A DNA stretch of 64,000 nt, from the NCBI RefSeq assembly GCF_000208405.1, contig NC_015437.1, forward strand, positions 372,001 to 436,000, read 5' to 3'. The notes under the pieces were generated by a model that was not told the origin of the DNA, ran no database searches, and was given only the letters and a program-made list of their open reading frames with translations. Position 1 is the first letter of the stretch; each line of letters starts with the position of its first letter. The stretch is from Selenomonas sputigena ATCC 35185. Lineage in GTDB: Bacteria > Bacillota > Negativicutes > Selenomonadales > Selenomonadaceae. Made by a program: the position numbers and the translations under genes. Shown piece by piece: positions 1 to 64,000 of this stretch.

Positions 1-1
1 A

Positions 2-1549
2 GAGCGCCGCCGCTACTACTGCGGAATCTACAATGCGGAGGATCTCTTCCATGTACGGGCAAGGCGCTTGGATCTCTTGAAGCGCAGCGACGGCTCTGTG
101 GTGGATGATTACTGCGGCATGGTCTTCGACGTCATGAAGGCGCGCCGCGCCGAAGGCTCCGTCGAGGTTGCTGAAGAATGTATCCTGCCTGTGGCCGTGA
201 CGCAGGAGGAACAGAGAATCGACGTGGCGGACGTGCGGACCGAGGGCAGCATCCTCAGCGGACGCGGGGAGTTCCGCTTCCTGCGTCTCGAAGGAGGGAC
301 AAAGGTGTCTTCAGCGGAGCCGTTCATCGTTGCTGCGCCGATTCTGCCGGGGCATAGTCCAAAGCGGAAGAAGCTCGTCCTGAACCTCCTGCTCGATGGC
401 CTCTCATGGCAGGCGATGCGCGCGCGCGACTTCCGGTCTGTGCCGAACCTCATGCGCTTCTTCTCCGATGGCGTCATCTTCAACAACAACTACTGCGTGG
501 CGGAGTACACGTTCGTTTCCCTTGGTACGATCGAGACGGGCATGATGCCGCATCGCTCGCAGGTCGTGTGGGACAAGCCGATGTTCGCGATCGACAAGGA
601 CATAAAGACGCTGTCCGAGCAGATGAAGGATCTCGGATATTACTGCGTCAATGTCATGGGCGACGGGCGCGGCATCTATGACGGCGTGACGCGCGGCTTC
701 GATCGCCTCATCGTCAACCCGTATCTGGCGCAGCCTGCGTACGATGGCGTCGCACGCACGATCGCACACTTGGAAGCCTTCGATGAATGTGACAACTATG
801 TATTCCTGCACGTGGGGGACGCACACTCGACACCGGCGACGATCGCTCCCCTGGCGTTGAAGACGCAGACGCATATCCCGTGGCAGCATACGCGCGTCAT
901 GCCGGGAGACGATGTTTCCGTGCGCTTGCCGTACAACGATGTCTACGGCTATGACAATCCGCATCGCATCGAAATGATGGATCGCGAACTGGGCAGACTC
1001 TTCGACTATATTGAGGAGCATTATGCGCCCGATGAATACATCGTCTGCGCCTATTCCGATCACGGCAGTTCCGTCTATTCGGAGGATGCGTGGTACTTCT
1101 CTGAGACGCAGGGCGGTGCCGCGCTCATGCTGCGCGGCGCAGGCGTGCAGCACCGGGGAACGGTCGAGGAGCTTTCGAGCTGTTTGGACATCTATCCGAT
1201 CATGGAGAAGCTCGCAGGCTTCTCGGCGCCTGCGGGACAGCTCGACGGCGTACTGCCGCGCGCCTTGGGCGGCGAGGGCAGATCCTACTGCATCAGCAAC
1301 TCCATCTATCCGGAGCAGACGTACAAGCTCAGCATACGCACGCAGGAGTATGAGTTCCGCATGGAGACGGAGCGTCCGACCCATCACGACGGCACCGTGG
1401 ATCTAAGTCGGTTCACGGCGCACATCTACACGCGCGACGCGCTGCACCGCGAGGTCTTCGATGCTGCACTCATGGAGGAGTTCCTGCAGCTGGCGCGTGA
1501 GCACACGGCATCGTTTCACGAGAAGTGGGAGGAGGACTGCGGATGCTGA
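2..1549 (+). CDS. TPR/alkaline-phosphatase-superfamily protein, paralogue 1 (5' truncated by window edge)
   Basis: The frame is open to the left edge, so the true start lies outside the window. The first visible residues (RYYCGIY) align with RYWSGIF and RYWSGVL, about 200 residues into the next two paralogues, so only the N-terminal TPR-like part is missing. The remainder has the alkaline phosphatase/sulfatase fold: a metal-type Asp in LLLDGLSW, a likely nucleophile Thr in AEYTFVS, a DAH motif and YSDHG near the C-terminus. There is no CxPxR sulfatase motif, so it is more likely a phosphate-ester hydrolase or phospho-group transferase than a sulfatase; this is inference. It lacks a visible membrane anchor. 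It is the first of four tandem copies, and its stop overlaps the next start by 7 nt. The substrate is unknown. Confidence 0.75.
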   Translation, partial: ERRRYYCGIYNAEDLFHVRARRLDLLKRSDGSVVDDYCGMVFDVMKARRAEGSVEVAEECILPVAVTQEEQRIDVADVRTEGSILSGRGEFRFLRLEGGTKVSSAEPFIVAAPILPGHSPKRKKLVLNLLLDGLSWQAMRARDFRSVPNLMRFFSDGVIFNNNYCVAEYTFVSLGTIETGMMPHRSQVVWDKPMFAIDKDIKTLSEQMKDLGYYCVNVMGDGRGIYDGVTRGFDRLIVNPYLAQPAYDGVARTIAHLEAFDECDNYVFLHVGDAHSTPATIAPLALKTQTHIPWQHTRVMPGDDVSVRLPYNDVYGYDNPHRIEMMDRELGRLFDYIEEHYAPDEYIVCAYSDHGSSVYSEDAWYFSETQGGAALMLRGAGVQHRGTVEELSSCLDIYPIMEKLAGFSAPAGQLDGVLPRALGGEGRSYCISNSIYPEQTYKLSIRTQEYEFRMETERPTHHDGTVDLSRFTAHIYTRDALHREVFDAALMEEFLQLAREHTASFHEKWEEDCGC

Positions 1550-3705
1550 ACGATCGTGCGGAGCACATGTATGAGGAAAAGAGCGAAGCGGGACGCGCCT
1601 TCTTTACGGCCTTGCTGCAAAGGAGTGAATGCAGTCGCTACGATGCCACATATCTCGTGTTGCTGGAGGAGTATCGGCGCCTCTTTCCAGATTCGGAGAA
1701 TGTCCAGATCTTCTATGCGCGTCATGCGCTCGCGCATGGGGATACAGAGGCGGCGCTTGCGGCAGCGCAGGAGGCGTACGCCAAGAAGAAGTATCATTAC
1801 GAAGTCTGGAAAATCCTCATCGAATGCTATCGGCGGCTCGGCGACATGCGCAGCCTGCTGATCTTCGAGGGCATTTCGAGCCGCGTCTACCGCACTCCCA
1901 TAGAAGTGCCGCTCGCACGGGAAACGCTGGAAGAATCCCTCGCACTCTTGTCGGTCGCGATGGGAGTGCCCACCCATGCACCCTATACGATCGGGCGCGC
2001 ACGCATGGGGGAAGACGGCCTTCTGGCCTTGCCCGGGGCCTTTGCCGGAGAGTTTTTGCCGACGCTTCGTCCGGCGCACGACGAGTATCGTTATTGGAGC
2101 GGCATCTTCGTGGAGATGACATCGCTCGATGCCAAGGCGGCGCTGTTCGAGGCGCTCAAGGCAGATCCCGCGATCGTGTCCGCGGCGGAAGAACTCGTCT
2201 TCGATGTCATGAAAGTGAAGCAGGTGGACGGGGCGGCAGCCGTGGACGTTTGGCGGGATACCCGCGACCGCATCGGCTCGTCGGATCTCGTCGTGCCCTT
2301 GGCGGGTACGGAGTCCGGGCAGGAAATCTTTTTCCGGAGTGCGTCGCTCGGCGAGTCATCGATGCATCTCGGCAAATGGGTCACGAGTTTCTTTCGCTTG
2401 AGCGAGCGCACGGAGCTGAAGTCTTCTGCCCCCTTCATGATGGGGGAGCCGGTGCGCTTGGGGCATAGTCCGAAGCGGAAGAGGCTCATCCTGCATATCC
2501 TCGTCGACGCCCTGTGCTGGCCTGCGATGAAGCGATACGGTTTTGCGCCGATGCCGAACCTCATGCGCTTCTTTTCCAAAGGCATGATCTTCCAGGACAA
2601 TTTCTCAGTTGCAGAGTATACGTATCCTGCTTTGGCGACGATCGATACGGGGCTCTATCCACATCATTCGCAGATCTTCAACTCCACCTGTATGGGAGAA
2701 CTGGCTCCTTCCATCCTGACGCTTTCGGAACAGATGAAGCGTCTTGGCTACTATTGCGTGAACGTTTGGGGAGATTCGAGCGGTATCTACAACGGCGTGA
2801 CGCGCGGCTACGACCGGCTGATGGCAAAGCCCGGCGGCGATGGGCTTCATGCGTATCACGGTGTCCACAATGCGCTGACACAGATGCGCGCCTTTGCCGA
2901 GTGCGATCAGTTTATCTTCCTCCACGTAGAGGATGCGCATCCGAGCACGACGGCCAGGTGGCAGGTGCCCTTAGAGACGCAGGTCTCGCTGGGGCTTGCC
3001 GATCGGCTCGACGATACGGACGACGATACGCCGAGCGTAGACCGCGTGAATTCGAGACTCCATCTGGAAGCTGTCCTCGAAGGCATGCGGCGTGCCGACC
3101 GCAGCCTTGGCGAGCTGTTCGCCTACATCGAAGAGAATTATGCAGAGGATGAGTACGTCGTACAGCTGTATTCCGACCATGGCGCTGCGGTGTTCGGCGA
3201 GGTGGTGGACTACGTCAGCGAAAATCTGAACGGCACGGCGTGGATGTTGCGCGGTGCGGGTGTGCCGAACGCGGGATTCGTCGATGAGCTGACAAGTGTG
3301 CTCGACATCTATCCGACGACGGCGCATCTTGCAGGATTTCTGCCGCCTGCCGACCTCGACGGCAGCCTGCCGCGCGTCTTTGGAGGCTGTGGACGCGACC
3401 ATACGGTATCGTACACGCTTTTTCCGGGGAAGCCTTTCAACATGGCGCTTCGTACGAAGACGCACGAGTTCTGCCTAGGCTCTGCTGAGGTCGTCGATGA
3501 AGACGGCAGCGTGGATCTCCGGCAGCCGAAGCAGCGCCTCTTTCTGCGCGGCGAAAAGCGCCGCGAGATTCATGACGAGGCGCTGCGACAGAGCTTCCTC
3601 TCGCTGGCGCGCACTTATACGTCCTCGCTCGATACGCGCGGCGAGGTCTGGCCCGCGAAGCGGGCGTTGCGTGCCGCATGGTTTCCCGATGCAGCGGAAG
3701 AGTGA
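1543..3705 (+). CDS. TPR/alkaline-phosphatase-superfamily protein, paralogue 2
   Basis: 720 residues. Residues ~1-110 form a helical TPR-like segment (paired helices around LVLLEEYRRLFPDSENVQIF and the following AAQEAYAKKKYHYEVWKILIE region). A family-specific middle region follows. From about residue 310 there is a sulfatase-fold domain with a metal Asp in HILVDALCW, Thr in AEYTYPA as likely nucleophile, EDAH, and YSDHG. No FGly motif (CxPxR), signal peptide or transmembrane helix is visible, so it is probably cytoplasmic and may modify a nucleotide-sugar-derived glycan or protein. ATG 1543 was chosen over GTG 1525 because GGGAGGAGGA lies 6 nt upstream and the N-terminus then matches the paralogues. 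Adjacent copies on both sides indicate tandem duplication. Confidence 0.8.
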   Translation: MLNDRAEHMYEEKSEAGRAFFTALLQRSECSRYDATYLVLLEEYRRLFPDSENVQIFYARHALAHGDTEAALAAAQEAYAKKKYHYEVWKILIECYRRLGDMRSLLIFEGISSRVYRTPIEVPLARETLEESLALLSVAMGVPTHAPYTIGRARMGEDGLLALPGAFAGEFLPTLRPAHDEYRYWSGIFVEMTSLDAKAALFEALKADPAIVSAAEELVFDVMKVKQVDGAAAVDVWRDTRDRIGSSDLVVPLAGTESGQEIFFRSASLGESSMHLGKWVTSFFRLSERTELKSSAPFMMGEPVRLGHSPKRKRLILHILVDALCWPAMKRYGFAPMPNLMRFFSKGMIFQDNFSVAEYTYPALATIDTGLYPHHSQIFNSTCMGELAPSILTLSEQMKRLGYYCVNVWGDSSGIYNGVTRGYDRLMAKPGGDGLHAYHGVHNALTQMRAFAECDQFIFLHVEDAHPSTTARWQVPLETQVSLGLADRLDDTDDDTPSVDRVNSRLHLEAVLEGMRRADRSLGELFAYIEENYAEDEYVVQLYSDHGAAVFGEVVDYVSENLNGTAWMLRGAGVPNAGFVDELTSVLDIYPTTAHLAGFLPPADLDGSLPRVFGGCGRDHTVSYTLFPGKPFNMALRTKTHEFCLGSAEVVDEDGSVDLRQPKQRLFLRGEKRREIHDEALRQSFLSLARTYTSSLDTRGEVWPAKRALRAAWFPDAAEE

Positions 3706-3716
3706 AGGAGATGAAG

Positions 3717-5915
3717 ATGAAGATGCCTGCGGAAGAAGCCGCGTATCAAGAAAGAGCCAGGGAGGCAGGCAGAATCTTTGCTGCCCTGCAGGAAAAAAGT
3801 ACATGCGGGGCATACGATGATTCTTTTCTGTCCCTGCTGGTCGAGTATCAGGCGCTTTTCCCGCAGTCAGAGAACTTCGACATCTTCTACGCGCAGTACG
3901 CTCTCGCGCACGACAGTGTGACGGTGGCACTCGAAGCGGCGGAGCGTGCCTATGAGAAGAAGAAATGTCACTACGAAGTATGGAAGCTCCTCATCGAATG
4001 CTATAAGCGCCTCGGGGACAAGAGAAGGCTTCTGACCATCGAGGGCGTTGCGAGCCGTATCTATCGCTTTCCCGTCGATGTGCCCATCGAGAAGGCGGAG
4101 TTGACAGAGTCCTTGGCGCTCCTCTCGCTCGCCATGGGTCTGCCGAACCTCGCGCCGTATGTGCTCGGGCGCGCGCGTTTCGGGGCGGACGGCATCGAAG
4201 CGCCGCCGGGCGTGTTCCTCGGCGAGTTCCTGCCGAGCTTTCAAGAGCCGGCGGACGGCTGGCGCTATTGGAGCGGCGTCCTTGTCGACCGAGGGCGGCT
4301 GCATGCGAAGGCGATGCTCTTGGAAGCGCTCAAGGAGACGACGGATTTTCCCCTGGCGGAGGATGATGCCTTCGTGTTCGATATCATGCGGGCGCGGGAG
4401 ATCCGCTCGCCCCTTGCGATCGGCGGGGCAGATGCAGCGGATCTCGATGGTGCGCAGGCGGACGATGTGCAGGAAGGTCTTCACGATGTCATTGTGCCAT
4501 TGGCTGGGACGGAAGCGCGGCAGGAAGTCGTCTTTCGCAGCGCGTCTATCGCAGAGGGCAGAGCGACACTTGGCAAGTGGGTCACGAGCTTCTTCCGCCT
4601 CAGCGAGCGCACGGAAATCTCTTCGGCGTCGCCGGTCATCCTAGGCAAGCCGATCCGTCTCGGACACAGCCCGCATCGCAAGAAACTCGTGCTGCACATC
4701 CTCATCGACGCACTTTGCTGGCCCGAGATGAAGCGCCGTGATTTCGAGCCAATGCCGAACCTCATGCGATTCTTTTCCAAGGGCGTCATCTTCAACAACC
4801 ACTATTCAGTGGCGGAATATACATTTCCCTCGCTGGCGACGATCGAGACGGGCGTCTATGCGCACAGCTCGCAGGTATTCAATCCGACCTGCATGGCGGA
4901 GCTTTCAACGCGTTACATCACCATCGCGGAGCAGATGGCGCATCTCGGCTATTACTGCGTGAGCACCATGGGCGATGCGACGGGCATCTATCCGCAGGTG
5001 ACGCGCGGCTATGACAGGCTCATGATCGTGCATGGCGATGCCAGTTTGGCTTATCGGGGAGTGGAGCAGACCGTGCAGACGATGCGCGCCTTTTCCGAAT
5101 GTGATCCCTTCATTCTGCTGCATCTGATGGACGCCCATCCAGGATCAATAGCGGACTTTCAGCTTCCTCTCGCCACGCAGGTGCAGCTGCCTCTCGCCGA
5201 GCGGCTTGCGGGTGCGGCGGAAGGCGTCGCCAGCGTCAATCTGCCGCATGTGCCGATTTATGCTGAAGGCGTATTGGAGCACATGCGCTCCATCGACCGC
5301 AGTCTTGGCGAGCTTTTTGCCTATATCGAGGCGAATTATTCAGAAGATGAGTACATCGTGCAGGTCTATTCGGATCACGGCGTCTCTGTATTCAGCGATG
5401 ATGTCGACTACATCGGCGAGAACCAGACGGGGGCGGCGTGGATGCTGCGCGGTGCTGGCGTACCGCAGACAGGCATTGTCGATGAGCTGACGAGTGCGCT
5501 CGACATCTATCCGGCGACGGCGCATCTCGCGGGATTCGATGCTCCCGCACACCTCGACGGCAATCTGCCGAAGGCTCTGGGCGGCGAAGAGAGAGAATTC
5601 GTCATCAGCAATTCGCTGTTCCCGGGGCAGACATACAAGTTGGCGATCCGCTCAAAGATGCACGAATTCCGCTTGGAATCGCGCGAGCCGCTCGACGAGG
5701 ACGGCATGACGGATCTCAGACAGCCGAAGCTGCAGCAGCTCTTCCTGCGCGGCAAGGATCGGCATTCGGTGGAAGATGAGGGACTTCGGCAAAAGTTCCT
5801 CGCCATGGCGCGTGCGCATACGGCCGCGATCGATACGCGCGGGGAAGTGTGGCGCGAGAAGCGTGCGCTGCGCCCGTCGTGGTTCAGCGGCGACAGGAAT
5901 GAGGGGAAAACTTGA
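3717..5915 (+). CDS. TPR/alkaline-phosphatase-superfamily protein, paralogue 3
   Basis: About 732 residues with the same two-part layout: an N-terminal TPR-like helical block (~1-115) and a C-terminal sulfatase-fold domain (~320-690). Diagnostic residues are Asp in HILIDALCW, Thr in AEYTFPSLATIETG, MDAH and YSDHG. ATG codons occur in frame at 3711, 3717 and 3723. AAGGAG at 3705-3710 best serves 3717, and the gene follows the previous stop by 11 nt. It is clearly homologous to the copies at 1543 and 5915, with conserved blocks such as MPNLMRFFSKG and DELTSALDIYP. The activity is not known. The missing sulfatase Cys motif and the Thr in its place suggest a phospho-transfer or phosphatase chemistry. 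Confidence 0.8.
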   Translation: MKMPAEEAAYQERAREAGRIFAALQEKSTCGAYDDSFLSLLVEYQALFPQSENFDIFYAQYALAHDSVTVALEAAERAYEKKKCHYEVWKLLIECYKRLGDKRRLLTIEGVASRIYRFPVDVPIEKAELTESLALLSLAMGLPNLAPYVLGRARFGADGIEAPPGVFLGEFLPSFQEPADGWRYWSGVLVDRGRLHAKAMLLEALKETTDFPLAEDDAFVFDIMRAREIRSPLAIGGADAADLDGAQADDVQEGLHDVIVPLAGTEARQEVVFRSASIAEGRATLGKWVTSFFRLSERTEISSASPVILGKPIRLGHSPHRKKLVLHILIDALCWPEMKRRDFEPMPNLMRFFSKGVIFNNHYSVAEYTFPSLATIETGVYAHSSQVFNPTCMAELSTRYITIAEQMAHLGYYCVSTMGDATGIYPQVTRGYDRLMIVHGDASLAYRGVEQTVQTMRAFSECDPFILLHLMDAHPGSIADFQLPLATQVQLPLAERLAGAAEGVASVNLPHVPIYAEGVLEHMRSIDRSLGELFAYIEANYSEDEYIVQVYSDHGVSVFSDDVDYIGENQTGAAWMLRGAGVPQTGIVDELTSALDIYPATAHLAGFDAPAHLDGNLPKALGGEEREFVISNSLFPGQTYKLAIRSKMHEFRLESREPLDEDGMTDLRQPKLQQLFLRGKDRHSVEDEGLRQKFLAMARAHTAAIDTRGEVWREKRALRPSWFSGDRNEGKT

Positions 5916-8050
5916 TGGAGCGGGATATGCGGGCGATTTCTGCAAATGAGAGCCTGTATCAGGAATCATGCGTGCGCGGAGGCAAACTCTTCGCGGCTTT
6001 GGAGGAGAAGAGTGCGCGGAAGGATTACGATGACTCTTTCCTGCAGCTGCTCGTCGAATATCGAGCGCTCTTCCCACAGTCGGAGAACTTCGATATATTC
6101 TATGCACGCTACGCTCTCTTCCATGGAAGTTTTGAAGTCGCACGCGATACATTGGAGCAGGCTTATCGGAAGAAGAAGTGCCACTACGAGATCTGGAAAA
6201 GCCTCATCGAATGCTGCAGGCATTTCGGCGACGTGCGCAGGCAGCTCATCTTGGAGGGCATTGCGAGTCATATCTATCGGCTGCCAATCGAGGTCGCGAT
6301 ACCGCGCGAACAGTTCTCGGAGTATCTCGATCTCTTGTCGCTCGCCATGGGAGAGCCGGTCTATGCACCGATCGCCAAAAGCCGGGCGCACTTGGCGGAC
6401 GGCGTCCTGGCGGATGAGATCGGCGTCTTCGCCGGTGAGTTCCTTCCGATGCTGGAGGAGTCACGGGCAGACTTGCGCTATTGGGTCGGTGCTTACATTG
6501 GGCAGGGGGGCTTGAACAACAAGGGCCTCTTGCTAGAGATGTACAAGGAGGATCCGCGTTTCTGTGCAATCGGCGGCGCAGATTTCGTCTTCGACGTCCT
6601 GCGCGCGCGTCTTGTGCAGGAGAGCATCACGCTGGACGAGGATGAAGAAGTCTTTTTGCCACTCATTGGCACGGAGGAGACGCAGGAGATCCGTCTCGCG
6701 CCTGTGGGAGAGGAAGGAGGAAGCATCTTTCTCGGCAAGTGGGCGACGAATTTCTATCGCATCAGCGAGAAGACGCAGATATCGTCCGAGCATCCCTTCC
6801 TCACGGGAAAGCCCATCCCCTTGCGGCACAGCCCGCAGCGAAAGAAGCTCGTGCTGCACATTCTTGCCGACGGCTTTTCATGGACGGCGATGAAGCAGCA
6901 TGGCTACGCCCTGATGCCGAACCTCATGCGCTTCTTCCTCAAAGGAACTATCTTCGACCAGCATTTTTCCGTGGCGGAGTACACCTACCCATCGCTGGCG
7001 ACGATCGAGACGGGATGCCATCTCCATCGGCTGCAGTCCTTCAATGAGAACTGCATGAACGAACTGGATCCGTCGTTCGTCACGCTTTCGGAGCAGATGA
7101 AGGCGCTTGGCTACTACTGCACGAATGTCATGGGGGACGGCAATGGCATCTATAACGGCGCGACGCGAGGGCATGACCGACTCATTGTCAACGCGTGGGA
7201 TCTTTCTGCCTCAGAGGGCGTGCGCCGGACGATCGGGAGTCTGAAGGCTTTCGCACCATGCGATCAGTTCGTATTTCTGCATTTTACGGACATGCATCCG
7301 TGGCCGTCGCGCTCGTCTGCGATGCCGCTTCCCGTGCAGACGGGCGCCTCGCTTGCCGACTGCATCCAGGGAGCGAAGGCGGCTCTGCCGAGTGTCTACC
7401 TGCCGAATGAGCCAATTTTCGCAGCAGCGGCGCGTGAGAACATGGCGAGCGTCGACGAAAGTCTCGGCCGGCTTTTCTCCTATATCGAGGAACATTACGG
7501 GGAGGACGAGTACATCATACAGCTGTATTCGGATCATGGATCCGCCGTGCTCGTCGATGAGCCGCAATATCTGATGGGAGCGGCGCAGACGGGGGCGGCA
7601 TGGATGCTGCGCGGCGCGGGCGTGCCGCAGCTCGGTGTCGTCGACGAACTGACGAGTGCGCTCGACATCTATCCGGCGGCGGCGCGTCTTGCGGGATTCA
7701 CCGCTCCTGCACATATCGACGGCAATCTGCCCGCTGCCTTGGGCGGCGAGGCGCGTGACCATGTCATAAGCAATTCCATTTTCCCCGGACAGACGTACAA
7801 ACTATGCATACGCACGAGGGAGCATGAGTTCCGTCTTGAATCGCAGGAAGTTGTCGACGAGGATGGCAGCGTCGATCTGCGCCGGCCGAAGATGCAGCTT
7901 TTCCGCCGCGCGGATATGACGCGAGAAATCGAAGACGGGGAGCGTTTGGCGCATTTCCTTGCCATTGCGCGTGCGCATACCGCGTCTTTCGACACGCGCG
8001 GTGAAATCTGGCAGGAAAAGCGTGCCTTGCGGAAGTCGTGGTTCGGCTGA
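5915..8050 (+). CDS. TPR/alkaline-phosphatase-superfamily protein, paralogue 4
   Basis: 711 residues, last of the tandem set. The N-terminal TPR-like block (~1-115) and sulfatase-fold domain are retained: Asp in HILADGFSW, Thr in AEYTYPSLATIETG, TDMH where the others have DAH, and YSDHG. The change from DAH to DMH keeps the histidine. ATG 5915 overlaps the preceding TGA (TGATG) and has GAGGGG about 8 nt upstream, indicating translational coupling. The next gene begins 12-54 nt downstream depending on its start. All four copies appear intact in their visible parts, which suggests divergence for distinct substrates rather than decay; this is inference. Confidence 0.8.
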   Translation: MERDMRAISANESLYQESCVRGGKLFAALEEKSARKDYDDSFLQLLVEYRALFPQSENFDIFYARYALFHGSFEVARDTLEQAYRKKKCHYEIWKSLIECCRHFGDVRRQLILEGIASHIYRLPIEVAIPREQFSEYLDLLSLAMGEPVYAPIAKSRAHLADGVLADEIGVFAGEFLPMLEESRADLRYWVGAYIGQGGLNNKGLLLEMYKEDPRFCAIGGADFVFDVLRARLVQESITLDEDEEVFLPLIGTEETQEIRLAPVGEEGGSIFLGKWATNFYRISEKTQISSEHPFLTGKPIPLRHSPQRKKLVLHILADGFSWTAMKQHGYALMPNLMRFFLKGTIFDQHFSVAEYTYPSLATIETGCHLHRLQSFNENCMNELDPSFVTLSEQMKALGYYCTNVMGDGNGIYNGATRGHDRLIVNAWDLSASEGVRRTIGSLKAFAPCDQFVFLHFTDMHPWPSRSSAMPLPVQTGASLADCIQGAKAALPSVYLPNEPIFAAAARENMASVDESLGRLFSYIEEHYGEDEYIIQLYSDHGSAVLVDEPQYLMGAAQTGAAWMLRGAGVPQLGVVDELTSALDIYPAAARLAGFTAPAHIDGNLPAALGGEARDHVISNSIFPGQTYKLCIRTREHEFRLESQEVVDEDGSVDLRRPKMQLFRRADMTREIEDGERLAHFLAIARAHTASFDTRGEIWQEKRALRKSWFG

Positions 8051-8062
8051 ACGGATGAAAGG

Positions 8063-9604
8063 ATGGAGCGTGCATGGATGAATAAGGAAAAGAGGGAAGA
8101 GGCGATGAAGGATCAGGAAATCCAGCCTCAGAACGAAGTCGTGCAGGACGCGAAGAAGATCGCCGTCATTGTCGCACGCCAAGGAGAGGAACTTCCTCAG
8201 GACCTCCTGATGTCGATTCGCCTATTGGAACAGCCGGAAGGCTTTACGATGGAACTCGTCGAGGTCGAGGGAAAGGCGGGCATGGCGGCAGCATACGGAC
8301 AGGCGATGGAAGCGAGTGCCGCGAAGTACAAGGTCTATCTCGATGAGCGCGTGCGCATTCTGGACTCGCATCTCTTGGTGCGCATCGTCCACCTCTTTGA
8401 AACGCACGTCGATCTCGGCGTACTCGGTATCTCAGGCACGAAGCTCCTGCCGCCCGACGGCATCGCCTTTCATTCGACGAGACGCATCGGCGCCCTCCGG
8501 CTAGCCGAAGGTGCGCGTACGGTGTCCTGGGGGCGGGTGCTCGGCGAGATGGAGAACGTGCTCGCCGTCGATGGCTTCCTCATGGCGACGCAGGTCGATC
8601 TGCCGTGGCGCGAGGATCTCTTTCATGGAGCGGCTTTCTTCGATGCGGCGCAGTGTTTGGAGTTCCGTCGCCAAGGGCTGCGCTCGGCCGTGCTTGGCCA
8701 GGATGAGCCGCTCGTGGAGTTCCTTGGTGAAAGTTTTCCTGCCGATGAGGCGGGAAGGCGAGCCTTCCTCGAAGAGTATGCGACGGAGGCGCTGCCGCTC
8801 GTGAGCATACTTATCCCGACGCATGAGCGGCCGGAGTTCTTCAAGCTCGCGCTGGAAAGCGCGCTCGCGCAGACGTATCGCCACATCGAGATCATCATCA
8901 GCGACAACAGCAGCGATGATTGTACGGAAGAGCTCATGCGGGGGTATGCCGATGATGCGCGCATACACTATGTACATGATTCGAGCCTTTCCCTGCGTCA
9001 GAATTGGCTGCGCCCGCTGGAAAGAGCAAACGGCGAGTATCTTGCCTACCTTTTCGATGATGATCTCTATGCGCCTGAGAAGATCGAGCGCATGGCGGAT
9101 GCGCTGAGCATGGAAGACGGTATTGCCTTTGTGACCTCGCATCGCCGCGTTATTGACGAGGAGGGGAACTTTGTCGACGATCCTGCTGTCGATCCGCTGC
9201 CTGTTGAGGAGACATCGCGTATTCCGGGCGAGTTGGCAATTTACGGCCTCTTGGAGAAGCAGGCGAACTTCATCGGCGAGTTCACGACGGTTTTGCTGCC
9301 ACGCAGGATGAAGGAAATCGTGCATGAGATATTGCGCAGGGAACCTCCGAGTGTATTGCCTGACGTCGAGTGCTGGCTGCGGCTCTTGGAGGAGGGAGAT
9401 CTCCTCTATATCGTTGATACGCTCAGCTATTTTCGCAAGCATGAAGGGCAGGAGGGCGCCGCCCTAGCCGTTCAGATCGAAGGCGCACGCGCCTGGGCGC
9501 AGCTCCTGCGTGAGCGTGCGGCGCGGGAGAGCGGTATGCGGCGCAAGAAGATGTTTGAGCAGGCGGATCTCATCGAGATGGTTCTGCGTGCGCGGAGGAG
9601 ATGA
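8063..9604 (+). CDS. Two-domain glycosyltransferase (StrF-like N-domain plus GT2 C-domain)
   Basis: 513 residues from the first in-frame ATG. ATG 8078 and ATG 8105 (AGAGGGA 7 nt upstream) are equally possible starts. Residues ~30-230 form a StrF/Glyco_tranf_2_5-like domain (GMAAAYGQAM, KYKVYLDERV, DGFLMATQVDLPWRED). This domain is strikingly like the whole protein encoded at 13152. Residues ~245-500 are a classical family 2 glycosyltransferase with VSILIPTHERPEF, a QTYRHIEIIISDNSSDD nucleotide-binding segment and a DDD metal-binding motif in AYLFDDDLYAPEKIE. It likely adds sugars to a surface glycan or glycoprotein made by this operon; donor and acceptor cannot be read from the sequence. Confidence 0.85.
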   Translation: MERAWMNKEKREEAMKDQEIQPQNEVVQDAKKIAVIVARQGEELPQDLLMSIRLLEQPEGFTMELVEVEGKAGMAAAYGQAMEASAAKYKVYLDERVRILDSHLLVRIVHLFETHVDLGVLGISGTKLLPPDGIAFHSTRRIGALRLAEGARTVSWGRVLGEMENVLAVDGFLMATQVDLPWREDLFHGAAFFDAAQCLEFRRQGLRSAVLGQDEPLVEFLGESFPADEAGRRAFLEEYATEALPLVSILIPTHERPEFFKLALESALAQTYRHIEIIISDNSSDDCTEELMRGYADDARIHYVHDSSLSLRQNWLRPLERANGEYLAYLFDDDLYAPEKIERMADALSMEDGIAFVTSHRRVIDEEGNFVDDPAVDPLPVEETSRIPGELAIYGLLEKQANFIGEFTTVLLPRRMKEIVHEILRREPPSVLPDVECWLRLLEEGDLLYIVDTLSYFRKHEGQEGAALAVQIEGARAWAQLLRERAARESGMRRKKMFEQADLIEMVLRARRR

Positions 9605-9608
9605 AGAG

Positions 9609-10949
9609 ATGAAGGAAATAGAAGCGAAGAAGCAGGAACTTCACGACAAGATCCTCGCGCTTGTGCGCGAGTACGCCGATGAATACCACAAGCCTATGCC
9701 CTGGACGAAGGGGGCACGCATCCCCTACGCGGGGCGCGTCTACGATCATGAGGAGATGGAAGCCCTCGTTGACAGCTCCTTGGAATTCTGGCTGACGGCG
9801 GGGCGCTATGCTGCACAGTTCGAGAAGGGGCTGGCCGCATTCCTCGGCACGCGCCACGCGCTCGCCGTCAATTCGGGTTCTGCGGCGAACTTGCTCGCCT
9901 TCATGGCGCTGACTTCGCCGCTCCTCGGCGAGCGCGCCGTGCGTCCGGGCGATGAGGTCATCACGGTCGCGGCAGGCTTCCCGACGACGGTCGCGCCGAT
10001 CATCCAGTACGGCGCCGTGCCCGTCTTTGTCGACGTGACGATCCCGCAGTACAACATCGACGTCACGCGGCTTGAAGAGGCGCTGTCACCCAAGACGCGC
10101 GCCGTCATGCTCGCGCACACGCTCGGCAACCCGTTCGACCTTCAAGCGGTCAAGGCATTTTGCGAAAAGCACGGGCTGTGGCTCGTCGAGGACAACTGCG
10201 ACGCGCTCGGCTCGCGCTATGAGATTGACGGCAAGCAGCGCTATACGGGCACCGTCGGCGACATCGGCACGTCGAGCTTCTACCCGCCGCACCACATGAC
10301 GATGGGCGAGGGCGGCGCCGTCTATACGAAGGACGCTCTGCTCTTTCGCATCCTGCGCTCTTTGCGCGACTGGGGGCGCGACTGCGTATGCCCGCCGGGC
10401 GAGGACGGCTTCTGCGGCCACCGCTTCGACGGGCAGTACGGCGAACTGCCGAGGGGCTACGACCATAAATACGTCTACTCGCACTTCGGCTACAATCTCA
10501 AGGTCACGGATATGCAGGCGGCGGTCGGCTGCGCACAGCTCAAGAAGCTGCCCTCCTTCGTCGAAAAGCGCCGGCAGAACTTTACTCGCCTCAAGGCGGC
10601 GCTTCAAGGCATTGAAGAAAAGCTCATCTTGCCCGAGCCGTGTCCGCACAGTGAGCCTAGCTGGTTCGGCTTCCTCTTGACCTGCCGCGAGGGCGTCGAA
10701 AGAGAGCCGATCGTTCGCGCCCTCGAAGCACACGGCATACAGACGCGCATGCTCTTCGCGGGCAACCTCGTCAAGCATCCGTGCTTTGACCGCCTGCGCG
10801 AAGCGAAAAGCGGCTACCGCGTCGTCGGCGAGCTTTCGGCGACCGACCGCATCATGCGCGATACTTTCTGGCTCGGCGTCTACCCGGGCATGGCGGCAGA
10901 GCAGATTGACTATATGGCGGAGGTCCTGCACAGCGTCCTCAACGGATAG
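9609..10949 (+). CDS. rfbH: CDP-4-keto-6-deoxyglucose 3-dehydrase (E1), RfbH
   Basis: 446 residues, DegT/DnrJ/EryC1 aminotransferase fold. The decisive feature is HHMTMGEGG after SFYPP: a histidine stands where aminotransferases carry the PLP-binding lysine. This is the hallmark of the PMP- and [2Fe-2S]-dependent E1 dehydrase. Clustered cysteines (DNCDALGS, and RDCVCPPGEDGFCGH) fit the iron-sulfur site. It removes the 3-hydroxyl of CDP-4-keto-6-deoxy-D-glucose on the way to CDP-3,6-dideoxyhexoses, following RfbG encoded at 13851. ATG 9609 was chosen for GGAGGAG at 9594-9600, 8 nt upstream; it begins 4 nt after the previous stop. The partner reductase and the cytidylyltransferase RfbF are not in the window. 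Confidence 0.93.
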   Translation: MKEIEAKKQELHDKILALVREYADEYHKPMPWTKGARIPYAGRVYDHEEMEALVDSSLEFWLTAGRYAAQFEKGLAAFLGTRHALAVNSGSAANLLAFMALTSPLLGERAVRPGDEVITVAAGFPTTVAPIIQYGAVPVFVDVTIPQYNIDVTRLEEALSPKTRAVMLAHTLGNPFDLQAVKAFCEKHGLWLVEDNCDALGSRYEIDGKQRYTGTVGDIGTSSFYPPHHMTMGEGGAVYTKDALLFRILRSLRDWGRDCVCPPGEDGFCGHRFDGQYGELPRGYDHKYVYSHFGYNLKVTDMQAAVGCAQLKKLPSFVEKRRQNFTRLKAALQGIEEKLILPEPCPHSEPSWFGFLLTCREGVEREPIVRALEAHGIQTRMLFAGNLVKHPCFDRLREAKSGYRVVGELSATDRIMRDTFWLGVYPGMAAEQIDYMAEVLHSVLNG

Positions 10950-11018
10950 GGGAAATTGCGGCGCGGCAGGGAAGAGAATCCATCAGCGGCTTTGCACCTT
11001 GCAAGCGCAGGAGGCTTT

Positions 11019-12317
11019 ATGAAAACGATACTTGGGACATTCGAGGTCTTTGGCGAGCGCCTTTCGCCCGATGCGCCATTTCCCGCGCAGGATTTCATGC
11101 GCGTCATGGAGCCTGTCTTTGCGGCGGAAGGGTATCGCACGCCGCGCACCGCAGGCGAGAAGATGCAGATGCTCGTCATCATGGATGCGGGCGTCGGCGA
11201 CTTCCTGTGCTTTTCGGGCGCTCTGCGCGAGATCCGCCGCCTCTATCCTGCGGCGGCGATCACGCTCATGATCTTTCCGCCGGGCTTCAAGCTTGCCGAG
11301 CAATGTCCGTACATCGACTTCCTGCTCGGCAATGAGCAGCTTCCCGTGCTACGACATGTGTCAGAGCTTTTTGCAGCGCACGCCGGGTATGCGGCGGAGC
11401 ATCTTTTGGGGCAGCGCTTCGATCTCGCCTTCGTATTCGGGCACTATGCGAGCGCCTACCTTCTCGCATACATGGCAGGCGCGAAGGAGCGCATCGGTCA
11501 TATAGGCGATTTTTCGGAGGGCGGAATTTCGCGCGAGGACTGCGCCTCGCTTCTGACGCGCCCTTTGGAAAAGCCCGTGCATCCCTTGCACATGGTTGAT
11601 CTTTGCTTCGATGTGCTCGATCAGATGCTTGCCGCACCCGTGGCCGATCGTTCGCTGGAGCTTTGGCTGACGAAGGCGGACATCGCGGGCGTGCGCGAAA
11701 AGCTCGCATATCTCGGAGCACCCTCGGCAGGGCGAAAGCTCTTCGCTATCGGTCTGGGCGGCAGCACGCGGCGCAAGCATTGGCCGTCCGCCGCCTACGC
11801 AGCGTTTTTGCGCCTGCTTTTGGCCGAAGAGAGCGAGGCGTTCTTCCTGCTCCTGGGGGGCAGGGACGATGCGGCGGAAGCGGCGGAAGTCGCCCGTGCG
11901 CTCGGCGAGGAGCATGTGCTTTCCCTCGCGGGCGCGCTCGACTTTCGCGAGACGGCTTCTGCCGTCACGCTCTGCTCGGCGTACATCGGCAACGATACGA
12001 GCCTCCTGCATATAGCGGCGATCGTAGGACTTCCCGTGCTGGAAGTCTGCTGCTACGGGAGCGATCTGCCGCTCGACGAAAAGGCGATTCCTCGAAGCTA
12101 CTACCCCTACCGCACCGCATCTGTTATCGTGCAGCCCGCGAGGGCTTTGGCGGACTGCGCCGAGGAGCCGCGCGATGCTTACGGCTGCAAGCACATAGAG
12201 GAAGCACACTGCATCGCCTCGATCGAGCCGCAGACGGTGTTGGAAGCGTATCATTTGCTGCTGCAGCAGGTGAAAGAGGGAAGACGAGAGCCGGTCTTCG
12301 TCGCGGAAGAAGCGTGA
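11019..12317 (+). CDS. Glycosyltransferase family 9 (heptosyltransferase-like)
   Basis: 432 residues. It resembles ADP-heptose:LPS heptosyltransferases (GT9, GT-B fold). An N-terminal Rossmann half begins at MLVIMDAGVGDFLCFSGAL, which corresponds to the family's GDxxLxxPxL motif. The C-terminal half contains IGLGGSTRRKHWP and the donor-site motif YIGNDTSLLHIAAIVGLPV, matching the conserved G(N/S)DTGxxHxAAxxGxP. It transfers a sugar to an LPS core or a surface acceptor on the cytoplasmic side. About 50 N-terminal residues precede the canonical fold. ATG 11019 follows AGGAGG at 11009-11014. The C-terminus has extra Cys residues (DCAEEPRDAYGCKHIEEAHC), often seen in Negativicutes-type GT9 proteins to my recollection. 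The exact sugar is unknown. Confidence 0.85.
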   Translation: MKTILGTFEVFGERLSPDAPFPAQDFMRVMEPVFAAEGYRTPRTAGEKMQMLVIMDAGVGDFLCFSGALREIRRLYPAAAITLMIFPPGFKLAEQCPYIDFLLGNEQLPVLRHVSELFAAHAGYAAEHLLGQRFDLAFVFGHYASAYLLAYMAGAKERIGHIGDFSEGGISREDCASLLTRPLEKPVHPLHMVDLCFDVLDQMLAAPVADRSLELWLTKADIAGVREKLAYLGAPSAGRKLFAIGLGGSTRRKHWPSAAYAAFLRLLLAEESEAFFLLLGGRDDAAEAAEVARALGEEHVLSLAGALDFRETASAVTLCSAYIGNDTSLLHIAAIVGLPVLEVCCYGSDLPLDEKAIPRSYYPYRTASVIVQPARALADCAEEPRDAYGCKHIEEAHCIASIEPQTVLEAYHLLLQQVKEGRREPVFVAEEA

Positions 12318-12348
12318 CGGAGAAAAGGGACAGGGAGGTGCTGCGGCG

Positions 12349-13155
12349 ATGGATATGCCTTTTGATGAAAGAATCTATGCGGAAATGGTAAGCCTCTTCG
12401 ATGACAAGATGCCCGGGGATGTGCTGCTCGTCCAGATGGATGCCGTGTGGGAAGCGCGTTTCCGACAGGATCATGCAGACTTCACATTTCAATCGACGTC
12501 ATGGGAAGCGCTCTTTCCGGAAGCGTGGTATGGCCGTTTTGCTTTGATCGTGCTCGCACCCGGCATCGAAGAACTGCATGAACCGGAGAGCGTTCTGTGT
12601 GCATTGCAGGACTTTCTCGTAGAGGGAGGATCTGTCATCGTACCGTTCCGCAACGCCCGGCATTGGAGCGTTTTTCGTTCGTGGCTTGCGGGCGAGCTGC
12701 GCTATGGAAGCAATCCCCTGCTGGCAGGAAATGGACGTCTGCTTTCTTTCGTCGAGATTCAGCGGCTCGTGAAGTTGGCGCATTATGAAGAACTCGCCGT
12801 ATGCAGTGTTGTGGAGGAAGGCGATGCCGAAACGCTTCGCTTGCTGCAAGTCTGCGGCGCGGCAAATGAGCGGCGAGACCTCGAAACCTTGTGGTGGATC
12901 ACTCGTTGGTCTGCTTTTTCATGGAAAGTTTTACGCCTCAAGGCGCACTATACCGATGCGGAGCGCCGCCTCTTGGCGCGTCTGCTGCATAGATTGGAGA
13001 ACGGCATCGAAGCGGCGGAAACTGTCGAAGCTCTGCGACGCTTGCTCGCTGAGAGCAGAATCGACGGCGGCTACCTCGAAGAATTTGTCCGGAATACGGC
13101 GGGAGATGCCGACTCCGTGTGCGACATCCTGCGAAAGGAGGAGCTGCTTCGATGA
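12349..13155 (+). CDS. Protein of unknown function in glycosylation operon (possible degenerate methyltransferase-like fold)
   Basis: 268 residues, not recognised. ATG 12349 has GGGAGGTG 8 nt upstream, and the stop overlaps the next start by 4 nt (ATGA), so it is translated as part of the operon. The segment ALQDFLVEGGSVIVPFRNARHW has the look of the post-strand-4/5 region of class I SAM-dependent methyltransferases (L..GG.....P...H). However, the N-terminal part lacks a clear GxGxG SAM-binding loop. The C-terminal third is helical and rich in Leu/Arg/Glu. It may be a binding or scaffold protein for the neighbouring glycosyltransferases; this is inference only. Confidence 0.7.
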   Translation: MDMPFDERIYAEMVSLFDDKMPGDVLLVQMDAVWEARFRQDHADFTFQSTSWEALFPEAWYGRFALIVLAPGIEELHEPESVLCALQDFLVEGGSVIVPFRNARHWSVFRSWLAGELRYGSNPLLAGNGRLLSFVEIQRLVKLAHYEELAVCSVVEEGDAETLRLLQVCGAANERRDLETLWWITRWSAFSWKVLRLKAHYTDAERRLLARLLHRLENGIEAAETVEALRRLLAESRIDGGYLEEFVRNTAGDADSVCDILRKEELLR

Positions 13156-13835
13156 ACGAAGACGCGAAGAAGATCGCCTTCATCTCATGCGTGAACGATG
13201 AGGAGATGTATGCCGAGTGCGTGCGCTACCTCAGGCATCTCGATCTGCCGCAGGGCGTTTCGGCCGAGCTTGTTCCCGTGCACGGCGCACCGTCGATGGC
13301 GGCGGGCTACGAGGCGGCGCGGCGGGCATCGTCGGCACAGTATAAGGTGTATCTCCATCAGGACATCTTGCTGACGGAAAAAAGAATCATCTTCCGGCTA
13401 TGGGAAATTTTTCGTGAGAAACCAGAGGTGGGGCTTATTGGTCTCACAGGCTGTCGCCACATGTCGCCCGATGGCGTATGGTGGAATGCGAAAGAATGCT
13501 ATGGCTCGGTTTGGCAGATCCGCGATCCTGAGGCGATGGATCTGTTGGAGCAGCGTCCTGTACCGGATGCAGGAATCGAAGCAGAGGCGCTCGACGGCAT
13601 CTTCCTGGCGACGCAGACGGATGTGCCGTGGCGCGACGATCTCTTCACGGGTTGGCACTTTTATGATATTTCGGCTTCCATGGAGTATCGGCGGCGCGGC
13701 ATGCGCCTCATGATCCCGCATTTTGAAAAGCCGCCGTGCATCCATGAGACGGGGCGCAAGCGCCTTGACGACTCCTGGGAGACGGCGAGGCAGGTCTTTC
13801 TCGCCGAATACGGAAAAGAATTGCAGCATGGCTGA
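13152..13835 (+). CDS. StrF-like glycosyltransferase (single domain)
   Basis: 227 residues matching the N-terminal domain of the protein at 8063: PSMAAGYEAARRASSAQYKV, YLHQDILL, VGLIGLTG, and DGIFLATQTDVPWRDDLF followed by FYDIS and EYRRRG. This layout corresponds to the Glyco_tranf_2_5 (StrF) family, GT-A-like proteins found in sugar-decoration clusters. The FYDxS..EYRRRG end resembles the acceptor-side motif of family 2 enzymes. ATG 13152 overlaps the previous TGA and is preceded by AAAGGAGGAG about 9 nt upstream, indicating tight coupling. Here the domain stands alone, whereas at 8063 it is fused to GT2. The product is unknown. Confidence 0.82.
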   Translation: MNEDAKKIAFISCVNDEEMYAECVRYLRHLDLPQGVSAELVPVHGAPSMAAGYEAARRASSAQYKVYLHQDILLTEKRIIFRLWEIFREKPEVGLIGLTGCRHMSPDGVWWNAKECYGSVWQIRDPEAMDLLEQRPVPDAGIEAEALDGIFLATQTDVPWRDDLFTGWHFYDISASMEYRRRGMRLMIPHFEKPPCIHETGRKRLDDSWETARQVFLAEYGKELQHG

Positions 13836-13850
13836 GAGGGGGGAGCGCAG

Positions 13851-14939
13851 ATGAAGAAAATGACGCGGCGGAATGACCTTGCGTTTTATCGCGGCAAACG
13901 CGTGCTTTTGACGGGGCATACGGGCTTCAAGGGGATATGGATCTCGAAACTGCTGCTCGGCGCGGGAGCGCATCTTACAGGATTTTCGCTCGCTTCGCCG
14001 ACGGTGGACGGCGCACGGCTCTTTGAGAAGCTGAAGCTGGCGGATTCCATGCGTTCGATCGAGGGCGATGTGCGCGATCTCGCATCTCTTCGCGCGGCCT
14101 TTCGCGAGGCTCGTCCCGAGATCGTCGTGCATCTTGCGGCGCAGCCGCTCGTGCGCGAGAGCTATCGTACGCCCGTCGAGACGTATGCTGTGAACGTCAT
14201 GGGAACGGCACATGTCCTCGAATGTGTGCGGGAAAGCGATACGGTCCGTTCTTTTCTCAATGTGACGACGGACAAGGTCTACGAGAACAAGGAATGGGAA
14301 TGGGGCTACCGCGAGGACGAGCGGCTCATGGGCTTCGACCCGTACTCGAACAGCAAGAGCTGTGCGGAGCTTGTGACGGCGAGCTACCGCCAGAGCTTCT
14401 TCGCGGATGGCGGCGTGCGCATCTCGACGGCGCGCGCGGGCAATGTCATCGGCGGCGGAGATTTCTCGCCCGAGCGCATCGTGCCCGACTGCATACGCGC
14501 GGCGAGCGAAGGACGCGCCGTCGTCCTTAGGAATCCCGCATCGACGCGGCCCTATCAGCATGTCTTGGAGCCTCTCTCTGCGTATTTGCGCATCGCGCAC
14601 GCGCAAGCAAGCGATGCGTCGCTCGCCGGAAGCTACAACGTCGGGCCTGCGGACTCCGACTGCGTGACGACGGGCGATCTGGCCGAGCTCTTCTGCCGCG
14701 CTTGGGGCGAGGGCGCTTCGTGGCGTGCTGAGGAGGAGTGCGCCGCGCCGCACGAGGCGGGCTTCCTGAAGCTCGACTCCTCACGCATCAAGGCGCGTCT
14801 CGGCTGGCAGCCGCGCTGGCACATCGAGGAGGCGATCGCGCATACTGTCGATTGGGCGAAATCATGGCGGGCGGGCGAGGACGTCGGTGACGTCATGGAG
14901 GCGCAGATCGCCGCCTATTTCGAGGAGGCGGAGGCGTGA
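13851..14939 (+). CDS. rfbG: CDP-glucose 4,6-dehydratase, RfbG
   Basis: 362 residues, extended short-chain dehydrogenase/reductase. It has an N-terminal NAD-binding TGHTGFKG, the catalytic Thr in VTTDKVYEN, and YSNSK providing Tyr and Lys (YxxxK). The TDKVYEN, DPYSNSK and RPYQHVLEPL blocks are typical of CDP-glucose rather than dTDP-glucose dehydratases. It makes CDP-4-keto-6-deoxyglucose, the substrate of RfbH at 9609. It starts 15 nt after the upstream gene, with an AGAGGGGGGAG ribosome site. The pair shows that a CDP-3,6-dideoxyhexose or related sugar is made here. RfbF (glucose-1-phosphate cytidylyltransferase) must lie elsewhere. Confidence 0.94.
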   Translation: MKKMTRRNDLAFYRGKRVLLTGHTGFKGIWISKLLLGAGAHLTGFSLASPTVDGARLFEKLKLADSMRSIEGDVRDLASLRAAFREARPEIVVHLAAQPLVRESYRTPVETYAVNVMGTAHVLECVRESDTVRSFLNVTTDKVYENKEWEWGYREDERLMGFDPYSNSKSCAELVTASYRQSFFADGGVRISTARAGNVIGGGDFSPERIVPDCIRAASEGRAVVLRNPASTRPYQHVLEPLSAYLRIAHAQASDASLAGSYNVGPADSDCVTTGDLAELFCRAWGEGASWRAEEECAAPHEAGFLKLDSSRIKARLGWQPRWHIEEAIAHTVDWAKSWRAGEDVGDVMEAQIAAYFEEAEA

Positions 14940-16330
14940 AGCGGCAGGATGAGTGCTTGGAAAAGGACGCAGCACGGGGGGGAGAGAGCGATGAAGGCGG
15001 CGGGAAGGCCGCTGAGTCCATCTTCGCGTCCGCCGCCGCGCCGCGACCGTGCCTGCAGCCTGTTTACATGCGCCGCTTCGTCTGCGATGGCAGGCGATGC
15101 GGCTCGCTCTGCTGCTGTGCGAAGTGGGGCGTCGCGCTCGATGCGGCGACATTGGCGCGCTATGAGGGGCGGCCGGAGCTTCTGCACGAATTGAAAAAAG
15201 GCTTGGAACGCAGCGAGGCAACGGGCGGCTGGATCATGCGCCACGAAGATGGTCGCTGCGTTTTTTTGCGCGAGGATGGGCTTTGCTCGCTGCACCGACG
15301 CTTCGGCATCGGCGCGATCTCCGACGTCTGCGCCGAGTACCCGCGCAAGATGCACGAGGTCGGAGATACGCTTGACCGCGCCCTGTGTCTGAGCTGTCCC
15401 GTGGCGGCAGAGGAAGTCTTGTTCACCGAAGAGCCGCTGGCATTCGAGTGGGTGGAAGTCGCCGCGCCGCGCCCCGCTTATGTTGATCGCATGCCGCTTG
15501 GCACACCGTTGTCGGCGGCGGTCTTCCGCAGCCTGCAGCTTGCAGGAATCGCGCTCTTGGCCGAGCGACGCCTCTCGCTCGACGCGCGTCTCGCGGCGCT
15601 CGGCCTCCTGCTCGCGCGCGCCGAAGCGTATGTCGAGCAGGGGGCGGCGGAAGATCTGACAAGGGACGCCGCCGCCATCGCCGATGCCGCCGCAGGGGAG
15701 GCAAAGGCTCTTCTCGCGGCGAATCCCTTCGATGCAGCGCTGTATCTGGGATTCTTCCAACGGCTCTTTCCTGCTCTGGCACAGGCGACGGAAGACGATT
15801 TGCCCGAAACGGCGGCGTATTTAGCGAGGATTCGCAGAGCCTTCGGCGAAGGGGACGGCGACGCAGCGAGCGGGCGAGGAGCTGTGGAAAAGAAAAGCGT
15901 CTGCGCTGCCCTTGCGGAGCGGCGCAGACGCTATGGAGAGAGAATCCTTTCAAAGCACGGCAATGCCTTGGAAAACTGGCTCGTTAACGAATTTCTGATC
16001 GGACGCTACCCTCTGACGGGCGGCACGAGTTTCCTGGCAAACTATGAAGTGTTCGTCGTGCTTTACAAGATGCTGGAGTTTCTGCTGCTTGCGGACCCTG
16101 CGCTTGATGAAGGGGGAGTATCTGCGCTACAGGTGATGACGGATGCGACCGAAAAGGATGTCGAAAGTGTGGGGCAAGATGAGCGGACAAAGCGGAGTAT
16201 TCTAGCTGCCGCAGGTTGGCTTGCCGTGCGCACGAATCATTTCCCTGGCTATATCGACGCGCTGGCGGAAAAGATCGCCCGCCTGCTGCCCGAAGATCGT
16301 CTGCTCAGCCTGCTCGACGGGAACTTTTGA
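14936..16330 (+). CDS. fliB: Flagellin lysine-N-methylase, FliB family
   Basis: 464 residues. It has the FliB/YkgJ-type cysteine pattern. YMRRFVC then C....CCC occurs around residues 44-60, then CVFLREDGLCSLHRRFG, then CAEYPRK and CLSCPVAAEE. FliB methylates surface-exposed lysines of flagellin in Salmonella. The C-terminal half (LIGRYPLTGG, YEVFVVLYKMLEFLLL) matches the helical part of that family. GTG 14936 overlaps the rfbG stop; the first ~43 residues are low-complexity, and ATG 15067 at the family-typical YM(R/K)RF position is an alternative start. Being last in a sugar-modification operon, it points to flagellin as a possible target of the whole cluster (inference; no flagellin gene is in view). 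Confidence 0.82.
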   Translation: MKRQDECLEKDAARGGESDEGGGKAAESIFASAAAPRPCLQPVYMRRFVCDGRRCGSLCCCAKWGVALDAATLARYEGRPELLHELKKGLERSEATGGWIMRHEDGRCVFLREDGLCSLHRRFGIGAISDVCAEYPRKMHEVGDTLDRALCLSCPVAAEEVLFTEEPLAFEWVEVAAPRPAYVDRMPLGTPLSAAVFRSLQLAGIALLAERRLSLDARLAALGLLLARAEAYVEQGAAEDLTRDAAAIADAAAGEAKALLAANPFDAALYLGFFQRLFPALAQATEDDLPETAAYLARIRRAFGEGDGDAASGRGAVEKKSVCAALAERRRRYGERILSKHGNALENWLVNEFLIGRYPLTGGTSFLANYEVFVVLYKMLEFLLLADPALDEGGVSALQVMTDATEKDVESVGQDERTKRSILAAAGWLAVRTNHFPGYIDALAEKIARLLPEDRLLSLLDGNF

Positions 16331-16385
16331 CGCCGTCTGACGGCTATGTGCATGGACGTCTATGAGGATGGAAGAGGCTGTTGGT

Positions 16386-16420
16386 GCTGTCGCACATAAA
16401 TCATGTGCGGCAGCTTTTTT
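16386..16420 (+). terminator. Rho-independent terminator of the glycan/fliB operon
   Basis: A 12-bp stem (GCTGTCGCACAT pairing with ATGTGCGGCAGC, one G-U) with a 5-nt loop is followed by six T. It lies 55 nt after the fliB stop. Confidence 0.85.
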
Positions 16421-16427
16421 CGTGCAC

Positions 16428-16462
16428 AAAAAAATACCTCCGCTCTAGTAAAAGGGCGGAGG
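16428..16462 (-). terminator. Minus-strand terminator-like hairpin downstream of nrdJ
   Basis: CCTCCGC (16437-16443) pairs with GCGGAGG (16456-16462). On the minus strand the stem is followed by a T run (the A run at 16428-16434). It would end transcripts from nrdJ and sits tail-to-tail with the fliB-operon terminator. Confidence 0.7.
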
Positions 16463-16477
16463 CGGGTGTAAACTACA

Positions 16478-16510
16478 CGCACAAACGTCCACTTTGTGGA
16501 CGTTTGTGCG
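16478..16510. repeat. Perfect 15-bp hairpin between fliB and nrdJ
   Basis: CGCACAAACGTCCAC (16478-16492) pairs perfectly with 16496-16510 across a TTT loop. No T run follows on either strand, so it is not a classical terminator. It may be a transcript-stabilising 3' hairpin for nrdJ or part of the adjacent repeated element. Confidence 0.7.
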
Positions 16511-16520
16511 CCGCTCTTAA

Positions 16521-16573
16521 TGAAAGTTACCCAATCAGTCTGCGCCCTTCGGGCTTGACTTCTTGGACTTTCA
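16521..16573. repeat. Structured dispersed element, copy 1 (3' of nrdJ)
   Basis: The layout is an outer stem TGAAAGT/ACTTTCA, a 3-nt bulge (TAC), an inner CCAA/TTGG stem, then a core containing TCTGCGCCCTTCGGGCTTG with a GCCC-TTC-GGGC mini-hairpin. The same layout recurs twice at 43269-43374 with different but still paired outer stems. It lies 80 nt past the nrdJ stop. The function is unknown. Confidence 0.65.
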
Positions 16574-16652
16574 TAGTAAAACAGACTTATGAAAATCTCC
16601 ATCGAGGCTGCCTGCAGGATGTGAAGGCAATCTGCAAGCAACATCGTTTGAG

Positions 16653-18902
16653 CTATTCACATTTCGACCAGCCGCAATAGGTGCAGGTCACGCAGTTGCC
16701 TTCGGGGCGCAGGGTGTGGCGCTTGCATTCGGGGCATTCTTTGTTGATCGCCTTGTCGTCGCTCTTGTCCTTGTATTTCGCCGTCTCGTCCTTTTGGCAT
16801 TCGTTGTAGATTTCGGCGAGAGCCGTGCCGATGGCACTGCCGCACGAGAGCGAGATGTCTTTGCGTCCGCTGCGGATCAGGGCTTGGCAGGCGGAGCAGC
16901 GGCTGACGGTCAGCTGCTTGATGATGTCCTTGACGCGCACGCCCGAGCGCAGTGCGAGAGAGGTCAGGCGCGTGATCGTCGCGATGTTCGACTGACAGCC
17001 GCCCGAGGTGTTCGTGAAGAGCTCGAAGACGTCGCCGTCGGAGGTCTTGTTGACCGTGATGTACATCTTGTCGACGCACGACGTATGACGAAGGAGCGTC
17101 ACACCTTCGAGCCGCGCGATGTTGTCGCGGCGGCGTGGACGCACGGTGTCGTAGGCGATTTCCTGCTCGGCGGCTTCCTTGACGCCGAGGATGTTGCCGC
17201 GCTTGCAGCCGTCGCGGAAAACCGTGATGCCCTTGCAGCGCGATTTCCATGCCGCGAGGTAGATGTTCCTGATGTCGGCGGGCGTCGCTGCGTGCTTCAA
17301 GTTCACCGTCGAGGAGATGGAGTTGTCGACGTACTTCTGCATGGCCGCCTGCAGTTCGACGCGGTGCAGGTAGGGCACGTCGTGGCTCTCGATGACCCAC
17401 GGGAAACGCTTCTTGATGTCCTCGTTCGTGAGGTCGTGCGGCAGCTTGTGATAGTCGAGCAGATCGCTGACGGAGTGTGCGTAGACGCGGAAGGAGCCGC
17501 TTCCTTCCTCCATCTTGTGCGTCGTGCGCTCGTAGCTGATCTGATAGAGAGGCTCGCAGCCGCCCGAGAATACGCCCATGAGGAGCGAGATCGTGCCCGT
17601 CGGCGCGATGGAAAGAAGCGTGCCGTTTCTAAGGCCGTACTCTTTGATCTCGGCGTAGACCTCGGGCGCTTCCTCGGCGAGACGTTGGATGAGCGGCGAT
17701 TTCTTCGTCTTTTCCCAGTCGTATTTGCCGAAGGCGCCCTTTTCTTTCGCGAGAGCGGCGGAAGTGCGTGCGGCTTCCGTGAACATCGTGCGCAGCACGC
17801 CTTGGATGAAGTCGCAGCTCTCGCGGCTTCCGTAGGCGAGCTTCATGGCGACGAAGGCGTCGGCGACGCCGAAGAGCCCGAGTCCGACGCTGCGCCAATC
17901 GCGGATGCACTGACGGTTTTCTTCCAAAGGCTGCGTGTCGAAGCCGTAGTCGAGCACTTCGTCGAGCGCACGCACGGCCGTCTGGATGGCGGCGCGGAAC
18001 TCCTCTTCTGCAATATGCGGCGCATCGCCGAACTTGTCCTCGATGAAGGAATAGAGGTTGAGGCTCATGAGGTTGCATGAGTTGTAGGCATTGCCGCCGA
18101 ACTCGCCGCAGGGGTTCGTGACCTCGATCTTGTATTCGTCGTAGCCCGAGAGCAGCGTGTAGTCGTTGAGCCTGTCCTTGAAGAGTGCGCCGGGATCGCC
18201 CCAATCCCACTGCGTCTGACAGTATTCATCGAAGAATTCGGCGGCGCGGATCGTCCGGCGGATCTTTTCGCCCGTCGCCTCGACGTCGAAGGTCAGTTCG
18301 TATTCGGCATCGTCGATGACGGCCTGCATGAAGGCGTCGGAGAAGAGGATTGAGAGGTTCATCGAGGCGAGTTTCTCGTTCTCTTGCTTCATGTGCAGGA
18401 ATTCGTAGATGTCGGGATGCTCCGAGTCGAGCGCGACGAGCATCGCGCCGCGTCTGCCGTTTTGGCTGATGACTTCGCCCGTCGTGTTGAAGATCTTGAG
18501 GAAGGATACAGCGCCCGTCGAGCTGCGCGCGACGTTGTTCACGCGGCTGTCCTTGGGGCGCAGGCCGCTGATGTTCACGCCGATGCCGCCGCCGTAGGAG
18601 AAGATCTTGGCAATCTGCTGGTTGACGGTGAAGATGGACTCGATGTCGTCCGTCGGCGACGGCATGATGTAGCAGTTCGACAGGCTGCTCTTGAACTTGC
18701 CCTTCGCGCCTGCTGCGTAGAGCGTGCGCCCCGCGGGCGAGAGTGCGCCATCTTCAAGGTAAGCGCGCATCTTTTCGCGCACCTCGGGCGAGAAGATGCC
18801 TGCCACGCGCTCGATGAACTCGTGCGGCTCTGTCTCTCCCGCATGATAATATTTTGCCTGCAGGATGCTCCTGCCGATTTCCGTGTCAAACCACTTTTCC
18901 AA
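16653..18902 (-). CDS. nrdJ: Adenosylcobalamin-dependent (class II) ribonucleotide reductase
   Basis: 749 residues. Reduces ribonucleotides to deoxyribonucleotides using a B12-generated thiyl radical, so it works with or without oxygen. Visible landmarks are the N-terminal active-site Cys in SLSNCYIMP, the GGGIGVNIS loop, the NPCGE motif with the radical Cys, APTGTIS, and a C-terminal Cys-rich tail (CPECKR...CVTCTYCGWSKCE) for re-reduction or zinc binding. The start is TTG (18900-18902) with AGGAGG at 18910-18915, 7 nt upstream; a strong promoter lies at 18951-18979. I saw no cobalamin-riboswitch consensus in the ~45-nt leader. It stands alone. The tetrapyrrole operon at 37-42.7 kb can supply precursors for its cofactor. 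Confidence 0.95.
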   Translation of the reverse strand: MEKWFDTEIGRSILQAKYYHAGETEPHEFIERVAGIFSPEVREKMRAYLEDGALSPAGRTLYAAGAKGKFKSSLSNCYIMPSPTDDIESIFTVNQQIAKIFSYGGGIGVNISGLRPKDSRVNNVARSSTGAVSFLKIFNTTGEVISQNGRRGAMLVALDSEHPDIYEFLHMKQENEKLASMNLSILFSDAFMQAVIDDAEYELTFDVEATGEKIRRTIRAAEFFDEYCQTQWDWGDPGALFKDRLNDYTLLSGYDEYKIEVTNPCGEFGGNAYNSCNLMSLNLYSFIEDKFGDAPHIAEEEFRAAIQTAVRALDEVLDYGFDTQPLEENRQCIRDWRSVGLGLFGVADAFVAMKLAYGSRESCDFIQGVLRTMFTEAARTSAALAKEKGAFGKYDWEKTKKSPLIQRLAEEAPEVYAEIKEYGLRNGTLLSIAPTGTISLLMGVFSGGCEPLYQISYERTTHKMEEGSGSFRVYAHSVSDLLDYHKLPHDLTNEDIKKRFPWVIESHDVPYLHRVELQAAMQKYVDNSISSTVNLKHAATPADIRNIYLAAWKSRCKGITVFRDGCKRGNILGVKEAAEQEIAYDTVRPRRRDNIARLEGVTLLRHTSCVDKMYITVNKTSDGDVFELFTNTSGGCQSNIATITRLTSLALRSGVRVKDIIKQLTVSRCSACQALIRSGRKDISLSCGSAIGTALAEIYNECQKDETAKYKDKSDDKAINKECPECKRHTLRPEGNCVTCTYCGWSKCE

Positions 18903-18950
18903 TGATGTGCCTCCTAATAATATGTGCTCGTTTTAAAAACGCTAGCGTCT

Positions 18951-18979
18951 ATTATAGAATAAAGAGTATCTGTTGGCAA
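18951..18979 (-). promoter_or_regulatory. nrdJ promoter
   Basis: On the minus strand, TTGCCA (18974-18979) and TATAAT (18951-18956) are separated by exactly 17 nt. This predicts a ~42-nt leader. The rest of the divergent gap to ynfA (about 18980-19161) shows nothing I can name. Confidence 0.8.
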
Positions 18980-19161
18980 ATAAAAAATGCCGGATTTTCG
19001 CCTGAAAAACTAGATATTGTTGTTTTGCGGAAAGATTACTGGCATATCTTGATGATTTTCTAGCATTTCTTCTAAGGGTATGAACAGGGGATGCCGCCTT
19101 CCTGCCTGCAGCAAATGGAAGCGACGGGCAGGGAAAAGGAGTCGGCAGAGAGAATCTTTGC

Positions 19162-19196
19162 CTAGGGAAGCGCTGAATTTATCAGTGATTCCCTAG
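19162..19196. repeat. CTGATAAA-type miniature inverted repeat, copy A
   Basis: CTAGGGAAGCGCTGA pairs with the reverse complement of ATCAGTGATTCCCTAG with two mismatches. It shares its ends with the copies at 27951-27994 and 53324-53390. This is the shortest copy, with almost no interior, and it sits just upstream of the ynfA ribosome site. Confidence 0.7.
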
Positions 19197-19212
19197 AATG
19201 GGAGGCGGAATC

Positions 19213-19542
19213 ATGCTTGTGTTGAAATCTCTTGCGTATTTCCTTCTGGCCGGATTGTTCGAGATCGGCGGCGGCTATCTGATCTGGCAGTGGCTGCGAA
19301 ACGGCGCGAGTCTTTGGTATGCTTTTTTCGGCGCGGTCATCCTGATCCTTTACGGCGTCGTGCCGACGCTGCAGCCCGAGGGCAGTTTCGGGCGCGTCTA
19401 CGCCGCTTACGGCGGCGTCTTTATCGTATTGTCGCTCCTCTGGGGCTGGCGCGTCGACGGCATTGCGCCCGACCGCTTCGACATCATCGGCAGCGCCATC
19501 GCGCTCGCGGGCGTCGCTGTCATCATGTACGCGCCGCGCTGA
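19213..19542 (+). CDS. ynfA: YnfA/UPF0060-family small membrane protein
   Basis: 109 residues, matching the usual ~108-residue length. Four hydrophobic helices are visible ([68 protein letters not shown]). The [14 protein letters not shown] and [12 protein letters not shown] blocks are diagnostic of the YnfA family, small-multidrug-resistance-like inner-membrane proteins. ATG 19213 is preferred to 19198 because GGGAGGCGG precedes it by about 5 nt. It is a single-gene unit between a miniature repeat and a strong terminator. The natural substrate is uncertain. Confidence 0.92.
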
Positions 19543-19547
19543 AAGAG

Positions 19548-19591
19548 AAGGGCAGTTCCCCTCGACGAATGTGTCGAGGGGAACTGCCCTT
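19548..19591. terminator. Bidirectional terminator between ynfA and autotransporter
   Basis: A perfect 19-bp stem (19548-19566 with 19573-19591) around a GAATGT loop serves the converging ynfA and autotransporter transcripts. T-rich rather than pure T tails follow on both sides. Confidence 0.8.
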
Positions 19592-19619
19592 CTTGCTGTT
19601 TGAGATGCCTTTGTTTTTG

Positions 19620-22600
19620 TCAGAACGCCCACTTGACGGATGCGCCGCCCGTGATGCCCTTGCGCTTGCCCTGCCAGCCATTGAGGTGGAGGTCGTAGCT
19701 TACGCGGCTGTTCTCGGGCGAGAAGCGGTAGCCGAGTTCGAGCATGTAGCTCGATCCTTTGAGCGAGGGGCTGGGTGCGGCGTCGCCGCCGATGCTTGCG
19801 CGTGCTTCACCGTCAAATTCGTACTCCCAGGCAAGGCCGGTGTAGAATTCGCCTTGCTGTTGATCCTTTTGGCTGTAGCGGAAGCCAAGGCGCAGACGGT
19901 GCGAGTCGACAGATGCGAAGTCGTAATCGTCACCCGAAGAGAGTTTCACCGACATGCCGTTCTGGTGCGACCAGAAGTAGCGGGCATAAGCGTCGATGGC
20001 GGAGTCTTTTTTCAGCTCGACGGTTTTGCCTATGCCGAGGTGAATGCCGTAGTAGGTGTTCGAGCCGTCGTAGTTGGCGTCGCTTGAGCCGTGGAGCTGA
20101 TAGTCGCTCGTGGCGCGCCCGCCGCGCACGGAACCTTCGAGCCAGAGCCCGTCTTTCTGCGTGAGTTTTCCGAGGACGCCGATGCCGAGGTAGCCGATCG
20201 TGCCGCTGCCGTGCGCACCGTTGTCGAGGTAGGAGTCATAGGAGCCGCGCCCGTATTCGACGAAGGGGCTGAAGAGACGCTTTGCGCCGTCCTTCATCTC
20301 GTCCTCACGCGCCCAGCCGACACCGAGGCTCCAACCCTTTGAGTCAACGTGGGAGCCGCTCTCGACGCGCATCGTGTTTGCGCCTACGCCTGCCCAGAGC
20401 TGATAGGATGCGTTGTCTGAGACTGCCGTCTTTCGCTGTGCACTCTTGTCGGACTTCGCGGAGCTGCCTGCATCGGCGCGGAGCGCCGTTTCGGCCGCCG
20501 ATATGCCGCTTTCGACGATGTAATCCGCGCCTTGGTTGACAAGGTTCGAAAGTCCTGCACGCGTTTCTACCGGAGACTTTGCATCGTCGCCGAGACCTGC
20601 CTGTGTGACGGTCGCGGTCAGTTCGCCAGTGTTTTCCTTCTTGATTTCGTAGGTATAGCGGCGTGCCATGCCCTGCTTGCCTTCGATCTTGTTTTCGATC
20701 TTGTCGTCGGTCGTGAGATCACCGCCGGCGGTCTTCATGAGCAGGAGCTTGTCGCCTTTTTTGAGCTTCGGCGCATCGCCTCTGCGATCGACGCCGATGT
20801 TCAGCCCGCGAATGTCCTTCGTCGTCGTGCCAAGCTTCAAGAGGGGCGTCGTGTTGCCTGCCGTCAGTTCGTCGGTGTGGAAGTGGAGGTTCTGCACGCC
20901 TGCGAAGTTCTGCACCTCGGACGGCTTGTAGACGGCGAGCGTGTTGCCCGTGCCGTTGGTCGCCGAGCCGCCATAGACCATGCCTGTGACGCGTGCGCCC
21001 TTGAGGTTGATCGTGTTGTTCTTCGTCACGCTGCCGAATCCGCCGTAGATGTTGGCGGCGCTCGTGCCTGCACCGAGGTTCACGGTGTTGCCCGAGGCCT
21101 CGCCGTTTGCGGCGTAGCCGCCGTAGAGCGTGCCCGTGAGCGTGCCCGCCGTGTAGTTGACGGTGTTGTTCAGGCTGTTGTTTTGCTTGTCGGCGGCGGC
21201 TTTTGTGCCTGTGCCGCTCGTCCAGCCGCCGTAGACGTTCGTATAGGACTTGCTCGCATCATCGAGCGTGAGCGTGTTGTCCTGCGTCGTGTTGCCCGCC
21301 TTGGAGCGGCCTGCCCATGTATCTGCGCCGTAGGTCGTCGTTTTCGTCGAGCCTTTGACGGTATAGCCCTCGTAGACGAGCTTTGTGACGGTGCTGCCCG
21401 ACTTGACGACGTCGATGTTTGTCTCCATCGTGGCGTCGGTGTTCAGCTCGGATTTCACGGCGTCGCCCGTGCGACCGTTGGTGTTGATGCCGGCGGCATT
21501 TTCCATGAGCGTCTTTGGCGTCTCGCTTGCCGCGCCCGTCGCTGTGAGGTTCGTCCAATCGACATCGGTCGCCGCGCCGCCCGTGACTTGGAGCATGGGA
21601 TTCGCATCGGCGTTCGTCGTATCGAAGGTCAGCTTCTGGAAGCCCGAGATGCTGCCCGCCTTGTTGTTTGTTCCTGTGACGTTGAGCGTGTTGCCCGTGC
21701 CGTTTGCGGCAGAGCCGCCTTTGAGTGCGCCTGTGACTTGCGCGTTGCCCTTGAGGTTGACGATGTTGTTGTTCGTCGTCGCGCCGTCGCCGCCTGTGAC
21801 AGAGTTGACAGTGGCATTGGCGAGGTTGACGGTGTTGTTCGAGGCTTCTGCCGCTGCCTTGCCGCCGATGATATTCTGTACAGTTGCGCCCGCTTCAACG
21901 GTGACGGTGTTTTCCGTTGCTTTGCCGCCCGCCGCTTCGGTATAGCCGCCGTAGAGCGTATTTGTGACGTTTGCCGAGCCTTTGACGGTGACGGTGTTTT
22001 TGTAGCTGTTGTCTTTGTCCGTCGCCGTCGAGCCGGAGCCGCTTGTCCAGCCGCCGTAGACGTTCGTATGTGTGCCGCTCGCGATTTCGATCGTGTTTTC
22101 ACGCGTCGAGTTGCCCGCCTTGGAGCGGCCGCCGAAGGTGTCTGTGACAGCGCCTTCCGTGACGGTCGTCGCCTGCGTCACGCCCTTGAACTGGTAGCCC
22201 TCGTAGGTGATCTCGGTGATGCGTGTGCCTGTCTTGCGGACGTCGATGTTCGTCTCGGTCGTTTCTCCCGTCTCAGATTTTGCTGCACCCGTATAGCCCG
22301 TGAGGTTGATGCCGTGCGTGTTCTTTAGGAGCGTGAGCGGTTTCGCCGCTGTGCCCGATGCTTTGAGGTTCGCCCAGTCGACATTGGTTCCGGCAGCGTT
22401 CGTGTCCTCAAGCATCGTGTCGTCTTTGGCAAGGCCAGTCGCGTCGAAGTTCATCTTTTGGATGTTTTCGATGCTGCCCGCTTTGTTGTTCTTGCCTTTG
22501 ACGTTGAGTGTATTGCCTGTGCCGCTTGCCTGCGAGCCGCCTTTGAGTGCGCCTGTGACCTGCGCGCTGCCGTTGAGATTGACCGTGTTGTTGTTCGTCG

Positions 22601-25600
22601 TCGTGCCGTCACCGCCTGTGACAGAGTTGACGGTGGCGTTGGCGAGGTTGACGGTGTTGCCCGAGGCTTCACCCGATGCTGCCTTGCCGCCGATGATGTT
22701 GGCGGCGAGGTTTTTCTCAACGGTGACGGTGTTGCCCGTCGCTTTGCCGTCGGCGACTTCGGTCAGACCGCCGATGACATTGCCTGTGGCGGTCGCTGCG
22801 CCTTTGACGGTGGCTTTGTTGTTCGTGCTGTCTTTTTGCTTGTCTGCAGCCGCCTCTGAGCCTGCGCCGCTCGTCCAGCCGCCATAGATGTTCGTATGGC
22901 TGCCGCTATCGACGGTGAGTTCGTTCTCCGTGGTCGTGTTGCCCGCCTTGGAGCGCCCGCCGTAGGTGTCTGTGCCCTCGGTCGTCGCGGTCGTTTTTCC
23001 CTTGAACTGATAGCCTTGGTAGGTGATGTCCGTGGTAAGGGTGCCTGTTTTTGCAACGTCGATGTTGTACTCCGTTGTTCCGGCTTCGTTGATCTTGGAC
23101 TTCACCGTGCCGGCGGTGTAGTTCGAGAGGTGGATGCCGTTCGTGTTCTTGAGGAGCGTCGTACGGTTGACCGAGGTGCCGCTGGCGTCAAGGGTATTCC
23201 AGTCGAGGTTTGTTGCGCCGCCTGTGATATTCAGCAGGGGATTGGCTGCTGTCGCACCCGTTGTGTCGAAGTGCAGCTTCTGGAAGTTTGAGATGCTTTG
23301 CGCCGAGTTCGTGCCTTTGACGTTCAGCTTGTTTTCCTCGCCTGCCGCGCCGGGCGTACCCGTGCCGCCTTTGAGTGCGCCGTTGATGGTCACGCCGCCG
23401 TTCAAGTTGACGATGTTTTTCTTCGTTGTCGCGCCTTCGCCGCCTTTGACATCGCCCGTAACGGTTGTGCCTGTAAGCGTGACTTCGTTGCCGTCTGCCG
23501 CGGTCGCACCGTGACCGCCCGTGACTGCACCTGTGGAGACTGCGCCGAGCGTGACTTTGTTTTCGTTCGCTGCGCCGCTCGTGGAGTAGCCGCCGCGCAC
23601 ATCGTTGAAGCCTGTGCCGCCTGTGGCGGTGACTTTGTTGCCAGAGACTTCGCCCGAGCCTGCGCTGTAGCCGCCGTAGACATTGTTGATCGTACCGCCG
23701 GAGATGTTCACAATGTTCTCTTTGACATGCCCTGTTCCAGTGGTTTTGTTGGCGATCCCGCCATAGAGGTCAGTGCTTACCGTGCCGCTTTTCACCGTGA
23801 CGATATTTTTTTCAGCTTTTCCAGCAGCATTGTCCGTATAGCCGCCGTAGAGGTTGCCTGTCGTTGCGCCGTCGAGCGTGACTTCGTTCTCATAGCTGTT
23901 GTCTTTGTCTTCCGCAGTCGTACCCGAGCCTGCTGTCCAACCGCCATAGATGTTCGTATGCGTGCCGCTTGCAACGGTGATCTTGTTGTGGCGCGTGGAG
24001 TTGCCGCCGATGGAGCGACCGCCCCATGTGTTTGTCGTTCCGCCTTCGGTGACAGTCGTTGGTGCGGTCTGATGGGCGAACGCGTAGCCTTCGTAGGTGA
24101 TGCTTTTGCTGTCTGAGGATTTGGCAAGGACGAGTTCCTTGTTTTCGTTCGTCTTGACAAGGCGAGCATTGCCGTCTGAGATCGTGATCGTGCCGCCGGT
24201 ATTTTTCAGCAGCGTGCCTTTGCGCCCGTGTTCGCCGTTTATCTTGAGGTCGCTGAGACTATGGAGCGTTGTTCCGCCTGCATCGCTCAAGGTCAGGAAG
24301 GAATTGGACTGATTTACATGCGAATTGAAATAGAAGTTGATTTCGGCGAAATTGCTGATATTGGCGGCGCTCACATTGCCCTTGACGTTCAGCGTGTTGC
24401 CTGTGCGGTAGTCATTCCCGTAGGTGGTTCCGCTGCCACCGTTGATAATGCCGGTAATGCTTCCGCCGAAGGCGGCGTCTGCGCTGCCGATATTAACGAT
24501 GTTATTCGTCGCATGACCGTTTAGAGAACGTCCGCCATCCACATTGCGTACCGAGCCGCCCGTGATATTGACCGTGTTGCCCGTTGCGTCGCCATGCGTA
24601 GAGAAACCGCCGTAGACATCGTGGCCCGCTGCGGAGCCGGCTGTGATGTTGACGATGTTCTTTACTGCTGCACCACTAGAAGCAACGCCGCCGTAAATAT
24701 CACTGTTTAGAGTGCCGCCTGTGAGTGTGACGGTATTGTGCTCCGCTTTGCCTGTGCCGCTGGCATAGCCGCCGTAGGTTGTGCCGTGTACTGTGCCGCC
24801 GTTAACGTCGACGAAATTGCCTGTGACATCGCCGCCGCTGCTGCCCACAGAGCCGCCGGTCAGAGAACCGTTTACCGTACCGGCTTTCAATACAGCACGG
24901 TTGCCTGTGGCCTTGCCGCCAGCTGAGAGTGTCATGCCGCCAGTCATATTGTTCACGATGGACCCTGCACCATCGAGTGTGATCGTGTTCTCAATGCTGT
25001 GGTTCGTGGCATCTTCTCCTGTTGCCGTCGATCCTGTTCCGTCGGTTCGTCCACCATAGGCATTCCTGCCGGTATAGTTGCCGTTCAGCGTAACTGTATT
25101 TTTCGTTGTCGTGTTGCCGATGGTAGAGCGTCCACCCCATACTTCCAGTCCTTCTGAGCGTGTCTCAGTCGAATCTCTGAATTGATAGGCGTTGTAACCG
25201 ATCTTGGTCGTTCCCTGTTTGTCGATGATGGTTTCTGTTTTTTCTGCCGTCAATTTCAGTGTGCCGCTGTATGAATTGATGGTAAGACCGGAAGCGTTCT
25301 CAATCAGCGTGCCGGACCCGCGCGGGACATCCTTTAACTTGAGGTCGCTCAAGCGCTCGATAGTCGTTCCATGGGAATCATTCAGAGTAAGCAAGGATTG
25401 GGTCGTATTCGTATAAGCGTTAAAGTTAAAATTGATTGTCGAGAAATTCTTGATATTGTGCGCTACGGCATTGGTATTGACATTGAGCGTATTGTTCGAC
25501 ACCTTGCTCGGATCGGTAGTATTTTGACCACCGAAAAGCGTGCCGTTGATCGCGTAGCCTGCCGCCATGGCGCCCGTGCCGTCACCGAGGTTGACGGTGT

Positions 25601-26354
25601 TGCCCGATACTTCTCCCGTGCCGCTGGAATAGCCACCGTAGATCCCGTTCAGGATGCCGCCCTTGATGGTGACGGTGTTGCCTTTCACATTGCTGTTCTC
25701 ATCGGTATAGCCACCGTAGACATTTCCTGTGCCTGTGACGATGCCGCCTTCGATGAGCACTTCGTTCTCGAGCACGTCACCGCTCGCCTGATTTCCTGTC
25801 GTGCCGCCGTAAATACTTCCATGCACGTTGCCGCCCTTGAGCGTCGCCGTGTTTTTCTTGACGGTTCCTGTGCCGCCATCAGTCGCCATACCGCCGACCA
25901 AGTCGCCGTTGAGATGGGTACCGTTGAATGTGGCATGATTGTCCGTGACATTGCCACCGTTATTGGCAGCACCGCCGAAGATTCCGTCGGAGATTGATTG
26001 GTGCGGCGAGGTTGCCGGATCGACGAACACCTTGTTGCCCGTCACATTTCCCGTGCCGAACGTGAGACCGCCATACAGGTACTTGTTATAAGACAGGTTT
26101 TTGAAGGTCAGCGTGTTGTCTTTCACGTTGCCATTGTCATGCTCGTCCTTGATAAAACCTGCGGCTGTACCGAAAGCGGCTCCGCCTCCGGGGTGTTCGG
26201 CGTTATTGCTTGGTGCATGTGCATCGTCAATCTCCACATTTTGCCCGCTGACATCGGCAGCGCCCGCCGTTGATGGCGCAAGCAACGCGCCGCTGCCGAG
26301 GGCGAGGGCGACGAAAAGCGCCAGCGAATGGCGCGAAGATTTTTTGTTGAACAT
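19620..26354 (-). CDS. Giant autotransporter adhesin with modular repeats
   Basis: 2244 residues. The N-terminus has a signal peptide (Lys-rich start, LALFVALALGSGALLAP, AGAA cleavage region). A long passenger of short GGxxxGxGxxxxNxVxxxGG strands follows, as expected for a beta-helix. It contains five long modules, each marked by GRSxxGNxT followed by a YGGWTSG-type block; their GRS codons lie near 25.13, 24.01, 22.96, 22.12 and 21.31 kb. The last ~290 residues form a 12-strand-type autotransporter barrel ending in Phe, the signal for BAM insertion. The start is ATG 26354 with AGAGGAGG 6 nt upstream. It is exported to the outer surface and probably adhesive (inference). The near-repeats could allow module gain or loss by recombination. 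Confidence 0.92.
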   Translation of the reverse strand: MFNKKSSRHSLALFVALALGSGALLAPSTAGAADVSGQNVEIDDAHAPSNNAEHPGGGAAFGTAAGFIKDEHDNGNVKDNTLTFKNLSYNKYLYGGLTFGTGNVTGNKVFVDPATSPHQSISDGIFGGAANNGGNVTDNHATFNGTHLNGDLVGGMATDGGTGTVKKNTATLKGGNVHGSIYGGTTGNQASGDVLENEVLIEGGIVTGTGNVYGGYTDENSNVKGNTVTIKGGILNGIYGGYSSGTGEVSGNTVNLGDGTGAMAAGYAINGTLFGGQNTTDPSKVSNNTLNVNTNAVAHNIKNFSTINFNFNAYTNTTQSLLTLNDSHGTTIERLSDLKLKDVPRGSGTLIENASGLTINSYSGTLKLTAEKTETIIDKQGTTKIGYNAYQFRDSTETRSEGLEVWGGRSTIGNTTTKNTVTLNGNYTGRNAYGGRTDGTGSTATGEDATNHSIENTITLDGAGSIVNNMTGGMTLSAGGKATGNRAVLKAGTVNGSLTGGSVGSSGGDVTGNFVDVNGGTVHGTTYGGYASGTGKAEHNTVTLTGGTLNSDIYGGVASSGAAVKNIVNITAGSAAGHDVYGGFSTHGDATGNTVNITGGSVRNVDGGRSLNGHATNNIVNIGSADAAFGGSITGIINGGSGTTYGNDYRTGNTLNVKGNVSAANISNFAEINFYFNSHVNQSNSFLTLSDAGGTTLHSLSDLKINGEHGRKGTLLKNTGGTITISDGNARLVKTNENKELVLAKSSDSKSITYEGYAFAHQTAPTTVTEGGTTNTWGGRSIGGNSTRHNKITVASGTHTNIYGGWTAGSGTTAEDKDNSYENEVTLDGATTGNLYGGYTDNAAGKAEKNIVTVKSGTVSTDLYGGIANKTTGTGHVKENIVNISGGTINNVYGGYSAGSGEVSGNKVTATGGTGFNDVRGGYSTSGAANENKVTLGAVSTGAVTGGHGATAADGNEVTLTGTTVTGDVKGGEGATTKKNIVNLNGGVTINGALKGGTGTPGAAGEENKLNVKGTNSAQSISNFQKLHFDTTGATAANPLLNITGGATNLDWNTLDASGTSVNRTTLLKNTNGIHLSNYTAGTVKSKINEAGTTEYNIDVAKTGTLTTDITYQGYQFKGKTTATTEGTDTYGGRSKAGNTTTENELTVDSGSHTNIYGGWTSGAGSEAAADKQKDSTNNKATVKGAATATGNVIGGLTEVADGKATGNTVTVEKNLAANIIGGKAASGEASGNTVNLANATVNSVTGGDGTTTNNNTVNLNGSAQVTGALKGGSQASGTGNTLNVKGKNNKAGSIENIQKMNFDATGLAKDDTMLEDTNAAGTNVDWANLKASGTAAKPLTLLKNTHGINLTGYTGAAKSETGETTETNIDVRKTGTRITEITYEGYQFKGVTQATTVTEGAVTDTFGGRSKAGNSTRENTIEIASGTHTNVYGGWTSGSGSTATDKDNSYKNTVTVKGSANVTNTLYGGYTEAAGGKATENTVTVEAGATVQNIIGGKAAAEASNNTVNLANATVNSVTGGDGATTNNNIVNLKGNAQVTGALKGGSAANGTGNTLNVTGTNNKAGSISGFQKLTFDTTNADANPMLQVTGGAATDVDWTNLTATGAASETPKTLMENAAGINTNGRTGDAVKSELNTDATMETNIDVVKSGSTVTKLVYEGYTVKGSTKTTTYGADTWAGRSKAGNTTQDNTLTLDDASKSYTNVYGGWTSGTGTKAAADKQNNSLNNTVNYTAGTLTGTLYGGYAANGEASGNTVNLGAGTSAANIYGGFGSVTKNNTINLKGARVTGMVYGGSATNGTGNTLAVYKPSEVQNFAGVQNLHFHTDELTAGNTTPLLKLGTTTKDIRGLNIGVDRRGDAPKLKKGDKLLLMKTAGGDLTTDDKIENKIEGKQGMARRYTYEIKKENTGELTATVTQAGLGDDAKSPVETRAGLSNLVNQGADYIVESGISAAETALRADAGSSAKSDKSAQRKTAVSDNASYQLWAGVGANTMRVESGSHVDSKGWSLGVGWAREDEMKDGAKRLFSPFVEYGRGSYDSYLDNGAHGSGTIGYLGIGVLGKLTQKDGLWLEGSVRGGRATSDYQLHGSSDANYDGSNTYYGIHLGIGKTVELKKDSAIDAYARYFWSHQNGMSVKLSSGDDYDFASVDSHRLRLGFRYSQKDQQQGEFYTGLAWEYEFDGEARASIGGDAAPSPSLKGSSYMLELGYRFSPENSRVSYDLHLNGWQGKRKGITGGASVKWAF

Positions 26355-26414
26355 TATTTTCCTCCTCTGGGACTAAAAACCCAAGACTTTTGCATAAGAT
26401 AGACTTTTGGATTC

Positions 26415-26443
26415 ATTATAGCGATTTATCAGTATCTTGTCAA
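26415..26443 (-). promoter_or_regulatory. Autotransporter promoter
   Basis: A perfect consensus pair on the minus strand: TTGACA (26438-26443), 17-nt spacer, TATAAT (26415-26420), ~60 nt before the start codon. It predicts strong expression. Confidence 0.88.
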
Positions 26444-26467
26444 ATTTTGTCCCCTTGCGCCCTTTTA

Positions 26468-26496
26468 TTGCGGCTTCGGGCTTTTTTTGCTATACT
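26468..26496 (+). promoter_or_regulatory. Probable promoter of the LCP gene
   Basis: TTGCGG (26468-26473), 17-nt spacer, TATACT (26491-26496). It is back-to-back with the autotransporter promoter. It puts transcription start near 26503 and so supports a translation start after that point. Confidence 0.55.
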
Positions 26497-26571
26497 GCTG
26501 TATTGAACTATATGAGTATGAAGGCAGACGGCGGCAGCTGTCTGTATTCGATAAGGAAAGCAGGGAAAGTT

Positions 26572-27903
26572 TTGGAGCAGAAGCGCAGTTATCGGCGCAT
26601 CGGGATCCTCGTTGCCGTCTTGCTCGTCGCTGCAGTCGCGGCGGCTGCGGCGCATTTCTTCGGCAGCGGCCTCGTGCGCCGCACGACGGCGGACGGCATG
26701 ATCGCAGGAAGTTCCGAGATCCACGTGATGATCTTGGGTGTCGATGAGCGAAAGGACGATGTGGGGCGAAGCGACACCTTGATGGTCGCGACGGTCGATC
26801 CCGAGAAGGGGACGGCGTCGTTGCTTTCGATTCCGCGCGATACGCGCGTCGCCATCGAGGGGGCAGGCTACGACAAGATCAATGCCGCTTACGCCTATGG
26901 CGGCTATGCGCTGACGAAGAAGACGCTTGAGCAGCTGCTTGACGTGCCGATGGACTATTATATCCTCATCGACGTGCATGCCTTCGAGCGCATCATCGAC
27001 GCCTTGGACGGCATCGACATCGACGTGGAGAAGCGTATGTACTACGAAGACCCTTGGGATGACGACGGCGGACTCGTCATCGACATCTACCCGGGCATGC
27101 AGCACATGACGGGCGAGAAGGCGATCGAGTATGTGCGCTATCGTGACATGGAGGGCGACATAGGGCGCATCCGCCGCCAGCAGCGCTTCATGCGTGCGGT
27201 TCTGCAGAAGGTGACCTCGCCCGAGATCTTCGCGAAGCTGCCCGAGATCGTGAGCGAAGTGGCGAAGAGCGTCAAGACCGATCTCGACACGGGCGACATG
27301 ATCAAGTTCCTGCAGATCATGAAGAAGGTGCAGGAAGACGGGCTGGCGGCGGAGATGGCGCCGGGCAATCCCGCTTGGTTCAAGGGCGTCAGCTATTGGA
27401 TTCCCGACATCGTGGAGATCCGCCGCATGGCGGCGCGCGCGGCGGGCGTCCCGTTTGCAGGCGAGGCGGCGGAGCGCGCCGAGAGCTATGCGGCGAAGTA
27501 CAAGGCGGACATGCCCGAGGGCTTCCGCTTCGACGACGCCGAGCCGCAGCAGGCGGGTGCAAAAACGACGGGTGAAGGTGCGGGTGCATCGGGCGAGAAC
27601 GCGGCAAAAAAGAAGGAAGAGCCGACGAAGCCGCCCGCACCGAGTGCGGTCGCCGTCACGGTCGTCAATTCGAGCGGCATCACGGGCGCGGGAGCGGAGG
27701 TCGCGGCGATCCTGCAGGCGAAGGGCTTCGTCATCCGCAGCGTCGAGACGGGCAAGAGGAGCGACCGAGCGCAGACGACGATCACGGCGGGCGGCAGGAC
27801 GGTCGACCTCTTCTACGGCATGCCGTTTCCATGCATCCTCATGGAGGGCGGCGCGAAGGACGAGGCGCTCGTGAACATCGGCAGGGATTATGTGAAGCGA
27901 TAA
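26572..27903 (+). CDS. LytR-CpsA-Psr (LCP) family cell-envelope protein
   Basis: About 443 residues from TTG 26572; in-frame ATGs at 26512 and 26518 lack ribosome sites. A short basic N-terminus and one transmembrane helix (IGILVAVLLVAAVAAAAA) anchor it with the rest outside. The LCP domain (~60-260) shows ILGVDERKDDVGRSDTLMVATVD, LSIPRDTRV, the YDKINAAYAYGG block and RYRDMEGDIGRIRRQQ. The Arg and Asp residues bind the pyrophosphate of polyprenyl-linked glycans. A Pro/Ala/Lys linker leads to a C-terminal LytR_C domain (VTVVNSSGITGAGAEVAAIL). LCP enzymes attach polyprenyl-linked polymers to peptidoglycan. In a diderm the natural polymer is unclear. Confidence 0.88.
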   Translation: MEQKRSYRRIGILVAVLLVAAVAAAAAHFFGSGLVRRTTADGMIAGSSEIHVMILGVDERKDDVGRSDTLMVATVDPEKGTASLLSIPRDTRVAIEGAGYDKINAAYAYGGYALTKKTLEQLLDVPMDYYILIDVHAFERIIDALDGIDIDVEKRMYYEDPWDDDGGLVIDIYPGMQHMTGEKAIEYVRYRDMEGDIGRIRRQQRFMRAVLQKVTSPEIFAKLPEIVSEVAKSVKTDLDTGDMIKFLQIMKKVQEDGLAAEMAPGNPAWFKGVSYWIPDIVEIRRMAARAAGVPFAGEAAERAESYAAKYKADMPEGFRFDDAEPQQAGAKTTGEGAGASGENAAKKKEEPTKPPAPSAVAVTVVNSSGITGAGAEVAAILQAKGFVIRSVETGKRSDRAQTTITAGGRTVDLFYGMPFPCILMEGGAKDEALVNIGRDYVKR

Positions 27904-27950
27904 AGTTATTTTGCAAATCATTGTTGTCAGGAAAGCACGGATGAAATAAA

Positions 27951-27994
27951 GGAAGCGCTGATAAAATGAGGTCGCTGAATTTATCAGTGATTCC
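27951..27994. repeat. CTGATAAA-type miniature inverted repeat, copy B
   Basis: GGAAGCGCTGATAAA at the left end, TTTATCAGTGATTCC at the right, 44 bp in all, between the LCP gene and the ABC-F gene. Just right of it, the bases CGCTGTGTGCAGATGGGGG resemble sequence inside and beside copy C. Confidence 0.7.
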
Positions 27995-28063
27995 TAAAGT
28001 CCCTCGCTGTGTGCAGATGGGGGCGAAACGTATGCGTGCGCCATGGGGAAAAGGGAGTTTTAG

Positions 28064-30076
28064 GTGAAGGCAGTCGGGCTTGCCAAATCGTTTGGCGTGA
28101 AAGAGATTTTTCATGATGTATCATTCGAGGTGCGTCGCGGCGAACGCGCGGGTCTTGTCGGCGCAAACGGCGCGGGCAAGACGACCTTGATGCGCTGCCT
28201 CCTGGGCGAGGAGGAGGCGGATGCCGGAAGCGTGCAGCTCGACGACGGCGCGGCGATCGGCTATGTCGAGCAGCAGGCGGCGTTCGGCGAGGGCACGCTC
28301 TACGAGGAGTTTCGTCGTGCCTTTGCCGACGTCATCGACCTCGGCGAGAAGAAGCGTGCATTGGAAAAGGAGATCGCCGCCGCATCGAGCGAGGAGAAGC
28401 TCGCACTCTACGGGCGCGTCGTCGACGAGTTCGAGCGGCTCGGCGGCTATTCGTTCGAGAGCCGCATCCGCCGCGTCGCCTTTGGCCTGGGCTTCACGGC
28501 GGAGGACTTCGAGAAAGATGTGCATCACTTCTCGGGCGGGCAGAGGACGCGAATATGCCTCGCGAAGGCGCTGCTGCGCGAGCCGGATTTCCTTTTTCTC
28601 GATGAGCCGACGAACCATCTCGACATCAAGATGATCGAGTGGCTCGAAGACTTCCTCTCAGAGTATGCGGGCGGCGTCATCATCATCTCGCACGACCGCT
28701 TCTTCCTCGACCGCGTGGCGACGCACATCCTCGATCTTTCGGGCGGCACGGTGACCGCGTACGCGGGAAATTACAGTTACTTCCAGAAGGTGCACGCCGA
28801 GCGGCAGAAGTCGCTGCTCGCCGCCTACGAGAAGCAGCAGGAGCACATCAAGCGCACGGAGGAGTACATCCGCCGCTACCGCGCGGGCATCAAGGCGAAG
28901 CAGGCGCGCGGGCGCGAGAGCCAGCTGCGCCGTATGGAACGCATCGTGCTGCCGGCGGAGAAGGCGAGCTTCAGCTACTTCGCCTTTCATCCGCCCGCTG
29001 AGTGCGCCGACCGCGTGGCGGAATTGGAGGATGTGACCTTCGCTTTTGGCAGCCGCACCGTGTTTTCGCATCTCTCCTTGCTTGTCCGCAAGGGCGACGG
29101 CATCGCCGTCGTCGGCCCGAACGGCGCGGGCAAGACGACGCTCCTGCGCGTGCTTCTGGGAGAGCTTGCGGCGCAGACGGGGCGCGTGAAGATCGGCAGC
29201 CGCGTGAAGATCGGCTACTTCTCGCAGCAGCATGAGGGGCTGAATCCCGAGAATACCTTGGTCGGCGAGCTCAACTACGATTTCGGCATCGCAGAGGACG
29301 AGGCGCGCAAGTACCTCGGCGCGTTCCTCTTCCACGGCGACGAGGTCTTTCGCCGCATCGGCGATCTCTCGGGCGGCGAGCAGGCGCGTCTGGCGTTCCT
29401 CAAGCTCATGCTCACGGGCGCGAACTTCCTCGTGCTCGACGAGCCGACGAACCATCTCGACATTCCTGCGCGCGAAGCGGTCGAAGAGGCGCTGATGGCA
29501 TTTCCCGGCACGTTCGTCGTCGTCTCGCATGACCGCTACTTCCTCGACAAGGTCGCGAACACGACGGCGGAGCTGGCAGCGGGAAGTTTGCGCGAGTACG
29601 AGGGAAACTACAGCTACTACCGCATGAAGAAGGAAATCGAGGAGAAGGAAGCCGCCGAAGCCGCTGAGGAAAGGGCGGGCGGCGCGAAAAAGGCGGCAAA
29701 AAAAAGCACAACCTCCGCTATGCGGCGGGCGGCAGGTGCGGCATCGGATGTGTCGCCGATGCAGGCGGGTACTGCCGCAGGCGCGGCGAGCGGTGCAGAT
29801 GCTTCTAAGACGGCAGAGGAAAGCGCTGCCGCCCGCAAGGAGCAGGAGCAGCGCCGCCTCGCATCTCTGTCGGACGCCAAGCGCACCGAGATGCTCGCAC
29901 GCGCCGAGGCGGAGATCGCCATGGCGGAGGCGGAACTCAAGGGATTGGAGTTCGAGATGAATCGGCCCGAGGTGCAGGGCGATCCCGAAAAGAGCGCGGA
30001 AATCGCCGAATTGTATGCGGCGAAGGAGCAGGAGATCGAGGAGCGCTACGCGCGTTGGGAAGCGCTCGCCGACTAG
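28064..30076 (+). CDS. ABC-F family ATPase (ribosome-associated type)
   Basis: 670 residues. Two ABC ATPase domains without membrane segments: Walker A GANGAGKTT (~35) and GPNGAGKTT (~350), signature motifs HFSGGQRTR and DLSGGEQAR, Walker B with FLFLDEPTNHLD and FLVLDEPTNHLD. The interdomain linker (~235-310) is charged and helical, as in ABC-F proteins acting at the ribosomal E site. Between ~545 and 600 there is an Ala/Lys-rich stretch, then a C-terminal coiled coil. The start is GTG 28064 with AAGGGAG 6 nt upstream. It could be a translation factor or an antibiotic-protection protein; I cannot place it in a subfamily. Confidence 0.9.
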   Translation: MKAVGLAKSFGVKEIFHDVSFEVRRGERAGLVGANGAGKTTLMRCLLGEEEADAGSVQLDDGAAIGYVEQQAAFGEGTLYEEFRRAFADVIDLGEKKRALEKEIAAASSEEKLALYGRVVDEFERLGGYSFESRIRRVAFGLGFTAEDFEKDVHHFSGGQRTRICLAKALLREPDFLFLDEPTNHLDIKMIEWLEDFLSEYAGGVIIISHDRFFLDRVATHILDLSGGTVTAYAGNYSYFQKVHAERQKSLLAAYEKQQEHIKRTEEYIRRYRAGIKAKQARGRESQLRRMERIVLPAEKASFSYFAFHPPAECADRVAELEDVTFAFGSRTVFSHLSLLVRKGDGIAVVGPNGAGKTTLLRVLLGELAAQTGRVKIGSRVKIGYFSQQHEGLNPENTLVGELNYDFGIAEDEARKYLGAFLFHGDEVFRRIGDLSGGEQARLAFLKLMLTGANFLVLDEPTNHLDIPAREAVEEALMAFPGTFVVVSHDRYFLDKVANTTAELAAGSLREYEGNYSYYRMKKEIEEKEAAEAAEERAGGAKKAAKKSTTSAMRRAAGAASDVSPMQAGTAAGAASGADASKTAEESAAARKEQEQRRLASLSDAKRTEMLARAEAEIAMAEAELKGLEFEMNRPEVQGDPEKSAEIAELYAAKEQEIEERYARWEALAD

Positions 30077-30159
30077 GGAAATGCCCGCGGCGAGACTGAG
30101 CCTTTGCGCGGAGCGAAGCGCAGGAAGGAAAAGAGCCGCCAAGGGACAGGAGGTGCAGC

Positions 30160-32343
30160 ATGGAAACGCTCGAAGGGACGGCACAAAGCGTCGTCTTTGC
30201 CGCGCCCGAGGGGGGCTTCACGGTCTTTCGCCTGCGGCCATCGGGGCGGCGCGGACTCGTGACGGTGACGGCGAACGCGCCCGCACCGCTCGTGGGGCAG
30301 GAGATTGCGCTTTCGGGCGAGTGGGTGCAGCACCCGCGCTTCGGTGAGCAGTTCAAGGCGGCGACGCTTCGCGTTTCTGCGCCGACGAGTCTCGCGGGCA
30401 TCGAGCGCTTCCTTGCGTCGGGCGCGATCGCGGGCGTCGGCGAGGCGATGGCGCACCGCCTCGTGCAGAAGTTCGGCAAGGAGACGCTTGAGATCATCGA
30501 GAAGAAGCCCTCGCGCCTCACCGAGGTCGCGGGCGTCGGCAAGAAGACGGCAGCGAAGATCCACGCTTCCTACATGGAGAAGGAAGAGCTAAGAGAGATC
30601 ATGCTGTGGCTCGAAATGCATGGCGTTTCGGGCGCGTACGCCGCACGCATCTTCGAGACGTACAGCTCCTTTGCCATCGAGGTCATGGAGAAGCATCCGT
30701 ACCGTCTGGCACGCGACATCGCCGGCATCGGCTTTTTGACGGCGGATGCGATTGCCAAGAGCGCAGGGATCGCCGAGGACAGCAAGGAACGCATCGAGGC
30801 AGGGCTAGGCCATGCGCTCCTCACCGTCTCCCAGCAGGGGCATTGCTGCATCCCTGCGCCCGCTTTGACGGAGCGTGCGGCGAAGCTCCTCGGCACGCCG
30901 ACGGAGGAGGTGCGCGAGGTCTTGAAGGAAGCCTTGGCCGCCGAACGGCTCGCCTTCGAGGAGGTCGGCGCGGAGACGCTCATCTATCCGCCGTGGCTCT
31001 ACCGCGCGGAGAAGCGCACGGCACAGATGCTTTTCTTCCTGCAGCAGAAGGCCGCCGTGCTGCCCGCAGAAAGGGCGGCGGCCATCGTCGCCGACTGGGA
31101 GCGGGCGGCGGGCATCACGCTCGCCGCAGAGCAGCAGCAGGCTGTCGCCGCCGTGCTCGACCATGCGGTCTTTGTGCTGACGGGCGGCCCGGGCACGGGC
31201 AAGACGACGGTCGTGCGCGGCATGATCGCAGTTCTTGAGAGCCAGGGGCTCTCCGTGCTCCTCGGTGCGCCGACGGGACGCGCGGCGAAGCGGCTCGCAG
31301 AGGCGACGGGGCGCAAGGCGGAGACGGTGCATCGGCTTCTGGGCGCACAGGGCGGCATAGAGGCCGACGGCTCGCCCGTATTCGAGAAGGACGCGGACGA
31401 TCCTCTGGACGCCGACGCCATCATCCTCGACGAGGTGTCGATGATGGACATCGTGCTCATGGAGCATTTCCTTGAAGCCGTGCCCGAGGGCGCGCGCGTC
31501 ATCCTCGTCGGCGATGTCGACCAGCTTCCTGCCGTCGGCCCCGGCGCCGTCCTCAAGGACATCCTGCGCTCGGGCGCTGTGCCGAGCGTGCGCTTGAAGG
31601 AAGTCTTTCGCCAGAGCGGCGAGGGAACGATCGTCCTGAACGCGCACGCGATCAATCGCGGGCGCATGCCGCAGTTCGCTGTTGGCGGCGATTTCGAGTT
31701 CCTGGAGATGCCCGACGAGGAGACGGCGGCGCGGCGCATCGTCGCGCTGTGCCGCGAGGAGCTGCCGCGCGAGGGATTTTCCGCTCTGGACGCGGTGCAG
31801 GTACTGTCGCCCATGCACCGCACGCCGTGCGGCGTCGACAATCTGAACCGCCTCCTGCAGGCGGCGCTCAACCCGCCCGCGCCCGAAAAGGCGGAGTTTC
31901 GTAACAGCACGCTCACGCTGCGCGTCGGCGACAAGGTCATGCAGACGAAGAACGACTACACGAAGGGCGTGTTCAACGGCGATATCGGCTTCATCCGCGA
32001 GGTGTCGGCGGACGGCGTCAAGGTGCGCTATTCCGACGAACTGACAGCGGACTACGAGCCGAATGAACTCATGATGCTCACGCTCGCCTACGCCATGAGC
32101 GTGCACAAGAGCCAGGGCAGCGAGTACCCCGTGATCGTCCTGCCGCTCGTCGCTGCGCATCACATCATGCTGCAGCGCAATCTCCTCTATACGGCGGTGA
32201 CGCGTGCGAAGAAGAAGGTCGTGCTGCTCGGCTCGAAGGCGGCTGTCTTCACGGCGGTATCGAACGATAGGACGCGCAGGCGCTACACCTTGCTCGCCGA
32301 GAGGCTTGCGGGCGCGGGCGGCGAGAGTCCGCTGCTCTCGTGA
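30160..32343 (+). CDS. recD2: RecD2-type ATP-dependent DNA helicase
   Basis: 727 residues. SF1B 5'-3' helicase of the RecD2 type found without RecBC. An N-terminal extension with OB-like and helix-hairpin-helix segments (AGVGEAMAHRLV, VAGVGKKTAAKI, DIAGIGFLTAD) is followed by Walker A LTGGPGTGKTTV (~345), the Walker B-like IILDEVSMMD, GDVDQLPAVGPG, and the C-terminal motif YAMSVHKSQGSEYP. ATG 30160 has AGGAGGTG 5 nt upstream. Its stop overlaps the comF start, so the two are co-translated. It works in DNA repair. Confidence 0.93.
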   Translation: METLEGTAQSVVFAAPEGGFTVFRLRPSGRRGLVTVTANAPAPLVGQEIALSGEWVQHPRFGEQFKAATLRVSAPTSLAGIERFLASGAIAGVGEAMAHRLVQKFGKETLEIIEKKPSRLTEVAGVGKKTAAKIHASYMEKEELREIMLWLEMHGVSGAYAARIFETYSSFAIEVMEKHPYRLARDIAGIGFLTADAIAKSAGIAEDSKERIEAGLGHALLTVSQQGHCCIPAPALTERAAKLLGTPTEEVREVLKEALAAERLAFEEVGAETLIYPPWLYRAEKRTAQMLFFLQQKAAVLPAERAAAIVADWERAAGITLAAEQQQAVAAVLDHAVFVLTGGPGTGKTTVVRGMIAVLESQGLSVLLGAPTGRAAKRLAEATGRKAETVHRLLGAQGGIEADGSPVFEKDADDPLDADAIILDEVSMMDIVLMEHFLEAVPEGARVILVGDVDQLPAVGPGAVLKDILRSGAVPSVRLKEVFRQSGEGTIVLNAHAINRGRMPQFAVGGDFEFLEMPDEETAARRIVALCREELPREGFSALDAVQVLSPMHRTPCGVDNLNRLLQAALNPPAPEKAEFRNSTLTLRVGDKVMQTKNDYTKGVFNGDIGFIREVSADGVKVRYSDELTADYEPNELMMLTLAYAMSVHKSQGSEYPVIVLPLVAAHHIMLQRNLLYTAVTRAKKKVVLLGSKAAVFTAVSNDRTRRRYTLLAERLAGAGGESPLLS

Positions 32344-33029
32344 GGGGCGCGGCATGGCTCGCCGCCTTGGCGGACGCCGTATCTTCCGTCGTCTTTCCCG
32401 CACGCTGCCCGGCCTGTGGCGCTTACTGCGAGAGGCGCGGCGGCTGGTGTGCGCCATGTCTTTCGCGCACGGTGCGCCCGCACCGCCTTGCACTTTCGGC
32501 AGAAGCGCTCGCCGCGCTCGATGATGCGTGGGCGGTCGGCTTCTACGGCGGCGCACTCGGCACGCTCATTCGTGACCTCAAGTATCGCGGCAGGCGCGGC
32601 GTCCTGCCCTATATCCACGCGGCTCTGGCGGCGGCGAAACTGCCGGAGCAATTTCTTGTCGCCGACCTTGCTGTCTATGTGCCTCTCCATGAAGCGCGAG
32701 AGAAGGAGCGCGGCTTCAATCAGGCCGAGCTGATCTTCGCCGAGTGGCTCAAGGCGAAGGTCATCCCCGTACGCCCCTTGCTGACGCGAATGCGCTCGAC
32801 CGTGCCGCAGTACGGCTTGGGCGAGAAGGAGCGCAGGAAAAATGTGCGCGGCGCGTTCTCTCTCTCCGAGGCGGGGAAAGGCGGCGCGGGAGAAATCGCG
32901 GGGAAAAGTATCGTGCTGCTCGACGACATCCTGACGACGGGGGCGACGCTCACATCCTGCGCCGCCGTGCTGAAAAAGGCGGGTGCAGGCTCTGTGTATG
33001 CACTGGCGCTGGCGAGCGACCGAAGCTAG
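32340..33029 (+). CDS. comF: ComF family phosphoribosyltransferase-like protein
   Basis: 229 residues, typical length. An N-terminal zinc finger (CPACGAYCE...CAPC) precedes a type I phosphoribosyltransferase-like domain with DLKYRGRRGVLP, PVPLHEARxxERGFNQAE-like text (YVPLHEAREKERGFNQAEL) and the PRPP loop IVLLDDILTTGAT. ComF is needed for DNA uptake in naturally competent bacteria and assists PriA helicase. The GTG start (32340) overlaps the recD2 stop as GTGA. Pairing with recD2 puts two DNA-processing genes in one unit. Confidence 0.92.
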   Translation: MRGAAWLAALADAVSSVVFPARCPACGAYCERRGGWCAPCLSRTVRPHRLALSAEALAALDDAWAVGFYGGALGTLIRDLKYRGRRGVLPYIHAALAAAKLPEQFLVADLAVYVPLHEAREKERGFNQAELIFAEWLKAKVIPVRPLLTRMRSTVPQYGLGEKERRKNVRGAFSLSEAGKGGAGEIAGKSIVLLDDILTTGATLTSCAAVLKKAGAGSVYALALASDRS

Positions 33030-33081
33030 AATAGGGATGCTTGCATCGTGTTGATGCATGATTCAGCTGCGCAAGCATACA

Positions 33082-33124
33082 AAAATGCCCCATCTGCCGC
33101 ATTTTGCGGCGGATGGGGCATTTT
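33082..33124. terminator. Bidirectional terminator between comF and thrS
   Basis: A 19-bp stem (33082-33100 with 33106-33124, one mismatch) with A-run and T-run flanks serves comF on the plus strand and thrS on the minus strand. Confidence 0.88.
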
Positions 33125-33148
33125 GCATTTATGTGTTTGTGCGAGAGC

Positions 33149-34930
33149 TTATTCGGGAACCTTCGTCATAAGCTCTAGGCTGTGCTCCTCGTTCATCGTG
33201 CGGCACATCTCGATGAAGGTGTCGAGCGGCACATCTTTGAGCTGCTCGTTCGTGCCGCGCACGTTGATGGAGACGGTGTTTTCCTCGGCTTCCTTGTCGC
33301 CTAAGACGAGGATGTAGGGATCCTTGTAGTGCTTGAAGCCCTTGATCTTCTCACGCATGTTCTTGTCGGCGTAGTCGACCTCGAAGCGCACGCGGCTCTT
33401 GAAGAGCTTCTGCGCGACCTTCTTGGCGTAGTCGTTGTGCTCGGGGCGGATCGGCACGATGCCGACCTGCACGGGGCTGAGCCAGAAGGGGAATGCGCCC
33501 TTGAAGTTTTCGATGAGGACGCCGATGAAACGCTCCATCGAGCCGAAGATGGCGCGGTGCAGCACGACGGGCTGCTTGTGGCTGCCGTCCTTGGCAATGT
33601 ACTTAAGGTCGAAGTTCTGCGGCAGCTGGAAGTCGAGCTGCAAGGTGCCGACCTGCCACTCGCGGCCGAGCGCGTCTTTCATCTTGAGGTCGATCTTCGG
33701 GCCGTAGAAGGCGCCGTCGCCCTCGTTGACCTCGTAATTGCCTTCGCCGTACTTGCGATCGAGGATCGCCTTGAGCTCTTTTTCCGCGACGTTCCAAGTC
33801 TCGATGTCGCCCATAAAGTCGTCGGGGCGCGTCGAAAGCTCCGCCTTGCAGCTCATGCCGAGCGTCGAATAGATCTCGTCGGCGATGTCCATGATGTCGC
33901 CCATCTCAGCGGCGATCTGGTCTTCCATGAGGAAGGTGTGGTCGTCGTCCTGGCGGAAGAGCTGCACGCGGAAGAGGCCGTTGAGCTCGCCCGACTTCTC
34001 CTTGCGGTGGATGACGTCGACCGTGTTGTAGCGGATCGGCAGATCGCGGTAGGAGCGCGTCTTGCGCTGGTAGATTTTGATGGCGTTCGGGCAGTTCATC
34101 GGCTTGATCGCGAAGGTGTCGTCCGCTTCGATGTCGCCGTCCGCGCCCGGAATCAGGAACATGTTTTCCTTGTAGTGCGCCCAGTGGCCGCTCGTGACCC
34201 ACAGGCGCTTGTTGTTGATGACGGGCGCGGAAACTTCCTGATAGCCGTGCGCCTCGTGGATGCCGCGCCAGAATTCCAGCAGCGCGTTGAAGAGCTTCCA
34301 GCCGCGCGGCAGCCAGTAGGGCATGCCGGGCGCCGTCTCGTCGAACATGAAGAGGTCGAGCTGCGGCCCGATCTTCTTGTGATCGCGCTCCTGCGCGTCC
34401 TTGATGAACGCGAGGTGCGCCTTGAGCTCCTCCTTCGTCGGGAAGGCGTAGGCATAGATGCGCGTGAGCTGGTCGCGCTTCTCGTCGCCGCGCCAGTAGG
34501 AGCCGGACATGGAGCGAAGCTGCCAGGCGACAGACAATAGTGCGGCGGAATTCTCGACGTGCGGCCCACGGCAGAGGTCGACGAAGTCATCGCCCGTGCG
34601 GTATGTCGTGAGGATCTCGTCGTCGGGCAGATCCTCGATGAGTTCGACCTTGAACTTTTGATTCTTGAAAAGTTCGAGCGCATCCTTCTTGGAAATCTCC
34701 TCGCGCTTCCAATCTTCCTTGCGCTTCAAGATTTCCTTCATCTTCTCTTCGATGGTCTTGAGGTCGTCGTTCGTCGCTGCGCGCGGCAGCAGGAAGTCGT
34801 AGTAGAAGCCGTCGGCAATCTCCGGCCCGATAGCGTACTGTGTCTCTTTGCCGAAAACTTCGATGACAGCCTTTGCAAGCACATGCGCCAACGAGTGGCG
34901 GTAGACGTGCAGGAATTGTTCTTTATCCAT
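33149..34930 (-). CDS. thrS: Threonyl-tRNA synthetase lacking the N-terminal TGS domain
   Basis: 593 residues, against ~640 for the common bacterial enzyme. It begins directly with the editing domain (HSLAHVLAKAV for HxxxH; DLCRGPHV). The ~60-residue TGS domain is absent. Class II catalytic core: motif 2 around HRKEKSGELNGLFRVQLF, DDDHTF, and motif 3 HRAIFGSMERFIG; a C-terminal anticodon-binding domain follows. MNCPNA replaces the usual MNCPGH, but the zinc-ligand Cys, and His residues at DDDH and LHRA, remain. ATG 34930 has AAAGGGGA upstream. A promoter lies at 35005-35033; I see no T-box in the ~70-nt leader. A second full-length ThrRS may exist elsewhere (inference). Confidence 0.92.
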   Translation of the reverse strand: MDKEQFLHVYRHSLAHVLAKAVIEVFGKETQYAIGPEIADGFYYDFLLPRAATNDDLKTIEEKMKEILKRKEDWKREEISKKDALELFKNQKFKVELIEDLPDDEILTTYRTGDDFVDLCRGPHVENSAALLSVAWQLRSMSGSYWRGDEKRDQLTRIYAYAFPTKEELKAHLAFIKDAQERDHKKIGPQLDLFMFDETAPGMPYWLPRGWKLFNALLEFWRGIHEAHGYQEVSAPVINNKRLWVTSGHWAHYKENMFLIPGADGDIEADDTFAIKPMNCPNAIKIYQRKTRSYRDLPIRYNTVDVIHRKEKSGELNGLFRVQLFRQDDDHTFLMEDQIAAEMGDIMDIADEIYSTLGMSCKAELSTRPDDFMGDIETWNVAEKELKAILDRKYGEGNYEVNEGDGAFYGPKIDLKMKDALGREWQVGTLQLDFQLPQNFDLKYIAKDGSHKQPVVLHRAIFGSMERFIGVLIENFKGAFPFWLSPVQVGIVPIRPEHNDYAKKVAQKLFKSRVRFEVDYADKNMREKIKGFKHYKDPYILVLGDKEAEENTVSINVRGTNEQLKDVPLDTFIEMCRTMNEEHSLELMTKVPE

Positions 34931-35004
34931 GATGTTTCCCCTTTGCTGGACATTTGTGCTGGTACGGCGCACAGAGGCGAGCGGCGGCCTGCACGGTTTC
35001 TTTT

Positions 35005-35033
35005 ATTATAGAGCAAAATGTGCAATCTGTCAC
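35005..35033 (-). promoter_or_regulatory. thrS promoter
   Basis: On the minus strand, GTGACA (35028-35033), 17 nt, TATAAT (35005-35010). A G/C-rich segment follows in the leader. Confidence 0.8.
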
Positions 35034-35108
35034 GAAACTCTTGCATGCGGGGATTCGAGGGAAGATTGCAAGTTTAATTGTCGCATCGTTCTGCCAAACT
35101 TTGGTAAC

Positions 35109-35470
35109 TTATGCAGCCGCAGCATACATATCATTTGCAGTCTTATAATCGAAGATTTTGCGCGGATAGTTGTTAACCCAATCTTCGATCCGTTTCAGCT
35201 CTCTTGGTTTCAGGGGGCTGAAATCGGTTCCTTTCGGCAAAAATCTGCGCAAAATACGGTTCCCATTCTCGTTGCTCCCGACTGCTAAAGGGATGTGCGT
35301 AGTACACTTCATCGCACTTTGCTGCCTTTTGCAGCCCTTTTCCATCCAAAAACTCTGAACCATTGTCTGCCGTAATGCTTTTAAACATTTGCGTGAAATC
35401 TCCCTTCACGCGGCGATGGGCGCGCCGAACTGCCTGCAACACTTCCTTTTGCGTTTTATTTTTGAGTTCT
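35109..35470 (-). pseudogene. IS30-family transposase remnant (C-terminal part, frameshifted)
   Basis: Two overlapping minus-strand frames give the end of an IS30-type DDE transposase. The first reads ITADNGSEFL with the second catalytic Asp, then YYAHPFSS. After a frameshift near 35,280 the other frame reads GSNENGNRILRRFLPKGTDF, the conserved region around the catalytic Glu, then YPRKIFDYKT. The N-terminal two thirds are missing: the frame breaks off near 35,470 against the next gene. It is therefore inactive. It marks a past insertion next to a lower-GC gene. Confidence 0.85.
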
Positions 35471-35837
35471 ATACTTTTAAATGTATACCTTTATCTCTTA
35501 AATTTTCTATGCAATCAGTCAGATATTCAATATTATGCTCTTTGTAAATTGGACTGCCTATAATTTCCTCGTTAAGATTATCGTACTTTTCTGCTGTCCT
35601 TCCTCTATAATTTTTATCTTTCCATTCCACAGAAACATGATATCCTCTTTTTTCCATCTCCTCCATAACCAATACATGGTAAATAAAAAGATGATACGGG
35701 GAATATGTAAACACATAGTCCACAGTTTTATGTTTCTTTTTCCATCCATTGCCCCTCAGAGCACAACATTCCCTATGTTGTCCAAGAAGCTGGTTTTTGG
35801 GCAATAAGTGGATAAGTTTTTCATGCCATAGTCTCAT
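35469..35837 (-). CDS. Pyrimidine-dimer DNA glycosylase-related protein (TIGR02328-like)
   Basis: 122 residues. MRLWHEKLIHLLPKNQLLGQ followed by HRECCALRGNGW and the KTVDYVFTYSPYHLF block matches, from memory, the TIGR02328/pyr_excise group related to T4 endonuclease V. The conserved Arg-Glu near the start (QHREC) resembles the catalytic Glu region of that enzyme. The presumed function is repair of UV-damaged DNA, not proven for this subfamily. ATG 35837 has AGGAGAA upstream. The gene is clearly richer in A/T than its neighbours and abuts the IS30 remnant, which suggests horizontal acquisition. Confidence 0.7.
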   Translation of the reverse strand: MRLWHEKLIHLLPKNQLLGQHRECCALRGNGWKKKHKTVDYVFTYSPYHLFIYHVLVMEEMEKRGYHVSVEWKDKNYRGRTAEKYDNLNEEIIGSPIYKEHNIEYLTDCIENLRDKGIHLKV

Positions 35838-36027
35838 GTTGTTCTCCTGTTAACAAAGTTGATTTTTCTAAATATTCATTAGGGTATTTCTTTACTAAAG
35901 TGTTACTGCATTCAATTGTGTGAATACTCATGAATAATCGAGCTACTTGGTTCATATTTGCCTTCTCAAGCAGCACTTCCTTAGAAGTAGAATGAACTGG
36001 GAAAAAAGAGCATATTCTTCTTAATTG

Positions 36028-36073
36028 TGAAATGAACTAGGAAAAAACCGCGGTTTTTTCCTAGTTCATTTCA
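36028..36073. repeat. 46-bp perfect palindrome 3' of hemL
   Basis: The two 23-nt halves (36028-36050 and 36051-36073) are exact reverse complements with no loop. A related half site, AATGAACTGGGAAAAAAGAG, lies at 35991-36010, exactly 40 bp before the matching part of the left half. Since A and T runs lie in the stem it may also act as a terminator for hemL. The remainder of 35838-36027 is A/T-rich with no gene. Confidence 0.8.
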
Positions 36074-36088
36074 TACAATATCATTTTA

Positions 36089-37405
36089 TCATTTTTTCGA
36101 CTTGACCTCGACAAACGCCTTCTCCGCTGCAGCAATCGTGCGGTCGATGTCTTCGTCCGTGTGGGCAAGCGAAAGGAAGAGCGTCTCGAACTGCGAGGGG
36201 GCGAGGTAGATGCCCTGTTCGAGCATGGCGCGGAACCAGACCTTGAAGGCTTCCTGATCCGAAGCGGCGGAGCTTGCGTAGTCCTTGACCATGCCCGCGC
36301 TGAAGAATATGCTGAACATCGAGCCGGCCTGGTGCGCCTGAATCTTGACACCCGCCTCGCGTGCGGCGGATTCAAGGCCGAGGACGAGCTTCTTCGTCTT
36401 CAAGGTGAGCGCGCGGCTCGCATCGGCTTCTCCGGGTTCGGGCTCTTTCAAGATGAGCTTGAGCGTTTCGATGCCCGCCGTCATGGCGAGCGGATTGCCC
36501 GAGAGCGTGCCTGCCTGGTAGACGGGACCGGCGGGCGCGATCTGCTCCATGATGTCACGGCGGCCGCCGTACGCCGCGCAAGGCAGGCCGCCGCCGATGA
36601 TCTTGCCGAGGCAGGTGAGATCGGGCGTGATGCCGTACGCTGCCTGTGCGCCGCCCAGGGAGGCGCGGAAGCCGCACATGACCTCGTCGAAGATGAGGAG
36701 TGCGCCGTGCTTTTCGGTCAGCGCGCGCAAGGTGTCGAGGTAGCCGTTTTCGGGCAGGACGCAGCCCATGTTGCCCGCGACAGGCTCGACGATGATGCAG
36801 GCGACGTCTTTGCCGTATTCCGTCATGACGCGCGTGATGGCGTCCGTATCGTTGAACGGCACGGTGATCGTGTCCTTGGCGACGCCCTCGGTCACGCCGG
36901 GACTCGACGGCACGCCGAAGGTCGCAAGCCCCGAGCCGGCGTCGACGAGCAGGCTGTCGCTGTGGCCGTGGTAGCAGCCGACGAATTTGACGATCTTCGA
37001 GCGTCCCGTGAAGCCGCGTGCAAGTCTGAGCGCGCTCATCGTCGCTTCCGTGCCGGAGTTGACCATGCGCACGAGCTGCATGGAAGGATAGGCCTTCTGC
37101 ACGAGGCGCACGAGGTCGGATTCGAGCGTCGTCGGCGCACCGTAGCTCGTGCCGCGTGCGGCGGCGTCAGCCAGTGCGCTTACGATGGCGGGATGCGCGT
37201 GTCCGGCGACGAGAGGACCCCACGAAAGCACATAGTCGACGTACTCGTTGCCGTCGATGTCGAAGATGTGCGCGCCTTCGCCGCGCGCGATAAACGGCGG
37301 ATTGCAGTCGACGTTTCTGTAGGAGCGCACGGGACTGTTGACGCCGCCCGGCATGAGGGTTTTCGCTTCTTCAAACGCTTCCAGGGATTTTTCTAAGTTC
37401 AGCAT
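36089..37405 (-). CDS. hemL: Glutamate-1-semialdehyde 2,1-aminomutase
   Basis: 438 residues. PLP enzyme converting glutamate-1-semialdehyde to 5-aminolevulinate, the end of the C5 route started by HemA. It has the LMPGGVNSPVRSYRNV N-terminus, GAHIFDIDGNEYVDYVLSWGP, FDEVMCGFR, and the PLP-binding Lys in LGKIIGGGLP. ATG 37405 follows AAGGAG; in-frame upstream sequence belongs to hemB's end. It is the last gene of the tetrapyrrole operon, 14 nt after hemB. Confidence 0.96.
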   Translation of the reverse strand: MLNLEKSLEAFEEAKTLMPGGVNSPVRSYRNVDCNPPFIARGEGAHIFDIDGNEYVDYVLSWGPLVAGHAHPAIVSALADAAARGTSYGAPTTLESDLVRLVQKAYPSMQLVRMVNSGTEATMSALRLARGFTGRSKIVKFVGCYHGHSDSLLVDAGSGLATFGVPSSPGVTEGVAKDTITVPFNDTDAITRVMTEYGKDVACIIVEPVAGNMGCVLPENGYLDTLRALTEKHGALLIFDEVMCGFRASLGGAQAAYGITPDLTCLGKIIGGGLPCAAYGGRRDIMEQIAPAGPVYQAGTLSGNPLAMTAGIETLKLILKEPEPGEADASRALTLKTKKLVLGLESAAREAGVKIQAHQAGSMFSIFFSAGMVKDYASSAASDQEAFKVWFRAMLEQGIYLAPSQFETLFLSLAHTDEDIDRTIAAAEKAFVEVKSKK

Positions 37406-37418
37406 ATTTCGCTCCTTT

Positions 37419-39898
<2,480 letters not shown>

Positions 39899-39914
39899 AG
39901 CTTCGCTTTCCTCC

Positions 39915-40850
39915 TTACGGTTGCAGCAGGCCGAGTTCCTGCAGGATTTCTTTGCCGCCCATGGCGAGCAGTTCTTCGGCGAGCGCACGGCCGATTTTCT
40001 CGGCGTCAAGGGCGCTGCCCGCCTTCTTTTTGCGATAGAGGCGCTCGCCGTCGATGGAGGCGATGACCGCCTCCATTTCGAGCGCCTCGTCCGCTGCCTC
40101 GGCGTAGACGCCGACGGGCACCTGGCAGCCGCCCTCGACGCGTGCGAGGAAGGCGCGTTCCGCTCTCGCCGCCGCACGCGTCGCCGCGTCGTCGAGGAAG
40201 GCGATAAGGGAAAGCGTCGCCTCGTCGTCCGCACGCGCCTCGATGGCGAGTGCGCCTTGTCCGACGGCGGGCAGGCAGATTTCGCGCGGCAGGATCTCGG
40301 TGATGCGGTCATGGAAGCCCAATCGCTTGAGTCCGGCGACGGCGAGGATTATGGCATCGAAATTTTCTTCTTCGAGCTTCTTGAGGCGCGTGTTCACGTT
40401 GCCGCGCAGGCTGACGATCTCAAGGTCGGGCCTCTTGGCGAGGAGCTGTGCGCGGCGGCGAAGGCTCGACGTGCCGACCTTCGCGCCTTGGGGAAGGTTC
40501 GCGAGCGTTTGATAGCGCGGACTCACGACGGCGTCGCCGGGGTCGAAGCGCTCGGTCACGGCAGCGAGCATGAGCCCTTCGGGCAGTTCCGTCGGCATGT
40601 CCTTGAGGCTGTGCACGGCGAGGTCGATTTCGCCCGCGAGCATCGCCTGCTCAAGCTCCTTCGTGAAAAGCCCCTTGCCGCCGATCTTCGCCAACGGCGC
40701 ATCGAGCACGCGGTCGCCTTTCGTCGTCATGCGCTTTTGTACGACATGAAGCTCCGGGTATCTCTCCCGGAGCTTCGCCTCTACATAGTCCGCCTGCCAG
40801 AGCGCGAGCTTACTGCTGCGCGTACCTATAACGATGGTGTCTTTCTTCAC
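39915..40850 (-). CDS. hemC: Hydroxymethylbilane synthase (porphobilinogen deaminase)
   Basis: 311 residues. Polymerises four porphobilinogens. GTRSSKLALWQAD, KDMPTELPEGL, GTSSLRRRAQL, and the dipyrromethane-cofactor Cys in VEGGCQVPVG are visible. The start is GTG 40850, which lies inside the 3' end of hemA (41-nt overlap) with GGAGACGGG upstream, so it is translationally coupled to hemA. Confidence 0.96.
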   Translation of the reverse strand: MKKDTIVIGTRSSKLALWQADYVEAKLRERYPELHVVQKRMTTKGDRVLDAPLAKIGGKGLFTKELEQAMLAGEIDLAVHSLKDMPTELPEGLMLAAVTERFDPGDAVVSPRYQTLANLPQGAKVGTSSLRRRAQLLAKRPDLEIVSLRGNVNTRLKKLEEENFDAIILAVAGLKRLGFHDRITEILPREICLPAVGQGALAIEARADDEATLSLIAFLDDAATRAAARAERAFLARVEGGCQVPVGVYAEAADEALEMEAVIASIDGERLYRKKKAGSALDAEKIGRALAEELLAMGGKEILQELGLLQP

Positions 40851-42129
40851 AAGTTCCCGTCTCCCCTATCGTATCAAGCTTGAAGAGGCTTCGCATCGCC
40901 TCGATGTAGAATGCCTCGTCCGCTGTCCCCGCCGATGCGTTGAGCTTCATCATCGGCGTGCGCAGGATCTTGCGGACGATCATGCGCGTCATGTGGTCAA
41001 CGGCACGCTGCTGCTCCTCCGTGAGTTCGGGCAGCTTCGTGTGCGCACGCTGCATCTCACGACATCGTATGCGCTCGCAGCGCTCGGAGAGGAGCGCCAT
41101 CAGCGGACGGCACGAGAGGTATTGGAAGCGCTTCTCGATGGAAACAATCTCCTCCTCGACGATGCGCGAGGCCTCGACCGCCTCCTGCTTGCGCTCCTCC
41201 ATGTGATCGTCGACGACGGCTTCCAAGGCGTCGATGTTGAAGAGCTTCACGCCCTTGATTTCCTCGACCTCGGGATCGACGTCGCGCGGCACGGCGATGT
41301 CGATGAAGACGAGCGGCCGCCCCTTCCTCTGCGTCATGAGGTGGCGCGTCTCCCACGCCTTGACGACGTAGTGCGGTGCGCCCGTCGAGGTCACGACGAC
41401 GTCGACGTCCTCCGCCTTTTCCATCGCGCGCTCGAAAGGCACGGCTTCGCCGCCGAAGCGAGCGGCAAAGTCCTCGGCCTTTTCCATGTGGCGATTCGCG
41501 ATGTAGAGCTTCTTCGCGCCGTGCGAGACGAGATGCTCGGCCGTCAGTTCCGCCATCTTTCCCGCGCCGAAAATCAGGACGCTCGACTTGTCGAGCGTGC
41601 CGAAGATGTCCTTCGCCAGCTCGACTGCCGCGTAGCTGACGGACACGGCGCTCCACGCGATGCGCGTTTCCGTGCGCACGCGCTTTCCCGTCGCAATCGC
41701 ACGGTGAAACAGCGTGTTCAGCACGGTGCTCGTCGCGTGGCCTTCGAGTGCGAGCGCGTACGCCTGCTTGACCTGCGAGAGGATCTGCCCCTCGCCGAGG
41801 ACGAGCGAATCAAGGCTCGCCGCCACGCGGAAGAGGTGGCGGATGCATTCTTCGTCCTCGTGCATGTAAAGGTATTCTTCGATGTCCTCGTCGTTTCCCG
41901 TGAGGTCGAAGAAAAAGCGGCGCACGGCCTCACCCGCATGTGCATCGTCCGCCGTCACCGCGTAAATCTCACTGCGGTTGCACGTCGAGAGCACGACCGC
42001 TTCAAGGAGATCGGCATACTCCGCCAGATGCTGGAACCCCTTGCGGATGGCGTCCTTCGGTATGGAAAACCGCTCGCGCACATCCACGGGCGCCGTCTTA
42101 TGATTCAGTCCCAAAACAATCAAGTGCAT
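40810..42129 (-). CDS. hemA: Glutamyl-tRNA reductase
   Basis: 439 residues. First enzyme of the C5 pathway: reduces glutamyl-tRNA to glutamate-1-semialdehyde with NADPH. The nucleophilic Cys is in LSTCNRSEIY (~50). LVLGEGQILSQVK, the NADPH-binding VLIFGAGKMAELTAEHL and FIDIAVPRDVDPEV blocks follow, then a C-terminal dimerisation helix region. ATG 42129 overlaps the upstream precorrin-2 dehydrogenase gene by 32 nt. The presence of hemA and hemL shows ALA is made from glutamate, not by the Shemin route. Confidence 0.97.
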   Translation of the reverse strand: MHLIVLGLNHKTAPVDVRERFSIPKDAIRKGFQHLAEYADLLEAVVLSTCNRSEIYAVTADDAHAGEAVRRFFFDLTGNDEDIEEYLYMHEDEECIRHLFRVAASLDSLVLGEGQILSQVKQAYALALEGHATSTVLNTLFHRAIATGKRVRTETRIAWSAVSVSYAAVELAKDIFGTLDKSSVLIFGAGKMAELTAEHLVSHGAKKLYIANRHMEKAEDFAARFGGEAVPFERAMEKAEDVDVVVTSTGAPHYVVKAWETRHLMTQRKGRPLVFIDIAVPRDVDPEVEEIKGVKLFNIDALEAVVDDHMEERKQEAVEASRIVEEEIVSIEKRFQYLSCRPLMALLSERCERIRCREMQRAHTKLPELTEEQQRAVDHMTRMIVRKILRTPMMKLNASAGTADEAFYIEAMRSLFKLDTIGETGTCEERHHRYRYAQQ

Positions 42130-42751
42130 GTCTTATCTCTGCCTCCGCCTCATCCAGTCTGTCTTCTTCGACAAGATTTAAAATATGCTCCGAAAGAGCC
42201 GCGCGCCAAAACGTCTCGCGTCCTGCACTTCCTTCGATGCGTTCCTTCGCTTCCTCGCGCAGCCCGGCGAGCCTTTCGAGCCAGTCGCCCCAGCTCGCGC
42301 CCAGGCGAGCGGCGAGCCGCTTCTTCAGCGTGCGGGCGAGTGCGGGCGATGCGCCGCCCGTCGATACCGTGACGAGGAGATCGCCGTCTCGCAAAGCCGC
42401 CGGCAGGAAGAAGTCGCAAAGCCCGGGCGTCGTCGCATCGTTGACGAGAGCGCCGGCCTCTTTCGCCGCCTTGCCGAAGGCGGCATTCGCCGCACGGTTG
42501 TCGGTCGCGCAGAAGACGAGGAGCGCACGCGGCAGCGATGCGAAAACCTCCGCCGTCGCAAGCCGCGCCAGCCAAGTGATGCGCCCGTCGGCTGCAAGCG
42601 CCGCCAAGGGCGGCACGAGCTCCGGCGCGACGACGGTCACAGCCGCTCCTGCTGCAAGCAGCCCTGCGACCTTGCGATGCGCCACCGCTCCGCCGCCGGC
42701 GACAAGCGCGGCGCGCCCTTCAAGGCGCAGGTCAATCGGATACATGTCCAA
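42098..42751 (-). CDS. Precorrin-2 dehydrogenase / sirohydrochlorin ferrochelatase-like protein (CysG N-domain, Met8 type)
   Basis: 217 residues. YPIDLRLEGRAALVAGGGAVAHRKVAGLL is a NAD-binding motif typical of the CysG N-terminal/Met8/SirC family; FCATDNRAANA, DFFLPAALRDGDLLVTVSTGG and SPALARTLKKRL confirm it. It oxidises precorrin-2 to sirohydrochlorin; chelatase activity is possible but unproven. The start is probably TTG 42751 (GGAAGGAC ~11 nt upstream), with ATG 42745 as alternative. It is the first gene of the tetrapyrrole operon and precedes hemA. A possible -10 (TATAAT, 42807-42812 on the minus strand) lies upstream, with a poor -35. Confidence 0.9.
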   Translation of the reverse strand: MDMYPIDLRLEGRAALVAGGGAVAHRKVAGLLAAGAAVTVVAPELVPPLAALAADGRITWLARLATAEVFASLPRALLVFCATDNRAANAAFGKAAKEAGALVNDATTPGLCDFFLPAALRDGDLLVTVSTGGASPALARTLKKRLAARLGASWGDWLERLAGLREEAKERIEGSAGRETFWRAALSEHILNLVEEDRLDEAEAEIRHALDCFGTES

Positions 42752-42829
42752 ATCTTGAGAGTCCTTCCAAATTACGAATGTGGTTCACTTTTTCGTTTTC
42801 TTCTTTATTATATCGTAAAGGCATGAAAA

Positions 42830-43202
42830 AAAAAAGCCCTGCAGGAAAGTTTGTATGTATCTTGCTTGTTCATCGTGGAAACGAGAGAAAAAGTCCTACG
42901 GAGAAACTTCAATCAACTATTATTCATTATAAAAATTTATTGTCTACGCTATGCACACAAAACGTTTGTAATTATATAAAAACTGAATAAGACTTTCTGA
43001 GATTTTTGAAGAATCGTCTTTATGGAATTTCATGTTCATGCTGCCGTGAAAACTTGGGACGATACAAGACTTGCACAGCTATAGCATTGCGTGATTCATG
43101 GCTTTGCTGTGCTCGACACGGAAGGGAAAGTGTTTCCCATGTGTACGATTGGAAAGGCAGCGGCATTGCCATGACAGGTTCAAAGGATAAGGCAACAGAG
43201 CA
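42830..43202. other. Gene-free stretch upstream of the hem operon, possible decayed gene or small RNA
   Basis: About 370 nt without a convincing intact gene. Read from ATG 43021 (plus strand), one frame gives protein-like text (EFHVHAAVKTWDD and, after an in-frame stop, FAVLDTEGKVFPMCTIGKAA), suggesting a decayed gene. A strong terminator follows at 43203-43242, so something may be transcribed through here. I recognise no known RNA family. Confidence 0.35.
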
Positions 43203-43247
43203 AACAACAGCCCGACGGGAAGATTCCCATCGGGCTGTTGTTATTTT
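43203..43247. terminator. Strong hairpin terminator
   Basis: An 18-19-bp stem (43203-43221 with 43224-43242, one mismatch) is followed by TATTTTAT on the plus strand; A-rich sequence on the other side lets it also act on the minus strand downstream of gdhA. Confidence 0.75.
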
Positions 43248-43268
43248 ATAGAAGCCTCAGTGTCGGTC

Positions 43269-43315
43269 AACGTTAGCTGCGCATCTGCGCCCTTTGGCTT
43301 GACCTGCGGGACGTT
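43269..43315. repeat. Structured dispersed element, copy 3 (degenerate)
   Basis: Outer stem AACGT/ACGTT, 3-nt bulge TAG, inner stem CTGC/GCGG, core TCTGCGCCCTTTGGCTTGACC. Core bases match copy 1 while both stems differ but still pair. Confidence 0.5.
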
Positions 43316-43325
43316 TTCGCATACG

Positions 43326-43374
43326 GCCTATTGGCCAATCAGCGCGCCCTTCGGGCTTGCTTCTTGGATAGGTC
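43326..43374. repeat. Structured dispersed element, copy 2 (immediately 3' of gdhA)
   Basis: Outer stem (G)GCCTAT/ATAGG(T)C, 3-nt bulge TGG, inner CCAA/TTGG, then TCAGCGCGCCCTTCGGGCTTG and CTTC. It ends 5 nt from the gdhA stop. See the entry at 16521 for the shared layout. Confidence 0.65.
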
Positions 43375-43378
43375 AGTA

Positions 43379-44728
43379 TTAGACGATGCCCTGTGCGACC
43401 ATCGTGTCTGCGACGTGAAGGAATGCCGTGATGTTGGCGCCGGCGATGAGGTTGCCCTTCATGCCGTACTTCTCCGCGTTCTTCTTGGAATTCTGATAGA
43501 TGTTCTTCATGATGCCCTTGAGGCGATTGTCGACTTCCTCGAACGTCCAGTGCAGGCGCTCGGAGTTCTGGCTCATCTCAAGCGCGGATACGGCGACGCC
43601 GCCGGCGTTTGCAGCTTTCGCAGGGGCGAAGAGGACGCCCTTTTCCAAGAGGTATTCCGTCGCATCGAGCGTCGTCGGCATGTTCGCGCCTTCGCCGACG
43701 GCCATGACGCCGTTCGCCACGAGAGCCTTCACGCCCTCGATGTCAAGTTCGCTCTGCGTCGCGCACGGCAAGGCGATGTCGCACTTGACCGTCCAGACGC
43801 CACGGCATCCCTCGTGGTACTCGGCATTCGGACGCTTTTCGACGTATTCTTTGATGCGGCCGCGGCGCACTTCCTTGATCTCCTTGACGAGCGCGAGGTC
43901 GATGCCCTCAGGGTCGTAGACGTAGCCGTTCGAGTCGGAGCAGGTCACGGGCTTTGCGCCGAATTCGATGGCCTTTTCAATCGCATACGTCGCGACGTTG
44001 CCCGAGCCGGAGACGACGACGGTCTTGCCCTCAAGGCTCTTGCCGTTGTCTTCGAGCATCTCCTTCATGAAGTAGAGGAGTCCGTAGCCCGTGGCTTCCG
44101 TGCGTGCGAGGCTGCCGCCGTAGCCGAGTCCCTTGCCCGTGAGGACAGCGGAATCAAAGGAGTTGACGATGCGCTTGTACTGACCGTAGAGGTAGCCGAT
44201 CTCACGGCCGCCGACGCCAATGTCGCCCGCCGGCGTATCGACCATCGAGCCGATGTGGCGATAGAGCTCCGTCATGAAGCTCTGGCAGAAGCGCATGACC
44301 TCGTTGTCGCTCTTGCCCTTCGGGTCGAAATCCGAGCCGCCCTTGGCGCCGCCGATGGGAAGCCCCGTCAAAGAGTTCTTGAACGTCTGCTCGAAAGCGA
44401 GGAACTTCAAAATGGAGAGCGTCACGCTCGGATGGAAACGCAGGCCGCCCTTGTAGGTGCCGACGGCGCTGTTCGCCTGCACGCGGTAGCCGCGGTTGAC
44501 CTGAACCTCGCCCTTGTCGTTCTCCCAAGGCACGCGGAACATGACGACGCGTTCCGGCTCGACCATGCGCTCAAGGATCTTGTGCTTCTTGTACTCGGGA
44601 TGCTGCTCCAAGACAGGCACGATCGAGGTCAGGACTTCCTTGACCACGTTGTGATATTCCTTCTCCTGCGGATCCTTCTTTTCGATAGAGGCGAGGATGT
44701 CCTCTACATACTGCTGCATTTCCGTCAT
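43379..44728 (-). CDS. gdhA: Glutamate dehydrogenase (NADP type)
   Basis: 449 residues, the length of hexameric NADP-dependent enzymes. Interconverts 2-oxoglutarate plus ammonia and glutamate. VNRGYRVQANSAVGTYKGGL, FHPSVTLSILKFLAFEQTFK, and the catalytic-Lys segment LPIGGAKGGSDFDPKGKSD are present, then VVVSGSGNVATYAIEKA for dinucleotide binding. ATG 44728 has AAAGGGGT about 10 nt upstream. It is a single-gene unit. Glutamate is also the precursor used by the adjacent hem operon. Confidence 0.97.
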   Translation of the reverse strand: MTEMQQYVEDILASIEKKDPQEKEYHNVVKEVLTSIVPVLEQHPEYKKHKILERMVEPERVVMFRVPWENDKGEVQVNRGYRVQANSAVGTYKGGLRFHPSVTLSILKFLAFEQTFKNSLTGLPIGGAKGGSDFDPKGKSDNEVMRFCQSFMTELYRHIGSMVDTPAGDIGVGGREIGYLYGQYKRIVNSFDSAVLTGKGLGYGGSLARTEATGYGLLYFMKEMLEDNGKSLEGKTVVVSGSGNVATYAIEKAIEFGAKPVTCSDSNGYVYDPEGIDLALVKEIKEVRRGRIKEYVEKRPNAEYHEGCRGVWTVKCDIALPCATQSELDIEGVKALVANGVMAVGEGANMPTTLDATEYLLEKGVLFAPAKAANAGGVAVSALEMSQNSERLHWTFEEVDNRLKGIMKNIYQNSKKNAEKYGMKGNLIAGANITAFLHVADTMVAQGIV

Positions 44729-44934
44729 GCGTGATTACCCCTTTGCTTTGAAACTTCATAAGAAAAAACTATCGTGTGCCTAAGCACTCATATATAATAG
44801 CGCAAATGGCAGAAAAAGTATACGGTTTTGCTAAGGTATTATGTATACATAGTTACAGGCGAGGAGTGGATTTTCGTATGCGCTAGGCCATCCGCCTGCT
44901 TGTTGGCGCTATGAAGAGGCGAAGATCTTCTTCC

Positions 44935-44963
44935 TTGACAACACATACCCCTATGTGTATAAT
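44935..44963 (+). promoter_or_regulatory. Promoter of the small ORF-dapF unit
   Basis: A perfect consensus: TTGACA (44935-44940), 17 nt, TATAAT (44958-44963). The spacer carries half of an inverted repeat described in the next entry. Confidence 0.9.
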
Positions 44964-44986
44964 AAAAATACCAATAGGGGTATGTG
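44941..44986. promoter_or_regulatory. Probable operator: ATACCCC/GGGGTAT inverted repeat over the promoter
   Basis: CACATACCCCTAT (44942-44954, within the promoter spacer) is exactly repeated in inverse at 44974-44986, just downstream of the -10. The left half is itself dyad-symmetric (ACACATA-CCCC-TATGTGT). Only the right half would be transcribed, so it is not an RNA hairpin; a repressor site fits better. ATACCCC...GGGGTAT recalls CsoR-type metal-sensor operators, but this is only a resemblance. Confidence 0.6.
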
Positions 44987-45001
44987 CAAAGGAGAATCGT
45001 T

Positions 45002-45205
45002 ATGAATGTTTTGGGAAAAGGCGCTCCGTTGTTGCTGCACAAGGGCATGACGGGCAAAAAAGGCTTGGCAAAGCGCTCGTTCTTCGCTACAATGAAGGAA
45101 AACTGCATGGCGGCAGATGCGCGCGTGCTGGAGGAAAGCCGCCAAAAGGAGCGAGTTTTCGGCGCGTCCTTCTGGTCTTTCCTCGCAAAACATTCCTGGG
45201 GGTAA
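45002..45205 (+). CDS. Small protein of unknown function upstream of dapF
   Basis: 67 residues, not recognised. The case for translation is good. AAAGGAGA lies 6 nt before ATG 45002, the gene sits directly behind a perfect promoter, and its stop is 4 nt before dapF. The product is basic in its first half (GKKGLAKRSFF) and ends FWSFLAKHSWG, with one Cys and no membrane helix or signal peptide. Possibly a leader or regulator of dapF, or an independent small protein controlled by the overlapping operator. No function is assigned. Confidence 0.6.
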   Translation: MNVLGKGAPLLLHKGMTGKKGLAKRSFFATMKENCMAADARVLEESRQKERVFGASFWSFLAKHSWG

Positions 45206-45209
45206 GAAT

Positions 45210-46049
45210 ATGGCGTTTTCCTTTACGAAATGGCAGGGCTGCGGCAACGATTTCGTCCTTGTGAACGGCTTTCGGGAGCAGCTCCCGGATGACCTTGCGG
45301 CGCTCTCGCGAAGGGTCTGTGACCGTCACTACGGCATCGGCGCGGACGGGCTGATTCTCGTGCTGCCGTCGCAGCAGGCGGACTTTCGCATGCGCATCTT
45401 CAATGCGGACGGCACGGAGGCGGAGATGTGCGGCAACGGCATCCGCTGCTTCGCGGGCGTCGTCCATGCGGAAGGGCTGAGCGGCGAGGCGGAATTCACG
45501 GTCGAGACGGGCGCGGGCATCCTCGTGCCGCGCCTGCAGCTTGCGGGCAGCAGGCTCACGGGCGTGCGCGTCGATATGGGCGAGCCGATCCTTGAAGGCG
45601 AGCGCATTCCTGTCCTGGGCTTTGGCGCATCACGCGTCATTGAGCAGCCGATCGAGGCGGAGGGCGAGACGTTTTCCATGACCTGCGTTTCCATGGGCAA
45701 CCCGCACTGCGTGATTTTCGTCGAGGATGCACAAGATGTGCCGATGGAAAAGTTCGGGCCTCTCCTTGAGCGGCACGAGAAGTTCCCCAAGAAGACAAAC
45801 GTGGAGTTTGCGGAAATCAAGGACGCTTCCCACATCCGCATGCGTGTCTGGGAACGCGGCGCTGCCGTGACGCTCGCGTGCGGCACAGGCTCATGCGCGA
45901 CGCTTGTCGCCGCCGCGCTCACGGGACGCACGAAGAGAGAAGCCGAGGTACAGCTCGACGGCGGCAGGCTGCAGATCGAGTGGGCGGAGAACCATCATGT
46001 CTACATGACGGGGCCTGCCGAGAAGGTCTTTGCCGGAAGGTATGAATGA
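45210..46049 (+). CDS. dapF: Diaminopimelate epimerase
   Basis: 279 residues. Converts LL- to meso-diaminopimelate for peptidoglycan and lysine. Both active-site Cys are present: EMCGNGIRCF (~75) and LACGTGSCATL (~220). The N-terminus FTKWQGCGNDFVLV and the GNPHCVIFV block are also typical. ATG 45210 was chosen over the in-frame GTG-type upstream starts because it gives the canonical N-terminus and has GGGGGTAAG before it. It is co-transcribed with the 67-residue ORF and ends at a strong bidirectional terminator. Confidence 0.96.
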   Translation: MAFSFTKWQGCGNDFVLVNGFREQLPDDLAALSRRVCDRHYGIGADGLILVLPSQQADFRMRIFNADGTEAEMCGNGIRCFAGVVHAEGLSGEAEFTVETGAGILVPRLQLAGSRLTGVRVDMGEPILEGERIPVLGFGASRVIEQPIEAEGETFSMTCVSMGNPHCVIFVEDAQDVPMEKFGPLLERHEKFPKKTNVEFAEIKDASHIRMRVWERGAAVTLACGTGSCATLVAAALTGRTKREAEVQLDGGRLQIEWAENHHVYMTGPAEKVFAGRYE

Positions 46050-46056
46050 ATATGGG

Positions 46057-46110
46057 AAAAAAGGAACTGCTGCGTGAGTCGAATTTGACTCACGCAGCAG
46101 TTCCTTTTTT
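46057..46110. terminator. Bidirectional terminator between dapF and the Rpn gene
   Basis: A perfect 24-bp stem (46057-46080 with 46087-46110) around GAATTT, with A6 and T6 at the ends, acts on both converging transcripts. Confidence 0.92.
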
Positions 46111-47014
46111 AGTGCTTTCCGAGAACCAGAGCTGTATATTTTGCGCGTTCTTCCTCAGGAATTTGCAAGATATCCATCGCTTTTTCTATAGGGAAGTCCA
46201 TGCTTTTCATCACATTGCGAATAGAAGCGGTCGTTGTTTCCAGCACACCTTGGGACAAGCCTTGGGACAAGCCTTCCTGTCTGCCCAAACGCAGGCCCTT
46301 TTCCATTGCTTCCTCGGCGCGAACTTCTAAGGCTCGTTCTTGATTCCAGACAAAATTGAGCATATCGAAGACCTCCTTTGCCTGCTTTTGCCGAAAATAT
46401 TCTCCGAGATAATCATGTGCAACGCAGTATTGTACAGCATTGCCTACGGCAATTTCGAGCGAACTGCCATTCTTGATACATTCTCGTACTTTGGCGACAA
46501 AGACACTGTAGCTTTTGAGCGCATGACATTTTTCTAAAATCGGACGATTCGGCTTGTCGTTGATGTTGAAAACCTTGACTTCAAGCTCCAAATCGCTATC
46601 GTGTCCCCCGAAAGCGTCGGATAGATGCAATGCCCAGATATCAGGCATTTCCGCAAGCCCGTTATAAAATACATAGAATTTCGGCGCTGGGAGAGGAATC
46701 AATTCTTTTTTGTAGATGGCATCCTTGTCTACATAGCGACGGTAAATTTCCACAAGGTACATCAGCAGGCGTAGAGGCATATTGGCATTGATGGTACTTT
46801 GATGTTCGACAAGGAGCACATGTTGGTTGCCGACGATGAAACCGATGTCGTTCTTGACCCCGGTGAAGAGGGTTTCATCGATTGTGGCGAGTGTTATGTC
46901 ATCCGGTGTTGTCTTGTGGTCGAGAAGAGCCTCATAGATTTCCGGCAAGCGCTCTGCATTATTGAAGATATCACGGAAAAGCGAATCCTTGTAGGTGCGT
47001 TTCGTATTTCTCAC
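46109..47014 (-). CDS. Rpn-family PD-(D/E)XK nuclease (putative transposase-like)
   Basis: 301 residues. KDSLFRDIFNN at the start, a PD-(D/E)XK-like core (DIGFIVGNQHVLLVEHQST, with EHQ as the E-x-Q/K part), and MPLRLLMYLVEIYRRYV are the marks of the Rpn (recombination-promoting nuclease)/PDDEXK_2 family. A Gly/Gln-rich GLRLGRQEGLSQGLSQG segment near the C-terminus is typical too. These proteins promote RecA-independent recombination in E. coli and often occur in many genomic copies. The start is ATG 47014. The final codons run into the terminator stem shared with dapF. Confidence 0.88.
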   Translation of the reverse strand: MRNTKRTYKDSLFRDIFNNAERLPEIYEALLDHKTTPDDITLATIDETLFTGVKNDIGFIVGNQHVLLVEHQSTINANMPLRLLMYLVEIYRRYVDKDAIYKKELIPLPAPKFYVFYNGLAEMPDIWALHLSDAFGGHDSDLELEVKVFNINDKPNRPILEKCHALKSYSVFVAKVRECIKNGSSLEIAVGNAVQYCVAHDYLGEYFRQKQAKEVFDMLNFVWNQERALEVRAEEAMEKGLRLGRQEGLSQGLSQGVLETTTASIRNVMKSMDFPIEKAMDILQIPEEERAKYTALVLGKH

Positions 47015-47080
47015 GGGTGTGTCACCTCTTGCCTATATTATACTATAAGCATATTGCTGAGACAAGGATTGCCGCGTTCG

Positions 47081-48451
47081 TCAGAGCCAAGCGTATTTCA
47101 AGATGAAGAGCACGGTCAGGACATACATGAGCCATGTCACATTGCGGAACTTGCCTGAGGCGACGTGCAGCAGCGTGTAGGAAATGATGCCGAATGCGAT
47201 GCCCTCGGCGATGGAATAGGCGAACGGCATGACGGCGATGCAGATGAAAGAGGGGATCGCCTCAGTGATGTCCGACCAGGGAATCTTCGCGACCTGCTGC
47301 ATCATGAGGAAGCCGACGATGACGAGCGCCGGCGCCGTCGCGAAGCCCGGCACGGCGAGGAAGAGCGGCGAGAAGAAGAGCGCGACGAGGAAGAAGATCG
47401 CCGTCGTCACGGCCGTCAGCCCCGTGCGCCCACCTTCGACGATGCCCGCCGAGGACTCGACGTAGGTCGAGATCGTCGATGTGCCCAGACATGCGCCGAG
47501 CGACGTGCCGCAGGCGTCGGCGAGGAGCGCTCCCTTGACGCGCGGCAGACGCCCTTTCTCGTCGAGCATGTCGGCGCGCGAGGCGCAGCCGATCAGCGTG
47601 CCGAGCGTATCGAAGAGGTCGACGAAGAGGAAGGCGAAGATGACGACGATGAAATCAAGCGAGAGGATCGCATGGAAGTCAAATTGCAGGAAGGTCGGCG
47701 CGAGCGATACGGGCGGCGCGACGATGCCCGTAGGCATGAGGCTGAAGTAGCCGCGTGCAGGATCGGGGATGTAGACGCCGAGAAGTTCCAGGACGATGCC
47801 CAGCCCCCAAGTGGCGAAGATGCCGATGAGGATGTGCCCCTTGAGGTTCTTTATGACGAGCACGGCGGTCAAGAGGATGCCGAAGAGCGCGAGGAGGACG
47901 GTGATTCCCTCGGAATGGAACGTTCCTTCTGCCATCGCCTTGGGAAACGAGAAGAGCGCGACGAGCTTCGGCCCTGCGACGACGACGTGTGCGTTCTGCA
48001 GGCCGATGAATGTGATGAAAAAGCCGATGCCGACGGTGACGGCGCTCTTCAAGGTCAGCGGAATCGCATTGAAGAGAGCCTCACGCACATTCGTCACGGA
48101 GAGTGCGATGAAGATCAGACCCTCGACGAGCACAGCCGTCAATGCGAGCTGCCACGAGTAGCCCATCTGCCCGACGACCGTGTAGGCGAAGAAGGCGTTG
48201 AGTCCCATCGCGGAAGACAGTGCGAACGGCAGATTGGCGAACGACGCCATGAGGACGCACGAGATGCCCGAAGCGAGCGCCGTCGCCGTGAACACCGCGC
48301 CCGCATCCATGCCCGCAGCGCTCAAGATCAGCGGGTTCACGGCGAGGATGTACGCCATCGTCATGAACGTCGTAAGCCCCGCCAGAAGCTCCGTCTGCAC
48401 CGTCGTGCGGTTTTCCTTCAAGTGAAACACGTTTTCCAGCATTTTTTCCAT
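47081..48451 (-). CDS. NCS2-family purine permease (hypoxanthine/guanine/adenine type)
   Basis: 456 residues, about 12-14 membrane helices. The family is recognised by ELLAGLTTFMTMAYILAVNP, SAMGLNAFFAYTVV, and FLFVDLFDTLGTLIG, the AzgA/PbuG/AdeQ subgroup, which imports purine bases with protons. The start ATG 48451 (MEKMLENVFHLKENRTTVQ) has AAGGAGA upstream; a longer upstream open frame lacks such a site. A promoter lies at 48498-48526. No purine-riboswitch consensus is visible in the leader. It is a single-gene unit. Confidence 0.93.
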   Translation of the reverse strand: MEKMLENVFHLKENRTTVQTELLAGLTTFMTMAYILAVNPLILSAAGMDAGAVFTATALASGISCVLMASFANLPFALSSAMGLNAFFAYTVVGQMGYSWQLALTAVLVEGLIFIALSVTNVREALFNAIPLTLKSAVTVGIGFFITFIGLQNAHVVVAGPKLVALFSFPKAMAEGTFHSEGITVLLALFGILLTAVLVIKNLKGHILIGIFATWGLGIVLELLGVYIPDPARGYFSLMPTGIVAPPVSLAPTFLQFDFHAILSLDFIVVIFAFLFVDLFDTLGTLIGCASRADMLDEKGRLPRVKGALLADACGTSLGACLGTSTISTYVESSAGIVEGGRTGLTAVTTAIFFLVALFFSPLFLAVPGFATAPALVIVGFLMMQQVAKIPWSDITEAIPSFICIAVMPFAYSIAEGIAFGIISYTLLHVASGKFRNVTWLMYVLTVLFILKYAWL

Positions 48452-48497
48452 CGGATTGTCTCCTTTTCCTTGGGAAGATTTGATGAATGACACTTTT

Positions 48498-48526
48498 ATT
48501 CTAGCGGAAACAGCAGGAGATAGCAA
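48498..48526 (-). promoter_or_regulatory. Promoter of the NCS2 permease gene
   Basis: On the minus strand, TTGCTA (48521-48526), 17 nt, TAGAAT (48498-48503). Confidence 0.65.
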
Positions 48527-48653
48527 GGCATAACACAGGGACTTTCTTCGCGAGTGAGGCGGATTCCCTAGCATCTGTCTCTGGAAAAATCCTGCGTTCG
48601 TGCTAGAATAAGAGGGTGAACTTGAAGTTTTACAAAGGAAGGGAGTCTTCACG

Positions 48654-49028
48654 ATGGCATACGAACTGCAGATGAAGCGCATATACGAAGAGCCTGCGCC
48701 GACGGACGGCAGACGCATCCTTGTCGATCGCCTGTGGCCGCGCGGCATGAAGAAGGAGCGTGCCGCCTTGAGCGAGTGGGCGAAGGAAGTCACGCCGTCA
48801 CCCGAACTGCGTAAGCTCTACCACAGCGGCGAGATGAACTTTGATCTCTTCGGAAAGGCATACCTCGAAGAATTGAAAAAAAGCCCCGAAGCCGCCGCCT
48901 TCGCCGCGAAGTGCCGGGACTGGCTGCAGGAATCTCCCGTGACGCTCGTCTACGCCAACAAAAATGCCGTAGAAAATCACGTCCTCGTACTGCGGCAGTG
49001 GCTGCTTGATGCGATGGGGCAGGGATGA
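48654..49028 (+). CDS. DUF488 family protein (YeaO-like)
   Basis: 124 residues. RIYEEPAPTDGRRILVDRLWPRGMKKE near the N-terminus and the VTPSPELRKLYHSGE segment followed by VTLVYANKN are characteristic of the short DUF488/YeaO group. The biochemical function is not established. ATG 48654 has AAGGAAGGGAG about 9 nt upstream. An extended -10 (TGCTAGAAT, 48601-48609) could be its promoter. It is a single-gene unit. Confidence 0.9.
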   Translation: MAYELQMKRIYEEPAPTDGRRILVDRLWPRGMKKERAALSEWAKEVTPSPELRKLYHSGEMNFDLFGKAYLEELKKSPEAAAFAAKCRDWLQESPVTLVYANKNAVENHVLVLRQWLLDAMGQG

Positions 49029-49036
49029 AAAAAGTA

Positions 49037-49077
49037 TACCCATGGTAGGGGCGGATGCCCCGCCCTTACCATGGGTA
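49037..49077. terminator. Hairpin between DUF488 gene and threonine aldolase gene
   Basis: An 18-bp stem (49037-49054 with 49060-49077, one mismatch) between convergent genes. T-poor tails make it a likely but imperfect terminator. The remaining 130 nt up to 49206 shows no gene. Confidence 0.6.
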
Positions 49078-49206
49078 CGGCTGTCTTTGCCTTTTGCAGG
49101 CTCCACTGAGAAACGTGGGGCATGACAGACGGGATGGACATACCGGCATCCGAACGGGATATTTCAATCCACGCGCCTGTCACTTGAACTTTCGGACGTA
49201 TGCTTT

Positions 49207-50250
49207 TCAAAGCAGCGCGATGAGACGATCGACATCTTCATCCTGCGTCGCCCAGCTCGTGGCGATGCGCATGACGGTCTTGCCGTCGGCGAGGTTTTCC
49301 CAGAATCCCATCTCGACCTGTTTGGAGAGTCGCGCTTTCTGCGCCTCGTCGAGCACGAGGAAGATCTGGTTCGTCGGCGCATCATAGGCGAGCGAATAGT
49401 CCTTTTCCCTGAGTGCGCTGCGGATGCGGTCGGCGGCGAGGAGCGCTGTTTCGCCGCCCTTTTCGTAGAGATGGCTCGTGAAGAGCGTATCGAACTGCAG
49501 CCCCGCGATGCGGCTCTTGGCGAGCAGGGCGCCGTGCTGCTTGACGATGCTGAAGAAGTGCGGCACGGTGTTCCTCTTCGGAAAGACGACGGCCTCGCCG
49601 AAGAGTGCGCCGCATTTCGTACCGCCGATGTAGAAGACATCTGCAAGGCGTGCAATGTCGGCGAGTGTCACGTCGTTTGCCGGGCAGGCGAGCGCGTAGG
49701 CGAGGCGTGCGCCGTCGAGGTAGAGCGGTATGCCGCCTGCACGGCAGACGGCGCTGATGGCTTCAAGCTCTGCGAGGGAGTAGAGCGCGCCGTACTCCGT
49801 TGGCTGCGAGAGGTAGACCATGCCGGGCATGACCATGTGCTCGCGATTCGCATCCTCGCGGTAAGCGGTGAGTGCGCTTTCGATCTGCGCCGCCGTGATC
49901 TTCCCTGCCTGGTGCGCGAGCGTCAGCACCTTGTGTCCGCCGAACTCGATCGCGCCCGCCTCGTGCACGCTGATGTGTCCTGTTTCGGCCGCGATGACGC
50001 CTTGATAGGAGCGGAGCAGCGCGTCGATGACGACGGCATTTGCCTGCGTGCCGCCGATGAGGAAGAAGATTTCAGCGTCGTCCGCTTGGCAGGCGGCGCG
50101 AATTTTTTTGCGGGCGGATTCGGAATAGGCGTCAAGCCCGTAGCCTGCCGTCTGCTCCATGTTCGTCTCTAAAAGGCGGCGTAGGATCTCGGGATGTGCG
50201 CCCTCCATGTAGTCGGAGGCGAAGGACAGTTTTTGCTTTGTACTGCTCAT
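49207..50250 (-). CDS. ltaE: Low-specificity L-threonine aldolase-family enzyme
   Basis: 347 residues, fold type I PLP enzyme. It splits L-threonine/allo-threonine to glycine and acetaldehyde. The PLP Lys is in FYIGGTKCGALFGEAVVF; the FSSDYMEGAHPEIL-like start (SFASDYMEGAHPEIL), GGTQANAVVIDALL and LDGARLAYAL match the beta-eliminating lyase group. ATG 50250 (MSSTKQKLSFASDY) is preferred to the upstream open frame by homology. It is 41 nt downstream of the PNPOx-like gene, probably co-transcribed. Confidence 0.93.
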   Translation of the reverse strand: MSSTKQKLSFASDYMEGAHPEILRRLLETNMEQTAGYGLDAYSESARKKIRAACQADDAEIFFLIGGTQANAVVIDALLRSYQGVIAAETGHISVHEAGAIEFGGHKVLTLAHQAGKITAAQIESALTAYREDANREHMVMPGMVYLSQPTEYGALYSLAELEAISAVCRAGGIPLYLDGARLAYALACPANDVTLADIARLADVFYIGGTKCGALFGEAVVFPKRNTVPHFFSIVKQHGALLAKSRIAGLQFDTLFTSHLYEKGGETALLAADRIRSALREKDYSLAYDAPTNQIFLVLDEAQKARLSKQVEMGFWENLADGKTVMRIATSWATQDEDVDRLIALL

Positions 50251-50291
50251 GTAGGCATCATCTCTTTCATGTCGGATGGATTTGTGCTTCC

Positions 50292-50804
50292 TCAAGCGAG
50301 AGATGCGTCGGACAGGTCCAGGCATTGGCGCGGGCAATAGCCGCGTTTGCGCAGTTCGGAGTTCAGGTATTCGAGTTTTCGCGCGGTGACGACGATGAGG
50401 ATGAGTCCCATCTTTTTTAGGCTTGCGCCGTTCATGCCCGCGGCGTCCGCGCGGGCGACGAAGCTCTCGTCATCTGCTCCGATGACGAGGGCTTCGCCCG
50501 TCACCTGCACGCTCTTGGCGCTGCCCGGCCCGTGATATTCGGCATGGACTTCCAAGGCGACGTTCTTGTTCTTGGCGAGTGCGCGAAACTTCAAGCCGCC
50601 CTCGGAGAAAATGTAGAATCTGCCCTCGCGGTAAGTGTACGTCAGCGGCGTGCAGCGGACGAAATCGCCGTCGGCGACGGCAAGCGTGCAGACCTTCTCG
50701 TCCTTGAGGAAGGTGTCAAGCTCCTTTCGCAGTTCGTCTGGCGGCATCTTGACGGCATCCTTGTCCTTTTCAACCCAAAATTCGGCAGCGGCTTCGTAGT
50801 TCAT
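50292..50804 (-). CDS. Pyridoxamine-5'-phosphate oxidase-family FMN-binding protein
   Basis: 170 residues. LDTFLKDEKVCTLAVADGDFVRCTPLTYTYREGRFYIFSEGG is the split-barrel flavin-binding start of the family, followed by ALEVHAEYHG and VQVTGEALVI. It is not PdxH itself, being shorter and lacking the terminal RLP region, so the substrate is unknown. ATG 50804 has AAAGGAGAGA upstream. The C-terminal RKRGYCPRQCLDL is unusual and may bind metal or a cofactor (inference). Confidence 0.85.
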   Translation of the reverse strand: MNYEAAAEFWVEKDKDAVKMPPDELRKELDTFLKDEKVCTLAVADGDFVRCTPLTYTYREGRFYIFSEGGLKFRALAKNKNVALEVHAEYHGPGSAKSVQVTGEALVIGADDESFVARADAAGMNGASLKKMGLILIVVTARKLEYLNSELRKRGYCPRQCLDLSDASLA

Positions 50805-50905
50805 CGAATCTCTCCTTTACTTGATGATGATTTGCAATCTTTGTTATTGTAATCGTACTATGGCGATGAGGATTCGTCAAGAAGGCTGCTGATGGGCGGA
50901 GACGA

Positions 50906-51012
50906 TTTGACAGTGGGCGAGAAGGGTGCTATACTGAGAGCAATCAAAGGTACATCTGCTGCATATGTAGCAACAAGCCCCTGCGGACGCACACGCGGGG
51001 GCTTGCCTTTCA
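50906..51012 (+). ncRNA. Candidate antisense RNA (antitoxin) with its promoter
   Basis: TTGACA (50906-50911), 17 nt, TATACT (50929-50934, extended TGC), then ~65 nt with no ORF, ending in a hairpin (CAAGCCCCTGCG 50974-50985 with 50994-51005). It converges on the tiny hydrophobic ORF at 51031-51102 and would overlap that mRNA's 3' part, the layout of txpA/RatA-type type I toxin-antitoxin systems. Confidence 0.5.
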
Positions 51013-51030
51013 GGCTGAAACACGTTGCCG

Positions 51031-51102
51031 CTAGTGTTCCAACCATTTCTGGATGCCGTACCATATCGCACAAGATACGACACCAGCAATGACGCTCATC
51101 AA
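51031..51102 (-). CDS. Candidate tiny membrane peptide (type I toxin-like)
   Basis: 23 residues from TTG 51102, or 22 from ATG 51099. Reading LMSVIAGVVSCAIWYGIQ then KWLEH: a single hydrophobic helix with a charged tail, the general design of type I toxins. An extended -10 (TGC TATACT, 51167-51175 on the minus strand) lies upstream, and an opposing RNA with a good promoter lies downstream. The weakness is the start: the purine-rich ribosome-like site (51126-51137) is too far from the in-frame ATG, and the nearer ATG is followed at once by a stop. It may be decayed. Confidence 0.4.
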   Translation of the reverse strand: MMSVIAGVVSCAIWYGIQKWLEH

Positions 51103-51229
51103 AAATACATCCGACGTTACATGTAGCCCCCCTCTCTGTCGCCAGTTTGGGAGCGGCAACGAGGAAAGTATAGCATGGTTGGAGTATTTAAGCCATAGTG
51201 GTGCTGCTGAAAAAATATCGAAAAGGGTA

Positions 51230-51258
51230 TTGACAATTTATGCACGAAGCCGTATAAT
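51230..51258 (+). promoter_or_regulatory. tRNA-Thr promoter
   Basis: A perfect pair: TTGACA (51230-51235), 17 nt, TATAAT (51253-51258). Confidence 0.9.
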
Positions 51259-51295
51259 GAACTTCGTCAGTCACGCAGGTTTTGTGTGTCGACAT

Positions 51296-51371
51296 GCTGA
51301 TGTAGCTCAGTTGGTAGAGCAGCTCATTCGTAATGAGCAGGTCGTAGGTTCAAGCCCTATCATCAGCTCCA
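51296..51371 (+). tRNA. tRNA-Thr (anticodon CGU)
   Basis: A complete cloverleaf: acceptor GCTGATG with CATCAGC, D-arm with AGCTCAGTTGGTAGAGC, anticodon stem GCTCA/TGAGC with CGT at 51329-51331, TPsiC arm GGTTCAAGCC, encoded CCA at 51369-51371. It decodes ACG. Confidence 0.96.
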
Positions 51372-51382
51372 TTTGAACCTGT

Positions 51383-51406
51383 GCCTCCCTTCGGGGAGGC
51401 TTTTTT
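51383..51406 (+). terminator. Terminator of tRNA-Thr
   Basis: GCCTCCC-TTCG-GGGAGGC followed by six T. Confidence 0.92.
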
Positions 51407-51408
51407 GT

Positions 51409-51437
51409 TTGACGCATGCGGGAAATCCACATATAAT
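51409..51437 (+). promoter_or_regulatory. fabK promoter
   Basis: TTGACG (51409-51414), 17 nt, TATAAT (51432-51437), directly behind the tRNA terminator. Confidence 0.82.
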
Positions 51438-51496
51438 AGCAAGGGGAAACGGAAGCTCTTTATCAGAGCTCCCTATATTGAATGGAGGAAACGATT

Positions 51497-52441
51497 ATGG
51501 CAAAGAGCATCACGGAAGTCTTAGGAATCAAGTACCCGATCATTCAGGGCGCGATGGCCTGGATTGCGGACGCAGAACTTGTCGCGGCGGTATCGAATGC
51601 GGGCGGCGCCGGCGTCATTGCGGCGGGCGGACGCTCGACTGAGTGGGTGGAGCAGGAGATCAAGAAGACGCGTGAGCTGACCGACAAGCCCTTTGGCGTC
51701 AATGTCATGCTCATGGCACCGAACAAGGATGAGATCGTCGAGGTCATCTGCCGCGAGAAGCCGGCTTTTGTGACGCTCGGTGCGGGCAATCCCGTGCCAT
51801 TCCTGGAAAAGTTCAAGAGTGCAGGGGTCAAGACCGTCCCCGTCGTGCCGAACGTGAAGCTCGCGAAGCGCATCGAGGCGGCGGGCGCCGATGCCATCGT
51901 CGTCGAGGGCATGGAGGCGGGCGGCCATATCGGCGTTCTGACGACGATGGCTCTGATGACGCAGGTCATCCCCGAAGTCGGGATTCCCGTCGTCATGGCG
52001 GGCGGCATCGCCGACGGGCGCGGCCTGGCGGCGGCCCTTCTGATGGGTGCGGCAGGCGTGCAGATGGGCACGCGCTTCCTCGTTGCCGAGGAGTGCAATG
52101 TGCATCCGAAGATGAAGGAGAAGCTCCTCGAAGCAGTCGATACGGATACGATCGTCACGGGACTTTCGATCGGCGGCGCGGTGCGCGGCATCAAGAACAA
52201 GTTCTCGCAGGATTTCGTCGCGCTTGAGTTCTCGGGCAAGGCGACGAAGGAAGAGCTCATCGAGCGCGCGACGGGCACGAACAAGCTCGCCGCCGTCGAC
52301 GGCGATGTTGAGAACGGCATGATGCAGGCAGGACAGAGTCTCCTGCCTCTGAAGAAGATCGAGCCGGTCAAGGCGATCATCGAAGGAATCGTCAAGGAGG
52401 CGCGCGAAACGCTCGCGAACGCAGGCAAGATCGAGATTTGA
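51497..52441 (+). CDS. fabK: Enoyl-ACP reductase II, FabK (FMN-dependent)
   Basis: 314 residues. Completes each fatty-acid elongation cycle by reducing enoyl-ACP. TELLxIxYPIxQGxMAW-like start (TEVLGIKYPIIQGAMAWIAD), KPFGVNVMLMAP, VTLGAGNP, VVEGMEAGGHIGVLTTM with the FMN-site His, and GIADGRGLAAALLMGA, GTRFLVAEECNVHP match FabK of streptococci. Related nitronate monooxygenases are the alternative, but the EAGGHIG...TT block favours FabK. ATG 51497 has GGAGG upstream; the ATG at 51482 would place that site inside the gene. It is a single-gene unit, with no other fab genes beside it. Confidence 0.9.
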   Translation: MAKSITEVLGIKYPIIQGAMAWIADAELVAAVSNAGGAGVIAAGGRSTEWVEQEIKKTRELTDKPFGVNVMLMAPNKDEIVEVICREKPAFVTLGAGNPVPFLEKFKSAGVKTVPVVPNVKLAKRIEAAGADAIVVEGMEAGGHIGVLTTMALMTQVIPEVGIPVVMAGGIADGRGLAAALLMGAAGVQMGTRFLVAEECNVHPKMKEKLLEAVDTDTIVTGLSIGGAVRGIKNKFSQDFVALEFSGKATKEELIERATGTNKLAAVDGDVENGMMQAGQSLLPLKKIEPVKAIIEGIVKEARETLANAGKIEI

Positions 52442-52493
52442 CGGCAGAGCGGCATTTGGCGCTCGCAATTCGTTCGCATAAGACGTGAAGAAG

Positions 52494-52545
52494 GGGCAGC
52501 CCGGCGAAGTCATTTCGGCTTTGCCGGGCTGCCCTTGTTTTTATT
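52494..52545 (+). terminator. fabK terminator
   Basis: GGGCAGCCCGGC (52494-52505) pairs with GCCGGGCTGCCC (52523-52534), then TTGTTTTT. Confidence 0.9.
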
Positions 52546-52593
52546 GGATGGAGTTAGGTTTTCCCGATATATGTACTGAGAATCTAAGCTTCA

Positions 52594-52770
52594 TCAAGCG
52601 TAAGTTGGCTGAGAAGAGTGTGATGGCGCGGAAGAAGGTTTGCTGTGAGTTTTTTCAACACGGTTAAGCCTCCGTTGTTTTGCCTCCTCGTTCTGTTTCA
52701 AAATATCGTATTCGTGCTGCACTTCGGGGTCGCTCAATAGTTCTTTACGAACTTCCTGCCAAGTTATCAT
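52594..52770 (-). CDS. Putative antitoxin partner, short and HTH-less
   Basis: 58 residues. ATG 52770 overlaps the toxin stop as ATGA and has AAAGGAGG upstream, so translation is coupled. The N-terminus (ITWQEVRKELLSDPEVQHEY followed by DILKQ) looks like the start of HigA-type XRE antitoxins. The chain then runs into charged residues and a Ser/Pro tail, with no helix-turn-helix. It may be a truncated antitoxin, or a class that neutralises the toxin without DNA binding. Confidence 0.6.
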   Translation of the reverse strand: MITWQEVRKELLSDPEVQHEYDILKQNEEAKQRRLNRVEKTHSKPSSAPSHSSQPTYA

Positions 52771-53111
52771 ACGGGATTCCTCCTTTTGTAGTCGTCGCGG
52801 TATTTTTTTGCGAGCAGAATTTGATTCGGCGGTGTCTTGCGGGTCTTTTTGATGAAACCGTTTGTTAAAACAGCTGTATTTCCTACGATGAAGAAATATA
52901 AGACACGGGCGATATTGTTGCCGGATATGGCTCGTAATTCAAAGATTCCGTCAGATAGTTCTTTTGAATCTGGCAGTCGCAGATTGGAACCGCGTGATTC
53001 CAGTTTGTCAATGACATATAAGACCTTGGCTTTGAGCTTTGGGTCGAGTGAGAAGATGAAATCTTTTGCAGGGGCAGTTCCGTTTTCTGTTTCGTAAAAT
53101 ATAACATGCAC
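52767..53111 (-). CDS. RelE/HigB-like toxin (phage Gp49-like family)
   Basis: About 114 residues. HVIFYETENGTAPAKDFIFSL, KVLYVIDKLESRGSNL, LRLPDSKELSDGIFELR, RVLYFF and LTNGFIKKTRKTPPNQI followed by KKYRDDY are the successive marks of the HigB/Gp49 (PF05973) group, ribosome-dependent mRNA interferases. GTG 53111 gives the family-typical N-terminus and has AAAGAG upstream; GTG 53129 is possible but lacks a ribosome site. In contrast to relBE order, toxin precedes antitoxin, as in higBA. Confidence 0.85.
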   Translation of the reverse strand: MHVIFYETENGTAPAKDFIFSLDPKLKAKVLYVIDKLESRGSNLRLPDSKELSDGIFELRAISGNNIARVLYFFIVGNTAVLTNGFIKKTRKTPPNQILLAKKYRDDYKRRNPV

Positions 53112-53273
53112 GGGAAAGCACTCTTTCACGGATAGATTTTTGGATATTCCATCTTGTTGGCGAAAAAATCAAAGATAAACAAACATACCTAGTCATATAC
53201 TATTATAGCATGTTTTTTTGTGGAGTTGAAGGGATTGGAAACCGTAGGGCAATTCTGTTTACTTGATTTCTCA

Positions 53274-53302
53274 TTGACAAAGGTCAAAAAGACAAATATA
53301 AT
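53274..53302 (+). promoter_or_regulatory. ctsR operon promoter with a CtsR-like heptad
   Basis: A perfect pair: TTGACA (53274-53279), 17 nt, TATAAT (53297-53302). GGTCAAA (53282-53288), the heptad bound by CtsR, lies in the spacer, followed at 53290 by the degenerate AGACAAA; TGACAAA is at 53275. Autoregulation by CtsR is likely. The distance to the start codon implies a ~180-nt leader. Confidence 0.75.
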
Positions 53303-53323
53303 GAAGAAAAATCAAATTGTCAA

Positions 53324-53390
53324 GGAATCGCTGATAAAATGAGGTTGCCCAGATGTGCGAAGATGGGGGGCTGAATTTATCAGTGCTTCC
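53324..53390. repeat. CTGATAAA-type miniature inverted repeat, copy C (in ctsR leader)
   Basis: GGAATCGCTGATAAA at the left, TTTATCAGTGCTTCC at the right, 67 bp. It shares its ends with copies A and B. It lies between the ctsR promoter and gene, so it is transcribed in the leader. Confidence 0.72.
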
Positions 53391-53487
53391 TCAAATACCG
53401 TCTGTCGCTGTGCATATCTGGCAGTTTTTCTCGGCAGTGCGGGCGGGGCGGCAGTTCTTTCTATCCGTATTGAGGCAGGGTGATACT

Positions 53488-53937
53488 ATGAGCAGCAATA
53501 TCGCTGATTTGATTGAGGAATATATCCTGCGGCAGTTGGCGGCGCAGCAGGATGGCAAGGTGGAGCTTCGGCGAACGGAGATCGCCGATAAGATCTCGTG
53601 TGCGCCGTCGCAGATTTCGTATGTGCTCAACACGCGCTTCACGCAGGAGAAGGGCTTTACGGTCGAGTCGCGGCGCGGTTTGGGCGGCTTCATTCGCATC
53701 GTGCAGGTGCCGCTGCAGAATCTTGTCTATCAGGACATGCTCGAAAAATTGACGGAGGAGTCGGAGCCGGAACTCGTGCAGTCGATGGTGCGCTATCTCG
53801 CGCAGCACGGCATGATTTCGACGCGTGAGGCGGCGCTCGTCATGCAGTCGGTGACGACGGCGTACGAGAAGCTCGAGCCGAAGGATCGCCTGAAGTTCAT
53901 CCGATCCTTGCTTCTGACTTTGGAAAAATTCTCGTGA
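53488..53937 (+). CDS. ctsR: Transcriptional repressor of class III heat-shock genes, CtsR
   Basis: 149 residues, normal length. The winged helix-turn-helix NIADLIEEYILRQL, IADKISCAPSQISYVLNTRF, and the wing ESRRGLGGFIRI with the DNA-contacting Arg-Gly-Gly turn are present. CtsR represses clp genes, and McsB/ClpC inactivate it under stress. ATG 53488 was chosen because the longer upstream frame runs through the repeat element and lacks homology. It heads ctsR-mcsA-mcsB-clpC. Confidence 0.96.
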   Translation: MSSNIADLIEEYILRQLAAQQDGKVELRRTEIADKISCAPSQISYVLNTRFTQEKGFTVESRRGLGGFIRIVQVPLQNLVYQDMLEKLTEESEPELVQSMVRYLAQHGMISTREAALVMQSVTTAYEKLEPKDRLKFIRSLLLTLEKFS

Positions 53938-53949
53938 GGGGGGAAACGG

Positions 53950-54582
53950 ATGCTTTGTGATGACTGCAAGAAGAATGAGGCGCGCGTGCATTTCGTCGTG
54001 CTGAAGAACGACGGCACGACGGAGATGCATCTCTGCCGCGATTGCGCGGCGCGTTACAGCAAGACGATGGCGGGCATGAGCGGCGAGGACTATTCGATCA
54101 ACGATTTTATACGGGGCGTGATCCAGCGCATGCCAGATCCGTCGGCGAACGCAGAAGAGCAAGAGAGCGAGCAGGAGGAAAAGCCGACGGAAGAGGAAGC
54201 GTCCTTCACATGCCCGAACTGCGGTATGAGCTATCGCGACTTCGCCCAGCAGGGAAAGATTGGCTGCAGCGTCTGCTACGATACGTTCCGCGAGGAACTG
54301 ACGCCGCTCCTGCTGCGCATCCACGGCGCGGGGAATCATCGCGGCAAGATACCGAAGCGGGCGGGCGGCACGCTTGCGCTCAAACAGCGCATCGATCTCC
54401 TTCGCGCGCGGCAGGAGCGTGCCGTGGCGAAGGAGGAGTACGAGAGGGCGGCCGAGTATCGCGACGAGATCCGTGCGCTCGCCGTGCAGCTTGCCGCGCA
54501 GGAAAGGGAAAAGGCGCAGGAATACGCTTCAGCGCCTTCCTCGGCAGAGGACAGGAAAGAAGATGAAGGGGGCGAGGCGTGA
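53950..54582 (+). CDS. mcsA: McsA, activator of the McsB arginine kinase
   Basis: 210 residues. Two zinc-finger pairs (LCDDCKKNEA, LCRDCAARY; CPNCGMSYRD, GCSVCYDTF) and a C-terminal UvrB/UvrC motif (QERAVAKEEYERAAEYRDEIRAL split over ~160-185). McsA binds and activates McsB and modulates CtsR. It starts 12 nt after ctsR, and its stop overlaps the mcsB start. An acidic linker (EEQESEQEEKPTEEEA) separates the zinc fingers. Confidence 0.94.
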   Translation: MLCDDCKKNEARVHFVVLKNDGTTEMHLCRDCAARYSKTMAGMSGEDYSINDFIRGVIQRMPDPSANAEEQESEQEEKPTEEEASFTCPNCGMSYRDFAQQGKIGCSVCYDTFREELTPLLLRIHGAGNHRGKIPKRAGGTLALKQRIDLLRARQERAVAKEEYERAAEYRDEIRALAVQLAAQEREKAQEYASAPSSAEDRKEDEGGEA

Positions 54583-55649
54583 TGGCGAAGCAGGAACTCT
54601 TCACAGGCTCTCATCTCGCATGGCTCGCAGCGGATGGCACGGACAGCGACGTCGTCTTGGCGAGCCGCGTCTGCCTCTCGCGAAATCTGCACGAAGTTCC
54701 CTTCCCCAACCGCGCGGATCTCGTCCGGCTCGCTGAGACGGAAGAACGCATTGCCGCCGTGCTCGGCGACGTGGAGGAGGCGCTCGAAGAGCCGTTCGAC
54801 CGCATCGAACTCGCGAAGAGCACGGCGCTTGAGCAGAACGTACTTTGGGAGAAGCATCTCGTCAGCCGCCAGCTGCTCAAGAATCCTGCCCATCGCAGCG
54901 CCTATATCAGCAACGACCGCTCCATGAGCATCCTGGTCAACGGGGAGAACCATCTGCGCATCCAGGCGATGGCGGCGGGATTCGACCTCAAGTCGCCGTA
55001 CGACAGGGCGTCGCGCGTTGACGACGTCTTTGAGGCGAAGCTCGACTTCGCCTTCGACGAGAAGCTCGGCTATCTGACGAGCTGTCCGACGGATCTCGGC
55101 ACGGGGCTTCGCGCGTCGGTCATGCTCCATCTGCCGGGGCTCGTCTACACGGAGAACATCGGCAACATCCTCAACATATCGCCGCAGATAGGGCTTTCCA
55201 TGAGCGCCATGTACGGTGAGGGAGCGGAGTCTGCGGGCAATTTGTTCGCCGTCGCGAACAAATTGTCATTGGGGCTGACGGAGCGCGAGCTTTGCGACAA
55301 TCTGCGCATCTCGGTCGGCGAAATTGTAGAGCAGGAACGCCGCGCGAGGAAGGCTCTGCTGCTCTATGAAAAGGATCGCATCGAGGACGAGGTTTGGCGC
55401 GCCTACGGCGTGCTGCACTACGCGCGCGCCCTGGGCGATGCCGAGACGCTCGCCATCTTGAGCCGCGTGCGCCTCGGCGTCGACCTCGGCTTCATCGAGG
55501 GTCTGGCGTCGAGCGTCTTCGGCGACATTTTGATTGCAAGCCGGGCAAATTATCTTTGCGCTCTGGCAGGAAACGAGAACATGTCGAAGAATGAAATAGA
55601 CAGGAAGAGGGCGGAAGTCGTCCGCCGAATTTTGGAAACTGCGGCATGA
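54582..55649 (+). CDS. mcsB: Protein arginine kinase McsB
   Basis: 355 residues. Guanido-kinase-like enzyme that phosphorylates arginine on client proteins to mark them for ClpCP. LASRVCLSRNLHEVPFPNR, the VRIQ-type NHLRIQAMAAG, YLTSCPTDLGTGLRASVMLHLP (with the substrate-activating Cys) and NRADxVR elements are present. ATG 54582 overlaps the mcsA TGA. The Cys in SCPTDLG is retained, suggesting activity. Confidence 0.95.
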   Translation: MAKQELFTGSHLAWLAADGTDSDVVLASRVCLSRNLHEVPFPNRADLVRLAETEERIAAVLGDVEEALEEPFDRIELAKSTALEQNVLWEKHLVSRQLLKNPAHRSAYISNDRSMSILVNGENHLRIQAMAAGFDLKSPYDRASRVDDVFEAKLDFAFDEKLGYLTSCPTDLGTGLRASVMLHLPGLVYTENIGNILNISPQIGLSMSAMYGEGAESAGNLFAVANKLSLGLTERELCDNLRISVGEIVEQERRARKALLLYEKDRIEDEVWRAYGVLHYARALGDAETLAILSRVRLGVDLGFIEGLASSVFGDILIASRANYLCALAGNENMSKNEIDRKRAEVVRRILETAA

Positions 55650-55763
55650 GTTGCGGGAAACTTTCCGCTGCACTTTACGGCGGATACATGGGGGCACGGC
55701 GAGGGCTTCTTTCCGAATCGCTCTATCGATCGGCGCTTCCTTTGACATAAAGGTGGAATTTTT

Positions 55764-58280
55764 ATGACGAACCGCTTTACGGGTCGTGCGCTCAAGGTGC
55801 TGGAATTCGCTCAGTACGAAGCGCAGGAATTGGAGCAGAACTTCATCGGTACGGAGCACATCCTCCTCGGGCTTCTGCACGAGGGGGAGGGCATTGCAGC
55901 GCGCGCGTTGCGCTCTTTGGGACTCGATTTCGGTCATGTGCGCACGCGCGTCGAAGATATGCTCGGCGGACGCGAGATGGAGGAGCGGCGCGCATCGTAC
56001 TACACGGATCGCGCCAAGCGCGTGATGGAGCTTGCCGTCGAAGAGGCGCGCTCCTTCGGGCACAATTACATCGGCACGGAGCACATTCTCCTCGGGCTTA
56101 TCCGCGAGAATGAAGGCGTCGCAGCGCACGTCCTGATCTCGCTCGGCGCCGATCTCGACATCGTGCGTGCGACGGTCATCGACATGCTCGGCGGCACGCA
56201 CGAGAGCGCCGAGCTTCCCGCGCCCGATCGCCGCCGCCGCGCCGCGCCCGCGCAGGGAGAGGCCGCTGCGGGCACGCCGCTCCTCGACAAGTACGGCAGG
56301 GATATCAATCGGATGGCGCGGGAGGGCAAGCTCGACCCCGTCATCGGCAGGGAGAAGGAGATCGAGCGCATCGTGCAGATTTTGTCGCGGCGCACGAAGA
56401 ACAATCCTATCCTCATTGGCGAGCCGGGCGTCGGCAAGACGGCAGTCGCGGAAGGACTTGCCGCACGCATCGCCACGGGCGCTGTGCCGCGCCTCCTGCA
56501 GCAAAAGCGCATCGTGTCCCTGCCGATGGCAGGACTCGTGGCGGGCGCGAAGTACCGCGGCGAGTTTGAGGAACGCTTGAAGGGCATCATCGACGAGGTC
56601 ATGAAGAGTGGCAATGTGATCCTCTTCATTGACGAGATGCACACGCTCATCGGGGCGGGCGCAGCGGAAGGCTCGCTCGATGCCGCGAACATCTTGAAGC
56701 CGCCCCTTTCTCGTGGCGAGGTGCAGATCATCGGTGCGACGACGCTGAAGGAGTACAAGAAGTATTTCGAGAAGGATTCGGCGCTGGAGCGGCGCTTCCA
56801 AAGCATCCTCGTCGAGGAGCCGACGACGGAGGAGGCGGAGAAGATCCTCCACGGACTGCGCCCGAAGTACGAGGCGTTTCACCACGCGAAGATCCGGGAC
56901 GAGGCCTTGAAGGCGGCGGTGCGCCTGTCGCATCGCTACATTCCCGACCGCTGTCTGCCCGACAAGGCGATCGACCTCATGGACGAGGCGGCGTCGAAGT
57001 CGCGCATGAAGACCGTCGTCCTGCCGACGTCCATCAAGCGTCTGGAAGAGCGTCTGAAGAAGCTCGGCATCGAGAAGGACACAGCGATCAAGCTGCAGGA
57101 TTACGAGCGTGCGGCGGCTCTGCGCGATGAGGAGAGTGCGCTCAAAGAGGATCTTGTCGCCGCCAAGGAACGCTGGCAGGAACGCGAGATGAAGGAGGTC
57201 ACGGTCACAGCGGACGACATCGCCGATGCCGTCGGGCTTTGGACGGGCATCCCCGTGAAGGACATCGCCGCGAAGGAGTCGGAGCGCCTGCTTCATCTTG
57301 AGCAGATTCTGACGGCGCACGTCGTGGGACAGGAGGAGGCCGTGACGGCGGTCGCCAAGGCCGTGCGCCGCGCACGCGCGGGACTTAAAGACCCGAAGCG
57401 CCCCATCGGCTCGTTCCTCTTCCTCGGCTCGACGGGCGTCGGCAAGACGGAGCTCGCGCGCGCCTTGGCGGAATCGCTCTTCGGCACGGAGGAAGCCATC
57501 GTGCGCTTCGACATGTCCGAGTACATGGAAAAGCATACGGTGTCGAAACTTGTCGGCGCCCCTCCGGGCTATGTGGGCTATGAGGAGGGCGGCCAGCTGA
57601 CGGAGGCCGTGCGCCGCCACCCGTATTCGATCATTCTGCTCGACGAGGTGGAGAAGGCGCACCCCGACCTCTTCAACGTGCTGCTGCAGGTCTTGGACGA
57701 CGGGCGGCTGACGGATGCGCAGGGGCGCACGGTCGACTGCAAGAACACGGTCATCATCATGACTTCGAACGCGGGCGCCGACTATCTCAAGCAGTCGACG
57801 TCGCTCGGCTTCACCGCGGGGGTGCAGACGCTCGGCGACGCTTACGAAAAGGGAAAATCGCGCGTCTTTGAGGAGGTCAAGCGCGTCTTTCGGCCCGAGT
57901 TTTTGAACCGCGTCGACGAGATGCTCGTCTTCCGTCCGCTCGGCAAGGAAGAACTGACGAAGATCGTCGACATCATGCTGCGCGAAGTCGAGGCTCGTCT
58001 GTCGGAAAAAGGCATGGCGCTTGAGGTCAGCCCCGCGGCGAAGTCGAAGCTCGTCGAAAGCGGCACGGATTTCAAGTACGGGGCACGTCCGCTGAAGCGT
58101 GCGATACGGAAGCTCGTCGAGGACGAGATCGCCGAAAGGCTCTTGAAGGGCGATTTTGGACGCGGCGATACGATCTACGTCAAGAAGGTCGGCGACCGGC
58201 TTGATTTCGTCCGGAAGCAGCCGAAGGACGCGGCGAAGGCGAAGAAGGAGAAGGCGCTTCGTGCGGGCGCAGCGCAATAA
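55764..58280 (+). CDS. clpC: ClpC AAA+ unfoldase
   Basis: 838 residues. Two N-terminal Clp repeats (RFTGRALKVLEFAQYEA; ASYYTDRAKRVMELAVEEA), AAA1 with Walker A GEPGVGKTA (~215), a middle domain with a UVR-like helix (KLQDYERAAALRDEESALKE), AAA2 with GSTGVGKTE (~555) and the C-terminal D2 small domain. It unfolds substrates for ClpP. ATG 55764 has AAAGGTGG upstream. The 114-nt gap after mcsB shows no separate promoter that I would defend. Confidence 0.97.
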   Translation: MTNRFTGRALKVLEFAQYEAQELEQNFIGTEHILLGLLHEGEGIAARALRSLGLDFGHVRTRVEDMLGGREMEERRASYYTDRAKRVMELAVEEARSFGHNYIGTEHILLGLIRENEGVAAHVLISLGADLDIVRATVIDMLGGTHESAELPAPDRRRRAAPAQGEAAAGTPLLDKYGRDINRMAREGKLDPVIGREKEIERIVQILSRRTKNNPILIGEPGVGKTAVAEGLAARIATGAVPRLLQQKRIVSLPMAGLVAGAKYRGEFEERLKGIIDEVMKSGNVILFIDEMHTLIGAGAAEGSLDAANILKPPLSRGEVQIIGATTLKEYKKYFEKDSALERRFQSILVEEPTTEEAEKILHGLRPKYEAFHHAKIRDEALKAAVRLSHRYIPDRCLPDKAIDLMDEAASKSRMKTVVLPTSIKRLEERLKKLGIEKDTAIKLQDYERAAALRDEESALKEDLVAAKERWQEREMKEVTVTADDIADAVGLWTGIPVKDIAAKESERLLHLEQILTAHVVGQEEAVTAVAKAVRRARAGLKDPKRPIGSFLFLGSTGVGKTELARALAESLFGTEEAIVRFDMSEYMEKHTVSKLVGAPPGYVGYEEGGQLTEAVRRHPYSIILLDEVEKAHPDLFNVLLQVLDDGRLTDAQGRTVDCKNTVIIMTSNAGADYLKQSTSLGFTAGVQTLGDAYEKGKSRVFEEVKRVFRPEFLNRVDEMLVFRPLGKEELTKIVDIMLREVEARLSEKGMALEVSPAAKSKLVESGTDFKYGARPLKRAIRKLVEDEIAERLLKGDFGRGDTIYVKKVGDRLDFVRKQPKDAAKAKKEKALRAGAAQ

Positions 58281-58314
58281 GCTTGCGCCGGGCGGAGCAG
58301 CTTCTGCCTGGAAC

Positions 58315-58410
58315 ATGCTCGTCAATGCGGCGTGGGCGCCGCTCTGGCTCGTCCGTTCGCTGCTGCGCTTTCTGCGGCGCTCGCTGATGAAGCGCGGAAA
58401 GGCGGAATGA
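58315..58410 (+). CDS. Possible 31-residue amphipathic peptide coupled to radA
   Basis: MLVNAAWAPLWLVRSLLRFL continuing RRSLMKRGKAE: hydrophobic then strongly basic. Its stop overlaps the radA ATG (ATGA). No strong ribosome site precedes ATG 58315, so translation is uncertain. Confidence 0.3.
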   Translation: MLVNAAWAPLWLVRSLLRFLRRSLMKRGKAE

Positions 58411-59786
58411 ATTTGGCGAAGAAGAAAAAGACGGCGTTCGTCTGTCAGGCGTGCGGCTACGATACGTCCAAGTGGGTGGGAAAGTGCCCGGGCTGCGGCG
58501 CGTGGAACACGCTCGTCGAGGAGACGATCGCGCCCGAATCGGCTGAGGGAGGTCTGCGCCTCGGGCTTTCCGACGGCGCGCGTCCCGTCGCTGTCGGCGA
58601 TGTGGCAGTCGAGGACATGCCGCGCTTTTTGACGGGATCGGGAGAGCTTGACCGCGTCTTGGGCGGGGGCGTGATTCCCGGCTCGATGGTCTTGATCGTC
58701 GGCGATCCGGGCGTTGGCAAGTCGAGCCTCACACTTCGCGTGGCGGCTGAGATCGCACGGGGAGGAAAGCGCGTGCTCTATGTGACGGGCGAGGAGAGCA
58801 CGCGCCAGGTGCGCATGAGGGCCGACCGCCTCGGTGCGATTGCCGACGATCTCTTCGTCGTCAGCGAGACGAACCTTGAGCGCATCACGGTACATATCGA
58901 GACGGTCAAGCCGGAACTTCTTGTCATTGACTCCATCCAGACGATATTCCGCCCCGATGTGACGAGTGCGCCGGGCAGCGTCAGCCAGGTGCGCGAGTGC
59001 AGCGTCGAGCTTCTGCGCCTCGCGAAGACGCATGGCATCGCCGCCTTTGTCGTCGGTCATGTCACGAAGGACGGCACGCTCGCGGGGCCGCGCGTCCTTG
59101 AGCACATCGTCGACACCGTGCTCTATTTCGAAGGCGAGCGCAATGCGCAGTTTCGCATCCTGCGCGCCGTCAAGAACCGCTTCGGCAGCACGAACGAGCT
59201 TGGTCTCTTTGAGATGCGCGACACGGGGCTTGCCGACGTGCCCGACGCTTCGAAGCTCTTTTTGTCCGACCGCGAGCCGGACAGCGGCACGGTCGTCGTG
59301 CCGACGGTCGAGGGAACGCGGCCCCTTCTCGTCGAGATCCAGTCGCTTGTCGCCGAGACGCCTTACATGCCGCCGAGGCGCACGGCGGACTCGGTCGACG
59401 TCAAGCGCATCCAGCTTCTCTTGGCCGTCCTTGAAAAGCGCGTCAAGCTCCCTATCGGCGCATGTGACGTCTACGTCAAGGTCGCGGGCGGCATCAAGAT
59501 CGACGAGCCTGCCGCAGACCTTGGCCTGTGTGTTGCCATGGCGTCGTCGTTCGCCAACCGCCTCGTGCGTCCGAAGGCGATCGTCTTCGGCGAAGTTGGC
59601 CTGTCGGGCGAGATCCGTGCCGTCAGCCAGGCCGACGTGCGCTTGAAGGAAGCCGCCAAGCTCGGCTTTCGCGCCGCCGTCCTGCCGCAGAAGAATGCCG
59701 AACGCCTCAAGAGCATAAAAGGCATCGACCTCTTCGGCGCGGCGACACTCGCGGAAGCACTGCGCCTCGCCATGCCGAGGGAGTGA
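58407..59786 (+). CDS. radA: DNA repair protein RadA (Sms)
   Basis: 459 residues. Zinc finger FVCQACGYDTSKWVGKCPGC, RecA-like core with Walker A GDPGVGKSSL (~100), the RadA-specific KNRFGSTNELG, and a C-terminal Lon-like domain (PAADLGLCVAMASSFAN). It drives branch migration in recombination. ATG 58407 follows AAAGGCGG. It sits next to clpC, a common Firmicute arrangement, and ends at a strong terminator. Confidence 0.97.
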   Translation: MNLAKKKKTAFVCQACGYDTSKWVGKCPGCGAWNTLVEETIAPESAEGGLRLGLSDGARPVAVGDVAVEDMPRFLTGSGELDRVLGGGVIPGSMVLIVGDPGVGKSSLTLRVAAEIARGGKRVLYVTGEESTRQVRMRADRLGAIADDLFVVSETNLERITVHIETVKPELLVIDSIQTIFRPDVTSAPGSVSQVRECSVELLRLAKTHGIAAFVVGHVTKDGTLAGPRVLEHIVDTVLYFEGERNAQFRILRAVKNRFGSTNELGLFEMRDTGLADVPDASKLFLSDREPDSGTVVVPTVEGTRPLLVEIQSLVAETPYMPPRRTADSVDVKRIQLLLAVLEKRVKLPIGACDVYVKVAGGIKIDEPAADLGLCVAMASSFANRLVRPKAIVFGEVGLSGEIRAVSQADVRLKEAAKLGFRAAVLPQKNAERLKSIKGIDLFGAATLAEALRLAMPRE

Positions 59787-59793
59787 ATAGGGA

Positions 59794-59839
59794 AAAAGGG
59801 GCTGCGAGGAGTCGAAGTCGACTCTTCACAGCCCCTTTT
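59794..59839. terminator. Bidirectional terminator between radA and the AGCS gene
   Basis: AAAAGGGGCTG and a GAGTCGA/TCGACTC inner part pair with CAGCCCCTTTT across the dyad; convergent genes lie on either side. Confidence 0.88.
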
Positions 59840-59852
59840 CGATTCTCGATTT

Positions 59853-61217
59853 TTACGAGTGCTTGATTCTCGAATGGCGCTTGACGTATTCCATGTAGAG
59901 CTTCGTTTCACGCACGATGACGCCTGAGAGCAGGAGGAGTGCGATGAGGTTCGGAATCGCCATGAGGCCGTTCACGATGTCGGCGAGGATCCAGATCGCT
60001 TCGAGCTTCAAGAATGCGCCCGAGGCGACGAGCGCGATGAAGATCAGGCGATAGGGCAGCACGCCCTTGCGCTCGAAGAGGTAGATAATTGCGCGTTCGC
60101 CGTAGTAGTTCCAGCCGAGGATCGTCGTGAATGCGAAGAGCACGAGGGCGATCGTCAGAAGGTGGCTGCCGATTGTGCCGTAGTTTGCCGAGAAGGCGGC
60201 GCTCGTCATGGCGGCGCCCGCTGTATCCCCCGACCAGACGCCCGTCAGGACGAGGGCAAGCCCCGTCATCGTGCAGATGATGATCGTGTCGATGAAGGTG
60301 CCCGTCATGGAGATCAGGCCTTGCTCTGCCGGACGCTTCGTCTTCGATGCGGCCGACGCAATGGGCGCGGAGCCGAGCCCCGATTCGTTCGAGAAGACGC
60401 CGCGCGCGATGCCGTTCTGCATTGCCATCATGATGGTCGAGCCAGCGAAGCCGCCGACGGCCGCCTCGCCCGTGAAAGCGCTCTGCAGGATGAGGGCGAC
60501 GGCGTGCGGCAGCGCGTCGATGTTCATGACGATGAGGATGAGGGAAAGCGCGATGTAGGAAAGCGCCATGAAGGGAACGATGGCGGCGGCGACGCGCGCG
60601 ATGCTCTTGAGGCCGCCGAGCGTGATGGCGGCGATGAGCGCCGTGATGGCGAAGTCCGTCGCCCAGCGCGGCACGCCGAACGAGATCTCGACACTGTCGA
60701 CGATGGCGTTGACCTGCGGGAAGGTGCCGATGCCGAAGAAGGCGACGAGCACGCAGGCGCACGCGAAGAAGATCGCCATGGGACGCCACGCGCGCCCGAG
60801 CCCCTTTTCGATGTAGAACATCGGGCCGCCCGCGATGTCGCCGTGGCTGTCCGTCGTGCGGTACTTGATGGCGAGCAGTCCTTCGGCATACTTCGTCGCC
60901 ATGCCGAAGAAGGCCGCCATCCACATCCAGAAGATCGCGCCCGGGCCGCCCGCCTTGACCGCCGTCGCGACGCCGACGATGTTGCCCGTGCCGACGGTAG
61001 CGGCGAGCGCGACGCACAGAGCCTTGAAGCTCGACACGTCGCCCTCGCCGCGATTTCTTGCGCGGAAGATCAAGGACAGTGCGAGCGGCAGGTGCACGAC
61101 CTGCAGGAGACGCAGGCGTACGGTCAGAAAGATGCCCGTCCCCACGAGCAGGGTGATGAGAGGCGGTCCCCAAAGCACCGAATCGATGGAATTGAGAAGA
61201 GGTATTAGATTTTCCAT
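59853..61217 (-). CDS. AGCS-family sodium:alanine/glycine symporter
   Basis: 454 residues, about 11 membrane helices. KALCVALAATVGTGNIVGVATAV, GGPGAIFWMWMAAFFGMATKYAEG, GGPMFYIEKGLG, NESGLGSAPIA and LGWNYYGERA are conserved AGCS blocks. It imports alanine, glycine or similar amino acids with sodium. ATG 61217 has GGAGGGA 6 nt upstream. It is a single-gene unit; an A/T-rich upstream region probably holds its promoter. Confidence 0.95.
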   Translation of the reverse strand: MENLIPLLNSIDSVLWGPPLITLLVGTGIFLTVRLRLLQVVHLPLALSLIFRARNRGEGDVSSFKALCVALAATVGTGNIVGVATAVKAGGPGAIFWMWMAAFFGMATKYAEGLLAIKYRTTDSHGDIAGGPMFYIEKGLGRAWRPMAIFFACACVLVAFFGIGTFPQVNAIVDSVEISFGVPRWATDFAITALIAAITLGGLKSIARVAAAIVPFMALSYIALSLILIVMNIDALPHAVALILQSAFTGEAAVGGFAGSTIMMAMQNGIARGVFSNESGLGSAPIASAASKTKRPAEQGLISMTGTFIDTIIICTMTGLALVLTGVWSGDTAGAAMTSAAFSANYGTIGSHLLTIALVLFAFTTILGWNYYGERAIIYLFERKGVLPYRLIFIALVASGAFLKLEAIWILADIVNGLMAIPNLIALLLLSGVIVRETKLYMEYVKRHSRIKHS

Positions 61218-61307
61218 AAAATTCCCTCCATTGACAAAGGACAATAGTATATAAAATAACGAATTTTATGGTATCATAACTTACCTTGATTTGTAAAGGC
61301 TTTGAAA

Positions 61308-61354
61308 GAGAAAAACTCCCTGCGATGGAAGAATTTGTCCTCGCAGGGAGTTTT
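61308..61354 (-). terminator. Terminator of the pan operon
   Basis: AAAACTCCCTGCGA (61312-61325) pairs with TCGCAGGGAGTTTT (61341-61354), 35 nt after the panD stop. Confidence 0.85.
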
Positions 61355-61388
61355 GTGCTCAGAAGGTGCGGCATGCAGCTGTCATTCG

Positions 61389-61772
61389 CTATGCGATCGT
61401 GCCGTGCTCCTCTGCGCCGCGCACTTCTCTCTGCTGATTTCTTTCGTCGAGCATGACGACGATGGGAGTGTGGGCGCGCGCTTCTTCTTCGGTCATCATG
61501 GCGTATGACATGATGATGACGATATCGCCGGGCTGCACGCAGCGTGCGGCAGCTCCGTTCAGGCATACGACGCCGGAGCCGCGTGCGCCCTTGATCACAT
61601 ACGTTTCGAGGCGTGCGCCGTTGTTGTTGTTGACGACTTGCACGCGTTCGTGCGGCAGGATGTGCGCTGCCTCCATGAGCGCTTCATCGATGGTGATGCT
61701 GCCCATGTAGGCGAGATTTGCTTCCGTGACGGTCGCACAATGGATTTTGGATTTCATCAAGTTCAGCAGCAT
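61389..61772 (-). CDS. panD: Aspartate 1-decarboxylase (pro-enzyme)
   Basis: 127 residues. Makes beta-alanine for pantothenate. The self-cleavage site Gly-Ser is in YMGSITIDE (~28-32 from M1); Ser becomes the pyruvoyl group. [14 protein letters not shown] and [13 protein letters not shown] are also conserved. ATG 61772 has GGGGGAAG upstream and overlaps the panC stop by 10 nt. Confidence 0.97.
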
Positions 61773-62623
61773 GTTTCTTCCCCCAAGATGATATTGTCGA
61801 TGAGACGCGTCTTGCCGATGTATACGGCGACGGCGAGGAGCGCGGGTGCATGGATTCGCTCGATTTCTTCCAGTTCCGGAAAGGAGTAAAGCTCTACATA
61901 GTCGATCTTTGCCAAGGGTTCTTTGGAAAGCTCAACGGCCGTGATCTCCTTGAGTACTTTCGTACGCTTTTCGCCTGTTTCGTAGACATCGCGTGCTTCT
62001 CGCAGACTTCGCGAGAGGACGAGAGCGGCGGTGCGTTCATCGGGCGAGAGGTAGGTGTTGCGCGAGCTGAGCGCAAGGCCCGATGCTTCGCGCACGATGG
62101 GCGCCATGACGATCTCGGCCGTGACGCCGAGGTCGGCGGCCATGCGGCGCAGGACGGCGACCTGCTGCGCATCCTTTTGTCCGAAGAAAGCTCGGTCTGC
62201 GTGCGAGAGCAAGAGGAGCTTCAAGACGACGGTCGCCACGCCGCGAAAGTGCCCGGGACGCTTTGCACCGCAAAGTTTTTCCGTGAGCGTGCCCGTGACC
62301 TCGACATAGGTCGCATAGCCTGCGGGGTACATCGCCTCGGGGGCGGGGTGAAAGACGGCGTCGACGCCCGCAGCGTCGAGCTTCTCCACATCGGCTTCAA
62401 AGGTGCGCGGGTAGGCGGCGAAGTCCTCGTTCGGACCGAACTGCACGGGGTTGACAAAGATGGAAACGATGACGCGGTCGGTACTCTTTCGCGCCGCTTC
62501 GACGAGTGAGAGGTGGCCTGCGTGGAGCGCTCCCATCGTTGGTACGAGGGCGATTGTTTCCTTTGCGTTCTTGACGCTTTGCGCATAGGATTGGAGTTCT
62601 TTCGGTGTGGTCAGGATTTTCAT
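61763..62623 (-). CDS. panC: Pantothenate synthetase (pantoate--beta-alanine ligase)
   Basis: 286 residues. Joins pantoate and beta-alanine using [23 protein letters not shown] carries the HIGH-like motif; [20 protein letters not shown], [19 protein letters not shown] [19 protein letters not shown], and the KMSKS-equivalent [12 protein letters not shown] are present. ATG 62623 has AGGAGGC upstream. panB and panE are not in the window. Confidence 0.97.
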
Positions 62624-62644
62624 CAGATTGCCTCCTGTGGCTTG

Positions 62645-63610
62645 TCAGAGGGAAACATCGGCGGAAATCTTGCTTTCGTTTGCATCATGGCGCGTGAACC
62701 AGTTCGCTGCAAGCGAGCCGGAAATGTTGTGCCAGACGCTGAAGAGCGCCGCGGGAATCGCGGCGGCGGGATTGAAGTAGAGGAGCGCGAGCGATGCCGC
62801 CATGCCGGAGTTCTGCATGCCGACTTCGATGCCGATGGCGCGTCGTTTCGGTGCAGAGAGTCCAAGCAGCCCGGCGAGTGCGTAGCCGAGTGCGAGGCCG
62901 AATCCGTTGTGCAGGACGACGGCGAGGGCGACGAGCGTCCCGACTTCGGCGAGGCGCGGTGCGCTCATGGAGACGACGACACCGACCAAGAGGGCGACGA
63001 GCAGAGCGGAGATGAGCGGCAGAACCATCAGCGCGTATGCGACACGACGGCGGAAGAAATGGTTGAGTGCCGCGCCTAAGAGGACGGGCAGGAGCACCAT
63101 TTCGGCGATGGAGAGCATCATCGCGGGAGCATTGACAGCGATTTCCTCACCCGCTAAGAGGAGCGTCAGAAACGGTGTGACGAAGGGGGCGAGAAGCGTC
63201 GTCGCCATAGTCATGGTGACCGACAGGGCTACGTCGCCTTTGGCAAGGTAGGTGATGACGTTTGACGCCGTGCCTCCCGGGCAGGTGCCGACGAGAATCA
63301 CGCCGACGGCAAGAGCGGGCGGCAGGGAAAACGCTTGGGTAAGGAGATAAGCGACGAGCGGCATGATGGTAAACTGCGCGAGTACGCCGATGCCCACATC
63401 CCACGGGTGGTGCACCAGATGGCGAAAGTCTTTGAACTCGATCGTCATGCCCATGCCGAACATGACGATCCCTAGGAGAAGCGGCACCTGCGGCGCAATC
63501 CAAGAGAGCGACGCGGGAAAGACCGCACCCGCCGCGCCGACGAGGACGACGAGCCAGACCATGTTCTTGACGATGAAGCGGCCGATGTTTTGCAAATGGA
63601 TTCCTCCCAT
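62645..63610 (-). CDS. BASS-family transporter (bile acid:sodium symporter fold), candidate pantoate/ketopantoate importer
   Basis: 321 residues, about 10 membrane helices. GIVMFGMGMTIEFKDFRHL, VLVGTCPGGTASNVITYLAKGDVALSV and EVGMQNSGMAASLALLYF are BASS-family hallmarks. It lies 22 nt upstream of panC and is transcribed with panC-panD. Salmonella PanS, a ketopantoate/pantoate transporter, belongs to this family, so pantoate-type import is the best functional guess (inference from context). ATG 63610 places the start right after a terminator-like hairpin. Confidence 0.85.
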   Translation of the reverse strand: MGGIHLQNIGRFIVKNMVWLVVLVGAAGAVFPASLSWIAPQVPLLLGIVMFGMGMTIEFKDFRHLVHHPWDVGIGVLAQFTIMPLVAYLLTQAFSLPPALAVGVILVGTCPGGTASNVITYLAKGDVALSVTMTMATTLLAPFVTPFLTLLLAGEEIAVNAPAMMLSIAEMVLLPVLLGAALNHFFRRRVAYALMVLPLISALLVALLVGVVVSMSAPRLAEVGTLVALAVVLHNGFGLALGYALAGLLGLSAPKRRAIGIEVGMQNSGMAASLALLYFNPAAAIPAALFSVWHNISGSLAANWFTRHDANESKISADVSL

Positions 63611-63611
63611 C

Positions 63612-63644
63612 AAAAAAGCCTTCCTGCCAAAAGACAGAAAGGCC
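63612..63644 (-). promoter_or_regulatory. Attenuator-like terminator hairpin directly before the transporter start
   Basis: On the minus strand GCCTTTCTG pairs with CAGGAAGGC (one G-U) and is followed by TTTTTTG and the ATG. A full intrinsic terminator at the end of a ~240-nt leader implies conditional termination. The downstream AGGAAGG could also be sequestered as ribosome site. Confidence 0.65.
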
Positions 63645-63852
63645 AAAATACATGCAAAACAGTTACGGCTATGTACCATGTGCGCTGTAATCTTGTGCGA
63701 AACCTTGCTGTCTCAGTCCCGAGGGATCTAAGCAGATGTTTACCGCTGCGGTATTCATTTGTGGCAGGACATAAAGCGTGCGGGCGTCGCTCGCACCTGC
63801 ACGGTAAATACAGCGAAGTACGATTCCCTAAGGATATCATCTTCGCTCCCCT

Positions 63853-63881
63853 ACGATAGCATAGTGGGTGGGAAAATGCAA
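63853..63881 (-). promoter_or_regulatory. Possible promoter of the pan operon
   Basis: On the minus strand, TTGCAT (63876-63881), 17 nt, TATCGT (63853-63858) with an extended TGC. The -10 is imperfect. The remaining sequence to 64,000 shows no gene. Confidence 0.5.
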
Positions 63882-64000
63882 GGGGAGATATCGATCGTCT
63901 TTCGGCGGAGGGATACGCGCTTATCCGAGTTTAGTGGACTTTTAAGGGAGGATTTCCCCGCTGTTTGCAGAATAAGGCATAAGAGAAATTCTATTTCGTA

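Follow-up and report, generated by a model that had tools for sequence, protein, structure and literature searches.

A covarying twin-hairpin repeat in Selenomonas sputigena, probably a REP/MITE-like mobile element that acts as folded DNA

The closest described systems are the REP and BIME repeats of Escherichia coli (GTAG-3 type) and their transposase TnpAREP (RAYT). These repeats are intergenic, number more than 100 copies and form dimers and arrays; each is an imperfect palindrome mismatched in mid-stem (AA/GC), and their families show compensatory stem changes (PMC3733652, PMC8266576). The mid-stem AA/GC bulge is required by TnpAREP (PMC8266576), and PMC3733652 names no REPs from Bacillota. 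CGTC-tagged REPs are palindromic repeats without a dedicated transposase (PMC3733652), while PATE and other non-autonomous IS200-IS605 derivatives have two terminal hairpins, a T-rich TTAC-like target and no clear terminal inverted repeats (PMC7290912). The enterobacterial RU/ERIC-type repeats are mobile intergenic sequences of about 100–130 bp (PMC2759123). The repeat described here shares with each system the traits of structure, copy number, target or size just listed. RAYTs are generally regarded as necessary for REP-like elements, and what we describe is a large, evidently mobile family of REP geometry without an encoded RAYT.

The window analysed is a stretch of 64,000 nucleotides from S. 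sputigena ATCC 35185. An initial annotation had reported a hairpin with a conserved core and covarying stems at three sites, 16521–16573, 43269–43315 and 43326–43374, and the sequences and coordinates are as it gave them, with the copy at 43269–43315 being degenerate. The features are as follows, where R2 is the broader covariance model used for wider scans.

16472–16577, plus strand: complete family I unit of 106 bp, comprising hairpin A, a linker and hairpin B
16478–16510, plus strand: hairpin A, CGCACAAACGTCCAC TTT GTGGACGTTTGTGCG; the palindrome is perfect here
16520–16574, plus strand: hairpin B, the finding originally reported, from its sequence, fold and covariance model
16653–18902, minus strand: nrdJ, adenosylcobalamin-dependent ribonucleotide reductase (Pfam PF02867 and PF12637), a neighbour outside the element
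43264–43320, plus strand: family II hairpin C, a degenerate copy with inner stem CTGC/GCGG and outer stem AACGT/ACGTT, from model R2
43322–43377, plus strand: family II hairpin D, with outer stem GGCCTAT/ATAGGTC and inner stem CCAA/TTGG (R2, 53 bits)
43379–44728, minus strand: gdhA, glutamate dehydrogenase (Pfam PF00208 and PF02812), a neighbour outside the element

Inwards from its outer stem, ATGAAAGT/ACTTTCAT, hairpin B has a one-sided bulge of 3 nt, the stem CCAA/TTGG, a loop of TC x TC, the stem AGTC/GACT, a second loop of TGC x TT and finally GCCC-TTC-GGGC; it forms the same fold on both strands. The core comprises the bulge, CCAA-TC ... TC-TTGG, the TGC x TT loop and a small apical loop, with stems that vary freely; on the other strand it reads CCAA-GA ... 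AA-(apical loop)-GCA ... GA-TTGG. The copies at 16521–16573 and 43326–43374 adopt the fold originally drawn; as RNA (z −4.1 and −3.3) they are matched in stability by none or one of 200 shuffles. For the copy at 43269–43315 the lowest-energy fold differs from the one drawn (z −1.2), and the copy is recognised by profile R2 (28.3 bits, E 3e-6).

Together with a second hairpin, hairpin B makes up a unit of about 103–108 bp, of which it is one half; the unit ends were set using five empty sites and some 58 full copies. The initial annotation had seen hairpins B, C and D but missed hairpin A, so that the element is twice as long as it had appeared. The hairpins at 43269–43315 and 43326–43374, which it had listed as separate copies, are real but are the halves of one C-D dimer (43264–43377) belonging to a second sub-family, with 1 nt between its end and the stop codon of gdhA. 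In family I, hairpin A (CGCACAAACGTCCACTTTGTGGACATTGTGCG) precedes hairpin B, both unit ends read RCTAYR, and units are often in tandem; the unit at 16472–16577 has AA on either flank. In family II the dimer joins hairpins C and D, both B-like, whose outer stems are AACGTC/GACGTT in C and, for example, GAGCCGT/ACGGCTC in D; in a third family hairpin B is joined to a longer AGGACATATGT stem. A strong inverted repeat, CAGCCCGACGGGAAGATTCCCATCGGGCTG, lies beyond the C-D dimer at 43203–43242 of the window; it is probably the gdhA terminator, which would place the dimer in the 3′ UTR of gdhA.

The likeness to REPs extends to the mid-stem mismatch: on the plus strand TGC (81 of about 126 distinct rows) faces TT (111) across the loop, equivalent to AA x GCA on the minus strand. 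The family differs from E. coli REPs in having no RAYT and no GTAG directly 5′ of the hairpin, where the contexts are TTTAC-TATG, TTTAC-CATG, CGTATGCGAA or TTGCTGA. Its hairpin is also longer (50–60 nt) and adds a second CCAA/TTGG plus GA/GA module, a 5′ bulge and direct A-B or C-D units, and it sits in Bacillota. Membership of E. coli REPs in the family was rejected, as an R2 scan of a 45-kb E. coli stretch with 14 REP-like sites matched none of them. By analogy the family may work like REP, yet it falls outside the RAYT-associated REPs. CGTC-tagged REPs differ in core, size and taxa, and here CGTC lies within hairpins A and C rather than forming an unpaired terminal tag. Unlike PATE, the units have no parent IS with these hairpin ends, and a Y1 transposase is missing altogether from many copy-rich genomes; compared with the RU/ERIC-type repeats there is no shared core, and the covarying stems and sub-family modules differ. 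Integron attC sites were dismissed by eye, the ends having no RYYYAAC/GTTRRRY. Rfam comparison, which the initial annotation had proposed, gave no family at gathering score: in the window only a tRNA matches, and around 43200–43450 there is nothing relevant at E≤10. A literature search returned no description of these repeats in Selenomonas or Negativicutes.

The S. sputigena genome (G000) is a single contig of 2,568,361 bases. Within the 64-kb window alone, matches to the core GCGCCCTTYGGGCTTG at 3 mismatches do not exceed chance; with at most two mismatches the core has 89 matches in the whole of G000 vs 5 for the reversed control. The start of hairpin A gives 76 matches in G000 and its control 0. 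A covariance model (R1) built from 19 copies, with E-values that are rough (short calibration), finds 135 copies in G000 and 128 in the sister species (G001), so that the further copies implied by the original proposal do exist. Those in G000 are intergenic and group into 105 arrays.

Covariation supports selection on the hairpin fold. In a model alignment of 150 copies, of which 126 are distinct, 89% of cells pair and 16 of the 18 pairs change on both sides (outer 6/6, middle 7/8, apical 3/4). The distinct copies contain 354 double-change cells, compared with 98.5 ± 12.4 when shuffled, and the covariation score of 0.401 falls to 0.165 on shuffling and to at most 0.155 with the partner slid, which abolishes the signal. 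Because the model alignment leans towards structure, we ran a further check in which copies were anchored on CCAATC...TCTTGG only and the flanks examined for pairing; the mean outer stem was 5.85 bp, vs 3.25 in shuffled flanks (maximum 3.70 in 500). By a stricter count, 76 distinct six-pair outer stems stay complementary, with 398 of 456 pairs being Watson-Crick. Pairing of the stems is therefore preserved through covariation, also in the further copies, and the earlier claim of selection on the fold stands. That it acts “in RNA or as a DNA hairpin” is right as far as it goes, and wobble pairs over the distinct outer stems (G.T 17 vs A.C 11) leave the acting strand undecided. The 76 outer stems around one core amount to a natural mutagenesis experiment on what the mobiliser reads.

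Comparison of G001 with G000 over 795 kb gave five precise units of 101–105 bp in G000 (637639, 1919636, 2429119, 2505527 and 2544937) at which G001 has empty sites with intact flanks, up to 99–100% identical. Two of these five copies are degenerate. The junction overlap is 2 nt (AA) in four cases and 3 nt in one poly-A site; it is always AA/TT, and duplication and non-duplication at the target look alike. In one example, on the minus strand, the empty site reads AACGTTTGCCATC and the filled site AACGTTT-[ACTATG...GTGTAGCTT]-GCCATC. In 58 full units the flanks are RYAA on the left and AAA on the right, equivalent to TTTRY when read from the opposite strand, and the five empty sites do not fix the exact crossover point inside TTTRY. 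Tandem number differs between the two species at 2046803, 316799, 2203626 and 1929277, and at 2046803 a truncated copy stands alone in G001 where G000 has a truncated and a full copy. These comparisons establish the units as dispersed and multi-copy, with precise presence or absence, tandem gain and loss, and an AA/TT junction overlap at a TTTRY-like target. With two genomes compared, these five differences fit precise loss from G001 as well as gain in G000. A Mitsuokella MAG contains at least 14 near-identical copies at different places, which points to recent spread. The repeats account for the places at which these genomes break in assembly or are rearranged.

At 1929277–1929336 of G000 (L022, L063) a unit lies between a CIRCE operator (TTAGCACTC-N9-GAGTGCTAA) and the start of an apparent hrcA, and G001 has two units at this site; an effect on heat-shock control is possible, judging from the position.

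Genome-wide, copies in G000 occur in every gene arrangement, with gene orientation called by ORF length only, and the commonest setting is between convergent gene pairs (24 of the 71 arrays with both neighbours called). Copies have no preferred strand with respect to replication, while their density declines away from the origin (37, 24, 22, 12 and 10 per fifth; p 1.8e-4). The G001 windows behind the orthologous nrdJ and gdhA contain no copy, the genes themselves aligning at about 97%. The initial annotation had placed all copies just downstream of minus-strand genes (nrdJ, gdhA), hinting at a 3′-end element of such genes. That reading is not supported: the copies belong to a dispersed repeat, and the position 3′ of nrdJ or gdhA, with any effect on them, is incidental.

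With model R2, whose E-values are likewise rough, and a threshold of E≤1e-4, 89 of 341 genomes of the class are positive, representing 27 of 95 genera; no more than 16 copies were counted in any one genome. Ten genomes of the phylum sample score outside the class; most of these share the CCAATC...TCTTGG core, and several have a CGCAT-type linker followed by a second hairpin. The distribution is wide in Negativicutes and sparse elsewhere in Bacillota. The hairpin A pattern was found in 74 stretches, all from Selenomonas or Mitsuokella, and viral contigs and phage and plasmid collections gave no match to the twin-hairpin family. At seven S. bovis loci (L318, L336, L345, L356, L361, L362, L366) hairpin A occurs alone, mostly ending at CAGTAAA. 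These copies are best read, from their ends, as having lost hairpin B between AGTAAA direct repeats; alternatively hairpin A moved alone.

We put at roughly 70% the probability that the copy at 16521–16573 is part of a non-autonomous, REP/MITE-like mobile twin-hairpin element that acts as folded DNA. In the mechanism we propose, a protein supplied in trans would read the folded single strand by its shape, cut near YTT and insert the unit at TTTRY. Since the end of a copy itself reads TTTAC, later insertions would often fall next to existing copies and build up tandem arrays. Counting against a mobile element is the absence of a replication-strand bias (28/28 and 25/24), which single-stranded DNA transposition at forks would predict. 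As a more speculative extension, which we regard as doubtful, the twin hairpins would form a Bacillota-wide family moved as folded single strands by a novel type of enzyme, neither Y1 nor reverse transcriptase, with some copies recruited as structures at rRNA ends.

Placement at rRNA ends is also the strongest argument for reading the repeat as a host-useful structured RNA, a transcribed hairpin that protects or processes the 3′ ends of mRNA and rRNA and is retained for that reason. The rRNA operons of S. sputigena carry family II dimers (L031, L130 twice, L146 and L149) that border on rRNA gene ends, 0–2 nt from the 3′ end of 23S, about 9 nt from that of 16S or 3–8 nt from the 5′ end of 5S. 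Such placement recurs in several other genera, and in 12 of 14 cases the dimers have the same orientation relative to transcription. In genus g17, where most genomes have only 1–4 matches, the best-scoring copies are in rRNA operons. Recurrent placement of this kind could reflect a host function, which counts against the mobile reading; equally, the rRNA ends may be a tolerated niche or, being T-rich, a target hot spot. Possible host use is thereby open to testing. The frequency of convergent gene pairs also fits an RNA role, which we nevertheless think unlikely: neither nrdJ nor gdhA is followed by a copy in the sister species, units are precisely gained or lost and change in tandem number, copies occur in all gene arrangements, and the G.U bias is consistent for neither strand. 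Descent from a DDE insertion sequence as a classical MITE, bearing short ACTAYR inverted ends and duplicating a 2-bp AA/TT target, would account for RCTAYR at both ends and for the overlap at every clean empty site, and a true MITE with 15-bp inverted ends occurs in the same genomes. Here, however, the inverted ends are imperfect and only about 6 bp long, compared with a criterion of at least 10 bp plus target duplication; family II has no inverted ends, ACTAYR being shared in family I only, and conservation is strongest in the hairpin core rather than at the termini. With the overlap always AA, a duplication is not proven, and we give this origin a low probability.

It appears very unlikely that this is an ordinary REP/BIME system with a RAYT (group 2 TnpAREP) or the resident IS200 transposase as its mobiliser, even though the family matches such a system in the mid-stem mismatch, in copy number and in its intergenic arrays. 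The GTAG tag is missing, E. coli REPs do not match the model, and none of 151 family genomes has a RAYT (NF047646) over cut-off. Nine copy-rich genomes (G001, G060, G076, G065, G156, G043, G066, G139 and G135), including the sister species and the Mitsuokella MAG, have no match to the Y1 transposase (PF01797) even at E≤1; these absences rest on Pfam/NCBIfam models and partly fragmented assemblies. A Y1, RAYT or IS200 mobiliser was thus discarded as a general explanation. G000 has six IS200-type tnpA genes and G001 has no IS200. Two of the six copies (L033 and L035; 1180936 and 2040773) abut a family I unit precisely at its GTGTAG|TTAT end, an observation that favours the IS200 route; the ends of the G000 IS200 copies are unlike those of the twin-hairpin units, and Y1 loci of relatives contain no copy of the unit. 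Arrays with a 5′-truncated first copy had suggested copying by reverse transcriptase from circular or concatemeric RNA, which was ruled out by the lone truncated copy in G001 at 2046803 and by the absence of RVT_1 from G001. It is therefore unlikely that a resident Y1 transposase or a reverse transcriptase is the mobiliser. No autonomous version, with a gene separating hairpin A from hairpin B, was found in 74 loci of other species, nor any autonomous partner near copies or in viral contigs, phages or plasmids. REP-type geometry without such an enzyme encoded points to another mobiliser of folded DNA.

A TRAM/m5U RNA methyltransferase gene has a family II-like dimer at its 3′ end in two other families of Bacillota (L378 and L388). 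A true MITE, about 160 bp in length, with ends GGAAGCGCTGATAAA / TTTATCAGTGATTCC and a TGAA duplication, is carried by one species and missing from the other at one site (L184 15750–15910 in G001, compared with L056 in G000), and twin-hairpin units are nested inside other copies of this MITE.
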